Origin: Oceanimonas smirnovii ATCC BAA-899
GTDB taxonomy: Bacteria > Pseudomonadota > Gammaproteobacteria > Enterobacterales > Aeromonadaceae
Assembly: GCF_000381965.1 (NCBI RefSeq)
Contig: NZ_KB908461.1
Coordinates: forward strand, 1-64,000
DNA length: 64,000 nucleotides
Direction: 5' to 3'
Shown: piece after piece, positions 1 through 64,000 of the stretch
Numbering within the stretch: position 1 is the stretch's first letter
Layout of the letters: every line of letters begins with the position of its first letter
Translations under genes and position numbers: made by a program
The notes under the pieces: model-generated
What the model saw: only the letters and a program-made list of their open reading frames with translations
Database searches by the model: none
What the model was told of the DNA's origin: nothing

Positions 1-246
1 GGACGCTTGAGCAAAGCGGGTAACGCCTATCTGCGCTCAGCACTGTTTATGCCAGCGATGAGTGCAGTGAGACATGATGCACGCGCTAAGGCGTTTTATG
101 AGGCCCTGATAGCCCGAGGAAAGAAAAAGATACAGGCCTTATGCGCAGTCATGAGGAAGTACCTCACCGGCTTGTGGGCCTGTATCAGAACGGGAACCAT
201 GTTTGATTCGACGTTGCTCTTCAGCGAAGAACACATTCAGACTTGA
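1..246 (+). mobile_element. IS110-family transposase, C-terminal fragment
   Basis: The reading frame is open from the first base of the window and ends at a TGA at 244-246, so the upstream part lies outside the window. The visible 81 residues (GRLSKAGNAYLRS..., then RHDARAKAFYEALIARGKKK) match the C-terminal Transposase_20 end of IS110-type DEDD recombinases, including the K-G-N-xx-LR helix and the basic RGKKK segment. No terminal inverted repeat is visible, as expected for IS110 elements. Whether the element is complete upstream cannot be judged here. It sits directly downstream of the pdxJ terminator, where many gammaproteobacteria carry acpS. Confidence 0.85.
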
Positions 247-280
247 ATTTACGTCAAAACAGAGTATCTACGCGAGCTAC

Positions 281-316
281 AAAAAAACCCGGATACCTGA
301 TGGTCCGGGTTTTTCT
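281..316 (-). terminator. Rho-independent terminator of the pdxJ operon
   Basis: ACCCGGA and TCCGGGT form a 7-bp stem. On the minus strand the hairpin is followed by a run of seven T, 28 bases beyond the pdxJ stop codon. It also has a T-run on the plus strand, so it may work in both directions and insulate pdxJ from the transposase. Confidence 0.85.
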
Positions 317-343
317 TACCGCTGACAGCTTACGGCTTACAGC

Positions 344-1081
344 TCAAATACCCTGGCGGGCTTCGCGCAGCAGGCGCTTCATGTCGCGCACTGCCTTTTC
401 CAGACCGTCAAAGGCGGCCCGGGCAATAATGGCGTGGCCGATATTCAGCTCCAGCATTTCCGGAATGGCGGCAATGGGCTTGACGTTGTGGTAATGCAGG
501 CCGTGGCCGCCGTTCACCTTAAGGCCGGCGTCATGGGCATAGGAAGCTGATGCCGCGATACGCTTGAGCTCGGCCAGCTGTTCGGCCTCGTCGGCAGCAT
601 CAGCGTAACGCCCGGTATGTATTTCTATATAGGGTGCGCCAGTGGCGACGGCCGCATCTATCTGAGCCCGGTCGGCATCAATAAACAAAGACACCTTAAT
701 GCCCGCAGCTTGCAGCCGGGCCACCGCCTCAGTGATTTTTTCCGGCTGACCAGCCACATCCAGACCGCCCTCTGTGGTGACCTCTTCCCGCTTTTCCGGT
801 ACCAGGCACACAAAAGCCGGCTTGATGCGACAGGCAATATCAATCATCTCGTCGGTCACCGCCATTTCCAGGTTCATTCTGGTTTCAATGGTCTGTGCCA
901 GAATCTCGACATCACGATCGATGATATGGCGGCGGTCTTCCCGCAGGTGCACGGTAATACCGTCAGCACCGGCCTGCTCGGCAATGGCGGCGGCATGTAC
1001 CGGATCAGGATAACTGGTGCCCCGGGCGTTACGCAGCGTGGCAATATGGTCAATATTCACACCCAAATACAGTTCACTCAC
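344..1081 (-). CDS. pdxJ: Pyridoxine 5'-phosphate synthase PdxJ
   Basis: Condenses 1-deoxy-D-xylulose 5-phosphate with 3-amino-2-oxopropyl phosphate to pyridoxine 5'-phosphate, the last ring-forming step of DXP-dependent vitamin B6 synthesis in the cytoplasm. The 245-residue length is normal. The family motifs [13 protein letters not shown] (residues 9-21), [10 protein letters not shown] (44-53) and GGHGLHY near residue 192 are all present. It overlaps the end of recO by 8 bases and is the last gene of the minus-strand lepA-lepB-rnc-era-recO-pdxJ run, just before a strong terminator. The usual partner acpS does not follow it here. Confidence 0.97.
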
Positions 1082-1781
1082 TGGAATTTCCTCTCTTTCC
1101 TTTGATAAACAGGGCCCGGCTTTTCAGCACTCGTCCTTCCAGATAAGGGGCCAGCGCGGTGCGGCTGAAGCGTTTGGCAGCGTTCAGCACCTCCGGCGAC
1201 TCCAGCCTGAGTTCGGCCAAATCATATAACCAGTCACCCCGGTAGGCACCGGGCTCGGCCTTGCTCAGCGCCACGAAACCGGCTTCCGGCCGGTAAGCAT
1301 ACCAGCCCGAGGCTGAAACCGCTGCTCCCGTCTCGGCATCCTGAGTAAAATCCACGCCATAACCGAGCACACTCAGCATATAAAACTCAAAATGGCGCAA
1401 ACAGGGCTCAAGGGCACTGCCGGCCGTCAGCTTTTGCAGAGTTTCCACATAAACATCAAACACCTCATCAAAGGGAGTTTGTACTTCAAGCAGGTAGTAA
1501 ATGAGTTCGTTCAGATAAAGACCACTGTACAGCGCCGGTCCTGCCAGCCGAATGGCCGGTGCCGTGGCTTCGGCACTGTAGAGGGTTTTCAGCTCGCCCT
1601 TGCCGCCAAAGGTAAGACGCAAGGGGACAAAGGGCTGCAGCAGCCCTTTTAACGGTGAGCGGGGCTGACGACTGCCCCGGGCCACCAGACTCTGCCGCCC
1701 CTGCTCACGGGTGAACACTTCCACCAGCTGGCTGGTTTCCCGGTAGGGGCGGCTGTGAATAACAAAGGCGGCATGCGCCAT
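1074..1781 (-). CDS. recO: DNA repair protein RecO
   Basis: RecO is the recombination mediator of the RecFOR pathway. It binds single-stranded DNA and SSB and helps load RecA at gaps. At 235 residues it has the expected length, with the N-terminal OB-fold region ([20 protein letters not shown], then a basic ARGSRQPRS loop) and a helical C-terminus. The era-recO gap is 2 bases and the recO-pdxJ overlap is 8 bases, so it is translated as part of this operon. RecO diverges fast in sequence; the call rests on the N-terminus, the length and the conserved era-recO-pdxJ order. Confidence 0.93.
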
Positions 1782-1783
1782 GA

Positions 1784-2689
1784 TCAGTCGTCGCCATAAC
1801 CCAGGCTGCGCAAGGCGCGCTCGTCATCGGCCCAGCCGGATTTAACCTTGACCCACAGCTCCAGATACACCTTTTGCTCCAGCAGCCGCTCCAGATCGAG
1901 CCGGGCTTCGGTGCCTATGGTACGCAGTTTTTCGCCCTTGTTACCGATGACCATACGCTTCTGGCCGCTGCGCTCTACCAGGATCAGACCGTTGATATGC
2001 ACCACGCCCTTTTCATCCACCTGATAGCGCTCGATCTCTACAGTAATCGAATAAGGCAGCTCGTCACCGGTAAAGCGCATCAGCTTTTCACGAATGATTT
2101 CCGCCGCCATAAAGCGGGAAGAGCGATCGGTGATGTAGTCTTCCGGAAAATAATGCAGAGAAGGCTTAAGCCGGGACCGGGCCAATTTGGCGATGGTGTC
2201 TACATTGGTGCCCTTTTCTGCTGAAATCGGCACTATGTCGGCAAAGTCCATTTGCTGGGCCAGCCACTGCATGTGCGGCAACAGGGCTTCTTTGCTGTCG
2301 ACGTTGTCGATTTTATTGATGGCCAGCACCACAGGACAGCTCATGCGCCGCAGTTTGTTCAGCACCATGTCGTCATCTTTGGTCCACTGGGTGCCGTCCA
2401 CCACAAAGACCACCATTTCCACATCGCCCAGTGAGCTGGTGGCAGCCCGGTTCATCAACCGGTTAATGGCGCGCTTTTCTTCAATATGCAGCCCGGGGGT
2501 ATCCACATAAACAACCTGATAGTCGCCGTCTGTGTCTATGCCCATGATGCGGTGGCGGGTAGTCTGCGGCTTTTTCGAGGTAATGCTGACCTTCTGCCCC
2601 AGCAGCCGGTTCAACAGGGTGGATTTGCCCACGTTGGGACGGCCGACAATGGCCACAAAGCCGCAATAGGTTTGCTGTTGTTCTGTCAT
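1784..2689 (-). CDS. era: GTPase Era
   Basis: Essential GTPase that binds the 3' end of 16S rRNA and helps 30S subunit maturation. It has an N-terminal GTPase domain with G1 GRPNVGKS (residues 16-23), G3 DTPG (63-66) and G4 NKID (125-128), followed by a C-terminal KH domain ([14 protein letters not shown] near residue 250). Its 301 residues match E. coli Era. The start codon overlaps the rnc stop region by 4 bases, the classic rnc-era coupling. Confidence 0.98.
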
Positions 2690-3354
2690 AACAAGGTTTC
2701 CAGGGCCTGCTCGGCCGCCGCCTGCTCTGCCTTGCGGCGGCTGGTTCCAATGCCCACCACAGGGTCGGCCAGGCCATCCACCACACAGTGCACGGTAAAT
2801 TTCTGATTATGGGCTTCGCCTATGACATTCACTACTTCATAGGTCGGCAATGGCTTGCGCTTGCCCTGCAGCAGCTCCTGCAGCCGCGTTTTGGGATCTT
2901 TCTGCTCCACGCCGGGCTGAATATCGTTCAGCCGGCGGTCGTACCAGCTCAGCAGCAGCTGAGTAACGCTGTCGATGCCGCTGTCGAGATAAACCGCACC
3001 AATCAGCGCCTCCACCGCATCGGCCAGAATCGACTCACGGCGATAACCGCCGCTTTTAAGCTCTCCGGGACCAAGAATAAGGTATTCGCCCAGCTCAAAA
3101 GCCCGCGCCAGCTCGGCCAGGGTTTTTTCCCGCACCAGGGTGGCGCGCATGCGAGACATGTCGCCTTCGTTGACCTTGGGAAAGCGATGAAACAGAGCAT
3201 CGGCAATCACCATGCTGAGAATGGAATCGCCCAGAAACTCCAGCCGCTCATTGTGGCGGGAGCCGGCGCTGCGGTGAGTCAGCGCCCTTACCAGCAGAGC
3301 CTCGTCATTAAAGGTATGGCCCAGCTTGTTTTGCAGATTGTTCAGTTTTTTCAT
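2686..3354 (-). CDS. rnc: Ribonuclease III
   Basis: Double-strand-specific endoribonuclease that processes rRNA precursors and structured mRNAs. The RNase III signature [13 protein letters not shown] lies at residues 35-47, with the metal-binding acidic residues E39, D43, D112 and E115. A dsRNA-binding domain fills residues 150-222. Length 222 against 226 in E. coli. The start overlaps the last base of the lepB stop codon and the end overlaps era by 4 bases. Confidence 0.98.
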
Positions 3355-4268
3355 TAATGAATTGCGCCTATTCGGCTGAAACGCACATCACTGGGCACCC
3401 AGGCGGGCAGCCAGCTGTCGGCGTTGCGTTCAAACTCAAAGCTTATCCAGATAGCAACCGCCTTACCCACCAGATTGCCTTCGGGTACAAAGCCCCAGAA
3501 CCGGCTGTCGGTGCTGTTGTCTCTGTTATCACCCAGAGCAAAATAGTGCCCTTCCGGTACTATCCACTCGTTTATCGCTGTACCAGGCTGGCGATAATAC
3601 ATGGATACTCTGTCCGGCAGCAGCGGGTTTTGCAGGGTGTCATGCGGCCGCTCTGTCAGGTTTTCCTGATAACGGGCCAGCGGAATTCCCATTTGGGTAA
3701 ACTCACCACTTTGCTTAAATGTAAGCGGCACCGGTTCATAGCCGGGACAGTCGTTACCGTTACAGGCAGGCTTGATATAGAGTTGCTTGTCACGATAAAC
3801 GATATGGTCACCGGGCAGCCCCACAATGCGCTTGATGTAATCAATGCGGGGATTTTCCGGATATTTAAACACCGCAATATCGCCCCGCTCCGGCTTGCCG
3901 GTGGGAATAAGTGTGGTGTTACTGACCGGCTCTTTCAGTCCGTAGGAAAACTTCTCCACCAGAATGAAATCCCCCACCAGCAGAGTGGGCATCATGGAGC
4001 CGGAGGGGATCTGAAACGGCTCATAAATAAAAGATCGCAGTACCAGCACTGCCGCAATCACCGGAAAAATTGACCTGGCCTGTTCGATCCAGCCCGGGGC
4101 CGCGGCGGCTTTGGCCAGCGCGGCCGCGTCCACCTTGTTGCCGTGGCTCTGTTGCGCCTCGGCCAGCTCGCGCCCCCGTCGGGGCGCCCAGATCCACTTG
4201 TCACAGGCCCAGATAATGCCGGTGACCAGGGTCACCAGCACCAGGATCAGGGCAAAGGTACTTGCCAT
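3354..4268 (-). CDS. lepB: Signal peptidase I (LepB)
   Basis: Inner-membrane serine protease that removes signal peptides from Sec and Tat substrates. The Ser/Lys dyad is in place: S91 in [11 protein letters not shown] and K146 in [11 protein letters not shown], the same numbers as in E. coli. A membrane segment fills residues 3-21, and a second hydrophobic stretch (about 67-81) leads into the catalytic domain. Residues 31-60 form a charged and alanine-rich cytoplasmic loop. Length 304 (E. coli 324). It lies between lepA (2-base gap) and rnc (1-base overlap). Confidence 0.97.
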
Positions 4269-4270
4269 GG

Positions 4271-6067
4271 TTACTTGTCCTTACCTACGTGCAGAATGGC
4301 GAGGAAGGCATCCTGCGGAATATCAACCCGGCCCAGCGACTTCATGCGCTTCTTGCCTTCTTTCTGCTTGGCCAGCAGTTTCTTTTTACGGCTGACGTCG
4401 CCGCCATAACACTTGGCAGTCACGTCTTTGCGCAGCGCTTTCACGGTGCTGCGGGCGATAATCTGGTTGCCGATGGCCGCCTGAATCGCGATATCAAACA
4501 TCTGCCGCGGAATAAGCTCACGCATTTTTTCCACCAGCTGACGGCCGCGGAACTGGGCATTTTCCTTGTGGGTAATAATGGCCAGCGCATCCACCCGATC
4601 GCCGTTAATCATGATATCGAGGCGCACCATGTCTGCCGCTTCAAAGCGCTTGAAACCATAATCCAGCGAGGCATAGCCACGGCTGGTGGACTTGAGCCGG
4701 TCAAAGAAGTCGAGCACCACTTCCGCCATGGGAATATCGTACGTCAGTGCCACCTGGTTACCGTGGTAAACCATGTTGGTCTGCACACCGCGTTTTTCGA
4801 TACACAAAGTAATGACGTTACCCAGGTATTCCTGCGGCACCAGAATATTACACTCGGCAATGGGCTCGTGAATTTCGTCAATGCTGGTGATGGCCGGCAG
4901 CTGAGACGGGCTGTCGATATAGATAACATCACCGTCGGTCTTGACCACTTCGTACACTACAGTGGGTGCCGTGGTGATCAAATCCAGATCGTATTCCCGC
5001 TCCAGCCGTTCCTGAATAATTTCCATGTGCAGCATGCCCAGGAAACCACAGCGGAAGCCAAAGCCAAGGGCGTTGGAGGTTTCCGGCTCATAAAACAATG
5101 AAGCGTCGTTCAGCGCCAGCTTGTCGAGGGCATCGCGGAAGGTTTCATAGTCATCACTGGAAATCGGGAACAGGCCGGCATAAACCTGCGGCTTCACTTT
5201 CTGAAAGCCCGGCAGCGCCTTCTCGGCCCCGTGTTTGGCATGGGTCAGGGTGTCACCCACGGGCGCACCGTGAATGTCCTTGATGCCGCATACCACCCAG
5301 CCTACTTCGCCACAGTTAAGGCCGTCAGTGTCTTTTTGCTTGGGCGTAAAGATACCGATGCGATCCACACCCCACACCTGGCCGGTGCTCATTACCTTGA
5401 TCTTGTCGTTCTTTTTCAGATTGCCGTGCTTGATACGCACCAGTGACACTACCCCCAGATAAGGGTCGAACCAGGAGTCAATGATCAGCGCCTGCAGCGG
5501 CCCCTTGGGCTCTCCTTCCGGAGACGGAATTTTCTGTACTATGGTTTCCAGCACCTGATCCACACCCAGACCGGTTTTGGCGGAGCAGCGTACGGCATCA
5601 AGGGCGTCGATGCCGACAATATCCTCAATTTCTTCCGCCACCCGCTCCGGCTCGGCCTGAGGCAGGTCAATCTTGTTCAGTACCGGCACCACTTCCAGAT
5701 TCATGTCGAGGGCGGTATAACAGTTGGCCAGAGTCTGTGCCTCAACCCCCTGACCGGCATCCACTACCAGCAGCGCCCCTTCACAGGCGGCCAGTGAGCG
5801 GGATACCTCATAGGAGAAGTCCACGTGTCCGGGGGTATCAATAAAATTCAGCTGATACTGATTACCGTCCTGTGCCTGGTAGTTCAGGGTCACACTCTGG
5901 GCCTTGATGGTAATGCCGCGCTCACGCTCCAGATCCATGGAGTCGAGTACCTGCTGCTGCATTTCCCTGTCGGTCAGGCCACCGCACACCTGGATCAGGC
6001 GATCGGACAGGGTAGATTTGCCGTGGTCGATGTGAGCGATGACGGAGAAATTACGAATATGCTTCAT
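4271..6067 (-). CDS. lepA: Elongation factor 4 (LepA), back-translocating GTPase
   Basis: Ribosomal GTPase paralogous to EF-G, implicated in 30S assembly and in rescuing mistranslocated ribosomes. The 598-residue protein has G1 AHIDHGKST (11-19), G3 DTPGH (77-81) and G4 NKID (131-134), then the EF-G-like domains and the LepA-specific C-terminal domain ending in a basic GKDK tail. It is first in the lepA-lepB pair, as in enterics. A gap of 96 bases separates it from rseC and may hold its own promoter. Confidence 0.98.
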
Positions 6068-6163
6068 GATGCGATAAGGCGTCCGTAGTCAATGGCGACA
6101 ATAAAGGGCGGATTCTACCGGATTAGCGGCACAGTGACCAATCCTTAGTCGGCTTCAGGGCAA

Positions 6164-6610
6164 CTAATCCGCTGCCCTGACCGTTGGTATCAGGGTATCC
6201 AGTATCACCGGCTGATCATCACCACTGCGCCGGCGTGCCAGCCATGAAGCCAGCCAGAAACCCATGCCGCCGCCGGCTGCCGCGCCCAGGATGGAGCCGC
6301 TGTCGGCGGCTCCGGCCAGCCCCGCCAGCAGGCCGCCGGCCAGCATAAACACCAGTGGCAACAAATAGACCAGCAGTGCGCCGGTAATCAGGCTGTGCTC
6401 GGGTATACCGATACGCACCTGCTGACCGGGCTGAAGCGTGAGTCCGGTGGCAATCACAAAGCGATGATCACGCCCCGGCAGGGCTTTGGATACCAGGCCG
6501 GTGCCGCATGTGCTGTTTTGCCGGCACTGACCACAGGCCGACTTACTGAAGCAGCTGACTTCCACGCCATTTGGGTGTACTGCCACTACTGTGGCTATTT
6601 CTTCAATCAT
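6164..6610 (-). CDS. rseC: RseC/MucC-type membrane protein
   Basis: Fourth gene of the sigma-E operon. E. coli RseC takes part in reduction of SoxR and modulates sigma-E signalling mildly. The 148-residue protein starts with a cytoplasmic region carrying the family Cys cluster (C20, C26, C29, C35 in CFSKSACGQCRQNSTCGTG), followed by two membrane helices at about residues 76-95 and 98-116. It overlaps rseB by 4 bases, which indicates translational coupling. Confidence 0.92.
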   Translation of the reverse strand: MIEEIATVVAVHPNGVEVSCFSKSACGQCRQNSTCGTGLVSKALPGRDHRFVIATGLTLQPGQQVRIGIPEHSLITGALLVYLLPLVFMLAGGLLAGLAGAADSGSILGAAAGGGMGFWLASWLARRRSGDDQPVILDTLIPTVRAAD

Positions 6611-7590
6611 GGTGTGCTGTTATTGACTGAACGGGGTGCTACCGACTCGGCAATACGCCTGGCCGTCTCTGCCGGTACGTCTCCGACCACTGTCACTTCC
6701 ATGCGGGCCGGATTGACCAGGCTGACCAGGTGAGTTGCCCCCTGGCGTACCAGCTGCTGGCGCGGTTCATTCTGTGAAGATTCAGCCACATACACGGAAA
6801 CATCCACTATACCGTTTGAAGCCATCAGATATTCCACCGGTTGCTCAGTCAGTGGCAGACGATGACGATTTTGCCTGTGTACCTTAAACCCTTCCGGCAG
6901 CCAGCCCGCCTGCCAGGATGCAGCCTTTGGCTCAGGTGCATGGCCTTCAGCCAAAGGCATGGCCGGTGGCAATTTCACTGTCTGCAATTCTTTTAACAAG
7001 GGGGCCGGCTTATCACTGAGCACCAGCGCCACCCCCATGCTCTGAGCCACCAGAGCCGCGTCTTCATCCAGCGTATCCAGGCGCAGAAGCAGCCCGGTTT
7101 GCTGATCCAGCCAAAGCACATAACCGTAGTAGTGCTCGGTTTTTGGCAAAAGCCGTACCAGATTGGCGGTGCGTCCCAGCACACGGTTGCGACCGGCAAT
7201 CACGGCTTCATACTGATCCAGCAGTTGTTCCAGCGGCAGCTGCTGCACACGCGTGAACAGTCCCGGTAACCGGGAGTCTTTCAGGGTATAACCCTCAGGA
7301 CCATAATCAAAAAAACTGGTTTCAGCGTCTCGCTGCACAAACTCTCTGGGGCGGCCATTAAGGTGAAGCAGGTGTGTCAGCGCCTGACCGTCGAGATGTC
7401 CGCGGGTCAGACGCTTGGGCTCCGGAGGACCAATACCGGAATCAATGAGAGTAAGCTCAAAATTAAGCTGCTGATAAGCCTGCTGCATGGTACGCAACAA
7501 AGCCTCGGGGTCAGCGTCGGTTGCCGCTCTGACCGGAGCAATGGTCACTAAAAGCAGGGTCAGTGTTGCACCCAGTTTGCGTATCATCAA
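6607..7590 (-). CDS. rseB: Sigma-E regulatory protein RseB
   Basis: Periplasmic protein that binds the periplasmic part of RseA, shields it from DegS, and is thought to sense mislocalised lipoproteins and LPS. An N-terminal signal peptide (KLGATLTLLLVTIAPVRA, cleavage near residue 22) precedes the MucB/RseB domains, including the SFFDYGPEGYTLKD region and a C-terminal domain starting near WLPEGFKV. At 327 residues it is close to E. coli RseB (318). The gene lies 11 bases after rseA. Confidence 0.95.
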   Translation of the reverse strand: MMIRKLGATLTLLLVTIAPVRAATDADPEALLRTMQQAYQQLNFELTLIDSGIGPPEPKRLTRGHLDGQALTHLLHLNGRPREFVQRDAETSFFDYGPEGYTLKDSRLPGLFTRVQQLPLEQLLDQYEAVIAGRNRVLGRTANLVRLLPKTEHYYGYVLWLDQQTGLLLRLDTLDEDAALVAQSMGVALVLSDKPAPLLKELQTVKLPPAMPLAEGHAPEPKAASWQAGWLPEGFKVHRQNRHRLPLTEQPVEYLMASNGIVDVSVYVAESSQNEPRQQLVRQGATHLVSLVNPARMEVTVVGDVPAETARRIAESVAPRSVNNSTP

Positions 7591-7601
7591 AAACCACTAC
7601 C

Positions 7602-8159
7602 TCAGTGCTGATGCAGTCGCTGCTGCAATTCATGATCCATCAAGAGGGCGTTGATACGTTGCTCCTGCTCCAGACGCTGCTGTTCGGTATGGCGCTGCTG
7701 CTGCTCATTCTGGTAATTCAGACTCACCGGGGAGGCTCCGCCACTCATGGGCAGCGTGTTGAGCACTGGTGACTGAGCCGCATCGGGCTGGCTGTATTGC
7801 TGCACACCAAATATCACTGCCGCCGATACGGAGGCCGCAATGGCAAACTGGCCCGCATGACGAAGTACCGGCTTGATACGGCTCAGACCAAACACAGGGC
7901 GAACCACCTTGTTATGGTGCTCAGCCTGTTCGGTGCCGCTGCCCGGTGTCCGGATTTCCTCCTGCTCAATCGCAGCTGCAATACTGTCGCTCAGATCAAA
8001 GGGCAATTGCTTGGGCAACTCGTTACGCAGCGCATCGCCATACAGGTGATAACGGCCAAAGGTATCAGCCAGCTCCCTGTTGCCAGCAACGTCCTCCAGT
8101 AACACCCTGTCCTGAATTTCTCCGTCTACCAGTGCCGATATTTGCTCTTTGTTAGCCAT
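7602..8159 (-). CDS. rseA: Anti-sigma-E factor RseA
   Basis: Single-pass inner-membrane anti-sigma factor. Its cytoplasmic N-terminus (MANKEQISALVDGE) holds RpoE and its periplasmic part is cut stepwise by DegS and RseP. A membrane segment spans about residues 103-121. The DegS cleavage context SPVSL is kept (V145-S146, equivalent to V148-S149 in E. coli). The RseB-binding segment QEQRINALLMDHELQQRL is at residues 166-183, and the protein stops two residues later. At 185 residues it therefore lacks the roughly 30-residue tail that E. coli RseA has beyond this point. Confidence 0.95.
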   Translation of the reverse strand: MANKEQISALVDGEIQDRVLLEDVAGNRELADTFGRYHLYGDALRNELPKQLPFDLSDSIAAAIEQEEIRTPGSGTEQAEHHNKVVRPVFGLSRIKPVLRHAGQFAIAASVSAAVIFGVQQYSQPDAAQSPVLNTLPMSGGASPVSLNYQNEQQQRHTEQQRLEQEQRINALLMDHELQQRLHQH

Positions 8160-8171
8160 ATCACTTCCCCG

Positions 8172-8750
8172 TTAACTCCGAAGCAAGGGGTTGACCCGCT
8201 TGTCTATTGCTTCCCGCGCCCGAAAAATACGAGAGCGCACCGTGCCCACCGGGCATTCCATGACACTCGCTATATCTTCGTAGCTCATCCCTTCCAGCTC
8301 TCGCAAGGTAATTGCCGTTTTAAGGTCATCTGGCAGGCTGTCTATGGTGTCATATACAGCCCGGCGAATTTCCTCTGTCAGCATCAGGCGCTCCGGTGAA
8401 GCCTGCTCCTTGAGCGCCTCACCGCCGCCATAATACTCGGCATCTTCAACGTCCACATCGGCACCCGGAGGTCGCCGACGCTGTGTTACCAGATGATTTT
8501 TGGCGGTATTTACTGCAATACGGTACAGCCAGGTAAAAAAGGCACTGTCACCGCGAAAACCGGGTAATGCCCGGTAGGCCTTGATAAATGCCTCCTGGGT
8601 TACGTCAGGCACATCTCCGGGATTGGACACATACCGCGACACCAGGTTCGCCACTTTATACTGATATTTTTTTACCAGCAGGTTAAATGCATTTTTATCG
8701 CCACGCTGTACCCGCTCGATCAATTGCTGATCAGTCAAATGTTCGCTCAT
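8172..8750 (-). CDS. rpoE: RNA polymerase sigma-E factor RpoE
   Basis: ECF sigma factor for extracytoplasmic stress. The chosen start, MSEHLTDQQLIERVQRG, matches E. coli RpoE and gives 192 residues (E. coli 191). A longer frame to 8801 adds a 17-residue extension without homology. Region 2 carries DVPDVTQEAFIKAYRALP and region 4 carries CPVGTVRSRIFRAREAID. It is the first gene of rpoE-rseA-rseB-rseC. A sigma-E-type promoter lies about 65 bases upstream, implying autoregulation. Confidence 0.97.
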   Translation of the reverse strand: MSEHLTDQQLIERVQRGDKNAFNLLVKKYQYKVANLVSRYVSNPGDVPDVTQEAFIKAYRALPGFRGDSAFFTWLYRIAVNTAKNHLVTQRRRPPGADVDVEDAEYYGGGEALKEQASPERLMLTEEIRRAVYDTIDSLPDDLKTAITLRELEGMSYEDIASVMECPVGTVRSRIFRAREAIDKRVNPLLRS

Positions 8751-8814
8751 ACGAGCCGTGTAACCTCCGATTTTTCCGGTGCTCGACCACCAGCCCGTCA
8801 CAAGCGTACCTTAC

Positions 8815-8841
8815 ATAGACTGTCGTTATGGCAAAAAGTTC
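8815..8841 (-). promoter_or_regulatory. Sigma-E promoter of rpoE-rseABC
   Basis: Reading the minus strand, GAACTT (8841-8836) is followed by a 16-base spacer and TCTAT (8819-8815). This fits the sigma-E consensus GAACTT-N16-TCtgA closely. It would start transcription near 8808, giving a leader of about 57 bases before the rpoE ATG at 8750. Seen directly in the sequence; activity is inferred from the family rule that rpoE is autoregulated. Confidence 0.75.
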
Positions 8842-8932
8842 TGAAGACATTTCAAAAAGCCAAATACGGCTGCGCATAAAGCGTACATGCGATAATATGC
8901 AAAGACTCTCCATTTCGAGCCAATGATACTTT

Positions 8933-10555
8933 ATGAAGGATCCCGTTGAATACCTCTGCGACGTACTCATCATTGGCAGCGGTGCCGCCGGCCTGTCTCT
9001 GGCATTAAAGCTGGCTGACCATGCTCAGGTACATGTGCTGTGCAAAGGACCGCTGGCCGAAGGTGCTACTCTCTATGCCCAGGGCGGTATCGCCGCTGTT
9101 TTTGATAAAACCGACAGTGTTGAATCTCACGTTACCGATACCCTGATAGCCGGTGCCGGCCTGTGCGACAAGCAAGTGGTGGAGTTCACTGCCCGTAATG
9201 CACCCGACGCCATTCAGTGGCTGATTGGCCAGGGCGTACCCTTTGATACCGAAGAACTGGAACAGGGCAAGGCCAGCTATCACCTCACCCGGGAAGGCGG
9301 CCACAGCCACAGACGCATTTTTCATGCTGCCGATGCGACCGGCAAGGCAGTGCAGACCACACTGATAGAGCAGGTGCAGCGCCATCCCAATATTCATGTG
9401 CTGGAGCGGGTCAATGCCCTTGATCTGATCACCAGTGCCCGTTTGGGGTTACCCGGCAACCGGGTGCTGGGTGCTTATGTATGGAACCGCAACAAGGAGC
9501 GGGTGGAAACGGTGCGTGCCCGCTTTGTGGCCATGGCCACCGGCGGTGCTTCAAAAGTCTATCAGTACACCTCAAATCCGGACGTCAGCTCCGGTGACGG
9601 CATTGCCATGGCCTGGCGGGCAGGTTGTCGGGTGGCAAATATGGAGTTCAATCAGTTTCATCCCACCAGCCTGTTTCATCCGGACGACAGCAACTTTCTG
9701 CTGACCGAGGCCCTGCGCGGTGAAGGCGCGCACCTGCTGCGCCCGGACGGCAGCCGCTTTATGCCTGATTTTGATGAGCGCGGCGAACTGGCGCCCCGGG
9801 ACATAGTGGCCAGAGCCATCGATCATGAGATGAAGCGCCTGGGTGCCGACTGCATGTATCTGGACATCAGTCACAAACCGGCAGACTTTATCGTGCAGCA
9901 CTTTCCCACTATTTATGAGCGCTGCCTCAAGGTGGGCATTGATATCACCAAGCAGCCCATGCCGGTAGTGCCTGCCGCTCATTACACCTGTGGCGGTGTT
10001 ATGGTCGACAGTCATGGCCGCACCGACATCGATGGCCTTTATGCCATTGGCGAAGTGTCTTACACCGGCCTGCACGGTGCCAACCGCATGGCCTCCAACT
10101 CGCTGCTGGAGTGCATCGTGTTTGCCCGTGCTGCCGGTGAGCATATGCTGGCAAGCCTTGCCACGACTCCCGAGCCGCCCATGCTGCCGCTATGGGATGA
10201 AAGCCAGGTCACCAACTCGGATGAAGAAGTGGTTATTCACCATAACTGGCACGAGTTGCGACTGTTTATGTGGGACTATGTGGGCATAGTACGCTCCAAC
10301 AAACGTCTGGAGCGGGCCAAGCGTCGCATTGAGTTGCTACAACAGGAAATTCAGGAATATTACGCCAACTTTCGGGTCAGTAATAATCTGCTTGAGCTGC
10401 GCAATCTGGTGCAGGTAGCAGAGCTGATTGTGCTGTCGGCCATGGAACGCAAAGAGTCACGCGGACTGCATTACACCCTGGACTACCCCGGCCAGCTCGA
10501 TAATCCGGCTCCGACGGTACTCAGCCCGGCCAACTATCGCCCGCGTCAGCCCTGA
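8933..10555 (+). CDS. nadB: L-aspartate oxidase NadB
   Basis: FAD enzyme that oxidises L-aspartate to iminoaspartate, the first step of de novo NAD synthesis, with NadA as partner. The N-terminal dinucleotide motif GSGAAG (residues 15-20) and the SDH/fumarate reductase-type motifs ([54 protein letters not shown]) are all present. Length 540 as in E. coli. It is divergent from rpoE, the common gammaproteobacterial arrangement. Its last 10 bases overlap the 3' end of the convergent ygfX. Confidence 0.98.
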
Positions 10556-10929
10556 TAAAACAGCTGCCGTGCCAGACGCCGGTAAACTGCATCGGGCACG
10601 GCATCCTGAAATATCCACAAGGGCGGCCAGGGATCTTGCTGTAATATCAGCAGCAAAAAGCCGGGACCGGCCCGGCTGAAGCGCGACAGCTCACCACGGC
10701 GGCCGTCGAGAGTAATAATACCGGCATTAAACTCACCCCGTGGCCGGTAGTGCCGGGCGCGTTGCCACATTATGATTACCGCCAGTAACCACACAGGCGC
10801 AAACCAGAGCAGCCGGTCGGTACTCAACAGCAGCGAAGCCGGAAGCCACAGGCACAGCGCCAGCCCCAGCAAATAAAGCCGGAGCAGCCATGACGGCTCA
10901 GCGTTGATTACGAATCTGGTTGCGCTCAA
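10546..10929 (-). CDS. ygfX: YgfX/CptA-type inner-membrane protein
   Basis: Partner gene of sdhE. In E. coli YgfX is a membrane protein reported to affect cytoskeletal proteins (as CptA) and prodigiosin production in Serratia. The 127-residue protein has two membrane helices (about residues 16-34 and 40-56) and a soluble tail with the family's W-P-P-L-W region, in line with YgfX. The best start is a TTG at 10929 that lies 32 bases inside the end of sdhE; no good ATG is available. The 3' end overlaps nadB by 10 bases. Confidence 0.8.
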
Positions 10930-11173
10930 GAATGTAACTCACCATGGCCTGCAGCGCTGCATCCTGTGAACGCTCATGCCCCATAAACCAGGCGAACAAG
11001 TCCGGATCATCACATTCCAGTAACCGGCAGAAGGTAGCCTTCTGAGTTTCGTCAAGAGCGTCGTACTCGTGCTCCACAAAGGGGCCCAGAATCACGTCCA
11101 GCTCCAGCATGCCGCGGCGGCATGCCCAGACAAGGCGGGGTTTTTCAGAGGTTGTGAGCATGTCGGCTTCCAT
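10898..11173 (-). CDS. sdhE: FAD assembly factor SdhE
   Basis: Small cytoplasmic protein that helps attach FAD covalently to SdhA and FrdA. It has the diagnostic RRGMLELD motif (residues 19-26, RGxxE) and the family core EHEYDALD and LLECDDPDLFAWFMG. At 91 residues it matches E. coli SdhE (88). It forms a two-gene operon with ygfX and is divergent from ygfZ, as in many Gammaproteobacteria. The ATG at 11161 would also be usable and would remove four residues. Confidence 0.95.
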   Translation of the reverse strand: MEADMLTTSEKPRLVWACRRGMLELDVILGPFVEHEYDALDETQKATFCRLLECDDPDLFAWFMGHERSQDAALQAMVSYILERNQIRNQR

Positions 11174-11279
11174 CTAGCAAAACAAAGCTTATGTTATAAG
11201 GTCGAATGAATACTGACAAATAACTTGGCCGTCTTTACCATGAGGGTCACACTTTAAGAATGAAACAGAGGGTATTCCC

Positions 11280-12182
11280 GTGTTTACCATCCCTTCCTCC
11301 CCCAAACTTTATCCCCTGACCGACAGAGCCGTGATCAGTCTGACCGGCGAAGAGCGGGTCAAATATCTGCAGGGCCAGGTAACCTGCGACGTGACCTCAC
11401 TGACAGAAGGCGATGCCTGCGCCGGCGGCCATTGTGACAGCAAAGGCAAACTGTGGGCCTCTTTCTGGCTGGCCAACCAGGGCGAACAGCTGCTGCTGGT
11501 GCTGAACAGCTCGCTGGTAGCGCGTCAGCTGCCGGAGCTGAAAAAGTTTGCGGTATTTGCCAAAACCGATATTGAAGACGCCAGTGCGCAATGGCAAGTA
11601 TTTGGCCTGGCCGGTGAAGGCCTGTCACACTGGCTGAGCCACGAAGCAGGTGACGGTAATCTGTGGCAGGGTGGCGTCATTATTCCGGTAGCCGCCGAGC
11701 ATGCCCTGCTGGTGCTGCCCAAAGACGCCACGCTTCCCGACTTGCCCACAGGCGAAGAGCAGGAGTGGCAAGGGCTGATGATCCAGGCCGGTCTGCCGGA
11801 TATGAGCGCCGAGCATCAGGGCGACTATATACCTCAGATGCTCAACCTGCAGGCGATTGGCGGCATCAGTTTTACCAAAGGCTGTTATATGGGGCAGGAA
11901 ACCGTTGCCAGAGCCAAATATCGCGGAGCCAATAAGAAAGCCATGTTTATTCTGCAGGGCACGGCTACCGCTCAGGTGACGGTTAATCAGGATCTGGAGC
12001 TGCAGCTGGGGGAAAACTGGCGGCGCGCCGGTACTGTGCTCAGTGTATGCCAGCAGCATGATCAGTGTGTGCTGACCTCTGTGCTGAATAAGGATCTGGA
12101 TGCCGGCACCGTGCTGCGTTTCAAGGATCAGCCCGACAGCCGGCTGCTGCTGCTGCCCCTGCCCTATCAGCTGGAAGACTGA
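11280..12182 (+). CDS. ygfZ: Folate-dependent Fe-S repair and tRNA-modification protein YgfZ
   Basis: Tetrahydrofolate-binding protein of the GcvT-like family, needed for activity of certain Fe-S enzymes such as MiaB. The conserved KGCYMGQETVARAKYRG motif, whose Cys is functionally important, lies near residues 200-216. Length 300 (E. coli 326). The start is a GTG at 11280 preceded by an AGAGGG ribosome site, and no ATG start fits the conserved N-terminus better. The 3' end overlaps the convergent LysR gene by 16 bases. Confidence 0.93.
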   Translation: MFTIPSSPKLYPLTDRAVISLTGEERVKYLQGQVTCDVTSLTEGDACAGGHCDSKGKLWASFWLANQGEQLLLVLNSSLVARQLPELKKFAVFAKTDIEDASAQWQVFGLAGEGLSHWLSHEAGDGNLWQGGVIIPVAAEHALLVLPKDATLPDLPTGEEQEWQGLMIQAGLPDMSAEHQGDYIPQMLNLQAIGGISFTKGCYMGQETVARAKYRGANKKAMFILQGTATAQVTVNQDLELQLGENWRRAGTVLSVCQQHDQCVLTSVLNKDLDAGTVLRFKDQPDSRLLLLPLPYQLED

Positions 12183-13054
12183 GCCGCCCCCACTGCCGCA
12201 GCCTTTAACCAGGCGGCGGCCTTTCCCAGAGGTCGCTGCTTGTGCCACACCAGCTCCAGTGCCACGGGCCAGTCCTGATCGTCAAACTCCAGCGCCGGCG
12301 ACACCAGACGGCCTCTGGCCAGGGCGTCCGCTACTACGTGTTCCGGTACAAAAGCCCAGCCCAGATTACGCTCGACCAGCTCAACAATAACCCACTGACT
12401 TTCCACCCACCATACATCAGCGGCCACCCGCAGGCGGACTTTTTCTTCACTGTCGTTACGGGTAGCCACCATTAACTGACGATAACGCTTCAGCTCTTCC
12501 CAGCCGACCTGCTGGCCGGCCAGAGCATGGGCAGGCGCACACACCAGCTTGAGCGGCACTCGTCCCAGGGCATGAAAATTCAGGGCCGATGGCAGAATTT
12601 CCTGTCGCCACATAATACCCAGATCGGCACGCTCTTCCAGTACCAGCCGGCTTACATCCTCCATTAACGGAAACAACAGCTCCAGCTCCACTGACGGAAA
12701 GCGCCGGGCAAATTCATCCATCAGGGCACCCAGCTGCTCCGACGGATAAAGCTCATCTACCGCCAGCACCAGCCGAGTTTCCACCCCTTCTCCCAGGCTT
12801 TTGGCCACGCCGCGAAAATGTTCACAACGCTCAAGAATGATTCTGGCTTCCGCCAGCAATCGCTCCCCTGCCGGCGTTAACTGCGGGTATCGGCCTGAAC
12901 GCACAAACAGCGTGTTATCCAGATCAATCTCCAGGTTAGCCACGGCTGTGCTTACTACCGACTGAGCCTTGCCCAGACGACGGGCCGCCGCCGAGAAAGA
13001 GCCGGTATCAACCGTAGCTACAAAAGCATGCAGCTGTTCAATGGAAAAGCTCAT
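12167..13054 (-). CDS. LysR-family regulator, probable AceR-like regulator of the PACE efflux gene
   Basis: LysR-type regulator of 295 residues with an N-terminal winged helix-turn-helix (TGSFSAAARRLGKAQSVVST, residues 17-36) and a C-terminal periplasmic-binding-protein-like effector domain. It is transcribed away from the PACE transporter at 13146, with a 91-base shared promoter region. In Acinetobacter, aceI is divergent from aceR, a LysR gene that activates aceI in response to cationic biocides. The same role is inferred here from position alone. Confidence 0.85.
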   Translation of the reverse strand: MSFSIEQLHAFVATVDTGSFSAAARRLGKAQSVVSTAVANLEIDLDNTLFVRSGRYPQLTPAGERLLAEARIILERCEHFRGVAKSLGEGVETRLVLAVDELYPSEQLGALMDEFARRFPSVELELLFPLMEDVSRLVLEERADLGIMWRQEILPSALNFHALGRVPLKLVCAPAHALAGQQVGWEELKRYRQLMVATRNDSEEKVRLRVAADVWWVESQWVIVELVERNLGWAFVPEHVVADALARGRLVSPALEFDDQDWPVALELVWHKQRPLGKAAAWLKAAAVGAAQSSS

Positions 13055-13145
13055 CTATCTTTTAATCCGATACTTACTAACTTTCTAACCAAACAATAGC
13101 AGATAGAATATCATGGTCTGCAACACATTTTCTGAAGGAGTTTTT

Positions 13146-13577
13146 ATGCGTACCACCAAAGATCGGATTCGACATGCCCTTGGCTTTGAGATTATCGGTC
13201 TGCTGATTTTTGCCCCTCTCGCCAGTCTGGTATTCCATTACGATTTGTTTGAGCTGGGATTAATGGCACTGGTGGGGTCTGTAATTGCCACCGTCTGGAA
13301 CTACTTCTACAACATTCTGTTTGATCACGGCATGCTGAAACTGCGGGGAGACGTACGCAAAACGACTCCTGTTCGCGTACTCCATGCCATACTGTTTGAG
13401 GGCGGTCTGCTGTTGCTGTTTTTGCCGATGATTGCCTGGCACCTGAATATCAGCCTGTGGGATGCCTTTATCATGGACATTGCCATGTCCTGCTTTTATC
13501 TGACTTATACCTTTTTCTACAATCTGGCTTACGATCGGATTTTTCCGGTTCCCAATCCCACAGCACACAACTGCTGA
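13146..13577 (+). CDS. PACE-family efflux transporter (AceI-like)
   Basis: Proteobacterial antimicrobial compound efflux protein of 143 residues with four predicted helices arranged as two BTP repeats. The functionally important acidic residue of AceI, E15, is in the same place (RIRHALGFE). The second repeat motif RVLHAILFEGGLLLLF is also characteristic. AceI homologues expel chlorhexidine, acriflavine or short-chain diamines by proton antiport across the inner membrane. I chose the ATG at 13146 because of an AAGGAG site 7 bases upstream; a longer frame from 13113 has no support. The divergent LysR gene is the likely regulator. Confidence 0.9.
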   Translation: MRTTKDRIRHALGFEIIGLLIFAPLASLVFHYDLFELGLMALVGSVIATVWNYFYNILFDHGMLKLRGDVRKTTPVRVLHAILFEGGLLLLFLPMIAWHLNISLWDAFIMDIAMSCFYLTYTFFYNLAYDRIFPVPNPTAHNC

Positions 13578-13580
13578 AAT

Positions 13581-13608
13581 AAAAAACCGCCTGTCGGCGG
13601 TTTTTTAT
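13581..13608. terminator. Bidirectional terminator between PACE gene and symporter
   Basis: AAAAAACCGCC, loop TGTC, GGCGGTTTTTT: a short GC stem flanked by A- and T-runs on both sides, centred between the convergent genes ending at 13577 and 13620. Confidence 0.88.
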
Positions 13609-13619
13609 TTTTCTGCGGG

Positions 13620-14891
13620 TTACTTGCTGCGAACCGGCTCGGTCACATCGTCATCGATGCTGTCCGGATTGCCTTCCATTCTGGCTACTATGGTGTTGAC
13701 GGCAGTGTCACCCACCACATTGGAAGAGGTACAGAACATATCGTTAATGCGGTCTACTGCCATCACAATGGCCATAGCTTCCACCGGCAGGCCCATCTGA
13801 TGCAGCAACACACCGGCCATGACTACAGCACCGCCGGGCACACCGCCCACACCCACCGACATCAGCAGCACGGTAATGCCCACGGTCAGCAGATCACCCA
13901 TGGGAATGGGCGTACCGGAGATGTTGGCAGCGAAAAAGGCAGCCAGCGTAATGTAGATGGCCGAGCCCGACATATTGATGGTAGCACCCAGGGGCACACC
14001 AAAACCGGCTACCGCCTTGGATACACCCAGCTTTTCGGTCAGGGTACGCATGGTCACCGGAATGGTGGCGTTGGAGCTGGCAGTAGACAGAGAGAACAGC
14101 AGCTGCTCTCGGGTAGCCTTGCGGAACACACCCGGCTTGATGCCGGTCGTCAGCCAGACCGCCAGCGGATATACCACCAAAATCCAGAACGCCAGCACCA
14201 TCACCACCATGGCCACATAACCGGCTACCGACATCAGGGTGGCGGCTTCGAGGGTAGCACCAAGGCTTATCATCAGTGCAAACACACCATAAGGTGCCAG
14301 GGTCATGACCAGACCTACCAGCTTCATCATCACTTCATTGGCCATACGAAACGCACGGGCTGCCGGTGCCGCCGTAGCACCCAGGCCCTGAATGGCCAGG
14401 CCGGTAAGAATAGCCATAAAAATGATTTGCAGCATATCACCGGAAGCAAAGGCCTGGACCGGGTTGCTGGGCACTATGTTCACCAGCATGGCACCCAGAT
14501 CCGGAGTTTCTGTGGTGGTCAGCTCAACAGCACCGCTGGCACCATGGGGCAAAGTGGCACCCAGGCCGGGCTGAAATATCACACCCACCAGAATGGCAGC
14601 GGCAATCGACAGCATGGTGTTGATAATATAGAGACCAAAGGTACGGCTGCCCAGCCGGCCAAAGCTGGCCACATCACGCAGTTCACAGATACCGGTCACA
14701 ATCGAGATGTAGACCAGCGGCACCACCATCAGCTTGATCAATGATACAAACATGCCGCCCAGGCCTTCAGCCAGGCCAACCAGCTCGTTATTGAGCAGAG
14801 AAACATCCGTAAACACATACTGAATTGCACTGCCGATCAGCAGACCGACAAAAAGCCCGGTAAAGATTCGGGCGGAAAGGGAGCCTTTCAT
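13620..14891 (-). CDS. Dicarboxylate/amino acid:cation symporter (DAACS family)
   Basis: Inner-membrane secondary transporter of the glutamate/aspartate/C4-dicarboxylate (GltP/DctA) family, 423 residues. Family motifs are visible: the serine-rich reentrant loop SLSTASSNATIPVT, the cation/substrate region GATINMSGSAIY, and the C-terminal MAVDRINDMFCTSSNVVGD. The ATG at 14891 follows a GAGGA site; the longer frame would need a TTG at 14915. Substrate cannot be read from sequence. It is divergent from doeA across a 317-base region with a CRP-like site, so shared catabolite control is plausible. Confidence 0.93.
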   Translation of the reverse strand: MKGSLSARIFTGLFVGLLIGSAIQYVFTDVSLLNNELVGLAEGLGGMFVSLIKLMVVPLVYISIVTGICELRDVASFGRLGSRTFGLYIINTMLSIAAAILVGVIFQPGLGATLPHGASGAVELTTTETPDLGAMLVNIVPSNPVQAFASGDMLQIIFMAILTGLAIQGLGATAAPAARAFRMANEVMMKLVGLVMTLAPYGVFALMISLGATLEAATLMSVAGYVAMVVMVLAFWILVVYPLAVWLTTGIKPGVFRKATREQLLFSLSTASSNATIPVTMRTLTEKLGVSKAVAGFGVPLGATINMSGSAIYITLAAFFAANISGTPIPMGDLLTVGITVLLMSVGVGGVPGGAVVMAGVLLHQMGLPVEAMAIVMAVDRINDMFCTSSNVVGDTAVNTIVARMEGNPDSIDDDVTEPVRSK

Positions 14892-15208
14892 TTCTACATC
14901 CTCAGAAAAAGCCAAAGTAATTATCTGCTATTTATTATTTTTGTAGATAAGTTAACCAGTCGTTCCGTAAGCGCCGAAATTTTACATTCAAAAAACACCA
15001 CAGCAACCACAATGATCCACTTCTTCGGCCCTGACGTGATCAAGATCACAAAATAAATATTAAAATATCAAAAAAATGTAAGCAATTTGCAGAATCAGGC
15101 TGTTTCAATGGTAACTGGTTGACACTGACGCCCTCGCTGACTGTACTGGGATGAGTCCTGAAGCCTAATCATCAGTGCTTCACCGTGCCATCATCACAGG
15201 GGCAGATC
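14892..15208. promoter_or_regulatory. Divergent regulatory region, symporter / doeA
   Basis: This 317-base gap has no convincing ORF. It contains an interrupted palindrome TTATCT...AGATAA (about 14920-14950) next to the symporter start, a CRP-like box (15035-15050) in the middle, an AT-rich stretch with A-tracts (15046-15078), and on the doeA side a good ribosome site (AGGGG) 6 bases before ATG 15209. An Lrp-family regulator gene follows doeA, so Lrp-type sites are expected in this region, but I cannot define one. Confidence 0.6.
15035..15050. promoter_or_regulatory. CRP (cAMP receptor protein)-like binding site
   Basis: CGTGATCAAGATCACA matches the palindromic CRP consensus TGTGA-N6-TCACA at nine of ten positions, with the favoured ATC/GAT inner bases. 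Its centre is about 151 bases from the symporter start and 166 bases from the doeA start, so it could serve either promoter. Confidence 0.65.
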
Positions 15209-16396
15209 ATGCATACACAGATCCCCAGTTTCTCCCGCGAGGAATATCAGCAGCGCCTGGCCAGAGTCAGAGCGGCTATGTACGAAAAAGATATTCAGAC
15301 GCTGATCGTGCACGATCCGGCCAATATCGCCTGGATCACCGGCTATGACGGCTGGTCTTTCTATACACCTCAGGCTGCCATTGTGGGTATGAGTGGTGAA
15401 CCCATGTGGTTTGGCCGGCATATGGATGCCAACGGTGCCCGCCGCACCGTCTGGCTGCAGGAAGAGAATATTCTCTGGTATCCCGACTATTACGTGATGA
15501 ACCCGCCGATGAATGCCATGGAATATCTGGCCAATCAATATCTCAAACCCCATGAGTGGACTTATGGCCGCATCGGCATAGAAATGGACAGTTACTACTT
15601 TACTCCGGCCGCCTGGCTGGCCCTGCGGGAAAACCTGCCCGACACCGAACTGGTGGATGCCACCGATATGGTGAACTGGTGCCGGGCAGTCAAGTCAGAA
15701 GCCGAACTCAGATATATGCGGATTGCGGCCCGCATTGTAGAGCGTATGCATGCCGCCGCTCTGGAAATGATAGAGCCGGGCTTGCCCAAAAACCTGCTGG
15801 TCGCGGAAATTTACCGGGTTGCGATGGAAGGATATAACGGCCACTTTGGTGATTACCCCTCCATGGTCCCCATGCTGCCTTCAGGGCCTGATGCTTCGGC
15901 CCCTCATCTCACCTGGGATGACAGGCCCTTCTGCCGAGATCAGGGTACTTTTTTTGAGCTGGCGGGCTGCCATCGTCGCTATCATTGCGTGCTGTCGCGC
16001 ACGATTTATCTGGGCCAGCCTACCGACAATTTCCTGCGCGCCGAAGAGGCCCTTAATGCCGGACTGGAAGCCGGTCTGGCAGCAGCACAGCCGGGTAACC
16101 GTTGTGCCGATATCGCCAATGCGCTGAACGCCACTCTGGCCAAATACGGCTTTGACCGGGAAGGAGCCCGCTGCGGTTATCCCATCGGTATGGGTTATCC
16201 GCCCGACTGGGGAGAGCGCAGCATGAGCCTGCGTAATACCGACTTTACTATTCTGGAGCCGGGCATGACTTTTCACTTTATGCCGGGCCTGTGGCAGGAC
16301 GACTGGGGCATGGAAACAACCGAGAGTATCGTGATCACCAGTAACGGGGCCGAGACGCTGAGCAATTATCCGCGTCAGCTGTTTGTAAAAAAGTAA
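15209..16396 (+). CDS. doeA: Ectoine hydrolase DoeA (EutD-type)
   Basis: Opens the ring of the compatible solute ectoine to N-alpha-acetyl-L-2,4-diaminobutyrate, the first catabolic step. The 395-residue protein has the creatinase/M24 pita-bread fold layout: an N-terminal domain with DPANIAWITGYDGWSFYTPQ and the DoeA-typical GRHMDANGARRTVWL and YPDYYV segments, and a C-terminal domain ending in PGMTFHFMPGLW. DoeA enzymes belong to the branch of this fold that works without the usual metal site. ATG 15209 has an AGGGG site; a GTG at 15185 is less likely. The Lrp-type gene follows 22 bases downstream, as with doeX in Halomonas. The next pathway enzyme, DoeB, is not in this window. Confidence 0.85.
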   Translation: MHTQIPSFSREEYQQRLARVRAAMYEKDIQTLIVHDPANIAWITGYDGWSFYTPQAAIVGMSGEPMWFGRHMDANGARRTVWLQEENILWYPDYYVMNPPMNAMEYLANQYLKPHEWTYGRIGIEMDSYYFTPAAWLALRENLPDTELVDATDMVNWCRAVKSEAELRYMRIAARIVERMHAAALEMIEPGLPKNLLVAEIYRVAMEGYNGHFGDYPSMVPMLPSGPDASAPHLTWDDRPFCRDQGTFFELAGCHRRYHCVLSRTIYLGQPTDNFLRAEEALNAGLEAGLAAAQPGNRCADIANALNATLAKYGFDREGARCGYPIGMGYPPDWGERSMSLRNTDFTILEPGMTFHFMPGLWQDDWGMETTESIVITSNGAETLSNYPRQLFVKK

Positions 16397-16418
16397 TCAC
16401 CAATAACAAGGCAACAAG

Positions 16419-16883
16419 ATGCAACTGGATCGTTATGATATTCAGATCCTGCAAATTTTGCAGCAACAGGGCCGTATCACCAAGTCGGCCTTGGCTCAGG
16501 CCATCAATCTGTCGGTCAGTCCCTGCTGGGAGCGGGTAAAGCGGCTGGAACAGGCAGGTATTATTCGTGGCTATGGTGCCTTTATTGACTCAGGTCTGTT
16601 ACAGGGGCGTACTGCTGTGCTGGTGGAAATCAGTCTGGGCAGGCACAGCGCCGACATAATGCGCCGTTTTGAATATACCATGGCAGAGTGTAAGCAGGTC
16701 ACCGACTGCTACGCCACCGGGGGCGGTGTGGATTATGTGATCAAAATACTGTGTGATGATATCGACCAGTATCAGCGGCTGATCGACAGCTGGCTGGAGG
16801 CCAGTCTGGGCATAGAGCGCTACTACACCTACATAGTGACCAAAACCGTCAAGCAGTCTCCCCCTGCTCTGCCCACTATATAA
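16419..16883 (+). CDS. doeX: Lrp/AsnC-family regulator, DoeX-like
   Basis: Transcription factor of 154 residues with an N-terminal helix-turn-helix (LDRYDIQILQILQQQG, then SALAQAINLSVSPCWERVKR) and a C-terminal RAM ligand-binding domain. It forms an apparent operon with doeA. In Halomonas elongata, DoeX is the Asp/Lrp-type regulator of the ectoine degradation genes and responds to acetyl-diaminobutyrate. The same assignment here rests on family and position. The symbol is by synteny. Confidence 0.78.
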   Translation: MQLDRYDIQILQILQQQGRITKSALAQAINLSVSPCWERVKRLEQAGIIRGYGAFIDSGLLQGRTAVLVEISLGRHSADIMRRFEYTMAECKQVTDCYATGGGVDYVIKILCDDIDQYQRLIDSWLEASLGIERYYTYIVTKTVKQSPPALPTI

Positions 16884-16905
16884 AAAGAGGCCTTGCGGCC
16901 TCTTA
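16882..16905. terminator. Terminator between doeX and the aminotransferase
   Basis: AAGAGGCC (16885-16892), loop TTGC, GGCCTCTT (16897-16904). The T-rich tail TTTTTATA lies on the minus strand, so it is strongest for the aminotransferase transcript, but it sits between the two convergent genes and may stop both. Confidence 0.75.
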
Positions 16906-16908
16906 TGT

Positions 16909-18087
16909 TCACATCATTTCCCGAATCACCTTGCCGAACCGGCTGATACCCTCTTCTATGGTGGCGGCGTCGGAGCCGGAATAACTGAAACGAGCAGTGT
17001 TAAGAATATCCGGGCGCACATAAAACGGCTGGCCGGGCACAAAAGCCACATTTTGCTTGATGGAAAGATTAAACAGCTCCATGGCGCTGATATGTTCGGG
17101 CAAACGTAACCACAGGAACATGCCGCCTTCCGGACGGGTAAAGTCCAGTCCGGGGCAATGACGCAGCAACGCCTGCTCCATGGCATTTTTTTGCTGGCCA
17201 TAAACGGTGCGAATACGATCGATGTGAGCATCCAGGCAATTATCCTGCAGATAGCTGTACAGCACCTGCTGGGCAAAGCCGTTGGTGTGCAGATCGGAGG
17301 CCTGCTTGGCAATGGTAATCTTCTGGCGCAGCCAGTCTGGCACCAGCATCCAGCCAAGACGGAAGGACGGCACTACGACTTTGGAAAAAGAACCCAGCAG
17401 CACTACGTTTTCCGGTGCCAGCTTGGCAATGGGCGGCAGATGCTCGCCTTCAAAGCGCAGCTCACCATAGGGGTTGTCTTCTACCATCAGCACATTATGC
17501 TGCACCAGACGCTCGGCCACTGCCCTGCGTTTTTCCAGGCTGTAGCTCAGACCCGACGGATTCTGAAAGTTGGTTACCCCATACATCAGTCTGGCATGGT
17601 GCGGCCCGGCCAGCAGAGCGTCCAGCTCGTTCAGATCCGGGCCGTCATCATTCAGCGAAACTCCCTGAAACTCGGGCTGATACACAGACAGCGCCTGAAT
17701 GGCCCCCAGATAGCCGGGCTCTTCAATAATCAGTTTGGCACCTTCGTCTACCAGCACCTTGCCAATCAGGTCCAGCGCCTGCTGAGAGCCGTTGGTGATC
17801 AGAATGTTATCAGGATTTACCGTCATGCCATGCTGAGTGCGGTAGCGCTCGGCAATATATTCACGCAACGGGCCGAAGCCTTCAGTGGCCGCATATTGCA
17901 ATGCGCCATTGCTCTTGTCCTGCAGCACCTTGGCAGTCGCAACTTCCAGCGCTTCATTGGGAAAGAACGCCGGATTGGGCAGGCCACCGGCAAAGGAGAT
18001 CACTTCCGGATTAACGGCAACTTTGAGTATTTCTCGAATAAAGGAAGGCTCTACCTTGGCAAAGCGCTTGGCAAAAAACGGCTGCAT
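16909..18087 (-). CDS. PLP-dependent aminotransferase, class I/II (2-aminoadipate aminotransferase-like)
   Basis: Cytoplasmic fold-type I aminotransferase, 392 residues. The PLP lysine is K236 in LLGSFSKVVVPSFRLGW; other PLP contacts are NPSG at 176-179 and D204 in VEDNPYGEL. It resembles the stand-alone relatives of MocR C-terminal domains (LysN/2-aminoadipate or multi-substrate aromatic/branched-chain aminotransferases), so the substrate is open. It is convergent with the doeA-doeX operon and may be unrelated to ectoine; the known DoeD aminotransferase is of a different class (class III). Confidence 0.85.
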   Translation of the reverse strand: MQPFFAKRFAKVEPSFIREILKVAVNPEVISFAGGLPNPAFFPNEALEVATAKVLQDKSNGALQYAATEGFGPLREYIAERYRTQHGMTVNPDNILITNGSQQALDLIGKVLVDEGAKLIIEEPGYLGAIQALSVYQPEFQGVSLNDDGPDLNELDALLAGPHHARLMYGVTNFQNPSGLSYSLEKRRAVAERLVQHNVLMVEDNPYGELRFEGEHLPPIAKLAPENVVLLGSFSKVVVPSFRLGWMLVPDWLRQKITIAKQASDLHTNGFAQQVLYSYLQDNCLDAHIDRIRTVYGQQKNAMEQALLRHCPGLDFTRPEGGMFLWLRLPEHISAMELFNLSIKQNVAFVPGQPFYVRPDILNTARFSYSGSDAATIEEGISRFGKVIREMM

Positions 18088-18219
18088 AGGGGTCTCTCTG
18101 AATTACCACGCGTGGCGGACGCCAACAAAACCTTTCTTTTGTATCAGAAATCACCGCAATAACAAACCATAAACAACAGATGCGTTGCGCCTGAATACGG
18201 CTTATGGTCGAATTCGGAC

Positions 18220-19302
18220 ATGCCAAACAACAAGATGATCCCCGTGAGCAACCAATCTTTCGCCGAGCGCATTCTGGCCTGGCATGACGTGCATGGCCGC
18301 AAAACCCTGCCCTGGCAGCTGAATAAAACCCCCTACCGGGTCTGGGTGTCGGAAATCATGCTGCAGCAGACGCAGGTAACCACTGTTATTCCCTACTATC
18401 AGCGCTTTATGACGCGCTTTCCGGATGTGCTCAGCCTGGCCGATGCCGAACAGGATGAAGTGCTGCATCACTGGACCGGGCTGGGCTACTACGCCCGGGC
18501 ACGCAACCTGCACAAAGCGGCTCAGGTTATTCGCGATCACTACAGCGGTCGTTTTCCTGAACGCTTTGAAGACGTACTGGGCCTGCCCGGCATAGGCCGC
18601 TCCACTGCCGGAGCCGTGCTGTCCTTATCGCTTGGCCAGCATCACGGCATTCTCGACGGCAATGTAAAACGGGTGCTCACCCGCTGGCTGGGCCAGAAAG
18701 GCTGGCCGGGTAAAAAAGAAGTGGAAAATACTCTCTGGGACAAAGTAGCAGTACTCACCCCGGCAGAAGGCGTGAGTCAGTATAACCAGGCCATGATGGA
18801 CATGGGGGCCACCATCTGCACTCGCAGCAAGCCTGCCTGTGAACGCTGCCCGGTCAGCGACGACTGTGTTGCCCTTGCTCTGGGCACACCCACTGCCTTT
18901 CCCGAGTCCAAGCCCAAAAAAACGGTACAGCCGGAAAAACAAGCCTGTTTTGTGCTGCTGCAAAGCGGCGATCACCTGCTGCTGGTACAGCGTCCGCCCC
19001 AGGGGCTGTGGGGTGGACTTTACTGTTTTCCCGAGTTTGCTGACGAGCGCGAAATGCAGCGCTGGCTGAGCCGCTTTCCCGAAGCCGGCAAGCCCGAGCC
19101 TCTGCCCGGCTTTCGTCATACCTTCAGTCATTTCCATCTGGATATCAGCCCCTGGCGGGTACAAATACCGCGCATTCCCGCTGAGGTCATGGCGAGTGAC
19201 CAGCGTCTTTGGTATAACTTGCACCAACCGGCACCGGTAGGCCTGGCGGCAGCAACCAAAAAGCTGCTTGCCTACCCGCAACTGCACAAGAGGATCCCAT
19301 GA
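18220..19302 (+). CDS. mutY: Adenine DNA glycosylase MutY
   Basis: Removes adenine mispaired with 8-oxoguanine. Catalytic E45 ([11 protein letters not shown]) and D146 ([11 protein letters not shown]) correspond to E37 and D138 of E. coli. The [4Fe-4S] cluster loop has C200, C207, C210 and C216 (C-x6-C-x2-C-x5-C). A Nudix-like C-terminal domain carries [13 protein letters not shown]. The 8-residue offset to E. coli suggests the true start could be the GTG at 18244 rather than the ATG at 18220; neither has a strong ribosome site. Its stop overlaps the yggX start (ATGA). Confidence 0.97.
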
Positions 19303-19574
19303 GCCGAACCATTTTTTGCCAGCGTTTGAACAAGGAAGCCGAAGGTCTGGACTTTCAGATGTATCCGGGTGAGCTCGGCAAACGTATTTACGACAATATC
19401 TCCAAAGAAGCCTGGGCTGAATGGCAGAAAAAACAGACCATGCTTATCAACGAGAAAAAACTGAACATGATGAACGCCGAGCACCGTCAGCTGCTGGAGC
19501 AGGAAATGGAGGCCTATCTGTTTGAAGGTGCCGACGTCAATATTGAGGGCTACACTCCCCCGTCTGCGAGTTAA
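19299..19574 (+). CDS. yggX: Probable Fe(2+)-trafficking protein YggX
   Basis: Small cytoplasmic protein linked to protection of Fe-S clusters from oxidative damage. The N-terminus [19 protein letters not shown], with the conserved Cys7, and the internal [16 protein letters not shown] segment are diagnostic. Length 91, as in E. coli. It overlaps mutY by 4 bases, the usual mutY-yggX operon pairing Fe-S enzyme and Fe-S protection. Confidence 0.97.
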
Positions 19575-19628
19575 ACAGCCGCTTTGCTCAAGCCTTGAGC
19601 GAACGCACACAAGCAACAGAAAAAGCGG

Positions 19629-19657
19629 TTGACTTGCCAGGGGCGATCGATTTAAAT
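19629..19657 (+). promoter_or_regulatory. Sigma-70 promoter of tRNA-Phe
   Basis: TTGACT (19629-19634), 17-base spacer, TTAAAT (19652-19657), followed by a GC-rich discriminator (GACGCCCC) typical of stringently controlled tRNA promoters. The predicted start is only a few bases before the mature tRNA. Confidence 0.6.
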
Positions 19658-19668
19658 GACGCCCCGTT

Positions 19669-19744
19669 GCCCAGATAGCTCAGTCGGTAGAGCAGGGGAT
19701 TGAAAATCCCCGTGTCGGTGGTTCGATTCCGCCTCTGGGCACCA
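19669..19744 (+). tRNA. tRNA-Phe (anticodon GAA)
   Basis: A complete 76-base cloverleaf with encoded CCA. The acceptor stem GCCCAGA pairs with TCTGGGC, the anticodon stem is GGGGA/TCCCC with loop TTGAAAA, and the anticodon GAA is at 19702-19704. The T-loop TTCGATT is normal. Confidence 0.98.
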
Positions 19745-19749
19745 TCTTT

Positions 19750-19777
19750 AAAGCCTCGCGAAAGCGGGGCTTTTTTG
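19750..19777 (+). terminator. Terminator after tRNA-Phe
   Basis: AAGCCTCGC, GAAA loop, GCGGGGCTT and a T6 tail, starting 6 bases after the tRNA. One G-T pair interrupts the stem. Confidence 0.88.
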
Positions 19778-19835
19778 TATCTGAAAATAGCTGATTCACT
19801 GATTCCATTCCTATCGGCATACAGGAACATCACCG

Positions 19836-20585
19836 ATGAAAAAAACAGTTTGGCCATTAGCCCTGCTCGCTGGTTTGGGCAGCACACAGGCAGGTGCAGA
19901 TGTCATAGGCCTCTATGCAGGAGCCCAAGCCTGGCAGGTTAATACCAGCGGTGGTTTTGGCAGCAAAAACAGCAGCGCAGACTTTAACTTTGAAGACAGC
20001 ACTCAAGGTGTATTTTATGTTGCTGTTGAACATCCGGTTCCGTTACTTCCCAATCTCAAAGTCAGGCATGGTGATCTGACTGCCGATGGCAACACTGTGG
20101 TATCAGGCCAGTTTAGCTTTGGCGGTGTGGATTATGCGACCGGGTCGGCACTCAGTACCTCTTTTGAGGTCACCAATACCGACTTTATTCTCTACTATGA
20201 AGTATTTGATAACGCCCTGTTCAGTATCGATCTGGGCGCAAATATCAAATACCTTAACGGCGACATTGGTGTTGTGGATACCCGCGGTATTCGTTCCAAT
20301 GAGAAGCTGAACGCTCCCCTCCCCCTGGGTTACTTCAAGGCGGAGGCTGCTCTTCCTCTCACCGGTTTGTCGGCATTTGGCGAGCTAAACTATCTCGCTC
20401 TGGATGGCCATAACATCTCCGACTATCAGGCCGGCATCAGCTACAACCTGATTGATACCGTCGCGCTGGATCTCAACCTGCATGCCGGATACCGGGCCAT
20501 CAGCCTGGAGCTGGACGACCTTGACAATATCGATGCCAGACTGGACTTCGACGGTGCCTTTGCTGGCGCGGAAATTCACTTCTGA
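19836..20585 (+). CDS. TIGR04219-type outer-membrane beta-barrel protein
   Basis: 249-residue exported protein: signal peptide MKKTVWPLALLAGLGSTQAGA, then DVIGLYAGAQAW and alternating hydrophobic/polar strands ending in an aromatic residue (AGAEIHF), as in beta-barrels assembled by BAM. The opening DVIGLYAGAQAWQ and the overall size fit the TIGR04219 outer-membrane family common in marine Gammaproteobacteria. The function is unknown. It stands alone between two terminators. Confidence 0.75.
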   Translation: MKKTVWPLALLAGLGSTQAGADVIGLYAGAQAWQVNTSGGFGSKNSSADFNFEDSTQGVFYVAVEHPVPLLPNLKVRHGDLTADGNTVVSGQFSFGGVDYATGSALSTSFEVTNTDFILYYEVFDNALFSIDLGANIKYLNGDIGVVDTRGIRSNEKLNAPLPLGYFKAEAALPLTGLSAFGELNYLALDGHNISDYQAGISYNLIDTVALDLNLHAGYRAISLELDDLDNIDARLDFDGAFAGAEIHF

Positions 20586-20609
20586 GCATGCTTCTTCACA
20601 GTCACGATT

Positions 20610-20640
20610 AAAGAGCCGGTATCTTACCGGCTCTTTTTTA
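20610..20640 (+). terminator. Terminator after the outer-membrane barrel gene
   Basis: AAAGAGCCGGTA, loop TCT, TACCGGCTCTTT with a T-rich tail; it starts 25 bases after the stop codon. Confidence 0.9.
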
Positions 20641-20732
20641 TGCTTTTGCGAAGCAGTATTTAACGAAACAAACATGGTATAACTCAAAAGAGCTTTCTAA
20701 CCTTAGTAATAACACGGCAAAAGGATGGTGCC

Positions 20733-21713
20733 ATGAACAAATTACTGCTTTTTTCCACCCTGCTTCTGCTTCCCGGCCTTGTTTCATCTGAAGAGCCTGA
20801 CGACAGTGATCTGCCGCTGTGGGTAGTGGATAAAATTACTCCCATGCACGACAGCGTGACCGACTGGCTTGATAACAGTGCCCGCAACATCGATAACTTC
20901 TTTGGTGAGGATGACAGCCTGACCATTGAAAACGGCTCTTACCTGCGCTTCAGTCAGGAGTTTTCCTGGCACGAACGGGATGATTTTGGCTCCGAGACCA
21001 AACTCAAGCTGCGCCTCGATCTGCCCACTACGGAAGAACGGCTGCGTATTTTGATCGAAAGTGATCCTGACGAGACCCAGGGCACGCTGGCTCAACAGGG
21101 AGCCAATACCGCCAGAAATAATAACAACTTTGACAGCGACAACTTTCTTATCGGGCTGCGTCGCCTGAGTAACCGGGACAAAAACGAACGCTGGCGCTTT
21201 GATGCCGGTGCCGGTATTAAAATCAAGCTTCCTCTTGATCCTTATGTCCGTTTAACCGGCGAACGCCAATGGCAGCTGAACGACAGCCCCTGGGTGCTGG
21301 ACTCATGGAACCGGGCTTCATGGTTTCATGAAGAGGGGTACTCGGCACGCAGCCGCTGGGATCTTGGCCGGCCACTCAGCGATATCTATCATTTGCGGTT
21401 TATCACCAATGTGCAGTGGCAGGAAGAAGTAGATACCCTGGAATACTCTGAGGGTGTTGAGCTTAACCAGCTGCTGGGCAGCCGCAGCGCTATTCGCTAT
21501 GCCGCCGTTGCCGTAGGCCGCAGTGCCTCGGATCCCGAGCTGCACGATTACTACCTGCTGAGCCACTATCGACGCAATTTGCATAAGGAGATCCTGTTTG
21601 TGGACTTTATTCCTGAACTGCATTTTCCCCGCGAGCAGGATTATGATGCAGAGTTTGGTGTTACCCTGCGCCTTGAGCTGTTGTTCAGGGCTGATTTATC
21701 CTGGGGAAGGTAA
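20733..21713 (+). CDS. Exported protein of unknown function, probable outer-membrane beta-barrel
   Basis: 326 residues with a signal peptide (MNKLLLFSTLLLLPGLVSS, cleavage near residue 19), an acidic mature N-terminus (EEPDDSDLP) and a helix-like segment (DSVTDWLDNSARNIDNFF). After that come many alternating strands rich in Trp, Tyr and Arg (YLRFSQEFSWHERDDF, LKLRLDL, AEFGVTLRLELLFRADLSWGR). This pattern and the C-terminal aromatic strand suggest a barrel. I do not recognise a family. The start has an AAAGG site. It has its own 147-base upstream gap and no obvious partners. Confidence 0.65.
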   Translation: MNKLLLFSTLLLLPGLVSSEEPDDSDLPLWVVDKITPMHDSVTDWLDNSARNIDNFFGEDDSLTIENGSYLRFSQEFSWHERDDFGSETKLKLRLDLPTTEERLRILIESDPDETQGTLAQQGANTARNNNNFDSDNFLIGLRRLSNRDKNERWRFDAGAGIKIKLPLDPYVRLTGERQWQLNDSPWVLDSWNRASWFHEEGYSARSRWDLGRPLSDIYHLRFITNVQWQEEVDTLEYSEGVELNQLLGSRSAIRYAAVAVGRSASDPELHDYYLLSHYRRNLHKEILFVDFIPELHFPREQDYDAEFGVTLRLELLFRADLSWGR

Positions 21714-21806
21714 GAAACCCCGGCGCAAAAAAGACTCACTCGGTTCTTTATGTGTGCAGGTTTCAACAAAGTGAAGTTAACGTGTCACAGCTCACAAAAA
21801 TACCTG

Positions 21807-21835
21807 TTGACCCCCATCAGGTAACCGGTTAGAGT
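21807..21835 (+). promoter_or_regulatory. Sigma-70 promoter of the cold-shock gene
   Basis: TTGACC (21807-21812), 17-base spacer, TAGAGT (21830-21835). Transcription from here would give a leader of about 130 bases before the ATG at 21971. Long leaders are a feature of cold-regulated csp mRNAs. Confidence 0.55.
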
Positions 21836-21970
21836 GAATTCGACTTTAAGGATACCGCTGAATTTATGTTCATTACGAAGTTCCTAGTAGTACCTCGTCC
21901 TGTATTTCATAAGTAAAGGTTGTGTTTTTGAAGTCGATTATTCTAGCAAGTTTGTTTACAGGATTTAGGT

Positions 21971-22180
21971 ATGTCTAACACTGTTAAAGGTAAAGTAAAG
22001 TTCTTCAATGAAGCCAAAGGTTTCGGTTTCATCGAGCAAGAGCAAGGCCCTGATGTATTCGTACACTTCAGCGCTATCCAGACCTCGGGCTTCAAGACCC
22101 TGGCTGAAGGTCAGTCCGTAGAGTTCACTGTAGCCCAAGGCCAGAAAGGTCCTCAGGCTGAAAACGTAGTTCCTCTGTAA
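21971..22180 (+). CDS. Cold-shock-domain protein (CspA family)
   Basis: Nucleic-acid-binding beta-barrel of 69 residues. RNP1 KGFGFI (residues 16-21) and RNP2 VFVHF (29-33) are intact, followed by the usual [21 protein letters not shown]. Such proteins melt RNA secondary structure. It is a single-gene unit with a long leader and a strong terminator. Which csp paralogue it is, and whether it is cold-induced, cannot be told from the protein. Confidence 0.95.
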
Positions 22181-22204
22181 GAGTCTGCGTTAACAAAGAA
22201 TTCC

Positions 22205-22233
22205 AAAGCCGCGCCCAAGGGCGCGGCTTTTTA
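22205..22233 (+). terminator. Terminator after the csp gene
   Basis: AAAGCCGCGCCC, loop AAG, GGGCGCGGCTTT and a short T tail. It lies between csp and the convergent MFS gene and could serve both. Confidence 0.88.
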
Positions 22234-22242
22234 ATGCCCGGG

Positions 22243-23415
22243 TTAAAACCGCCCCACGGCAAACACCGACAATCCCTTCAGCACTCCTGCCCCCAGCATA
22301 ACGCACAGCCCGAGCGTAAAAGCCGTATCCACCCCAAGCTGTGCAAGCACCGCCGTCAGCACGCTTGCACTGAGCATTTGCATGGCTCCCGACAGGGCTG
22401 CTGCCGATCCGGCACCATTTTTATAAGGCTCCAGTAACCGGCTCATGGCATTGGGAAAGGCCATGCCATTACCCAGCGCCTGAATAAATACGCCAGTTAC
22501 CATCAGCCAGGGCTCAAGGGGCATCAGCATAATCCAGACTCCCGCTGCCAGCTGAATAAATGGACTGATGCGCAGCACCTGCTCGGCTCGCACCCAATGC
22601 TGAATCCGGTTGTTAATAATACCGCCCAGCAGCAGCCCCAGTGCCGGCAGCAGCGCCCAGCGGCCATATTCAGCTGCACTCATCCCTATTTGATGCTGCA
22701 TCACGTAAGGCAACACAGACACAGATGTCATCATCAGCGCAAACTGCCCCCAAAGCATGCCTCCATGCCCCAGAAAATGGCGTTGTTTCAGTAGCCTGAG
22801 ATAGCCTCGTATAATGGGACCGGGTGCCATACTGAGACGATCGCCCTGATGAGTTTCCTGAAACCGAGCCAGCAAAATCATCCATAGCAGAGCAAGATAA
22901 AGCAACATGGCAGTAAAAACGCTTTGCCAGCCAAAGGTATCTCCCAGCATGCCGCCCAGCGCCGGGGCCAGCACAGGAGTAATGGCCGCTGCCATGGCAA
23001 TGTACGACAGCGCATTACGCAACGCGGCTCCTTCAAAGCGGTCGCGCAGCATGGCTCTGGATACCACAGCCGCACACCCTGCTCCCAGCCCCTGCAACAA
23101 ACGCCCTGCCAGCAACCATTCAAAGCTGGCATCAGGCAGCATGCACAGCGCCACTCCGGCTAACGCCAGCGCCAGCCCGGCCAGCAATACCGGACGCCGG
23201 CCGCGGGCATCGCTGAGCGGCCCGTAGAGCAATTGCACCGGACCAAAGGCAAACAGATAAGCTGAAACCAGCCATTGCACCCGCTCAGGATCTTCCGCCA
23301 GCGCACGACTGATGTCGGGCAGCACAGGAAAAACCAGCCCCAGACTGAACTGACCAATACTGACAATCAGGCAAGCCAGCACCATAATGGTGGTACCGGA
23401 TATGACAGCGTTCAC
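22243..23415 (-). CDS. Bcr/CflA-family multidrug MFS transporter
   Basis: Inner-membrane proton-driven drug exporter, 390 residues with about 12 helices. The loop 2-3 signature GPLSDARGRRPVLL and the motif-C-like region PVLAPALGGMLGDTFGWQSVF are those of DHA1 pumps such as Bcr, CflA and EmrD. I chose the GTG at 23415 (NAVISGTTIMVLACL) because AAGGAG lies 5 bases upstream; the longer frame adds a polar extension without support. It stands alone, convergent with csp. Confidence 0.88.
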   Translation of the reverse strand: MNAVISGTTIMVLACLIVSIGQFSLGLVFPVLPDISRALAEDPERVQWLVSAYLFAFGPVQLLYGPLSDARGRRPVLLAGLALALAGVALCMLPDASFEWLLAGRLLQGLGAGCAAVVSRAMLRDRFEGAALRNALSYIAMAAAITPVLAPALGGMLGDTFGWQSVFTAMLLYLALLWMILLARFQETHQGDRLSMAPGPIIRGYLRLLKQRHFLGHGGMLWGQFALMMTSVSVLPYVMQHQIGMSAAEYGRWALLPALGLLLGGIINNRIQHWVRAEQVLRISPFIQLAAGVWIMLMPLEPWLMVTGVFIQALGNGMAFPNAMSRLLEPYKNGAGSAAALSGAMQMLSASVLTAVLAQLGVDTAFTLGLCVMLGAGVLKGLSVFAVGRF

Positions 23416-23555
23416 ACAGACTCCTTTATCGACAGGCAGATAATCCGGGTGGCAGGCTGCTCGCAAAGGTATATTTAATTAACGCTTTGCTTTGACAAGC
23501 CGGCGCTTGATTAAGCACAATCAAGATTGAAAAATAACAAAAAGGACTGACCAAC

Positions 23556-23927
23556 ATGACCGCCCCATCATCGAATCCCCAATCGCTGCAGCAAGCCTTT
23601 TCATTGGGTAACGGACAGGACGCGGCACTGAACTGGTTACGTAAAAACCAGACCCACTGCGCCATTTTTCTGACTAATGGTATCAAACTTGAAGGGATGA
23701 TCAGTGCCTTTGACCAATACAGCATTCTGCTGTCTGATCCCCGCGGCCAGCAGCAGCTGATCTACAAGGCCAAGATTTCCACCATTTCGCCGGCCAGCCG
23801 TCGCCCGCCGCGTTCCGGTGTAATCATCAACAAGCCCCGTCGTCCCCGCTATGACAATCACCATGATCATCACGGCCACCGGGATGATCATCATCATGGC
23901 AACGACAACCAGGGTGACGATCAGTAA
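23556..23927 (+). CDS. Hfq-like Sm-fold protein with a His-rich C-terminal tail
   Basis: 123 residues. Residues 22-79 follow Hfq: ALNWLRKNQTHCAIFLTNG, then IKLEGMISAFDQYSILL (Sm1) and QQLIYKAKISTISP (Sm2), compared with NGIKLQGQIESFDQFVILL and YKHAISTV in canonical Hfq. The Sm2 YKH, whose His lines the proximal RNA pore, is YKA here, and the N-terminal Q-D-P-F-L-N element is altered. The tail (about 83-123) is basic with several Arg and Pro, then very rich in His, Asp and Asn (eight His in residues 102-114). The gene is monocistronic and not next to miaA or hflX, so it is probably a paralogue rather than the main Hfq. RNA or metal binding is inference. Confidence 0.8.
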   Translation: MTAPSSNPQSLQQAFSLGNGQDAALNWLRKNQTHCAIFLTNGIKLEGMISAFDQYSILLSDPRGQQQLIYKAKISTISPASRRPPRSGVIINKPRRPRYDNHHDHHGHRDDHHHGNDNQGDDQ

Positions 23928-23943
23928 GCACTTTAGGTAGCAC

Positions 23944-23973
23944 AAAAAATGGCCGCTTGCGCGGCCATTTTTT
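23944..23973. terminator. Bidirectional terminator between the hfq-like gene and dapA
   Basis: AAAAAATGGCCGC, loop TTGC, GCGGCCATTTTTT: a symmetric stem with T-runs on both strands, between convergent genes. The dapA stop codon falls at its end. Confidence 0.9.
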
Positions 23974-24844
23974 ATATCAGTTCCAGCTCTTCCATTACCC
24001 GGCGAATACGGGCCTTGGTGTCTTGCTGCAGCGGCACCACCGGCACCCGGCAATGCTCGCTGGCTTTGCCCAGCAGCGACAATGCATATTTGGGACCCGC
24101 CGGGTTGGGCTCAGCAAACAACACCTGATGCAGCGGCATCAGCTTGTCCTGCAGCTCACGGGCTTGTTCCCACTTGCCGTTCAGGGTCAGCTCCTGCAGC
24201 TGTGCACACAGGCGCGGGGCTACGTTGGCAGTGACCGAGATACATCCGGTACCACCACCCACATTGTAAGAAACTGCAGTGCCGTCTTCCCCCGAGAGCC
24301 AGGCAAAGGGCTTTTTAATCAGCTGACGCTCGGCCCAGGGACGGTTCAGATCACCGGTGGCGTCTTTTACCCCCACAATGCGCGGCAGCTCGGCCATACG
24401 GGCCAGGGTTTCCGGCTTGATGTCTACCACGGCACGGGGCGGAATATTGTAAACGATAATCGGCAGCTCGGTGGCATCGTGCAGCATCTTGAAGTGAGCG
24501 AACAGACCGTCCTGATTAGGGCGGTTGTAATAACCGGCCACATGCAGGGTAGCATTGGCACCGGCTTGCTGAGCGCACACGCTGTAGTCAATGGCTTCCA
24601 CCGGATTGTTGGAGCCGGCTCCGGCAATGACCGGGACCCGGCCAGCAGCCTGCCCGGCAACAATTTCAATCACCCGGCAATGCTCATCGTGAGACAGAGT
24701 CGGACTTTCCCCGGTGGTGCCCACCGGCACAATGCCGTGAGTCCCTTCCTCGATGTGCCAGTCTACCAGATGGCGTAACGCCGCTTCATCGATGCGGTTA
24801 CCATCAAAGGGAGTAAGCAGGGCAACTAAAGAACCGCGAAACAT
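23972..24844 (-). CDS. dapA: 4-hydroxy-tetrahydrodipicolinate synthase DapA
   Basis: Condenses pyruvate with aspartate semialdehyde, the first committed step of lysine and diaminopimelate synthesis. It is a TIM barrel with Schiff-base K160 (IVGVKDATGD), Y132 (VYNIPPR), T43-T44 (GTTGES) and Y106. Length 290. A strong site (AAGGAG, 5 bases before ATG 24844) sets the start. The gene is not followed by bamC as in enterics. Its leader contains a short Lys-rich ORF and a terminator (24885-25022), which suggests control by lysine through attenuation. Confidence 0.95.
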   Translation of the reverse strand: MFRGSLVALLTPFDGNRIDEAALRHLVDWHIEEGTHGIVPVGTTGESPTLSHDEHCRVIEIVAGQAAGRVPVIAGAGSNNPVEAIDYSVCAQQAGANATLHVAGYYNRPNQDGLFAHFKMLHDATELPIIVYNIPPRAVVDIKPETLARMAELPRIVGVKDATGDLNRPWAERQLIKKPFAWLSGEDGTAVSYNVGGGTGCISVTANVAPRLCAQLQELTLNGKWEQARELQDKLMPLHQVLFAEPNPAGPKYALSLLGKASEHCRVPVVPLQQDTKARIRRVMEELELI

Positions 24845-24884
24845 GGAAACTCCTTCTCCTGATCAGAGGATTGAATTTTGAATT

Positions 24885-24920
24885 AAAAAACCCCGGGCGC
24901 AAATGCGTGGCCGGGGTTTT
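24885..24920 (-). terminator. Leader terminator (attenuator) upstream of dapA
   Basis: On the minus strand: CCCCGG, loop with an inner CGC-ATTT-GCG helix, CCGGGG, then six T. It lies between the presumed dapA promoter and the dapA start, 41 bases before the ATG, so it must be bypassed for dapA expression. The 5' part of the hairpin (24904-24912) can pair instead with the end of the leader ORF (24952-24960): TGCGTGACC with GGCCACGCA, eight pairs and one mismatch. Confidence 0.75.
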
Positions 24921-24953
24921 GATAAAAGAGAGTCTGAACGTATCAGGCGTCGG

Positions 24954-25022
24954 TCACGCAAAAAAGAGGACTGCTTTACGTTTAAGCAGTTTAACTGGTT
25001 TGCGTTTGACTATCACTGACAT
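24954..25022 (-). CDS. Putative Lys-rich leader peptide of dapA (attenuation)
   Basis: A 22-codon ORF with an AGGTG ribosome site 8 bases upstream. It encodes MSVIVKRKPV followed by KLLKRKAVLFFA and has five Lys codons (all AAA) at positions 6, 8, 11, 14 and 16, so the ribosome would be sensitive to charged tRNA-Lys. Its Lys codons overlap a perfect 7-bp hairpin (ACTGCTT/AAGCAGT, 24970-24990). Its stop codon lies inside the segment that can pair with the downstream terminator. This layout is that of the his, thr and leu leader peptides. I infer lysine-responsive attenuation; no homologue is known to me. Confidence 0.6.
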   Translation of the reverse strand: MSVIVKRKPVKLLKRKAVLFFA

Positions 25023-25051
25023 GAATAACACCTGAAAAAACCTTGTTCAGC

Positions 25052-25080
25052 ATCTTTTGCCAACCACCGGCAAATGTCAA
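25052..25080 (-). promoter_or_regulatory. Candidate dapA promoter
   Basis: On the minus strand a perfect TTGACA (25080-25075) is followed after 17 bases by a weak -10, AAAGAT (25057-25052). This would start the transcript about 20 bases before the leader ORF. It shares its -35 region with the divergent rsmC promoter. Confidence 0.45.
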
Positions 25081-25102
25081 GGGCAGCCATGGCATGTATA
25101 AT
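25074..25102 (+). promoter_or_regulatory. Candidate rsmC promoter
   Basis: A perfect -10 TATAAT (25097-25102) with ATGTCA (25074-25079) 17 bases upstream. Transcription would start near 25109, 24 bases before the rsmC ATG. Confidence 0.6.
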
Positions 25103-25132
25103 GCCGTTTTTAAAAATTTGCAGGAACACAGA

Positions 25133-26152
25133 ATGTATGAGGCCCTGACGTCTGTCAGTGACATGCTGAGCCGCAACCTGGATATCCTTTGCCGCCAGCC
25201 CCTGCTGGTGTGCGGCCTGCTGGAAGACAAGCTGCCCCAGGTGCTGGCTGAACATGGCCCGGCACCCCGCGTTTTTACCACCGACTACCGCTATTTTCAG
25301 TGGCTGGGCAGCTGTGCTGAGATTACGCCGGAATTTGGCCATGCTCCTGCCGGGAAAACGGCTCAGGGCCTGCTGTTGCTGATGCCCAAGGCCAAGGCAG
25401 AAGCTGAATATCTGCTTGCAGCCTGCCTGCCCCTGCTGAGCACTGGAGCTCCCGTGTTTATTGCAGGCGATAACAAAGGCGGCGTTAAGTCGGCTCCCAA
25501 ATTGCTGGCCCCTTATTGCGCGCACGTCACCAAAGTTGACAGCGCCCGCCGGGCCAGTTTGTATCAGGCTGAGCTGACGCAGCCGGCATCACCCTTTAAC
25601 CTGAGCGACTGGACCAAAGAATATCGGCTGGAACAGGAACAACTGACCGTCTGCACCCTGCCCGGTGTATTCAGCGCCGAACACCTGGATGCCGGCACAC
25701 AGCTGCTGCTTAACAATGCCGGTACTCTGCAGGGCCGGGTGCTGGATTTTGGCTGTGGTGCCGGCGTGATTGGTGCCAGCCTGCTGAAACGCAATCCGGC
25801 CATCACACTGGAGCAGATCGACATCAGTGCTCTGGCCCTCGAAGCCAGCCGGCAAACTCTGGCCAGAAACGGCCTGCAAGCCAATCTGTATCCGTCCGAT
25901 GGACTGAGTGAAACAGAAGGCCGGTTTGACTGCATTATCAGCAACCCGCCTTTTCATGCCGGTTTAAAGACCTTTTACAGCACCACCGAAACCCTGTTAA
26001 AGGAAGCCAGGCATTACCTCAAACCCGGTGGCAGCCTGCTGCTGGTAGCCAATGCCTTTTTGCCTTACCCGGAATTGATTGAACAAAGCTTTGGTGGTTG
26101 CGAGACACTGGCCGCCAACGGCCGCTTTAAAATTTACCGGGCCCGGGCCTGA
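25133..26152 (+). CDS. rsmC: 16S rRNA (guanine1207-N2)-methyltransferase RsmC
   Basis: SAM-dependent enzyme that methylates G1207 of 16S rRNA in the 30S subunit. It has the duplicated methyltransferase layout of RsmC: a degenerate N-terminal domain, then a C-terminal one with motif I VLDFGCGAGVIGA and the catalytic NPPFH. The 339-residue length agrees with E. coli (343). I start at ATG 25133 (MYEALTSVSDMLSRN), which has a CAGGA site; the frame is open further upstream to 25043, but that would pass through the promoter. Confidence 0.94.
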   Translation: MYEALTSVSDMLSRNLDILCRQPLLVCGLLEDKLPQVLAEHGPAPRVFTTDYRYFQWLGSCAEITPEFGHAPAGKTAQGLLLLMPKAKAEAEYLLAACLPLLSTGAPVFIAGDNKGGVKSAPKLLAPYCAHVTKVDSARRASLYQAELTQPASPFNLSDWTKEYRLEQEQLTVCTLPGVFSAEHLDAGTQLLLNNAGTLQGRVLDFGCGAGVIGASLLKRNPAITLEQIDISALALEASRQTLARNGLQANLYPSDGLSETEGRFDCIISNPPFHAGLKTFYSTTETLLKEARHYLKPGGSLLLVANAFLPYPELIEQSFGGCETLAANGRFKIYRARA

Positions 26153-26180
26153 AACCGGCAAAATTGCGCTATTTTTGAAC

Positions 26181-26207
26181 AAACGGCTGTTGTGGCCGTT
26201 TTTTTAT
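26181..26207 (+). terminator. Terminator after rsmC
   Basis: AACGGC, loop TGTTGTG, GCCGTT and a T7 tail, 28 bases after the rsmC stop. Confidence 0.8.
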
Positions 26208-26228
26208 GAATTAAGTTAAAAAAGCCGG

Positions 26229-26256
26229 TTGACGGCTGGTAAAAAATCTATAGAAT
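26229..26256 (+). promoter_or_regulatory. Promoter of the tRNA-Leu cluster
   Basis: TTGACG (26229-26234), 16-base spacer, TAGAAT (26251-26256), about 18 bases before the first tRNA. Confidence 0.65.
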
Positions 26257-26274
26257 TCGCAGTCCTCAGCACGG

Positions 26275-26361
26275 GCGAGGGTGGCGGAATTGGTAGACGC
26301 GCTAGCTTCAGGTGTTAGTGTCCTTACGGATGTGGGGGTTCAAGTCCCCCCCTTCGCACCA
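26275..26361 (+). tRNA. tRNA-Leu (anticodon CAG), copy 1
   Basis: Class II tRNA of 87 bases with encoded CCA. Acceptor GCGAGGG pairs with CCTTCGC (one G-T), the anticodon loop is TTCAGGT, and the variable arm is GTCC-TTAC-GGAT. Nearly identical to E. coli leuPQVT-type tRNA-Leu. Confidence 0.98.
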
Positions 26362-26381
26362 CTGAGAAAAAATTTGAGCAC

Positions 26382-26468
26382 GCGAGGGTGGCGGAATTGG
26401 TAGACGCGCTAGCTTCAGGTGTTAGTGTCCTTACGGATGTGGGGGTTCAAGTCCCCCCCTTCGCACCA
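26382..26468 (+). tRNA. tRNA-Leu (anticodon CAG), copy 2
   Basis: Identical in all 87 bases to copy 1, 20 bases downstream of it, probably in the same transcript. Confidence 0.98.
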
Positions 26469-26538
26469 AGTCTTTGACTTGAGAGCAGCTCAAATTCCAA
26501 CATGGTGGCCCATGTAAAACAGCCGAACAATCTAATGT

Positions 26539-26624
26539 GCGAGGGTGGCGGAATTGGTAGACGCGCTAGCTTCAGGTGTTAGTGTCCTTCGGATGTGGGG
26601 GTTCAAGTCCCCCCCTTCGCACCA
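26539..26624 (+). tRNA. tRNA-Leu (anticodon CAG), copy 3, variant
   Basis: Same sequence as copies 1 and 2 except that one A is missing from the variable-arm loop (TCCTTCGGA instead of TCCTTACGGA), so it is 86 bases long. The stem is kept with a shorter loop, so the tRNA may still work. No clear terminator follows. Confidence 0.95.
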
Positions 26625-26645
26625 AGATTGTTTCTTCCCAGCCGT

Positions 26646-26852
26646 TCAGGTGTAATCTCCCAGCATTATTCCAAGTGCCATGCCAAGGCCGGCTAATCCG
26701 CCTATCGGCAGCCAATACCAGTGCCTGCTGACTGAAGGCATAGCCAACACCAGTGCAAACAATGCAAATCCGGCGCTTAACCATAATGTAAGTGACGATG
26801 CCGGCACCCACCAGATCGTCATCAGCCACAGCACTACCAGCAAAATAACCAT
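26646..26852 (-). CDS. Small inner-membrane protein of unknown function
   Basis: 68 residues, almost wholly hydrophobic: two to three helices (VILLVVLWLMTIWWV, LTLWLSAGFALFALVLA, and a glycine-rich WLPIGGLAGLGMALGIMLG). I start at ATG 26852 because it is preceded by AAGGAGGTGATA, an 11-base match to the full anti-Shine-Dalgarno sequence of 16S rRNA. No family is recognised. It lies after the tRNA-Leu cluster in the opposite orientation. Confidence 0.65.
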   Translation of the reverse strand: MVILLVVLWLMTIWWVPASSLTLWLSAGFALFALVLAMPSVSRHWYWLPIGGLAGLGMALGIMLGDYT

Positions 26853-26912
26853 TATCACCTCCTTGAACATTTGATGATAATAGTTATCAATTACTTTTAT
26901 AGCAAACCTTTA

Positions 26913-28250
26913 TTACGTTGCGCTAAACAACGCCACGCTCTCCACATGCATGGTATGAGGAAACATATCCACCGGGGTTACCTGCTCCAGAGTAAAGCCC
27001 TGCTCGCTCAGCCAGGCTGCATCCCGCGCCAGCGTTTTAGGATTGCAGGACACATACACCAGCCGGGCCGGACGCATGTTGGCCAGCGTATCCAGCAAAG
27101 CCTGGTCACACCCCTTACGCGGCGGATCCACCACCACCACGTCAGCACTCACTCCCTGCTGATACAGCGCAGCTACCTGCTGTTCAGCCGCACCACAGTA
27201 AAAACGAACATTTTTAATATCATTACGCTCGGCATTACGCTCGGCATCGGCCACCGCTTCCGGTACTATTTCCATGCCATGAACCTGGGCTGCAAAGGGG
27301 GCCATAAATAAACTGATGGTGCCGATACCGCTGTAGAGATCAAACACGGTTTCACTGCCGGAGAGTGCGGCCAGCCGCACCACCTCACGATACAGCACTT
27401 CCGTCTGGTGCGGGTTTATCTGATAAAAAGACAGTGCAGAGATATCAAACTGCAGTTCACCCAAGCGGTCGCTGATAACGCTGCTGCCCCACAGAGTACG
27501 CACCTGTTCGCTCAGTATCCGGTTGCCCACAGCATCATTCAGGCACAGCTGCACACTGACCAGCTTTGGCACCTGAGCAAGACGCTCAACCAGGGCATTC
27601 AGTGCCCGCTCTGTCGGCTCTTCCGCCACTACCAGCACAACCATCAGCTCTCCGCTGTGCCGGCCATTGCGCACCATCACATAACGTACACAGCCACTGT
27701 GGTGAGCTTCATTAAAGGCGGGAACCGCCAGCTCCCGCATCCACTGCCGCACCAGTGCCGTGATGCCGGCCGTTTCCGGTGCCTGCATGGCACACTGTTC
27801 TATTTCCACCAACTGATGGCTGTGTTTGGCATAAAAGCCCAGGGTCGGACCGGGCTGCACCGCAAACTGCGCCTTATTGCGATAATGAAAGGGATCATCC
27901 ATGCCAATGGTGTTGGCCACTGAGCAGTTCAGCCCCCGCTCCTGCAAGGCATTAACCAGCAGCTCACGTTTTAACCGCAGCTGAGCACCATAGTCCATCA
28001 CCCTGAGCTGACAGCCACCACATTCGGTATGGGGGCAAAAGTCGGGCCTGCGCTCTGATGCCGAAGTCAGCACCCGCTTCACTTCTGCCTGAGCATAGCG
28101 AGGCCTGGCCAGCGTGACTCTGGCTTCTACTTCATCACCGGGCAACCCGCCCGAAATATACACCGGACAGCCGTTATGCTGAGCAATGCCGTCCCCTTTA
28201 TCGGTTAGGCTGTGAACGGAAAGGGTAAGCAATTGACCGGCTTTAAACAT
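26913..28250 (-). CDS. rlmD: 23S rRNA (uracil-C5)-methyltransferase, RumA/RlmCD type
   Basis: SAM-dependent m5U methyltransferase of 23S rRNA (the RumA family; U1939 and/or U747). An N-terminal TRAM domain (about 1-60) is followed by an Fe-S cluster motif (CPHTECGGC) and the methyltransferase domain with DLYSGIGTISLF, VVVDPPRKGCDQ and the catalytic Cys in VYVSCNPKTLARD. The wording of many segments (MDDPFHYRNKAQFAV, ISALSFYQINPHQTEVLY, EIVPEAVADAERNAE) is that of Gram-positive dual-specificity RlmCD rather than of E. coli RlmD, so the symbol is by family only. It is not next to relA or barA. ATG 28259 is an alternative start. Confidence 0.85.
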   Translation of the reverse strand: MFKAGQLLTLSVHSLTDKGDGIAQHNGCPVYISGGLPGDEVEARVTLARPRYAQAEVKRVLTSASERRPDFCPHTECGGCQLRVMDYGAQLRLKRELLVNALQERGLNCSVANTIGMDDPFHYRNKAQFAVQPGPTLGFYAKHSHQLVEIEQCAMQAPETAGITALVRQWMRELAVPAFNEAHHSGCVRYVMVRNGRHSGELMVVLVVAEEPTERALNALVERLAQVPKLVSVQLCLNDAVGNRILSEQVRTLWGSSVISDRLGELQFDISALSFYQINPHQTEVLYREVVRLAALSGSETVFDLYSGIGTISLFMAPFAAQVHGMEIVPEAVADAERNAERNDIKNVRFYCGAAEQQVAALYQQGVSADVVVVDPPRKGCDQALLDTLANMRPARLVYVSCNPKTLARDAAWLSEQGFTLEQVTPVDMFPHTMHVESVALFSAT

Positions 28251-28431
28251 GATGGGCACTCTGAAAGTTCAACCACACCGGCCTGGGCCGGCAAAGCAGG
28301 AATTTTACCCGAGGCCGGCCCGCTGCAACAGCCTGGCGTGAGCGGTTAATCCGGCCAGAGGTGCAAGTGGCAGCCGGTGTAAGGTATTCTCGGCCTCAAC
28401 CGAGCACATTACATGACAATAAGGAAGACAA

Positions 28432-29451
28432 ATGGGCACTCAGCGCGACACTCTTTTTCGCTACCTGACCATGCTGCAGCTGATCCCCCGGGCACCTCAG
28501 TTCAAGGCCACCACCACACTGCAGGCCCTGCTTGAAGAACGAGGATTCAGTGTGGAGCTGAGGTCCATTCAGCGGGATCTGGAGAAGATGTCACTGCACT
28601 TTCCGCTGCAATGCGACAAGCGCGAGCGCCCTTATCGCTGGTCTTTTGATACCAACTTCAAAAGCGGACTGCCGGCGCTGGATACTGCCACAGCACTGAC
28701 TCTGGTGCTGGCAGAAGAATATTTACAGAGCCTGTTACCGCGCATGGCAGTAGACCGGCTTGGCCCTCAGTTTGACAGTGCCCGCCGCTTTCTCGATGGC
28801 CTGCAGCAAAACGGCTATGCCGACTGGGCCAGACGAGTGCGGGCCATTCCTGATGGCAAGGCCCTGCTGCCGGCCCCCATCAGGGCCGAAGTGTGGCAGG
28901 GCATCAGCGACGCCCTGCTGAATCGTCAGGCGGTGGACGTCTGCTACCTCAGCCGGCAAAAAGGGGATATACGGCAATACACACTACACCCTCAGGGGCT
29001 GGTGGCCCGTCACAGTGTCAGCTATCTGCTGGCCACCGTGAATGATTATGATGATATTCGCCAGTTTGCCCTGCACCGCATTCAAACGCTGGCCATCACC
29101 GATATTGCCTTTCGGCCGCAGCCGGACTTCTGTGTTGATGCCTACATCAGAGAAGGCGGCTTTGATTATCCGCTGAACGAAGAAAGCGTACAGCTGGTCG
29201 CCCGCATTTCACCGGATCTGGCCTGGCGGCTGAGTGAAACCCCGCTCAGCGAGCAACAACAGTTGTCCGCTCCCGGCGAAGACGGCCGCATTACCCTGAC
29301 CGCCACCATTCACAATGATCAGCAAACCCTGTGGTGGCTGACCGGTTTTGGAGCCAGAGTGGAAGTAATTGAGCCTTTGTCATGGCGACGTGCGCTGGCT
29401 GAGCAGGCGCGCCAACTGCATGACATGTACCGGGACTCGGGCGACACATAA
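28432..29451 (+). CDS. WYL-domain transcriptional regulator
   Basis: 339 residues: an N-terminal winged helix (TTTLQALLEERGFSVELRS, then IQRDLEKMS), a WYL domain (about 155-235, with HPQGLVARHSVSYLLATVNDYDDIRQFALHRIQ), and a C-terminal WCX-like extension. WYL proteins sense ligands such as nucleotides or single-stranded DNA and often control defence or stress genes. No defence genes lie next to it here; the following gene is a small metallopeptidase-like protein 54 bases downstream. The start has an AAGGA site. Confidence 0.88.
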   Translation: MGTQRDTLFRYLTMLQLIPRAPQFKATTTLQALLEERGFSVELRSIQRDLEKMSLHFPLQCDKRERPYRWSFDTNFKSGLPALDTATALTLVLAEEYLQSLLPRMAVDRLGPQFDSARRFLDGLQQNGYADWARRVRAIPDGKALLPAPIRAEVWQGISDALLNRQAVDVCYLSRQKGDIRQYTLHPQGLVARHSVSYLLATVNDYDDIRQFALHRIQTLAITDIAFRPQPDFCVDAYIREGGFDYPLNEESVQLVARISPDLAWRLSETPLSEQQQLSAPGEDGRITLTATIHNDQQTLWWLTGFGARVEVIEPLSWRRALAEQARQLHDMYRDSGDT

Positions 29452-29505
29452 AGTCGCCTGCGCCATCCATGATGTCATCACTGTTTACGATTTGCCGGAA
29501 TCTCC

Positions 29506-29994
29506 ATGACTTTTGATCCCCTGATGTGGGTCTTTGCCACCAATGCTCGTTACAAAAACTCACGCCGCTCCTGCCTGGAACTTAAGCCGTTATTGGGGCG
29601 CTTTTTCACTGATGAGCTGCTGGCCTTTGCCGGCTTTGTGATTGTGGATGAGCTGCCCTCACCACCGCTTGCACAGGTAAAAGCCATGGGACTTGAAAGT
29701 TTGTTAACGCCGTCAGCCCAAGGGCTGACACTGGCCAATACCTACTACCTGAAGCCTGCCGCCGCCGGCCAGCTGCGAGTGCATGTGCATGAACTGGTGC
29801 ATGTGCTGCAATGGCGCAACCTGGGCGCAGCCCGCTTTATCGATCGTTATTTGCAGGAAATGGCCCGCCACGGCTACCGCCAGGCACCGCTGGAGCAAAT
29901 GGCCTGTGAGCTGGAACACCTGTTTGCCCTGAGCCCCGCCCGGGGCTTTGATATCACAGCAGAAGTAAAACACCGGCTGGCTCTTTGGGGTTAA
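29506..29994 (+). CDS. Small HELVH-motif protein, putative zinc metallopeptidase-like
   Basis: 162 residues, no signal peptide. The motif HVHELVHVLQW (about residues 92-102) is a HExxH zinc-binding signature, and an acidic residue in ACELEHLF about 36 residues later could be the third ligand. The family is not one I can name; it recalls the short DUF4157-type predicted peptidases. It follows the WYL gene by 54 bases and may be co-transcribed. Whether it is an active protease is unknown. Confidence 0.6.
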   Translation: MTFDPLMWVFATNARYKNSRRSCLELKPLLGRFFTDELLAFAGFVIVDELPSPPLAQVKAMGLESLLTPSAQGLTLANTYYLKPAAAGQLRVHVHELVHVLQWRNLGAARFIDRYLQEMARHGYRQAPLEQMACELEHLFALSPARGFDITAEVKHRLALWG

Positions 29995-30073
29995 CACCAA
30001 GCCGTTTTAGTATCGCATGATCTGCCTGTTCAAGTTTTACTTACAAAAGTTGAGCCCGTTCTGAGTTTACTAC

Positions 30074-31231
30074 TCAGTCAAGAATAATATGAGGCAAGAA
30101 TCGGGAAGTATCCTGGGTAATGGCTGTATTATCTTCACGTACACCCATACCTACCGCTTCATTGCCTACAACCCAACTGCCAATCAGACAGTAATTGCCA
30201 GCAAAACACGGCGGAGGAAACCAGCTTTGAATAATACATGGAGTGTGCTCATAGGGGCCATCTATCTGCATCTCGACTCCTGAAACGGATTCAACTGTAA
30301 TATTGGCACCTTCCCTGGAAAATAATGGCTTTTTCACCCAGCGTTCGGGCCCATTTTTTACTTCTCCCTCAAACCATGCCGGCAGTAAGTTAGGGTGCCC
30401 CGGGTGACGCTCCCATAACAAGGGTAAAATCCCCTTGTTAGAAAGCACTGCTTTCCATATCGGCTCAACCCATTGAGTCTTACTCCCGGACAATTCGTTA
30501 GAGAAAGGCTCCTGAAAAATCCACTCCCATGGATATAGCTTGAATAACTGCTCTACAGCACGCCCGTCAAGATCTATAAAATGATCGCTGCCATTGACTC
30601 CTATATCATTAACAAACATCTTGACGGGTGCCAGCCCGGCTTGGCTGGCACAATCGAAGAGATACTCAATCGTTCCCAGATCTTCCTGATGACCACGACA
30701 ACAAGCAAGATGAAAAGATTTTTTCTCTCTTCCTATCATTGAAAACCTTTCAATCAGAGCTTCTTGTAGTCTGTTATATTGATCAACGTTAGAAGGAAGG
30801 TCTCCGCTGGCGATTTTTTGTTCCAGCCACAACCACTGAAAAAAGCCGGTTTCATATAATGAAGTTGGCGTATCTGCATTATATTCATAAAACTTTGCTG
30901 GACCTGTTCCATCATAAGAAAAATCCATCCTTCCATATAATGATGGCTCCGAAGTTCTCCAGCTGTCAGAGATCAAATCCCGGGTATGCTCAGGAATCAA
31001 GAGCTTATCCATAAGAGACTCACTCTTGACCACTTCATCAACCAACTCCAGACACATAGCGTGGATTTCTGATGTAGGGTCTTCTATACCAGTCTCTATT
31101 TCATCAAGTGTAAATTTGTAATAAGCGCTTTCATCCCAGTAAGGTTCACCATCAATAGTATGAAAGTGAAATCCTAATGACTCTGCCAATTTATCCCAAC
31201 CTGCTCGCGGCTTAGAATCTACTCGCTTCAT
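30074..31231 (-). CDS. YgiC/YjfC-type ATP-grasp ligase (glutathionylspermidine synthase-like)
   Basis: 385 residues, collinear with E. coli YgiC: YEYNADTPTSLYETGFFQWLW, CCRGHQEDLGTIEYL, LFKLYPWEW, KPLFSREGANI and the C-terminal GVREDNTAITQDTSRFLPH. It keeps the ATP-grasp domain of glutathionylspermidine synthetase but lacks the amidase domain, so it is expected to form an amide bond on an unknown peptide or protein. I start at ATG 31231 (GGAG site, matches YgiC); the frame is open to 31369. It is divergent from the DUF1190 gene, whereas E. coli ygiB and ygiC are co-directional. It lies in the AT-rich block. Confidence 0.88.
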   Translation of the reverse strand: MKRVDSKPRAGWDKLAESLGFHFHTIDGEPYWDESAYYKFTLDEIETGIEDPTSEIHAMCLELVDEVVKSESLMDKLLIPEHTRDLISDSWRTSEPSLYGRMDFSYDGTGPAKFYEYNADTPTSLYETGFFQWLWLEQKIASGDLPSNVDQYNRLQEALIERFSMIGREKKSFHLACCRGHQEDLGTIEYLFDCASQAGLAPVKMFVNDIGVNGSDHFIDLDGRAVEQLFKLYPWEWIFQEPFSNELSGSKTQWVEPIWKAVLSNKGILPLLWERHPGHPNLLPAWFEGEVKNGPERWVKKPLFSREGANITVESVSGVEMQIDGPYEHTPCIIQSWFPPPCFAGNYCLIGSWVVGNEAVGMGVREDNTAITQDTSRFLPHIILD

Positions 31232-31267
31232 CACTTCACTCCATTTGATAATGTAAAACAAGAGAAA

Positions 31268-31296
31268 TTGACTAAAATTAACCCTTGCTATAGAAT
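31268..31296 (+). promoter_or_regulatory. Promoter of the DUF1190 operon
   Basis: TTGACT (31268-31273), 17-base spacer, TAGAAT (31291-31296), 30 bases before the DUF1190 start codon, within the 94-base region between the two divergent units. Confidence 0.6.
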
Positions 31297-31325
31297 CCGT
31301 CAAAAAAATAGCACAGGATAGTAGC

Positions 31326-32045
31326 ATGAGAGCAAGAAAAGGGTTAGGTGATACACTTAAAAAAAGCACAAAAAGGCAAAAAAGATCACAAATAGCAACT
31401 TTGATGATGATGGGTGCGACACCAATCTTCGTACTCGGATGGGATCCAGCTCATACTGAATATCACTTCTTCAATGATATAGAAAGCTGTCAAAAAAAAT
31501 TACCTCAGAGTTATTGTAATGCGCTTAATAAAGAAGTGAAAAAACGCCATACAAGTATGGCTCCCAAGTATGACTCACTATATCAATGTGAAGCTGATTT
31601 TGCATATATCACTGAACCAGCCTGCAAGAATAACTGGTGCGACAGCTCTGTGATTAGTACCTGTGAAGCGACAGAGAAAGGAACTTTCAGCCCACACTAT
31701 AATGGCTTTATGGTGACAACTGCTGTAATAACATCAATAGCGTCACAACGGCCATCTCCTGCGACTCTTTCTGAACAAGACCTGCAACCTGTATATCGTA
31801 TGCCAGAAGGCTCTCTGGTCGGTGACGATGACTCTTTTAGTAATGGATTATCAAGCACAAACTATTATAGTTGGCATGCTGTTTCTCCGGGTGGTAGCTA
31901 CCTTGGCAACCAAAGATATACAAAACCTGTTAAAATCAACAAGTTTCAGCTGGCTTCAGGTACGGAAAAAGCCTATCAAGGACAAGTCCGTCGTGGTGGT
32001 TTTGGTGGTACAGCAAGAAGAACCATGATTTCAGTAAGGGCATAA
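31326..32045 (+). CDS. DUF1190 (YgiB/YjfM-type) envelope protein
   Basis: 239 residues. A basic N-terminus is followed by one hydrophobic segment (IATLMMMGATPIFVLGW, about 23-39) and a Cys-rich domain that follows E. coli YgiB: DIESCQKKLPQSYCNALN, MAPKYDSLYQCEADF, then further Cys, and near the C-terminus the RRGGFGGTARR motif. YgiB is a lipoprotein; here no lipobox Cys is visible, so this one is probably membrane-anchored. DUF1190 proteins are the usual partners of YgiC/YjfC ligases and could be their substrates (inference). It is first of three closely spaced genes. Confidence 0.82.
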   Translation: MRARKGLGDTLKKSTKRQKRSQIATLMMMGATPIFVLGWDPAHTEYHFFNDIESCQKKLPQSYCNALNKEVKKRHTSMAPKYDSLYQCEADFAYITEPACKNNWCDSSVISTCEATEKGTFSPHYNGFMVTTAVITSIASQRPSPATLSEQDLQPVYRMPEGSLVGDDDSFSNGLSSTNYYSWHAVSPGGSYLGNQRYTKPVKINKFQLASGTEKAYQGQVRRGGFGGTARRTMISVRA

Positions 32046-32049
32046 GCCA

Positions 32050-32949
32050 ATGATTATAAATAAGATATATATATTTATTTTTTTGTTAGTAACACCATAT
32101 ACCATTGCCGGAGAGCCCTCTTTAAAAGAGTTAAGTGATGAGTTACATCTTCTTCACAGCAGCGCCGACCAGTCATTACGCTGGCGTTTACCAAATAAAA
32201 AAGAGCTTGTCTCTGCAGAAGAAGTTAAAATAAAACCTTCCAGCTGTGAAAAACCGATACCTTCACAAATTAATAAACCAGTGAGGTTTTTAGTTCGGTG
32301 CTCTTATACAAAATGGTTTGGCAATCATTTTGTAAAAAACTTCTCAACAAGCTCATGGAGCAAAATAAATGGAAAATGGAGTCCCGGGCAAATCATATAC
32401 TCATATGAAGAAGCACCTAGATTGACAACAAGAAAAAGAACACGCATAGAGTACTCTTATCATGAGGGCGAGTTTAGCAGCCAATATGAATCTTTTATCA
32501 AAAAAGCATCCGCGTCTGAAGCAGAAAAATTAAGAAGGTTTTGGGATAACTGGCAAGGATGGCCAAAAGATGCACTAGAAAAAATAGAGTTCTGGAGAGA
32601 GATAAGCTGGCCTGAGGCACTGGTAGGCATTAAAAAAGACAGCAGCTTTTTTTTGCAATATGGTTCTGTTGCTGGTATCAGCTCAACACTTGATAAAATA
32701 AAAGAAAATAAAATACCTTCTTTTGCTGACGGCGTGATAAAGCTTGAGTCCGGCCCTCGACATTACGGCCCTGGGATAAAAAAATTGGGCCCTCCGGTTT
32801 TTCTTCTGCATTCCATGTCAGCAGATAATTATAAACACGCCTTGATTATAGACAGGAAAAAAGAAAATGACAGTGATGCTAATGAGCCACTAACAAACGT
32901 AGTAGGAAATAGTAAAAATCTGGTTATGAAATTTGTAACGCTTCCTTAA
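32050..32949 (+). CDS. Exported protein of unknown function in the DUF1190 operon
   Basis: 299 residues with a signal peptide (MIINKIYIFIFLLVTPYTIAG) and a Lys/Ser-rich mature part. One pair of Cys (in PSSCEKP and VRCSY) could form a disulfide in the periplasm. A conserved-looking C-terminal stretch is PPVFLLHSMSADNYKHALIIDR. I recognise no family. It starts 4 bases after the DUF1190 gene. Codons are A/T-rich, unlike the neighbouring core genes. Confidence 0.7.
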   Translation: MIINKIYIFIFLLVTPYTIAGEPSLKELSDELHLLHSSADQSLRWRLPNKKELVSAEEVKIKPSSCEKPIPSQINKPVRFLVRCSYTKWFGNHFVKNFSTSSWSKINGKWSPGQIIYSYEEAPRLTTRKRTRIEYSYHEGEFSSQYESFIKKASASEAEKLRRFWDNWQGWPKDALEKIEFWREISWPEALVGIKKDSSFFLQYGSVAGISSTLDKIKENKIPSFADGVIKLESGPRHYGPGIKKLGPPVFLLHSMSADNYKHALIIDRKKENDSDANEPLTNVVGNSKNLVMKFVTLP

Positions 32950-32959
32950 GGACTATAAG

Positions 32960-33682
32960 ATGGACATAAAATTTCTGAAAAAAATAGACTCCCCAATAAA
33001 AAATAAGAGTCATTTTTATTTTGTCAGTGACCCTACCAACCTGGCTAGATTGTTTATCATATGGTTCCCTTTTGCATGCTCTTTGGTTTACGGCATTGTA
33101 ATTTCGTTTTCTGAGACAATTTGGTTTGAGCTAAACTTTACAATCATTTTTTTATCATGGCTGGCTTTGTGGCTTTTATTAACACTCTCTACAATAATCA
33201 TTGGAAATAGCCGCCATTTCTACTTGCTAGATATAAACAAAAAAACCATATCGCACTTAAATAAAAATGAAAAAAGAGATCTGGATATAACAGAAGAAGA
33301 TGTAAAGTTATCAAATGAAGTCGTTTTCAAGAAAAGTGTTTTAAAAAAACCTTTTTCATCTGGGTGGCACCTGGATGCAGAGCCAGCTGCATTAACATCA
33401 ATAAAAGAAGACACGAAGATAAAAACATGGAAAATTAAAAGTTTAAAATCTCACCTTAAAAGTAGTGATATCAAAAGTGCAGGAATAATAATAGCAAGTG
33501 TAAATGCACTCACATCATTTGTCTTCTTTTTAACTGACAGAACATGGCTGTTTTTTGCTTCTATGGCAGCAATGATTGTTTGCTTTTTTATTTCTAAAGC
33601 AACGGAGTGGCTGCTTGAGTCAAGAGACTACAAAAAGTTCCAAAAGTTACTGACAAAGGAAGCAGCACAATTTACTGAATAG
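32960..33682 (+). CDS. Membrane protein of unknown function in the DUF1190 operon
   Basis: 240 residues with four predicted helices: about 30-50, 57-82, 173-191 and 194-214. A Lys-rich cytoplasmic-type domain (about 83-170) lies between the two pairs. It is not the DUF350 (YjfL) protein that often accompanies YjfC, judging by size and layout. It follows the exported protein by 10 bases and ends the operon. AT-rich like the rest of the block (16 of 60 bases are G or C at 33241-33300). Confidence 0.7.
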   Translation: MDIKFLKKIDSPIKNKSHFYFVSDPTNLARLFIIWFPFACSLVYGIVISFSETIWFELNFTIIFLSWLALWLLLTLSTIIIGNSRHFYLLDINKKTISHLNKNEKRDLDITEEDVKLSNEVVFKKSVLKKPFSSGWHLDAEPAALTSIKEDTKIKTWKIKSLKSHLKSSDIKSAGIIIASVNALTSFVFFLTDRTWLFFASMAAMIVCFFISKATEWLLESRDYKKFQKLLTKEAAQFTE

Positions 33683-33713
33683 CACGGCTCTATCGTACTA
33701 TTCAGTATCAATT

Positions 33714-34193
33714 TCAGACGGAGTCTGCCGCACGCACCCAGTGCGGCACTTCCCGCCGGGTCCAACGGGCGAATTTCATTTTGTCGCCCAGATAAAAGTT
33801 GCGGTAGGCCTGCACGGCGTCGCCGGGCACCTTGTATTGATCGGGCATAGCCTGGGCAAACTCGGTAAGGCCGATGGCAGGGTAGGTAAACTGCTGTATT
33901 TTCGCCAGCACCGGCATGGACTTGTGATCCTGCTCTTTGCGGTAGCGATAACGGTACTCGGCGTTGAGCGCATAAGTCAGCTGAGTCAGCCACTGAAAGT
34001 TATCGTATGAGGCTTCCACCCAGAGCACGCTGGGGTGTTTCATATGAGTGGATTTGTAGGGAGTTTCAAACCCCTTTTTGTTCAGCGCAGTACACAATAT
34101 TTGCACGCTTTCGAGGATCATCTTGACCACATGCTGATCACAGTGATACTCAGCGCAGCGCTCTATGTCATTGTCCAGTATAAAAATATTCAC
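33714..34193 (-). CDS. Phage-like protein of unknown function (D-x-D...H-x-D-x-H motif)
   Basis: 159 residues. The N-terminal pattern NIFILDNDIERCAEYHCDQ then HVVKMILESVQILCTAL, followed by YKSTHMKHPSVLWV and WLTQLTYALNAEYRYRY, is one I associate with hypothetical proteins of T4-like phages and cyanophages, without a known function. The start is probably the GTG at 34193 (AGGA site 8 bases upstream, matches the usual MNIF start); an ATG at 34202 is possible, and the frame is open to 34382 across the tRNA terminator. GC content is that of the core genome. It lies just downstream of tRNA-Leu(CAA). Confidence 0.7.
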   Translation of the reverse strand: MNIFILDNDIERCAEYHCDQHVVKMILESVQILCTALNKKGFETPYKSTHMKHPSVLWVEASYDNFQWLTQLTYALNAEYRYRYRKEQDHKSMPVLAKIQQFTYPAIGLTEFAQAMPDQYKVPGDAVQAYRNFYLGDKMKFARWTRREVPHWVRAADSV

Positions 34194-34294
34194 GCATATC
34201 ATCCTGTTTGAACCCGGCATGATTGTGGCGGCGAATATGAAAGGGTGCAACGGCGTAAAACGCGAGGCGCTCAGCAAAAGCCGAACAGCAGGCA

Positions 34295-34319
34295 CAAAAA
34301 AACCCGATAAAATCGGGTT
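34295..34319 (-). terminator. Terminator after tRNA-Leu(CAA)
   Basis: On the minus strand: AACCCGAT, loop TTTT, ATCGGGTT, T7. It begins 6 bases after the tRNA. Confidence 0.9.
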
Positions 34320-34325
34320 ATTTGT

Positions 34326-34410
34326 TGGTAGCAGTGGCCGGACTCGAACCGGCACGCCCGAAGGCAAGTGATTTTGAATCACTCATGTCTACCAATTCCA
34401 TCACACTGCC
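34326..34410 (-). tRNA. tRNA-Leu (anticodon CAA)
   Basis: Class II tRNA, 85 bases with encoded CCA. The anticodon loop TTCAAAA lies between AGTGA and TCACT, with a variable arm TGCC-TTCG-GGCG. Acceptor GGCAGTG pairs with CACTGCT (a G-T at the end). It corresponds to leuX of E. coli, a frequent integration target. Confidence 0.97.
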
Positions 34411-34585
34411 ACCGGTAAACTCATTATGAGTGAGCCAGAGCATTATACTCAGCCCCGCAGCGCCCGCAACCGGATTGTATGAACAACAGTGCCAACTGAG
34501 CATTATTTGTGCTGGGTGGCCGGGCTTTTTCCTGCAGCGGCTTTTGCTAGAATGCAGCTCTTATCGATTTAAAGGAACGAAACTG

Positions 34586-35080
34586 GTGGCTTTTTCTTAT
34601 ACGGGTTTGCCCCGGGCCGGGGTGATGCGTCGCCTGGGAGCCTGGCTGTATGATTTTCTGGTGGTGGTTGCACTGCTGATGGTGGCGGGTTTTATCTGCT
34701 TTGGCCTGACCGCTCTGGCGCTGCAGCTGGGCTGGTTTGCGCTGGGTGAGCATGAAGATACCGCCGCCCTGCTCAGTGCCAGCCGCTTATATCAACTGAT
34801 ATTGCTGAGTGTGGTACTGTTTTTTTATTGCTGGTTCTGGCGCACCAGTGGCCAGACCCTGGGCATGCGCGCCTGGCGGCTGCGCGTGCAGAATACCGAC
34901 GGCTCCCGCTTGCGCCTGGGTCAGTGCCTGGTGCGCGCCGGCGCTGCCCTGCTCGGACTGGGTAATTTATGGGTATGGTTTAATCCACACAGCAAACTGG
35001 CGCTGCAGGATAAACTGGCCGATTGCGAGATGGTGGTGCTCACCAAAGAGCAGAACCGGGAGCTGCTGAGCAGGCAGTGA
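34586..35080 (+). CDS. RDD-family membrane protein
   Basis: 164 residues. The RDD-type opening AGVMRRLGAWLYDFLVVVALL is followed by membrane helices at about 23-50 and 70-90. The other family motifs GQTLGMRAWRLRV and LALQDKLADCEMV are present. RDD proteins are poorly understood; some act as sodium/proton antiporters. I start at GTG 34586 (AAAGGA upstream); the open frame begins at 34430 but overlaps the tRNA region. Monocistronic, convergent with lptG. Confidence 0.88.
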   Translation: MAFSYTGLPRAGVMRRLGAWLYDFLVVVALLMVAGFICFGLTALALQLGWFALGEHEDTAALLSASRLYQLILLSVVLFFYCWFWRTSGQTLGMRAWRLRVQNTDGSRLRLGQCLVRAGAALLGLGNLWVWFNPHSKLALQDKLADCEMVVLTKEQNRELLSRQ

Positions 35081-35099
35081 ATACAGGGATCAGGGAGCA

Positions 35100-35129
35100 G
35101 GGAATGGGGAATCCCTACTCCCCACTCCC
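35100..35129. repeat. Imperfect inverted repeat between RDD gene and lptG
   Basis: GGGA-AT-GGGGA, 8-base loop, TCCCC-AC-TCCC. It lies in a purine-rich run (35084-35110) of repeated GGGA units and is followed by a second small hairpin GAAGGC-TTC-GCCTTC that reaches into the lptG 3' end. There is no T-tail, so it is not a typical terminator. Confidence 0.55.
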
Positions 35130-35145
35130 GCCGAAGGCTTCGCCT

Positions 35146-36216
35146 TCAGGCTCGGCGGTTAAGCAGAAACAGCGCTACACCAATAAATAGCAGGCTGGGG
35201 CCCAGAGCGCCGAGGATGGGCGGCACCTCATACACCAGACTGATGGGCCCAAACACTTCGTTGGCCACATAAAAGCCAAAGCCAAACAAAATGCCCATCA
35301 GCAGCCGGGCACCCATGGTCACACTGCGCAGCGCACCAAACACAAACGACGAGGCCAGCAGCATCATGGCAATCACCATCACCGGCTGCAGCGCCTTGCG
35401 CCAGAATGCCAGTTCATACAGGCGGGCATCCTGACCGTTATCTCTCAGGTAAGCTTCATATTCCCACAGGCCACGCATCGACAACTCATCAGGCTCAATG
35501 GCCACCACTCCCAGTTTGTCGGGCGTCAGGGTGGTTCTCCAGGTTCTGCTGGCCTCCTGAGAGGTCATAATTGACTCACCATGATTAAACAGGGTATCGG
35601 TGAGATTAAGCAGTTGCCATTCACCGTTACGATAGTCAGCGGTCGCGGCCTGAGTGATGCGCTGCAGCCGCTGCTCGTCATCAAAATAGTAGAGGGTAAC
35701 ATTGCTCAGGGTGCCATCACGTCGGGCCTGGCCAATATTAATGTAGGCCTCGCCATCTCTCGCCCAAACACCATATACCGACAGCACCACCTGGCCGCCG
35801 GAACGCGCCTGAGTACGTAAATCATCTGCTGCCAGCTTGGTGGCCGGTGCCACATATTCACCCACCAGCATGACTACCAGCATCAGCGGCACAGCCGTTT
35901 TAAGCGCGCTGGTCACAATATTAAAACGAGAATTGCCCGCCGCCTGCATCACTACCAGCTCACTGGAGCTGGCCAGCTGGCCAAGCCCAATCAGTCCGCC
36001 CAGCAGCGCAGCAATGGGAAAAAACAGCACAATTTCCTTGGGCATCGAGAGCAGCACGTAATAGAAGGCCGACAGCAGAGTATAACTGCCCTCACCCACA
36101 CTGCGCAGCTGCTCCACATAGCGGATAATGGCCGATAACCCCACCAGTACAAACTCACACAACAGCATGGCCATCAGCACGGTGCGGCCAATATAACGAT
36201 CGAGAATATTAAACAT
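35146..36216 (-). CDS. lptG: LPS export permease LptG
   Basis: One of the two membrane subunits of the LptB2FG transporter that extracts LPS from the inner membrane. 356 residues (E. coli 360): N-terminal helices (MFNILDRYIGRTVLMAMLLC), a periplasmic beta-jellyroll-like domain in the middle (about 130-260) and three C-terminal helices. The start at 36216 shares one base with the lptF stop (TGATG). Transcribed after lptF, away from pepA, as in E. coli. Confidence 0.95.
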   Translation of the reverse strand: MFNILDRYIGRTVLMAMLLCEFVLVGLSAIIRYVEQLRSVGEGSYTLLSAFYYVLLSMPKEIVLFFPIAALLGGLIGLGQLASSSELVVMQAAGNSRFNIVTSALKTAVPLMLVVMLVGEYVAPATKLAADDLRTQARSGGQVVLSVYGVWARDGEAYINIGQARRDGTLSNVTLYYFDDEQRLQRITQAATADYRNGEWQLLNLTDTLFNHGESIMTSQEASRTWRTTLTPDKLGVVAIEPDELSMRGLWEYEAYLRDNGQDARLYELAFWRKALQPVMVIAMMLLASSFVFGALRSVTMGARLLMGILFGFGFYVANEVFGPISLVYEVPPILGALGPSLLFIGVALFLLNRRA

Positions 36217-37325
36217 CAGGCCGCCTTGCTCCGTGTGAGTTTTTCCCGGGTACGATTCCACCAGGACGTTTCTGCCAGATTAAGCGGCAGTGCAACCAGC
36301 AATAAAAATGCCAGCGGCACAGTATAAAGTCCCGGTGTCGGCGGCAGACTGCCGCCTTCCATGGCCGAGCGTGAGGCGGTTTGCAGCAAAAAGTAAGCAA
36401 GATACAGCAAAATAGCCGGCAGCAGCTTGGCATAGCGGCCCTGGCGCGGATTCACCACTGCCAGCGGCACGACCACCAGGGTCAGCACCAGCATGGACAA
36501 GGGCAGCGCCAGCCGCCATTGCAGCTCGGCCTGCTGCTCAATATCCTCGGCATTAAACAATGCCAGGCTGGGCATGGCTTCAATGCGGCTTTGAGCCACT
36601 TCCACCTCTGCCGGTCTGATAAAGGCGCTGTACTCATCAAACTCCGCCACATCAAACTGGCGGGTGCCGGGCGTGCCGCTGTAGCGCCGGCCGTGCTCCA
36701 GGGTCAGCCACTGACCATCTTCTTTTTCATGCAGACGGCCGCCGTCGGCCACCACAATGCCAGGAGCACGCTGTGCCTGACCCTGCTGCACCACAAACAG
36801 CCGGTTAAGCCGGTTGCCTTCATCATCTTCTTCCAGCTCCTCCACGTAGCCCACAATGCGGCCGCCATCCAGGCTCATAAAGCGGGCTTCGCGCAGCACT
36901 GCAAAACCCGGATCGGCTTTTACCTCTTCCCGCAGCTGATACACCTGACTTTTGGTCCAGGGGTTAAGCCAGAGTGAGTTAAACAGCGCTAACGCTGTCC
37001 AGATAATGCTCAGCGTCAGGGTTGCTCGCATAATGCGTCCGGGCCCTATGCCTACTGCCTTCATCACTGTCATCTCACTGTCGGCGTAAAGCCGTCCATG
37101 AGCAAACAGAATGCCAATAAACAGGCTTACCGGCAGCATCAGAGTGGCCATCTCGGGCAGGTTAAGCAGTAACAGCCTGCCCACCAGTGCACCCGGGATT
37201 TCCCCGCTGGCAGCTTTGCCCAGTACGTCAATAAAATTCTGGCTGATAAAGATGAGCAAGAGCACAAACAGCACGGCCAGCTGTGTCTTCAGGGTTTCCC
37301 GAAACAAATAGCGGAATGCAATCAC
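36216..37325 (-). CDS. lptF: LPS export permease LptF
   Basis: Partner of LptG in the LPS exporter. 369 residues (E. coli 366) from the GTG at 37325, which gives IAFRYLFRETLKTQLAVLFVL, collinear with E. coli LptF (MIIIRYLVRETLKSQLA). The open frame runs to 37391 and a TTG at 37331 is also possible. Helices flank a periplasmic domain; VVPLAVVNPRQGRYAKLLPA near the C-terminus is diagnostic. It is divergent from pepA across a 159-base region. Confidence 0.94.
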   Translation of the reverse strand: MIAFRYLFRETLKTQLAVLFVLLLIFISQNFIDVLGKAASGEIPGALVGRLLLLNLPEMATLMLPVSLFIGILFAHGRLYADSEMTVMKAVGIGPGRIMRATLTLSIIWTALALFNSLWLNPWTKSQVYQLREEVKADPGFAVLREARFMSLDGGRIVGYVEELEEDDEGNRLNRLFVVQQGQAQRAPGIVVADGGRLHEKEDGQWLTLEHGRRYSGTPGTRQFDVAEFDEYSAFIRPAEVEVAQSRIEAMPSLALFNAEDIEQQAELQWRLALPLSMLVLTLVVVPLAVVNPRQGRYAKLLPAILLYLAYFLLQTASRSAMEGGSLPPTPGLYTVPLAFLLLVALPLNLAETSWWNRTREKLTRSKAA

Positions 37326-37484
37326 CGTCAATCCCAGTGTAAACTTGTCTTTTTTAATGGAAACGCTTAACAATAAGCGTAAAATCACCATTTTCGCATA
37401 TTAACTGTGCGAAATACGACGCCTTTGCGATGTTCGTCATTATCGTTCATTCAGCGTCCATTGTCTTCAGGCTCAGGAGAATCC

Positions 37485-38996
37485 ATGGAGTTCAGTGTAA
37501 AAAGCGGTAGTCCCGAGAAGCAACGCAGTGCCTGCATTGTAGTAGGTGTATTTGAACCGCGCCGGCTGTCGCCGGTGGCCGAACAGCTCGACAAAGTCAG
37601 CGACGGCTATCTCAGTTCACTGCTGCGCCGGGGCGATCTTGAAGGTAAGCCCGGCCAGACCCTGCTGCTGCATCAGGTGCCCGGCGTGCTGGGTGAGCGG
37701 GTGCTGCTGGTAGGCTGCGGCAAAGAGCGTGAGCTTGATGAACGCCAATATAAACAAATTATTCGTAATACCATCAGCACCCTGAATGAAACCGGCTCCA
37801 TGGAAGCAGTGTGCTTTCTCACCGAGCTGCATGTGAAGGGCCGCGACACCTACTGGAAAGTGCGTCAGGCAGTGGAAACCACCCTGGCCAGCCTGTATAC
37901 CTTTGATCAGTTCAAGACTAATAAGGCCGAGCCGCGCCGTCCGCTGCGCAAGCTGGTGTTTAACGTTTCCACACGACGGGAGCTGACCATTGGCGAACGC
38001 GCCATTGCTCACGGCCAGGCCGTAGCACGGGGCGTACGAGTCTGTCGCGACGTGGCCAATATGCCACCCAATGTTTGTAATCCCGCTTACCTCGCCTCGC
38101 AGGCACGTCAGCTGGCTGATGCCTGGGACAACATAAATACGCGCGTGATTGGCGAAGAAGAAATGGCCGAACTGGGCATGAACGCCTATCTGGCGGTGGC
38201 CCGCGGCTCCCACAACGAAGCCATGATGTCAGTGATCGAATATAAAGGTCACCCGGATCCCGATGCCCGCCCCATTGCTCTGGTGGGCAAGGGTCTGACC
38301 TTTGATGCCGGCGGCATCTCGCTCAAGCCTGCCGAAGGCATGGACGAGATGAAATATGACATGGGCGGTGCCGCCTCCGTACTGGGCACCATGAATGCCC
38401 TGGCCGAGCTGCAGCTGCCGGTGAACGTGGTCGCCATTCTGGCTGGCTGTGAAAACATGCCCGACGGCAATGCCTACCGCCCGGGCGACATTCTCACCAC
38501 CATGTCGGGCCAGACAGTGGAGGTGCTTAATACCGATGCCGAAGGCCGTCTGGTGCTGTGTGATGCGCTGACCTTTGTGGAACGCTATGAGCCGGAAGCG
38601 GTCATTGACGTGGCCACTCTCACCGGTGCCTGTATTATCGCGCTGGGCCACCACACCTCGGGTCTGCTGGCCAACCACAACCCGCTGGCTCACGAGCTGC
38701 TTAACGCCTCCGAACAGGCCGGCGACAAGGCCTGGCGGTTGCCCATGAGCGACGAATACCAGGAGCAGCTGGAAAGCCCCTTTGCTGACATGGCCAACAT
38801 CGGCGGCCGGCCGGCGGGCACCATTACCGCCGCCTGCTTCCTGAGCCGGTTTACCAAAAAGTACAACTGGGCCCACCTGGATGTGGCCGGCACTGCCTGG
38901 CAAAGCGGCAAGAACAAGGGTGCCACCGGCCGGCCGGTACCGCTGCTGACCCAGTTTTTGCTGAACCGGGCCGGCGCCCTGAACGTCGAAGAATAA
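37485..38996 (+). CDS. pepA: Leucyl aminopeptidase PepA (aminopeptidase A)
   Basis: Hexameric two-metal M17 aminopeptidase; in E. coli it is also a DNA-binding protein in cer recombination and in carAB control. 503 residues, exactly the E. coli length, starting [20 protein letters not shown]. Metal and catalytic motifs [15 protein letters not shown] and [10 protein letters not shown] are intact. The ATG at 37485 has an AGGAGA site. First gene of pepA-holC-valS, with a 1-base gap to holC. Confidence 0.98.
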
Positions 38997-38997
38997 A

Positions 38998-39441
38998 ATG
39001 AACACCGGCTGTTTTCACCTGTTGACCAACGACGACGATACCCAGCTGCAACAGCTGGTGTGTCGTCTGGCTACCGACTGCTACCGCCAGAATCAGGGCG
39101 TGTTTATTTACACCACTGATCAGGCCATGGCCGAAGCCATTGACGAGCGCCTGTGGCAACAGGAGGCCGACAGTTTTGTGGCGCACAACCTGCAGGGCGA
39201 AGGCCCGCGTCAGGGTGCGCCCGTCATGATTGGCTGGCAGCCGCCGGCAAACGGCCGTGCCGTATTGATTAACCTGGCGACTGAGGCCCCGGCCTTTGCC
39301 CGCCGCTTTGGCCAGCTGCACGACTTTGTGCCGGCTTCCGATGCGGGCAAGCAACAGGCCCGGGAGCGTTTCAAGGCCTACCGGCAGGCCGGTTTCGAGC
39401 TGACCACAGCGCCGGTACCACCCCACACTCAAGATGTATAA
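38998..39441 (+). CDS. holC: DNA polymerase III chi subunit HolC
   Basis: Clamp-loader accessory subunit that links the replisome to SSB through HolD. 147 residues, as in E. coli, with [36 protein letters not shown] and the C-terminal [17 protein letters not shown]. It lies between pepA and valS, the conserved gammaproteobacterial order. Confidence 0.95.
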
Positions 39442-39445
39442 CACC

Positions 39446-42298
<2,853 letters not shown>

Positions 42299-42323
42299 CT
42301 CTGGTTATTCAGTAGTGAAGAAC

Positions 42324-42350
42324 AGCCCCGGCAAACGCCGGGGCTTTTTT
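42324..42350 (+). terminator. Terminator of pepA-holC-valS
   Basis: AGCCCCGGC, loop AAAC, GCCGGGGCT and a T6 tail, starting 25 bases after the valS stop. Confidence 0.93.
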
Positions 42351-42354
42351 ATGG

Positions 42355-43653
42355 CTAAGACAGCACCGACACGGTTTTCTGCACTGCCAGTGCCCCTTCA
42401 TGTATTTCATGCATAAAGGTTTCCACTTCGTGGGCCTGCTGCTTGCCCTGCTCTGCCACTCCGGTCACTTCCAGAATGGCCTGAGAGGCTTTTGCGGTCA
42501 TCTGCCGGTTCTGCTCCACCACCTGTGCAATTTCAGTCGTGGCCTGGCTGGTACGGGCCGCCAGCTGGCGCACTTCATCCGCGACCACCGCAAAGCCTCT
42601 ACCCTGTTCACCGGCCCGGGCTGCTTCTATTGCAGCGTTCAGCGCCAGCAGGTTGGTACGCTCGGCCACACTGCTGATGGTGGCAACAATTTCTTCTATA
42701 TTCCGCGCCTGCTCATTCAGCTGATTGATAATGCCCATGGCCTGCTCCAGCTCCTGAGAGACCCGCGTGGAAAGATGGACCGAGGTCTGTAGTGTGTTAT
42801 TGCCCTGCTCCACAATATGAGAAGTACGTACGGCTATTTCACAGGCCCGCTCGGAAGCCTGCTGATTACGGCGTGACTGCTGCACCCGCCGTGTAATATC
42901 ACTGGCAAATTTAACCACCCGCTCTACCCGGCCCTGCTCATCGAGAATGGGGTTATAAGTGGCTTCCAGCCAGACTTCCTGTCCGCTGGCATTCACGCGC
43001 CGGAAACGGCCGGATTTATGCTCACAGCCCGCCAGCTCCTGCCAGAAGCCAGGGTGTTCACGGTAAAAGTCATCATCACAAAACATACGGTGATGCTGGC
43101 CCACCACCTGATCAAGCCGGTAACCCAGCAAAGATAAAAAGTTATCATTAGCGGTAAGCACAGTGCCGTCTACCGAGAATTCAATCACTGCCATGGATCT
43201 GTCAAGGGCCGCCAGTACAGAGCGCTGCCGCTGCAACTGATGCTGGTTTTCAGTAATATCACTGGCGATTTTCAGGATTTTTTCAACCCGGCCGTCCGGG
43301 CTCTTTACCGGAAAATAAATAGCCTGCAGCCAGATCTGCTTTCCTTGTGCGGTCAGCCGGGGAAAGCTTCCTTCCTGATGCTCACCACGGCGCAGCCGCT
43401 CCCAGAACAGCTCATACTCACGGGAGCCGGCCAGCTGTTTATCACAGAAAATGCGATGATGCCTGCCCTTAACCTGCTCCAGAGAATAACCCACCACCAG
43501 CAGGAATTCCTCGTTGGCATCCATCACCTCACCTGCCGGGCTGAATTCAATGACCGCCACATGCTCTCTCAGCGCCAGCTGTATTTGATTAAGTTGTTCA
43601 TACTGGGTTTTGCAGGCCAGTAACTCCTGCTTTAATCTGCCACTGTTAAACAT
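42355..43653 (-). CDS. Soluble PAS-PAS methyl-accepting protein (BdlA-like)
   Basis: 432 residues without membrane segments. Two PAS domains (about 25-130 and 150-250), each with a W-L-Q/E-A-x-Y end and a following DIT, then an MCP signalling domain with the hairpin tip [33 protein letters not shown]-type sequence (here [20 protein letters not shown]). The layout is that of BdlA of Pseudomonas aeruginosa (biofilm dispersion) and of Aer-2-like cytosolic sensors. The start ATG 43653 has a GAGGA site. No che genes are nearby, so partners are elsewhere. The signal sensed cannot be read. Confidence 0.88.
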
Positions 43654-43781
43654 GTGAAGATCCTCTGCAGCCGCTCTGCTCAAGATATAAGAGCCAGACT
43701 TATCCCTTCTGTTTGCCACTACTATAATAGAGCAAATTGAACGCTGAGCACCGGATCACCACATTAACCAAGAGGATCATG

Positions 43782-44255
43782 ATGCGCCTGCCTACACTGC
43801 TACTGGCACTTATTCCGGGTCTGTCAGCAGCCAATATCAGTCAGCATATTCTTGCAGCCCATAACACAGTCAGGGCAGAAGTGAATGCCGCGCCGCTGGT
43901 CTGGTCAGCCCGGGCCGAGCAACAGGCGGCCAGCTGGGCACAAGTGCTGAGCGGGCGCTGCGAACTCGAGCACAGCCGGGGTTCAGGTTTTGGTGAAAAC
44001 CTGTTTATGGGAACGCTGGGGTTCTATAACGAGCTGGACGGAGTGAAGAGTTGGGAAGAAGAAAAGCGGTATTATTCGGGCCAGCCGCTGACACGGGAGC
44101 TGGTGCCCAGGGTAGGGCATTACACTCAAATGGTCTGGCCCGACACGCGGGAGCTGGGCTGTGCCACCAGCACCTGCAATAACATCATGATACTGGTGTG
44201 CAATTACTATCCGCCGGGCAACTACCTGGGCGAGCCCGCCTGGCAGGCCCGGTAA
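43782..44255 (+). CDS. Secreted CAP/SCP-domain protein
   Basis: 157 residues. A signal peptide (MRLPTLLLALIPGLSA) is followed by a single CAP (CRISP/PR-1) domain. The four signature regions are present: HNTVRAEV, CELEHSRGSGFGENLF, GHYTQMVWPDTRELGCA and VCNYYPPGNYLGE. The tetrad histidines and glutamates (H in LEHS, E in GENLF, H in GHYTQ) are kept. Such proteins are usually secreted and bind sterols, lipids or divalent metal. A second ATG at 43779 is possible; GAGG spacing favours 43782. No clear neighbours of related function. Confidence 0.88.
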   Translation: MRLPTLLLALIPGLSAANISQHILAAHNTVRAEVNAAPLVWSARAEQQAASWAQVLSGRCELEHSRGSGFGENLFMGTLGFYNELDGVKSWEEEKRYYSGQPLTRELVPRVGHYTQMVWPDTRELGCATSTCNNIMILVCNYYPPGNYLGEPAWQAR

Positions 44256-44273
44256 AAAGAGGACAAGGCCGGG

Positions 44274-44489
44274 TTATTTACCGGTCTGGTTACCGATTAC
44301 GCCTCCCACTACGGCACCACCTATGGTGCCAACAGCACTGCCGTCGGTCAGGACTGAGCCGGCTACACCACCCACACCAGCACCAATGGCGGTGTTGCGG
44401 TCACGGGTAGACATGTTGGCGCAGGCGGACAAGCCTACCAGCAAGACTACTGCTGCCACACCCGCTTTTACTTTGCCATAAATCGCCAT
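44274..44489 (-). CDS. Small glycine-zipper lipoprotein (OsmB-like)
   Basis: 71 residues. A lipoprotein signal peptide with lipobox LSAC (Cys23) is followed by a double glycine-zipper segment (IGAGVGGVAGSVLTDG, AVGTIGGAVVGGVIGNQTG). OsmB and related proteins are osmotically induced outer-membrane lipoproteins of unclear function. AGAGGA precedes the ATG. Confidence 0.85.
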   Translation of the reverse strand: MAIYGKVKAGVAAVVLLVGLSACANMSTRDRNTAIGAGVGGVAGSVLTDGSAVGTIGGAVVGGVIGNQTGK

Positions 44490-44611
44490 GTTTGTTTCCT
44501 CTGTGTTTACTGCAGACCTGAATATCTGCTTCCACCGTTAAGTGTATGCAGCATTCACTGTCACCGACAGAGCCAGACAGAAGCGATGTGCACAGCCCTG
44601 TCGCAGAGCAT

Positions 44612-45013
44612 TCAGGTTGCCAGCCACAGCAAACGCACCACGGCCACGTTCGCCATGCTCACCAGCATCAGAAAACTGACATAGGTCATCACCAGATAGC
44701 GAAAATAGTTATGCCGGCTGTGCTGTATCAGCCCCAGCTTCTCCTGATGAGCGCGGTGAGCCCGCACTATTTTACCGAACAGGGTGAGCTCAAAGTGCAT
44801 CAGCACCAGACTGATCAGGCTGAGCACTGTGCCCAGCAAGGGCGCTATCAGGATCCAGCCCTTAAGCACTTGGGTGATCTCGGGCTTGAGATAGGGAACC
44901 GATCCTAACAGCACCACCGCTATGGTGATCTGAAACAGCTTCTGCCAGATATGATCATGACGGTATTTATATTCATCCCATAACAAGGTGTGGGGATCCG
45001 GCGGTGGATACAT
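44612..45013 (-). CDS. Membrane protein of unknown function
   Basis: 133 residues: a polar N-terminus (MYPPPDPHTLLWDEYKYRHD), then three helices at about 26-43, 51-74 and 105-129, with a basic His-rich loop (VRAHRAHQEKLGLIQHSRHN) between helices two and three. I recognise no family. A GGAG site stands 7 bases before the ATG. It follows rraB on the same strand. Confidence 0.6.
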   Translation of the reverse strand: MYPPPDPHTLLWDEYKYRHDHIWQKLFQITIAVVLLGSVPYLKPEITQVLKGWILIAPLLGTVLSLISLVLMHFELTLFGKIVRAHRAHQEKLGLIQHSRHNYFRYLVMTYVSFLMLVSMANVAVVRLLWLAT

Positions 45014-45060
45014 TCTGGCTCTCCCGAAACGGTTGTGCGCTCCTGCCAGCTGAGAGCCTC

Positions 45061-45414
45061 TTACTCTTCAGACTCTTCGAAATAGGTGCCCCAGCCGTCA
45101 TAGTCAACGCCATATTTCTCGGCAATGGGCAGCAGTTCTTCTATTTGCTGCATAATTTGCTCTTCATCAAGCGCGCTGTCAGATATGGCATCAAAGCATA
45201 ACAATGTCTGCCCCTGCTCCAGCGTCAGCTCTTCGGCATCGGTCACCTCATAACCGGCCTTGAAGCAGTCTACTGCCGCCTTTTCCAGCCTGGCAAAGTT
45301 CTGTCCGGAGAAGTGATGCTCTATGGTGTATTCGGCATCGGGGTTACTGCCGTCGTTCAGCAGAGATTCTATGATGTCACGGGTTTCTGCCCGCCAGTCA
45401 TTGCGTTGGCTCAT
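45061..45414 (-). CDS. rraB: Regulator of ribonuclease E activity RraB
   Basis: Binds the C-terminal scaffold of RNase E and inhibits cleavage of a subset of RNAs. Family segments [43 protein letters not shown] and the C-terminal [12 protein letters not shown] are clear. 117 residues against 138 in E. coli, because the acidic tail after the GWGTYFE motif is much shorter. Overlaps plsC by 4 bases (ATGA). Confidence 0.93.
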
Positions 45415-46160
45415 GATTCAGCTCCGGATTGAGTAAGGAGTTCAGGACGACGGGCTTCTCCGTCAAGACGCTCAATGCGCTCGGCAATCTGCTTGCGACT
45501 GAGCTTAAGCAAGTCCCTCAGCTGGGCCGGCTCATATTGGCTCACATCAATGGGTGGCATGATGTCGATCAACACTTCGCCATTATCCCAGCGGTTCAGA
45601 TCAACCTGGCCGTAATAGCTGGAGCAGGCAATGGGTACTATGGGTACCTGCGCCTGCAGGGCAATATGAAAAGCACCGGTTTTAAAAGGCAGCAGCCCCT
45701 TGCCCTTGCTGCGGGTCCCTTCAGGAAACATCCATATCGACATTTTACGGCTGCGTATTTTATCCACGACTTTACCGATGGTACTGGCCGCTTTCGCTCT
45801 GTTTTCCCGGTTAATCAGCAGGTTACCGCTAAGCCAGAACAACTGGCCGAACAAGGGGATCCAGAACAGGCTGTTCTTTCCTATCGCCACTGTGCGTGGT
45901 GACAGTACGCCCGGATGAGTAATAATGTCCCAGTTGGTCTGATGGTTGGCGATAAAAATCGCAGAATCCAGCGCCGTGACATGTTCACGGCCCCGGATTT
46001 TTACCTTCAGCCCGACCAGCGGACAGGCAAGATGAAACAGCCGGCCAAGCAAAAACACATTGTTCGGATGCCGGGGGCGGACCAGACACAACAGGGTTCC
46101 CAGCACAAACACGACAACCATGGCCAGTCCCAGCAACAGTATCCGCAACAGCTTTAACAT
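45411..46160 (-). CDS. plsC: 1-acyl-sn-glycerol-3-phosphate acyltransferase PlsC
   Basis: Second acylation of glycerol 3-phosphate, making phosphatidic acid at the inner membrane. 249 residues (E. coli 245): N-terminal helix ([18 protein letters not shown]), catalytic NHQTNWD (HX4D) and substrate-binding [10 protein letters not shown], with a further helix at about 93-110. ATG 46160 has a GAGGA site. Cotranscribed with rraB by overlap. Confidence 0.95.
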
Positions 46161-46233
46161 GAACAATCCTCGCACGATGAGACACGGCAGTATACTGACC
46201 GTGTTTCAAGTGAACAAGGCCGGCAAGCCGGCT

Positions 46234-47901
46234 TCAGCCATGACCACCGGGGCCCTGCTCCAGCCGGAAACCGCTGACCGCCAGCTGCAGTTGCTCTGCC
46301 AGACTGGCCAGTTCACGGCTGGCGCTGGCAGTCTGCTCGGCACCGGCAGCATTTTCCTCTCCCATTCCATGAATGCTGGTGACATTGCGGCTGATGTTAT
46401 CAGTGACAGAAGCCTGCTCTTCTACTGCGCTGGCAATCTGAATATTCATATCGTGGATCAACTGTACAGCCGCACTGATCACTTCCAGCGACCGCTCGGC
46501 CTCACGCGCCCGCAATACAGTCGCTTCTGCGCGCTGACGGCCACTGTTCATGGCAGCCCGCGCCTTGTCGGCATCAGCCTGCAAACGTGCGATAGTAGAG
46601 ACAATTTCCTGGGAAGACTGCTGGGTTTGCTCGGCCAGATTACGGACTTCAGCAGCAACAACCGCAAAGCCCCTGCCCTGTTCACCAGCCCGGGCGGCTT
46701 CAATGGCAGCATTGAGCGCCAGCAGGTTGGTACGATCGGCAATTTCCTGAATCACTTCCACCACAGTGCTTATCTGCGTGCTGCTGTCGGCCAGAGACTG
46801 CACCACCAGACCGGTACTGCCAACATCTTCGGCCAGATATTGAATGTGCTCGACTGTCTGCAAGACCACCTGCCGCCCTTGTTCAGCGGCATCAAAAGCC
46901 GACTTTGCCGACTCGGCTGCCTGGGCGGTATGCTGAGACACTTCCTGCACCGTGGCCGACATCTGATTGATGGCCGTGGCGACCTGCTCGGTATCCTGTT
47001 GCTGACGTTCAAGGTTGGTGCTGGTCTGCAGTGATACCGCCGACGTTTCTTCCGCGGCTGAAGCCAGCCCGGAGCTCGACATGTTGATCTGGCCAATCAG
47101 CTTGCGTAGTTGCTCGGTCATGTGCTGCAGACGACCATATACCCCTTCGGCATCAGACTGAAAACGCAATCCGAGATCACCGGCGGCAACCGCACCGGCA
47201 ATGCGTTCCATTTCTGCAGGCTCGGCTCCCAGCGGGCGCAGCACAGCACGCCGCAACACCCAGCCAAGCAGCAGGCTAAGTAATACCAGCAAGCCGGTCA
47301 TGGCCACCATGGTCATGACCATGACCTGCTTTTTCTGCCGGGCGGTGACGATGTCCTGCTCCAGACGCACCAGCAACATAGAGATAAAGCGATCTACAGA
47401 GTCCTGTAATACCGCCCGATTCTGATCGTAGTCTTCATTGAACACCCGGCTCCAGGCTGCACGGCTCTGACCTGTCTGCATCAGCTCAATGGCTTCAGCC
47501 TCCAGCCCGGCCATGATCACCGTCGCCTGGCGTCCCTGCTCAAGCAAGGCCAGCTCCTGAGATGTCAGCTGCATTCCTTTCAGCATCTGCTCATTGGACT
47601 CGATGTGTCCATCGGGCCTGGGCCTGCGTCCCTCCGTCATATCCAGAATACGGTGATAGCGGCTCAGCTCCTCACCGGAAGTGGTGGATACATAATTACG
47701 GATAGTCGACGTCAACTCGCCTGACATGCTCCGCATTTCATTAACTGAGCTGAAGTTATCAAACTGCTTGTGCTGAGTCGCTTCCAACTGGCTCTGAGCT
47801 TGAAGCAGCAGAAACAACGCGCCCCCCAGGATCAGAGCAAAGCCCAGCGCCACCGTGATAATCAGCCGAATAATGGCCTTCAGGGTCATACTGCTGCCCA
47901 T
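46234..47901 (-). CDS. Methyl-accepting chemotaxis protein, transmembrane
   Basis: 555 residues: helix 1 (about 10-34), a helical periplasmic sensor of about 165 residues, helix 2 (about 192-216), a HAMP region, and the signalling domain with [20 protein letters not shown]. The sensor contains [19 protein letters not shown] and [18 protein letters not shown], a four-helix-type domain also found in the sensor-only protein encoded just upstream. I start at ATG 47901 (AAGGA site 6 bases upstream); ATG 47889 and 47928-frame starts are possible. The ligand is unknown. Confidence 0.9.
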
Positions 47902-48027
47902 TTTTTCCTTCCTCATGATTGTGCACAATAAAAAATACAGACGGCACAGCTTATAGCTTCATTTAGCAAAATGAAAAAAAAGATTCACTTGAAACCTTTT
48001 CAGGAAGGTGGTATCAAACGGACAGCT

Positions 48028-48720
48028 TCAGAAGGTACTTTCTTGCTCAGCACCTGACATATCAACAGCACATGGCTCCTGACGCAACAACCAGCTCAAT
48101 ACCAGAATGCACAGTATCAGGAGTACAAAAATCAGGATCATGGCAGCCATGGCATAACGATGTTGCAGCCGTTCCTGCTCAATATTCTGGTCCAGCCGTT
48201 TCAGTAACAGCCCGATAAACTGATTAACCGAGCTGGTCACCAGCTCGCTGTAACTGTCGTAGTCGGCATTAAAGACTTTTTGTCGTGCCTGATGAGCATA
48301 TCCGGCTTCAGTCAGTCGCAGCGCTTCGTCTTCCAGGCGAGCCAGTGTGAGCGTGGCCTGACGAGCCCGCTCCAGCAAACTTAACTCTTCTCTGGTCAGT
48401 GCCATGCTTTGCAACAGCTGTTCATTGGATATGGTTTTGCCGTTTACCCGGGCATGCCGCCCCTCGGTCATGGCGAGCACATGGTAATAAAGCGAAAGAT
48501 CTCGTTTGGAACCAGTATAGGCGTAGCTGCGGACCCGGGCGCTAAGCTGGCCTGACAGCATGCGGATCTGATTAGCCGCTTCAAAATAGTCAAACCGGGT
48601 TTGCTGTGCCCGCTCCAGCTCACGCTGTGTCTGTAACAACAACCACAAGATCACGGCTCCCAGCAGCAACAGCCCCGGCACCAGCCACAGCGTCAGCCGC
48701 AGAGCTCCTTTATAATGCAT
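48028..48720 (-). CDS. Sensor-only MCP paralogue (TM-sensor-TM without signalling domain)
   Basis: 230 residues: helix 1 (about 8-30), periplasmic domain, helix 2 (about 190-212), then a short cytoplasmic tail (RQEPCAVDMSGAEQESTF). It is clearly homologous to the first 220 residues of the MCP encoded 126 bases downstream: MTEGRHARVNGKTISNEQLLQSM and RQKVFNADYDSYSELVTSSVNQFI align with [23 protein letters not shown] and [23 protein letters not shown] (each comparison split in practice at 10-20 residues). There is no HAMP or signalling domain. The ORF is intact with a good AGAGGC site, and the DNA after its stop does not encode MCP sequence, so it looks maintained rather than a recent break. 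Confidence 0.75.
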   Translation of the reverse strand: MHYKGALRLTLWLVPGLLLLGAVILWLLLQTQRELERAQQTRFDYFEAANQIRMLSGQLSARVRSYAYTGSKRDLSLYYHVLAMTEGRHARVNGKTISNEQLLQSMALTREELSLLERARQATLTLARLEDEALRLTEAGYAHQARQKVFNADYDSYSELVTSSVNQFIGLLLKRLDQNIEQERLQHRYAMAAMILIFVLLILCILVLSWLLRQEPCAVDMSGAEQESTF

Positions 48721-48910
48721 ATCTGCCTCTTTTTTATCCCGTTTTATTATTGTTAATCCCCTGCTCACGGGGCGAAAAATTATGGGCTAATTCGCCCTGA
48801 AGTGGAACCGGAGCCGGATGAATCAAGATAGGTTTGACGTAATATGCTTAAAGGGACGGAAGTGGCAGGAATATCGTTCGGCCAGGCTGTCATTCGTAAC
48901 AGATAACAAC

Positions 48911-48936
48911 AAAATGCCGCCTGTAAGGCGGCATTG
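48911..48936 (-). terminator. Terminator after secA
   Basis: On the minus strand: AATGCCGCC, loop TTACA, GGCGGCATT, tail TTGTTGTT, 23 bases beyond the secA stop. Confidence 0.8.
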
Positions 48937-48958
48937 ATATTTTATGATGATGAGCTGA

Positions 48959-51691
48959 TCAGCTCAGCTTGCCGTGGCATTGCTTGTATTTCTTGCCCGA
49001 GCCACAGGGGCAAGGATCATTGCGACCCACCTTTTGACCATCGCGCACAAAAGGTGCTGCCTCGGTGTCAGCGGTCTGAGCCGCCTGCTCACCGGCCAGC
49101 GGATTGTCTGCCTCAGCGTGGCTGTAGCTTTGAGCCTGCCGCTCGGCGGCTTCACGACGCTTTGCCTCAGCCTGATCAACATCTTCCTGAGACTGCACCC
49201 GTACCCGGCTGAGAATGCTGACCACTTCCAGCTTGAGGTTTTCCAGCATCTGGGTGAACAGCTCGTAAGACTCCCGCTTATATTCCTGTTTGGGGTTCTT
49301 CTGGGCATAACCGCGCAGATGAATGCCCTGGCGCAGATGATCCATGGCAGCCAGATGCTCTTTCCACAGATTGTCCAGGGTCTGCAGCATCACCGAGGTT
49401 TCAAACTGGCGCAGCACGTCAGCGCCCACCACGGCTTCCTTCTCTTCATAAGATTTGGTGGCTTCAGCCAGTACCCGTTCCAGAATCTGCTCATCGTGCA
49501 GTTTGTCATCCTGTTTCAGCCATTCTCCAATAGGCAGCTCCAGGGCAAAGTCACTTTGAAGACGCTGTTCCAGCCCGGATACATTCCACATTTCTTCCAG
49601 TGACTGAGGCGGAATATATTCATGTACCACATCAGTCAGCACATCTTCCCGAATCACGGCAATGGTGTCGCGAATGTCGCCGGAGTCGAGCAGCTCGTTG
49701 CGCTGCTCATACACCACCTTGCGCTGATCGTTGGCCACATCATCAAATTCGAGCAAATTTTTACGAATATCGAAGTTGCGGGTTTCTACCTTGCGCTGGG
49801 CGTTTTCAATGGCCCGGGTTACCCAGGGGTGTTCGATGGCCTCACCTTCCTGCATGCCCAGCTTTTTCATCATGCCAGTCACCCGGTCCGAGGCAAAAAT
49901 GCGCATCAGGGCATCTTCCATCGACAGATAGAAACGGCTGGAGCCCGCATCGCCCTGACGGCCGGCACGACCACGCAGCTGATTATCGATACGGCGGGAC
50001 TCATGACGCTCGGTGCCGATAATATGCAGACCACCGGCAGCCAGCACCGCATCGTGACGTACCTGCCAGTCGGCCTTGATGGCAGCAATCTGCTCAGGGG
50101 TGGCACCTTCGCCCAAGGCTTCAATTTCCGCCTGCCAGCTGCCGCCGAGCACGATATCTGTGCCCCGCCCCGCCATGTTGGTGGCAATGGTCACGGTACC
50201 GGCACGACCAGCCTGAGCGATAATTTCCGCTTCTTTTTCATGGAACTTGGCGTTCAGTACCTGATGGGGAATGCCTTCCTTGTTGAGCACACCGGAAATC
50301 AGCTCTGAGTTCTCGATGGACACAGTACCCACCAGCACCGGCTGCCCCCGCTCCACACAGTCCTTGATATCGGCCACAATGGCCTGATATTTCTCGGCAG
50401 CGGTCAGATACACCAGGTCACCCATGTCTTTTCGTACCATCGGTTTATTGGTAGGGATCACCACCGTATCCAGGCCATAAATATGCTGGAATTCAAAGGC
50501 TTCAGTGTCAGCGGTACCGGTCATGCCGGCCAGTTTGTCATACAGACGGAAGTAGTTCTGAAAGGTAATGGAGGCCAGCGTCTGGTTTTCGTTCTGAATT
50601 TTTACTCCTTCCTTGGCTTCCACTGCCTGATGCAGGCCCTCGGACCAGCGCCGGCCCGGCATGGTACGGCCGGTGTGCTCATCAACGATCACCACCTCGT
50701 CGTTCTGCACTATGTAGTCGACGTTACGCTCAAACAGGGTATGAGCACGCAGACCGGCATTGACATGAGCCAGCAGAGTAATGTTGCCGGCAGAGAACAG
50801 AGAGTCGTCTTCTTCCAGCAGGCCCATGCGCTTGAGTTCTTCTTCCACGAAAATCTGGCCGTTTTCGGTCAGCAGTGCCTGCTTGTTCTTTTCATCCACC
50901 GTATAGTGGCCGTCACCGGTATATTCCTCAGTGTCTTCCTGATCCTGCTTCACCAGTTTGGGGATCAGCGTATCAATACGCTTGTACAGCTCGGAACTGT
51001 CTTCCGCCGGGCCGGAGATGATAAGCGGCGTGCGGGCTTCATCAATCAGGACGGAGTCTACCTCATCCACCAGGGCATAATTCAGCGGTCGCTGCACTCG
51101 TTGCTCTGGAGAGAAAGCCATATTATCGCGCAGGTAATCAAAGCCGAATTCATTATTGGTGCCATAGGTAATGTCACAGGCATAAGCAGCCTGCTTCTCC
51201 TGATGGCCCATGCCAGGCAGGTTACAGCCTACGGTCAGGCCCAGAAACTCAAACAAAGGCCGGTTACCTTCCGCATCCCGGCGGGCCAGATAGTCGTTCA
51301 CCGTGACGATATGCACTCCCCGGCCGGTCAGGGCATTCAGATATACTGGCAGAGTACCGGTCAGGGTTTTGCCTTCACCGGTTTTCATTTCGGCAATCTG
51401 GTTATTGTTCAGTACCATGCCGCCAATCATCTGCACATCGAAATGGCGCATGCCAAACACCCGCTTGGACGCCTCACGCACCACCGCAAACGCTTCCGGC
51501 AAAATCTGCTCCAGGGTTTCTCCATGCTCAAGACGAGTGCGGAACTCTACCGTCTTGCCTTGCAGCTCGGCATCGGATAGGGCCTCAAACCTGGGCTCCA
51601 TGGCGTTGATTTCGTTTACTACCTTGCGCAGTCGCTTGAGCGTACGGTCGTTGCGGCTGCCAATGATTCGAGTGAAGAGTTTGGTAATCAT
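48959..51691 (-). CDS. secA: Protein translocase ATPase SecA
   Basis: Motor of Sec-dependent export, acting at SecYEG. 910 residues (E. coli 901), starting [18 protein letters not shown]. Walker A MKTGEGKT at 102-109, a [15 protein letters not shown] segment in NBD1, the [12 protein letters not shown]-type motif in NBD2 (here [12 protein letters not shown]), and the C-terminal zinc motif [13 protein letters not shown]. The frame is open upstream to 51742, but ATG 51691 matches the family. The 257-base gap to lpxC has no secM-like ORF. Confidence 0.98.
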
Positions 51692-51900
51692 GCTTGGCCA
51701 ATTGTCATGTTGAAAAAATGCCCCGCGTACCGGCGAGGCCATAATTAGACGGTTATAAAGATCACATTATGCAAATGTAACCCGTTGGGGCATCGGGTAA
51801 AAGAGGTTGCCACTGAATACTTGTAAACAGAATATGGTGACGACAGACCAGCTATTCAAGACAATCGCTGAAAAGCACCGGGCAATACGACAGAAAACAG

Positions 51901-51939
51901 CATAAAAGAAGCACGCCGGCGCGGAGAGATGCCGGCGTG
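51901..51939 (-). terminator. Terminator between lpxC and secA
   Basis: On the minus strand: CACGCCGGC (51939-51931), 10-base loop, GCCGGCGTG (51920-51912), then CTTCTTTTATG. It starts 10 bases after the lpxC stop. The T-tract is imperfect, so read-through into secA is possible. Confidence 0.7.
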
Positions 51940-51948
51940 AGGAATTAA

Positions 51949-52872
51949 TCAGGCAGGCTGAAAAGCAGTATCGTAATAGCGAATGGGCGACTCGGCACCT
52001 TCGTCACCAAAGGTGATCATTTCCCAGGCATCAGCCTGAGCCAGCAGCGCCCGCAGCAGGTTGTTGTTCAGGGCGTGACCGGTCTTGTAGGCACAGAATT
52101 CGCCCAGAATACTGTGATTGCACATATAGAGGTCGCCAATGGCGTCCAGCATCTTGTGCTTCACAAACTCGTCGGGGTAACGCAGGCCGTCCTCGTTAAG
52201 CACCTTGTATTCATCCAGTACCACGGCGTTTTCCAGGCTGCCGCCCAGGGCCAGGTTCTGGGAATGCAGGTATTCGATATCACGCATAAAGCCAAAGGTC
52301 CGGGCCCGGCTCAGCTCTTTGACAAAGGCAGCACCGGAAAAATCCAGCTGCAGATGCTGACTGCGGCCTTCAAACACCGGGTGTTTGAAGTCGATGGTCA
52401 GATCCATGCGAAAGCCCTTGTTAAAAGGACGCAGCTCGGCCCACTTGTCGCCGTCTTCCACCCGCACCGGCTTTTTCACGCGAATAAAACGCTTGAGCGC
52501 GTTCAGCTCGTGAATGCCACCAGACTGCAGCAGGTAGATAAAAGGATGAGAACTGCCGTCCATGACCGGCACCTCGGGGGCATCCACCTCAATATAGAGG
52601 TTGTCGATGCCCAGGCCCGCCAGCGCGGCGGACAGGTGCTCGATGGTGGATACCCGTACACCCTGATCATTGACCAGGGCGGTACACAGCATGGTGTCCT
52701 TTACCAGGGCGGCATCGGCCCGAATCTCGACCTGCGGTTCCAGATCGGTACGACGAAACACGATACCTGTGTTGGCCGGCGCGGGTACAAAGCGCATTTG
52801 CACCTTGTGACCGGAATGCAGGCCGATTCCGGTGGCCTGCACGGTATTTTTCAGAGTTCGTTGTCTAATCAT
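51949..52872 (-). CDS. lpxC: UDP-3-O-acyl-N-acetylglucosamine deacetylase LpxC
   Basis: Zinc deacetylase at the committed step of lipid A synthesis. 307 residues (E. coli 305), starting [21 protein letters not shown]. Zinc ligands sit in [10 protein letters not shown] and [10 protein letters not shown], and the C-terminal H in [17 protein letters not shown] is the catalytic His. Located after ftsZ with a 96-base gap, as in E. coli. LpxC levels are normally set by FtsH acting on the C-terminus, which here ends in YYDTAFQPA. Confidence 0.98.
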
Positions 52873-52968
52873 AGGATTGTCCGTCAGTCAGATAGCCCGA
52901 TTCGAACCATTAAAATGGCCCCATACTTTAGCATGCTTTTACCCGATTACGCTAATTCAGCGTAATTT

Positions 52969-54105
52969 TCAGTCAGCCTGCTTACGCAGAAAGGCCGGAA
53001 TATCCAGGTAGTCCAAATCGGTTTTCGCCTGGGCGGTATCGCCCCCGACGGCTACCTTGCCGCCCTGCTCTTCCTGCGTTTCGGCCCGGCGCAGACCATT
53101 ATCGTCACGGCTGTTACCGGACTTCACCAAGGTGATATCAGGCTTGCGCTCAGCACCAATGCCGGTGGCCACCACGGTCACGCGCAGTTCGTCGGTGATT
53201 TCCGGATCCAGTACCGTACCCACCACCACGGTGGCGTTCTCGGAGGCAAAGGCCTTGACCGCGTTACCCACGGTTTCGAACTCTTCAATGCTCATATCGA
53301 GACCGGCGGTAATATTCACCAGAATGCCCCGGGCACCGGCCAGATCCACATCTTCCAGCAGCGGGCTGGAGATGGCCTTCTCGGCGGCTTCCTCGGCTCT
53401 GTCTTCACCGGTAGCATGGCCGGTGCCCATCATGGCAGTGCCCATTTCCCGCATCACGGTGCGTACGTCGGCGAAGTCAACGTTGATCAGGCCCGGACGG
53501 GTGATCAGCTCGGCAATGCCCTGCACCGCGCCCAGCAGTACGTTGTTGGCGGCTTTGAAGGCGTCCAGCAGGGAAATGCCCCGGCCCAGTACCTTAAGCA
53601 GCTTGTCGTTGGGAATGGTGATCAGCGAGTCGACGTGCTTGGCCAGCTCGTTGATGCCCTGCTGGGCGTAGTTCATGCGCTTCTTGCCTTCAAAGGCAAA
53701 GGGCTTGGTCACTACGGCCACAGTCAGAATACCCAGCTCCTTGGCTACTTCAGCGACCACGGGGGCAGCACCGGTACCGGTGCCGCCGCCCATGCCGGCC
53801 GCAATAAATACCATATCGGCACCGTCGAGCAGATCGCGAATGGCGTCTTTGTCTTCCAGTGCTGCGTCACGTCCCACTTCCGGATTGGCGCCCGCGCCCA
53901 GGCCTTTCGTAATGGCGCTGCCGACCTGCAGGGTGTGATGGGCACTGGCATTGCGCAGTGCCTGGGCATCGGTGTTGATGGCGAGGAATTCCACCCCTTC
54001 GAGGTTTTCCCGCACCATGTGTTCCACGGCGTTACCACCACCGCCACCCACACCAACTACTTTAATGACGGCTTCCTGCTCGTGATCATTCATCAGTTCA
54101 AACAT
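52969..54105 (-). CDS. ftsZ: Cell division GTPase FtsZ
   Basis: Tubulin homologue that forms the Z-ring. 378 residues. GTP-binding GGGTGTG at 106-112, T7 loop with [11 protein letters not shown], a variable linker (about 318-364) and the conserved C-terminal peptide [14 protein letters not shown] that binds FtsA and ZipA. 45 bases after ftsA. Confidence 0.99.
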
Positions 54106-54150
54106 AGGATTAACCCTCTCTCCGCTTTGGTGCCTGGTTTCCTGCCAGGC

Positions 54151-55407
54151 TTAAAATTCACCACGCAGCCAGTTACCCACCCGCCTGAACAGGCCGGTGA
54201 CACTGGACTTGCTGTTGTATTCCTGTTGAGGTGCTGACTGGTGCTCCTTGCCGTACTGCAACAGCCCCACGGCGGTGGAGTACACCGGTGTCTCAACATA
54301 ATCCGATAGTCCCTTAATGCTGCCGGGCTGACCGATACGCACCTGGCACTGAAAAATCTGCTCGGCACACTCCACCAGCCCTTCAATCTGGGCGGCACCA
54401 CCGGTGAGTACCAGGCCGGCGGCAAGCTGATGCTTGACTCCGGACTTTTTCAGCTCGGTCTGCACCCGCGCCAGTTCCTGATTGATCATGCCGAGCAACT
54501 CGCTGTAACGGGGCTCGATCACTTCCGCCAGAGTCTGACGCTGCAGGCTGCGGGCCGGCCGGCCACCCACGCTGGGCACTTCAATATTATCTTCCTTGCT
54601 CACCAGACGACTGAAGGCACAGCCGTGACGCACCTTGATGGCTTCCGCATCCAGCGGCGGCGTTCCAAAGGCATAGGCGATGTCACTGGTGACCGTGCTG
54701 CCGGCATAAGGAATCACCTTGGTATGACGCAGGGCACCGCCGGTAAACACCGCCATGTCCATGGTGCCGCCGCCGATATCCACTACGCATACACCCAGCT
54801 CCTTTTCGTCTTCGGTCAGCACCGCATAGCTGGACGCCAGGGCGCTGAAAATAAGCTGGTCTACCCGCAGTCCCAGTCGCTCCACACATTTCTCAATATT
54901 GCGTGCCATGTCATTGTGACAGGTGATGAGATGCACCTTGGCATGCATACGCACGCCCGACAGGCCGATGGGGTTTTTAATCCCCTCCTGAAAGTCGATG
55001 GAGTACTCCTGAGGAATAACATGCAGCACACGATGTTCGTCGGACAGACGCACCGACTTGGCCGTGTGAATCACATTGTCCATGTCTTCCTGGGTCACTT
55101 CTTCCTCAGACACCGGCACCATGCCGGTTTCATTACGGCATTCAATATGCTTGCCCGATAACCCCAGATACACGGAGGTGATCTGGCAGTCTGCCATCAT
55201 TTCGGCTTCATCCACCGCCCGCTTAAGGGACTTGACCACCGACTCGAGATCGTTCACTCCGCCTTTGTCCATGCCCTTTGAGGCATGACTGCCCAGACCG
55301 ATGATGTTGAGATCACCGTCCGGCAGCACTTCGCCCACCAGGGCGGTGACCTTGGCCGTGCCGATATCAAGCCCGACGATCAGATTTCGTTCCGCGCTCT
55401 TGGTCAT
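54151..55407 (-). CDS. ftsA: Cell division protein FtsA
   Basis: Actin-like protein that tethers FtsZ to the membrane and activates septal synthesis. 418 residues (E. coli 420). Phosphate-binding loops GLDIGTAKV (13-21) and VVDIGGGTMDM, and the C-terminal amphipathic helix TGLFRRVGNWLRGEF. Overlaps the end of ftsQ by 41 bases. Confidence 0.98.
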   Translation of the reverse strand: MTKSAERNLIVGLDIGTAKVTALVGEVLPDGDLNIIGLGSHASKGMDKGGVNDLESVVKSLKRAVDEAEMMADCQITSVYLGLSGKHIECRNETGMVPVSEEEVTQEDMDNVIHTAKSVRLSDEHRVLHVIPQEYSIDFQEGIKNPIGLSGVRMHAKVHLITCHNDMARNIEKCVERLGLRVDQLIFSALASSYAVLTEDEKELGVCVVDIGGGTMDMAVFTGGALRHTKVIPYAGSTVTSDIAYAFGTPPLDAEAIKVRHGCAFSRLVSKEDNIEVPSVGGRPARSLQRQTLAEVIEPRYSELLGMINQELARVQTELKKSGVKHQLAAGLVLTGGAAQIEGLVECAEQIFQCQVRIGQPGSIKGLSDYVETPVYSTAVGLLQYGKEHQSAPQQEYNSKSSVTGLFRRVGNWLRGEF

Positions 55408-56131
55408 TCTCTTCGTCCTGCTTCCATCCCACTGCCAGTCCGGTATCGTAACGCAGGTCGAGGTAAGCCACCCGCTCGCGCCCTATGATGCCCGGATAGA
55501 CATTTACAAATCGTTGCAGACGGGCTTCAATGTCGTCCCGCCCCAGTATCAGCCTGACACCATCACCCAGAGTCAGTTCCCAGGAAAATCGTGGCGTCAG
55601 GTGCAGCCGGCTGATGTCATAGCCACCGGCTGCCAGCAGCGGCTGCAGCCGCCGGTATTCTTCGAGTACCTTATGAGCCTCGCCGTCAGGGCCCGACAGC
55701 TGGATAAGGTTCAGTTGCTGCCGGTCTGCCTCAAACACTTCGCCGTGAGTGTTGATCAGGGCATCATCATTCCAGAACGCCGCCGCCGGCTGCTCCACGA
55801 TATAAACCCTCAGGGTATCGGGCCACTGCTTGCGCACCGAGGCCTGATAGACCCAGGGCAGTGCCTGCAGCTGCTGCTGTACCCTGTCTACTTCCAGGGT
55901 AAAGAAATTACCCAGTTCCGGCAGTGCCAGTACTGATGCACGAATATCGTCCCGGCTGACAAAACGGTGTTCACCCTGCACTATCAGGCTGTTCACCGGC
56001 ACCTGGTTAGCCGCCGTGGCCCAGATCATGGCCTGCCACAGGCTCCACAGCAGCGCCCCCAGCACCAGCAGAAAAAACAGCAGGCCGGACAAAAAACCCA
56101 GCCGGGTTCGAGTAACGGCAGCTTCGCTCAT
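55367..56131 (-). CDS. ftsQ: Cell division protein FtsQ
   Basis: Bitopic divisome protein that links FtsBL to the rest of the divisome. 254 residues: cytoplasmic N-terminus, one helix (about 14-32), POTRA domain beginning VNSLIVQGEHRFVSRDDIR, then the beta domain (LQRFVNVYPGIIGRERVAYLDLRYDTGLAVGW, cited in two parts of the same stretch). I start at ATG 56131, one base after the ddlB stop; the open frame runs into ddlB to 56188. The C-terminus extends into ftsA by 41 bases, more than the short overlap in E. coli. Confidence 0.95.
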   Translation of the reverse strand: MSEAAVTRTRLGFLSGLLFFLLVLGALLWSLWQAMIWATAANQVPVNSLIVQGEHRFVSRDDIRASVLALPELGNFFTLEVDRVQQQLQALPWVYQASVRKQWPDTLRVYIVEQPAAAFWNDDALINTHGEVFEADRQQLNLIQLSGPDGEAHKVLEEYRRLQPLLAAGGYDISRLHLTPRFSWELTLGDGVRLILGRDDIEARLQRFVNVYPGIIGRERVAYLDLRYDTGLAVGWKQDEENDQERGTKSDRRA

Positions 56132-56132
56132 A

Positions 56133-57050
56133 TCAGCCGGCCATATCCAGCACACGCACCACCAGCTGATCAAAATCGAGACCGGCAACCCGGGCCGCCT
56201 TGGGTACCAGGCTGGTTTCGGTCATGCCCGGCACCGTGTTCACTTCCAGCAGCCACCACTGACCGGCTCTGTCTCGCATCAAATCCACCCGGCCCCAGCC
56301 GGTGGCGGCCACGCCGTCAAAGGCACGCAGACACAGCGCACCCAGCTCGGCTTCTTCCTGCTCGCTCAGGCCGCAGGGGCACAGATATTCGGTGTCACCC
56401 GACTGATACTTGGCGGAGTAATCATAAAAGGTGTGGGGCGTGCGCAGACGAATGGCCGGCAGTGCCCGCTCACCCAGAATGCTGACGGTGTATTCGTCGC
56501 CGTCGATAAAGCGTTCCAGCAGTACTTCGTCATCAAATTCAAAGGCTGCATCAACAGCTGCCGCCAGCTCTCCGGCGGTTTCCGCCCGGGCCATACCAAT
56601 GCTGGAGCCCTCGTGAGACGGCTTGACGAACACAGGACCGCCGAAACGACCGAGCAGCAGATCCGCATCGGCGGCCTGAAACTGCCCCTTACGCACAATT
56701 TCAAAATCGGCAGTAGGCAGCCCCATGGCACGCCACACCTGCTTGGTGCGGATCTTGTCCATGGCCAGTGCTGCCCCCAGCACCCGGGAGCCGGTGTAGG
56801 GAATGCCCATATGCTCCAGCGCCCCCTGCAGGGTGCCGTCTTCTCCGCCCCGGCCGTGCACCACAATAAAGGCGCGATCAAAGCCGTCTTGCTTGAGCTG
56901 TGCCAGCGGGTAGTCTCTGGTGTCGATACCATGAGCATTCACCCCGGCCCGCTGCAGACCGGCGAGCACAGCAGCACCGGAGCGCAGCGAGACTTCCCGC
57001 TCGGCAGAGCGTCCGCCAAACAGCACTGCCACCTTGCCGAATTGTTTCAT
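56133..57050 (-). CDS. ddlB: D-alanine--D-alanine ligase DdlB
   Basis: ATP-grasp ligase making the D-Ala-D-Ala dipeptide of peptidoglycan. 305 residues (E. coli 306). [17 protein letters not shown] (N-terminal), [27 protein letters not shown] and [17 protein letters not shown] are the family motifs. Overlaps murC by 4 bases. Confidence 0.98.
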
Positions 57051-58507
57051 GACTGCTCTCCTTGCTGTTTCATGGCTTTCACCGAAAGTTCAAATCCGCC
57101 CAGCTTGCGTGCCAGGGCACCGATATTGCCGGCCCCCTGAGTCAGCACTATGTCACCATCCTGCATCAGTTCAGACAGCACAGCGGGTACTTCATCGGGC
57201 GTAGCCACATATATTGGTTCCTGGCCCCGGCTGCGGATACTGCGGCACAACGCCCGGCTGTCGGCACCGGGAATGGGTGCTTCGCCGGCACTGTACACCT
57301 CCAGCAGGATCAACACATCGCTTTTCGACAGTACATCGACAAAATCTTCATAGAGATCCCGGGTGCGGGTGTAGCGGTGGGGCTGATACACGGTTACCAG
57401 CCGGCGTTCGGGCCAGCCGGCGCGCACGGCATGCTGAGTGGCACGCACTTCACTCGGATGATGACCATAATCATCCACCAGCTTGACCTTGCCCCGGCCG
57501 GTGTCGAACTCGCCGTATTGCTGAAAACGCCGGCCCACACCCTCGAATTTCTTCAGCGCCGCCAGAATGGCGTCATCGTCAATGCCGTCTTCACAGGCCA
57601 CGGCAATGGCCGCCGCTGCATTCTGGGCATTGTGGCGGCCGGGCAGGTTAAGCTGCACATCAAGGCAGGAGCCGTCGGGACGGCACACTCGAAACCGGCT
57701 GTGATCAGCACTTTGCTGAAAATCTTCTACCCGGTAGTCTGCCTCGGGATGAAAGCCGTAAGTCACAAACTGCCGGCCAATACGCGGTAACAACCCTTTG
57801 ACGACCTCATCATCAATACACAACACCGCCAGACCATAGAAGGGCAAGTTGTGCAAGAAGTCGACAAAAGTACCTTCCAGCTTGCTGAAATCACCGCCAT
57901 AGGTATCCATGTGATCCGCTTCAATATTAGTCACAATAGAGACCATCGGCTGCAGATGCAGAAAGGAGGCGTCGCTTTCATCCGCTTCGGCAATCAGATA
58001 ACGACTGGTGCCCAGCCGGGCATTGCAGCCGGCACCGTTAAGCAGGCCGCCAATCACAAAGGTAGGATCCTGGCCGGCTTCGCCATAAATGCTGGCAATC
58101 AGACTGGTGGTGGTGGTTTTACCGTGAGTGCCGGCCACCGCCACACCATGACGAAAACGCATCAGCTCCGCCAGCATCTCGGCCCGGCGCACCACCGGAA
58201 TGCGCAGATCCCGAGCTGCCAGCAGCTCGGGGTTATCGGCCTGAATGGCGGTAGACACCACCACCACGCTGGCACCGGCCACCTGCTGGGCATCGTGGCC
58301 CAGAAAAATGGTGGCACCCATGGCCTGCAGCCGGTCAGTAACCGGGTTGTAAGCAATATCAGAGCCGGTAATGGCATAACCTTCATTGGCCAGCACCTCG
58401 GCAATACCGCCCATGCCGGCCCCGCCAATACCGATAAAGTGAATGCGTCTGACCCGTCTCATCTCGGGAATCATGCTTCTCAGTTTTGCCAGTTCAACCT
58501 TGGTCAT
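57047..58507 (-). CDS. murC: UDP-N-acetylmuramate--L-alanine ligase MurC
   Basis: Adds L-Ala to UDP-MurNAc. 486 residues. N-terminal [19 protein letters not shown]-loop GTHGKTTTT (126-134), central-domain [12 protein letters not shown], and C-terminal [16 protein letters not shown]. 13 bases after murG and overlapping ddlB. Confidence 0.98.
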
Positions 58508-58520
58508 GCCTGTCTCTCGT

Positions 58521-59588
58521 TTATTGGGTCAGGGTGCGCAGGCACTGTGCCACCTGCGCCGCCGCATCGGTAATTGCCAGTTGCCGGGCTTTCACGGCCA
58601 TCTGCTGCAGCCGCTCGCGGTTACCGGCCAGCTGCTCCAGCTGCTGTGCCAGTGCTGCCGGGGTCAGGCCAGCCTGTGGCATCAGCAGGGCTGCGCCCTC
58701 ATTCACCAGCGCCTGTGCATTTTTGGTCTGGTGATCATCCACCGCATGAGGCAGCGGCACAAAAATGGCCCCCAGGCCGGCGGCGGCCACTTCCGATACC
58801 GTCAGGGCACCGGCCCGGCACACCACCAGATCTGCTTCGCCATAGGCAGCGGCCATATCGCTAATAAAGTCGCTTACGTCGGCCTGTACACCTTTTGCCT
58901 GATAGGCGGCGCGTACCGCCTCGCTGTTGCCCTTGCCACACTGGTGGCGCACCGCCACAGGCGCATTCACTTGTGCCAGCGCTGCAGGTAAAGTGTCGTT
59001 CAGAACCTTCGCTCCCAGACTGCCGCCCACCACCAGCAGACGCAGCGGCTGCGGTGCAAGGCTGATGCGTTCGGCCGGTGCCGGCAACGCTATCACATCG
59101 GGGCGCACCGGGTTGCCCACCACCTCGCCCTGCTCAAAAGCACCGGGAAAGGCCATTAATACCTTGCTGGCAATGCGTGCCAGCAGGCGGTTGGTCATGC
59201 CGGCAGCGGCGTTCTGCTCATGCAGCACCAGCGGAATGCCCGCCATTCTGGCCGCCACTCCGCCGGGTCCGGCGGCAAAACCGCCCATACCCAGCACCAC
59301 ATGGGGCTGTGTTTCCTTTAAAATTCTGCGCGCCTGCCGCACCGCATTGGCGATTTTAAAGGGAGCCGCCAGCAGCCGCCTGATGCCATTGCCGCGTACC
59401 CCGGAAATACTGATGGTATGCAGCGGATAACCGTGCTCCGGCACCAGCCGGGCCTCCATGCGATCCGCCGTGCCCAGCCAGTGAATGGTCCAGCCTTCAC
59501 TGTGCAGCAGATCCGCCACCGCCAGCCCGGGGAACACATGGCCGCCAGTGCCGCCGGCCATCACCAGCAGCGTTTTGTTGTTGTTCAT
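58521..59588 (-). CDS. murG: Lipid II synthase MurG (GlcNAc transferase)
   Basis: Transfers GlcNAc from UDP-GlcNAc to lipid I at the inner face of the membrane. 355 residues, the E. coli length, starting [21 protein letters not shown]-loops [12 protein letters not shown] and [13 protein letters not shown] and the donor-site [17 protein letters not shown] are intact. The open frame to 59630 would overlap ftsW much further; ATG 59588 gives a 4-base overlap. Confidence 0.98.
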
Positions 59589-60760
59589 AGCGCCTCCCGC
59601 TGTCTGGCCTGCATGTTGTCGCGACGCCATTCAAAATCGATGCGCACCAGAATGGCCACGGCGGCACTCATCACCAGCAGACTGGAGCCGCCATAGCTCA
59701 CCAGTGGCAGGGTCAGGCCTTTGGTGGGCAGCATGCCCGAGGCCGCGCCCACATTCACTACGGTCTGAAAGCTGAACCAGATGCCGATGCCCATGGCCAG
59801 ATAGCCTTCGTACTGGCGTCCGCCCATCAGTACCTTCTGGCCGATACGCAGCGCCTTGAACGCCAGCCAGCACTGCAGCAGCAGTACCAGCAATACACCG
59901 GTAAAGCCCAGCTCTTCGCCCAGAATGGCAAACACAAAGTCGGTATGGGCTTCGGGAAGATATTCCAGCTTCTGAATGGAGTTGCCCAGGCCTTCACCAA
60001 ACCAGCCGCCCCGGCCAAACGCCATCAGCGACTGAGTAAGCTGGTAGCCGCTGCCAAAGGGATCATCCCAGGGATTCAGAAACGAAGTCACCCGTTTAAC
60101 CCGGTAAGGTGCCATGGCAATCAGCCCGGCTACCAGTGCCATACCCAGCAGCACCAGGCTGATAAACTGGCCCATGCGGGCACCGGCAATAAACAGCATG
60201 CCCAGCGTAGTCACAAACAACACCACCACTGAGCCCAGATCCGGCTGCATCAGCAACAGGAAGGACAGCATGCTCATTACCGCCAGCGGCTTGAGAAAGC
60301 CTTTCCAGTGGCTGCGCACTTCGTCCTGCTTGCGTACCAGAAAACCGGCCAGAAAGGTAAACAGTGCCAGCTTGGCAATTTCTGCCGGCTGCACGTTGAA
60401 CAGCCCCAGCGCCAGCCATCGCTTACTGCCGTTTATCTCCCGGCCTACCACCAGTACCAGCATCAGCATGATCAGCGCCAGGATCAGAAAGCTGGCATTG
60501 TATTGCTGCCAGCGGGCCATGGGGATCTGCAGCACCAGGGCACTCAGAAACAGACAAACCAGCAAAAAGATGCCGTGACGTTTTACAAAGAAAAAAGCGT
60601 CATCGCCCACGGCGATGCCTTCAGCAATGGAGGCCGACGACACCATGACCAGCCCAATGGCCATCAGCGCCAGCGATAAAATAACCAGCTGACGATCATA
60701 GATATGCCCCTGAGACGGCCGCAGCAGCCAGTCCATGCTGAAAGCAGGCAGCAGCTTCAT
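59585..60760 (-). CDS. ftsW: Septal peptidoglycan glycosyltransferase FtsW
   Basis: SEDS-family polymerase working with FtsI at the septum. 391 residues with about 10 helices. VNGSKRWL-type motif (here [23 protein letters not shown]), [13 protein letters not shown], and the C-terminal [16 protein letters not shown]. Overlaps both murG and murD by 4 bases. Confidence 0.98.
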
Positions 60761-62055
60761 AGCGCCTCCACCAGCGACACAAAATGATCGCCCCGGGCCG
60801 GATAGTTAGGGTACATATCCAGACTGGCACAGGCCGGTGCCAGCAGCACCCAGTCGCCGGCGGCGGCCTGTCCGGCGCACCAGGCCACGGCTTCATTCAT
60901 GCTGGCCACGGCGTGCGTATTGGCACCAAGCGCCAGCAACTGCTCCTTGTCCTGCCCCAGGCAGGCCATGCCGGCAATGCGGGTTTGCAGCAGCGGTACC
61001 AGCGGAGAAAAGTCCTGCCCCTTGCCCTGACCACCGGCAATCAGCCAGAGCCGGCCGTTTATATCACCGGCAATGCCGTCGATGGCCGCCAGAGTGGCTC
61101 CCACATTGGTGGCTTTGGAGTCGTTAATCCAGCGTACGCCATTTTTTTCAGCCACAAACTGGCAACGATGGGCCAGGCCGGTAAAACGGCGCAGCACCGC
61201 CAGCTGAGCGATGCGGGAAATACCGGCTTTATCTGCCAGGGCCATGGCAGCCAGGGCATTGAGCTGGTTGTGAGCACCGACAATGCGCAGCTCGCGCACT
61301 GCCAGTACCGGCTCGCCGTGCACACTGAGCCACAGTTCGCCATTCTGTTCCAGACGGCCATAGTCCTGCCCGTTCAGGCCAAAGCTGAGCGCTTTGCTCC
61401 CCTTTGGCGGATATGTCTCGCTGTCTTCCCGGTTATAAACGCACAGACCTGCCCCCTGATAAATGCCGAGCTTGGTATCCCGGTAATGTGCCAGCGAGTC
61501 GTAACGATCCAGATGATCTTCACTGATATTCAGCACGGTAGCCGCCAGTGCCTTCAGCCCCGGCGTGGTTTCCAGCTGAAAGCTGGACAGCTCCAGCACC
61601 GCCAGCGCCAGTGGCTGCTCCAGCAGCGCCAGTGCCGGCGTGCCGATATTACCGCCCACGCCCACGGCCAGCCCGGCTTCAGCCGCCATCTCACCCACCA
61701 GGGTAGTGACGGTACTTTTGCCGTTGGAGCCGGTAATGGCAATCACTGGAGCTGTACATTCACGCAGAAACAGCTCCACATCACCGATAATTTCCACCCC
61801 GACGGCGGCCGCCTGCTGCAGTTCGGGCGTAGCCAGCGGCACACCCGGGCTGACGATAATCAAGTCGGCACCACAGAGCACTTCAGGGTTCAGGCCGCCA
61901 AAGTAACATTCCAGTCCTGCCGGCAGCTGTTCGGCACCCGGCGGCGCTGTGCGGGTATCCATCACCACAGGGCGCACGCCCTTGCGCACGCAGTGGTGCA
62001 CACAGGAAAGCCCCGTTTGCCCCAGTCCGATAATCACAGTGCGTGCAGGAATCAT
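60757..62055 (-). CDS. murD: UDP-N-acetylmuramoyl-L-alanine--D-glutamate ligase MurD
   Basis: Adds D-Glu to the stem peptide. 432 residues (E. coli 438). N-terminal [14 protein letters not shown]-loop GSNGKST (109-115), [17 protein letters not shown], and [15 protein letters not shown]. Four bases after mraY. Confidence 0.98.
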
Positions 62056-62059
62056 GATG

Positions 62060-63142
62060 TTATCTCAGCTTCAGAGTGGCCAGGCCGGTAAGCACCAGCA
62101 TCAGGGTAATGATCCAGAAACGGACAATCACACGAGGCTCGGGCCAGCCTTTCAGTTCATAGTGATGATGAATGGGTGCCATGCGAAAAATTCGCTGGCC
62201 CCGCAGCTTGTAGGAACCCACCTGCAGGATCACCGACAGGGTCTCGATAACAAAGATGCCGCCCATGATCACCAGCAAAAATTCCTGGCGTACCAGCACC
62301 GCAATCACGCCCAGGGTGGCACCCAGTGCCAGCGAGCCTACATCGCCCATAAATACCTGAGCGGGAAAGGTGTTAAACCATAAAAAACCGAGACCGGCGC
62401 CGACAATGGCAGTGCACACCACGGTCAGCTCGCCGGCATTGGCCACATAGGGAATATGCAGATATTCGGCAAAGTTGACGTTACCGGTGGCCCAGGCCAC
62501 CAGGGCAAAGCCTGCTGCCACCATTACAGTGGGCATAATCGCCAGGCCGTCCAGCCCGTCAGTCAGGTTGACCGCATTGCTGGAGCCGACGATCACGAAG
62601 TAACTGAGGATCACAAAAAACAGACCAAGCTGAGGCATGACGTCCTTGAAAAACGGAACAACCAGCTGGGTCTGAGCCGGATCCTTGGCTATCCAGTACA
62701 CAAAAATGGCCGCTGTCAGCGCTGCCGCCGACTGCCAGAAATACTTCCAGCGGGCGATCAGACCGTCGGTGTTTTTGCGTACCACCTTGCGGTAGTCATC
62801 CACAAAGCCGATGGCACCAAAGGCAATCAGTACAAACAGCACCACCCATACATAGGGGTTGGACAACCGTGCCCACAGCAGCACAGAGACAGAAATGGCG
62901 ATCAGTATCATCAGGCCACCCATGGTAGGGGTACCCGCCTTGCTGAAATGAGACTCAGGACCATCGTTGCGTACTACCTGGCCGATTTGAAGCTTCTGCA
63001 GCCGGCGGATCAGCCTTGGTCCAATCCATAAAGACACCATCAGGCCGGTCAGAATGGAGACGATGGCCCTGAAGGTCAGATAAGAAAAAACGTTAAAAAA
63101 GCTGAAATGGGGAGTCAGCCATTCCGCCAGCCAGACTAGCAT
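62060..63142 (-). CDS. mraY: Phospho-N-acetylmuramoyl-pentapeptide transferase MraY
   Basis: Makes lipid I from UDP-MurNAc-pentapeptide and undecaprenyl phosphate. 360 residues, as in E. coli, with ten helices. FVDDYRKV, the [13 protein letters not shown] loop, [12 protein letters not shown] and the histidine loop [16 protein letters not shown] are all present. Overlaps murF by 7 bases. Confidence 0.99.
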
Positions 63143-64000
63143 AGCTCTCCCTCCTGAATGGCCCGGACCAGCTGTTCCATCCGCGCGCTGCGTGCACCCT
63201 TAACCAAAACGACCACCTTGTTGTGTGCTGCCAGCGCTGCTTTCAGCACTGGCCACAATTGTTGTTTATTCTCGAAATGACGGCCATTGGCCGCCGTTGC
63301 CGTATGGTGGCTGTCCCGGCCAGCGGTCAGTACCTCATCAATACCCAGCTTGCGGGCATGCTCACCCACTTTGCTGTGCATTTCGCGGCTGTAATCACCC
63401 AGCTCGGCCATATCACCAAACACAAAAATGCGGTAACCCGGCAGGCTGGCCAGGGTATCAAGCCCTGCCAGCACCGACGCTACGCTGGCATTATAGGTAT
63501 CATCCAGCACCGTCAGACCGGGTCGCGTCCATACCTGTAAACGACCTTTGGCCTGTCCGAAGGCGGCAAGTCCGGTCGCAATGTCGGCCAGACTGGCACC
63601 CAGCTGCTCGGTACCGGCGGCAGCGGCCAGGGCATTGGCCACATTGTGTTTGCCGGGCACCGGCAGCTGTACTTCAATTTCGCCCTGGGGCGTCAGCAGC
63701 CGAAAGTGAGCACAGCCAGCAGCATTCAGGCTGATATTACGGGCCTGATAGTCCCGGCGCTCACCAAAATAAATCAGTTCCACCTGTTGTTTCCACAGGT
63801 TGCAGAACGGACTGTCACCGTTGGCAATGGCCACACCGCCGGGCACCAGACCGCTGTAGATTTCACCTTTGGCCTGAGCGATGCCTTCCAGCGAGCCGAA
63901 GCCCTCCAGGTGAGACGCCTCCACATTGTTGATCAGGGCCGCATGGGGTTTCGTCAGCGAGCTGGTCCAGGCGATTTCACCGATATGGTTGGCACCCAGC
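63136..64000 (-). CDS. murF: UDP-MurNAc-tripeptide--D-Ala-D-Ala ligase MurF, C-terminal part
   Basis: Adds D-Ala-D-Ala to the stem peptide. The 5' end is cut by the window edge: the frame is open to 63999 and begins [16 protein letters not shown], which aligns with the middle of E. coli MurF. About 287 residues remain, with [46 protein letters not shown] and the C-terminal [16 protein letters not shown]. It heads the visible dcw genes on this strand. Confidence 0.97.

Follow-up and report, generated by a model that had tools for sequence, protein, structure and literature searches.

What sets the expression of dapA in Oceanimonas smirnovii? In the window, by which we mean the whole stretch of 64,000 nucleotides analysed here (contig NZ_KB908461.1, positions 1 to 64,000), this minus-strand gene is preceded by a short ORF rich in Lys codons and by an intrinsic terminator, and the locus raises the question of whether these parts make up an attenuator that measures lysine. 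Leader-peptide attenuation is textbook knowledge for the his, thr, ilv, leu, phe and trp systems, and Vitreschak et al. 2004 is reportedly the main survey of proteobacterial attenuators. We consider it very probable that a ribosome-mediated transcription attenuator sets dapA expression according to the supply of charged tRNA-Lys.

The dapA leader and its parts

The gene 3' of the leader is dapA, with a match to TIGR00674 at 305.7 bits against a cut-off of 206.15. Its product is 91-93% identical to three Oceanimonas proteins, and a protein search found one DapA relative in the O. smirnovii genome at E 0.001. The features of the locus, all on the minus strand, are as follows.

25052-25080, minus strand: promoter candidate, with a -35 TTGACA at 25080-25075, a 17-bp spacer and a poor -10 AAAGAT at 25057-25052
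25029-25033, minus strand: Shine-Dalgarno-like AGGTG, 6 nt 5' of the leader ATG, recognized from the sequence
25022-24954, minus strand: leader peptide ORF of 22 codons, MSVIVKRKPVKLLKRKAVLFFA followed by a stop, recognized from the sequence, codon conservation, Lys enrichment and a rule-based scan
24970-24990, minus strand: 7-bp hairpin over Lys codons 14 and 16 (end of codon 11 through codon 18), from folding and pair counts
24960-24952, minus strand: predicted antiterminator 5' arm TGCGTGACC, which contains the leader TGA stop at 24956-24954
24947-24959, minus strand: possible small hairpin GCGT-GACCG-ACGC, seen by eye, its pairs not counted
24912-24904, minus strand: predicted antiterminator 3' arm GGCCACGCA, located within the terminator's 5' half and loop
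24885-24918, minus strand: intrinsic terminator, a AACCCCGG...CCGGGGTT hairpin with its core at 24916-24891 and T6 at 24890-24885, -17.9 kcal/mol
23972-24844, minus strand: dapA, 4-hydroxy-tetrahydrodipicolinate synthase, 290 aa, ATG at 24844

Most of these parts had been named in an original prediction made from the letters of the window. On rereading, the 22-codon minus-strand ORF holds all five of its AAA codons (codons 6, 8, 11, 14 and 16, the only Lys codons in the frame), and the pairing proposed between 24952-24960, over the stop, and 24904-24912 can be seen, though with one A-C mismatch (duplex -15.1 kcal/mol, shuffle p 0.03). The terminator is present as described, with CCCCGG (24916-24911) pairing with CCGGGG (24896-24891) ahead of T6, but the distance from its last T to the dapA ATG is 40 bases and not 41. 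The promoter of TTGACA type held up in part: the -35 hexamer is there, but the -10 is poor and a consensus scan reported no promoter on the minus strand at the leader. All 59 distinct Aeromonadaceae leaders have a TTGACA or TTGACT motif 40-80 nt 5' of their start, as do 8 of 9 leaders of family f10; in family f2 the count is 0 of 11. By a loose rule, a Shine-Dalgarno-like motif precedes 46 of the 59 Aeromonadaceae leaders (it is absent in the other 13), 7 of 9 in f10 and all 11 in f2.

The 7-bp hairpin that had been proposed over the Lys codons was located at 24990-24970 and may possibly act as an RNA polymerase pause hairpin. Within the genus, 80.5% of its cells are paired and two pairs are changed on both sides, with covariation not clearly above shuffles; the hairpin is kept in much of this genus only. 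By eye, it is replaced in the leader L020 by CCACGT/ACGTGG instead of CCGCTT/AAGCGG with the Lys codons retained, other short hairpins stand at its site in the leaders of genus g5, and it is not evident in Aeromonas leaders. In the O. smirnovii genome the hairpin itself scores as terminator-like and is followed by CCTCTTTTTT (window 24990-24960, minus strand), a T-run that by eye is missing in many same-genus relatives (alignment A2). The small hairpin at 24947-24959, which by eye is broken in one leader of the same genus (L025), may possibly occupy the arm when no ribosome is present.

Three further features of the window lie on the plus strand. An Hfq-like protein with a His/Asp-rich tail is encoded at 23556-23927, convergent to dapA (TIGR02383, 75.6 bits against a cut-off of 61.7); the Rfam cspA thermoregulator matches at 21828-22234 (82.1 bits against a cut-off of 78); and three tandem tRNA genes occupy 26275-26621, the first two being 84 bases each with equal scores.

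Conservation of the leader and its distribution

All 23 genomes of the genus, that of O. smirnovii included, carry the Lys-rich ORF, the arm and the terminator, in agreement with the conservation that had been proposed as a check. Among the 23 leaders (alignment A2) the peptide is typically MxFIVKRKPxKPLKRKAxxxVA. Arm and stop codon overlap in 21 of them. The exceptions are L020, whose stop precedes the arm by 6 nt, and L022, where an insertion of 1 nt has shifted the stop downstream of the arm. With these two left out for their indels, the remaining 21 aligned leaders retain Lys at codon 6 in 21, at codons 8 and 11 in 19 each, at codon 14 in 20 and at codon 16 in 18, so that Lys is kept in 18-21 of the 21 at each column and is not freely replaced. 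Changes at codons 5, 7 and 13 are mostly synonymous (CGC and CGT alternate for Arg 7, all four CTN codons occur for Leu 13, and Val 5 has three codons in 18 of 21). It is at third positions that codons 2-22 diverge most (0.312 against 0.224 and 0.231), which is not so within codons 18-22. Taken together, the third-position excess, the synonymous change and the held Lys codons are the mark of a translated frame that keeps its Lys codons. By eye, the ORFs differ in length by multiples of three, L020 and L022 being the exceptions. Codon 22, which forms the arm with the stop, is GCG in 21 of 21, and codons 18-21 vary freely; the segment between the two arms has a mean pairwise difference of 0.346 in the genus, and both arms are conserved.

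The search for this type of dapA covered the genomes of 61 relatives, 394 genomes of the order, 66 loci in a named-record collection and 369 genomes of the class. A leader was scored when an ORF of 12-42 codons with at least three Lys ended no more than 60 nt before a stable hairpin with a T-run. By this rule the order, family f3 excepted, has 121 positive loci out of 122; a genome that occurs in two collections is counted twice here, and the 122 loci collapse, identical leaders being merged, to 79 distinct ones. The sole miss is the f10 locus L133, which has a TTG ORF with three Lys and no terminator with an adjacent T-run, and which by judgement was left out of the Lys-spacing, permutation and duplex tests; the locus L089, which is without upstream DNA, was dropped. 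All 11 matches in f2 and all 12 in f10 were fetched, and the Aeromonas genomes G375, G294, G207 and G313 are not included under those handles.

At the 23 loci sampled for f3, made up of 20 of the 31 f3 matches, two Succinivibrionaceae MAGs and one Aeromonadales MAG, the scan found no Lys-rich ORF with a terminator; two of these loci (L086 and L149) seem to be one contig. Nor does a leader precede any of 11 paralogous dapA loci, ten of which come from genomes that also carry the leader-type dapA, although a laxer rule picks up a weak three-Lys ORF with a GTG or TTG start before two of the 11. One of the 11 (L177) is the dapA of G023, an Aeromonadaceae genome of genus g2 that has no leader-type dapA, its best DapA match being of the other type at 44% identity; no Lys-rich leader stands before it. 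Among eight upstream regions of distant dapA types that were scanned, weak three-Lys ORFs occur in three. In background windows the same rule was positive in 7 of 982, one of them the dapA leader itself.

Each distinct leader holds at least three Lys, and no residue is more enriched in the leaders than Lys, which in four groups exceeds its level in the long ORFs of the window 5.3-8.8 fold. The Lys codons of the 59 distinct Aeromonadaceae leaders are AAA 212 times and AAG 37 times; the long ORFs of the window use AAA 242 and AAG 309 times. The peptides vary by genus within the Aeromonadaceae, with KRKHK in most Aeromonas, RKPxK..SKPG in most Tolumonas and KRK-containing forms in g5. Leaders of f10 contain KKYKRPELKRGW, KLKRKLPK or looser KK-rich forms and those of f2 contain LKRKQDKQGKLKP, and the arm and terminator sequences in these two families are quite different from those of the Aeromonadaceae.

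In two further orders we found 20 loci at a cut-off of E 1e-90, in 3 of 63 genomes of one order and in 17 of 48 of the other. An ORF with at least three Lys followed by a terminator is present at 15 of the 20, and five are without a full leader. All three loci of family f101 encode VKKSKRR or AKKNKR ahead of a terminator, and 12 of the 17 loci of family f171 have peptides with at least three Lys, several of them KPVxxKR or KPVxxKQ, again with a terminator following. Among the exceptions, L198 has two Lys and L199 none, L204 and L208 have an ORF with no terminator by the rule, and at L211 neither a dapA start nor a leader was located.

A covariance model built on the Aeromonadaceae leaders gave, among the matches listed, one strong full-length match in each of the 23 genus genomes, always before dapA. 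It also matched, before dapA and at E 2.8e-5, the f2 leader of a genome outside the training set (G037); the f10 leader of G045 was not among the matches listed. Six of the next-best listed matches, five full-length and one partial, were rejected as leader copies elsewhere, since by eye five are ordinary terminators and one is a his leader. In the genome G043 the locus L185, a weak match to the dapA model (E 0.001), carries a his leader, MIILKAQNHHHHHTSMMAG followed by a stop, before a gene that by eye is hisG-like; this is the same architecture with another amino acid. The O. smirnovii genome likewise has a His_leader match, with MNTLHIAKHHHHHPH, at 49.8 bits against a cut-off of 49.

Lys codons, the predicted antiterminator and the terminator

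According to the mechanism that we propose, RNA polymerase would start about 20 nt upstream of the leader ORF, judging from the promoter candidate. When Lys-tRNA is short, the ribosome would stall on a Lys codon, its leading edge lying a little short of the arm at the stop; the free arm could then pair with the 5' half of the terminator once this had emerged, and transcription would continue into dapA. When Lys-tRNA is plentiful, a ribosome that has reached the stop codon would cover the arm and the terminator would form. What the sequences show is the parts, their conservation, the selective retention of the Lys codons and the distance of these codons from the predicted arm; that the ribosome stalls, that the two structures compete kinetically, which way the response runs and that Lys-tRNA is the signal are steps that we infer.

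The spacing between the Lys codons and the predicted arm bears directly on this proposal. We took the arm to be the best duplex between 18 nt before the stop and the terminator, which by definition excludes any position further upstream. In all 78 leaders of the order the start of the last Lys codon precedes the arm by at least 14 nt, with medians of 16, 22, 17 and 14 nt in four groups. If we assume that a ribosome whose A site holds a Lys codon occupies some 12 nt, counted from the first base of this codon, the arm would therefore stay free in 78 of 78. When the residues were permuted within each peptide with the arm held fixed, the clade-median chances of such spacing were 0.14-0.55, and their product over eight clades is 3.8e-5, a generous figure, since it treats the clades as independent. 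The distance of 14 nt between the last Lys and the arm is seen again in L192, which belongs to another order and whose arm has an unrelated sequence. We regard this geometry as the strongest mechanistic evidence for the switch. The spacing rule fits less well in f171 than within the order, since the last Lys lies 2-11 nt from the arm in three of its 12 leaders with at least three Lys (L205, L206 and L209) and the predicted arm of L207 overlaps the Lys codons; this lowers our confidence in attenuation slightly.

Across the 59 Aeromonadaceae leaders, 99.4% of the terminator's cells are paired, with one pair changing from A-U to G-C in nine leaders, and 92% of the antiterminator's cells are paired, far above slid versions. 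Covariation had been put forward as a check of the antiterminator; it was not above shuffles in these 59 leaders or in the genus, which counts against the attenuation model, and we rejected it as proof. Measured against shuffles, the duplex has p of 0.05 or less in 34 of 78 leaders, 0.05-0.2 in 32 and above 0.2 in 12. Among the 36 Aeromonadaceae leaders from outside the genus, 12 have a duplex that does not outperform shuffled sequences (p above 0.2, and at least 0.58 in nine), and nine of these 12 weak-duplex leaders are from Aeromonas with GGTAGCG terminators.

Families whose arm and terminator sequences differ still pair, with varying strength. In f10, GGCTGGGT pairs with ACCCGGCC, and the duplex reaches p of 0.05 or less in seven of eight leaders; in f2 it does so in only one of 11, and there the arm starts after the stop codon, so a terminating ribosome would mask it poorly (about 0.65 still paired). 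In L192, CTGCGGT..GGGT pairs with GCCTGACCGCAG (p 0.006 and 0.003), and in several f171 leaders an arm TGTAGG over a TAG stop pairs with CCTACA or CCTGCA of the terminator, the shuffle p in this family ranging from 0.03 to 0.83.

Folding simulations describe what such masking could do. Before the terminator 3' arm has been made, the predicted pairing of the arm, averaged over 79 leaders (L133 included), is 0.47 with no ribosome, 0.61 when a ribosome occupies the first Lys codon and 0.23 when one occupies the leader stop. Equilibrium folding of the full RNA was rejected as proof, the terminator winning in every ribosome state for most leaders, that of O. smirnovii included. The predicted equilibrium does flip between the Lys-stalled and stop states in three f10 leaders (L125, L128 and L129); L005, L013 and L021 show a flip when it is the first Lys codon that is occupied. 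Because the full-length equilibrium favours the terminator, the attenuation model needs kinetics, and the simulated folding is consistent with a kinetic switch only. The retention of Lys codons in the genus, and the recurrence of the arrangement elsewhere with different sequences, support the reading of ribosome-mediated attenuation that the original prediction had put forward.

Alternative readings and known systems

Other explanations of the locus have to be weighed against this evidence. The ORF alone would not be convincing: the window contains 751 ATG ORFs with 12-40 codons, 11 of which have at least five Lys. By itself it proves little, and it is the comparative evidence that makes the leader real. 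A stray terminator after a divergent promoter region, joined by chance with a random Lys-rich ORF, is thus refuted by conservation over at least five families against the low background of the rule, and we give it a negligible probability. It is also very improbable that the ORF is a functional micropeptide, with the terminator only ending a small RNA and dapA regulation secondary. The conservation of an ORF with its own start signals would suit a micropeptide, but its C-terminal residues are free except for the arm codons, and the leader is absent from the paralogs and, among the matches listed, always stands before dapA.

A nascent cationic peptide could instead arrest the ribosome on a small molecule such as free lysine, so that codon supply would not be the signal. 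Arrest peptides of this kind are known (TnaC and SpeFL with their ligands), and a KRK-type or other basic motif is conserved inside each clade. However, the peptides differ strongly between families (KRKPGKPLKRK, KRKHK, KKYKRPELKRG, KRKQDKQGKLK, AKKNKR, KPVSNKR) while Lys content is constant and most of them also preserve the distance to the arm; moreover, arrest at high lysine would raise dapA, contrary to the sense of feedback, and we consider this reading very improbable. A further variant, which we hold to be unlikely, is that attenuation senses the charging of both lysine and arginine, or basic residues, Lys being only the larger part of the signal. Arg adjoins a Lys in the Aeromonadaceae leaders listed, and in the genus the conservation of Arg at codons 7 and 15 (21/21 and 19/21) nearly equals that of Lys. 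There is a precedent in the orf34 leader before Salmonella speF, where Arg codons are used (PMC6386406). Against this, Arg is enriched only 1.09-1.84 fold in three groups and falls outside the top six residues in f2, far from the enrichment of Lys, and established pathway knowledge has dapA making lysine and not arginine.

Attenuation by charged tRNA-Lys would place the dapA leader beside the his, thr, ilv, leu, phe and trp attenuators (Rfam RF00514, RF00512 and others), with which it shares a short ORF rich in the end product, an arm near the stop, an intrinsic terminator and a biosynthesis gene; it differs in that the control amino acid is lysine and the gene dapA. No Rfam family, T-box included, matches the leader region at its gathering score; the scores below cut-off are 18.9 of 49 for His_leader (which also scores on the other strand), 14.3 of 50 for Leu_leader and, for the best, PyrR, 19.1 of 54. 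The orf34 leader resembles that of dapA in that leader codons sense a basic amino acid (Arg) and differs in acting via Rho, translation initiation and mRNA decay on polyamine synthesis (PMC6386406).

The L-box is the usual control of lysine genes, as the original prediction had remarked, and was considered here as well. Its covariance model (RF00168) has no match within the window, and the L-box was rejected for the dapA leader. The two lysine riboswitches of the O. smirnovii genome lie on another contig, before lysC and before a Na+/H+ antiporter-family gene, and not before dapA. The lysC next to its riboswitch encodes a lysine-sensitive aspartokinase 3 (666.8 bits). For the antiporter gene (L001, G000:C7), the only NCBIfam match at E 1e-20 is Tet(35), at 330.5 bits against a cut-off of 750. 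This riboswitch-preceded gene is perhaps lysW, a gene that a lysine riboswitch survey names with riboswitches in Oceanimonas sp. GK1 and Aeromonas (PMC5584792). Lysine riboswitches were found in 48 of 61 relatives, and the leader therefore adds to the L-box in these genomes. The L-box also controls lysine synthesis and transport genes in the literature; it differs from the dapA leader in being an RNA aptamer for free lysine (its model has 182 positions), whereas the sensor before dapA would be an ORF.

Our literature search covered open-access papers; it found no paper on a lysine leader peptide, and our claim of novelty is limited to that literature. A 2005 survey has L-boxes controlling lysine genes and attenuators controlling histidine, threonine and phenylalanine genes (PMC1262725). 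The words dapA and Aeromonas are absent from the main texts of a survey of terminator-based attenuation (PMC2965389) and of two surveys of structured RNAs (PMC2864571, PMC6429828). The nearest case is SEP5 of Sinorhizobium meliloti, a translated short ORF with six Thr and three Lys in a 5' UTR, which its authors suggest to be a leader peptide (PMC10117765). By its published description, SEP5 shares with the dapA leader its Lys codons in a short ORF before an aspartate-family gene, and it differs in being mainly Thr, in preceding an aspartate dehydrogenase gene and in being, per its authors, confined to Sinorhizobium (PMC10117765).

We think it likely that lysine-class leader-peptide attenuators, so far undescribed, act on a single dapA type in three orders and at least five families of Gammaproteobacteria, and that the same cells read lysine twice: the L-box before lysC and before a transporter-like gene would read free lysine, and the leader before dapA would read charged tRNA-Lys. 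On this reading the dapA leader is a new specificity of a known mechanism, and it is wider than one genome. It offers a simple rule for reading small Lys-rich ORFs before dapA in Aeromonas and its relatives and, if true, would fill a gap among the amino-acid attenuators, would provide a ready reporter for lysyl-tRNA charging, and would be a natural case of one cell measuring one amino acid by two independent routes.
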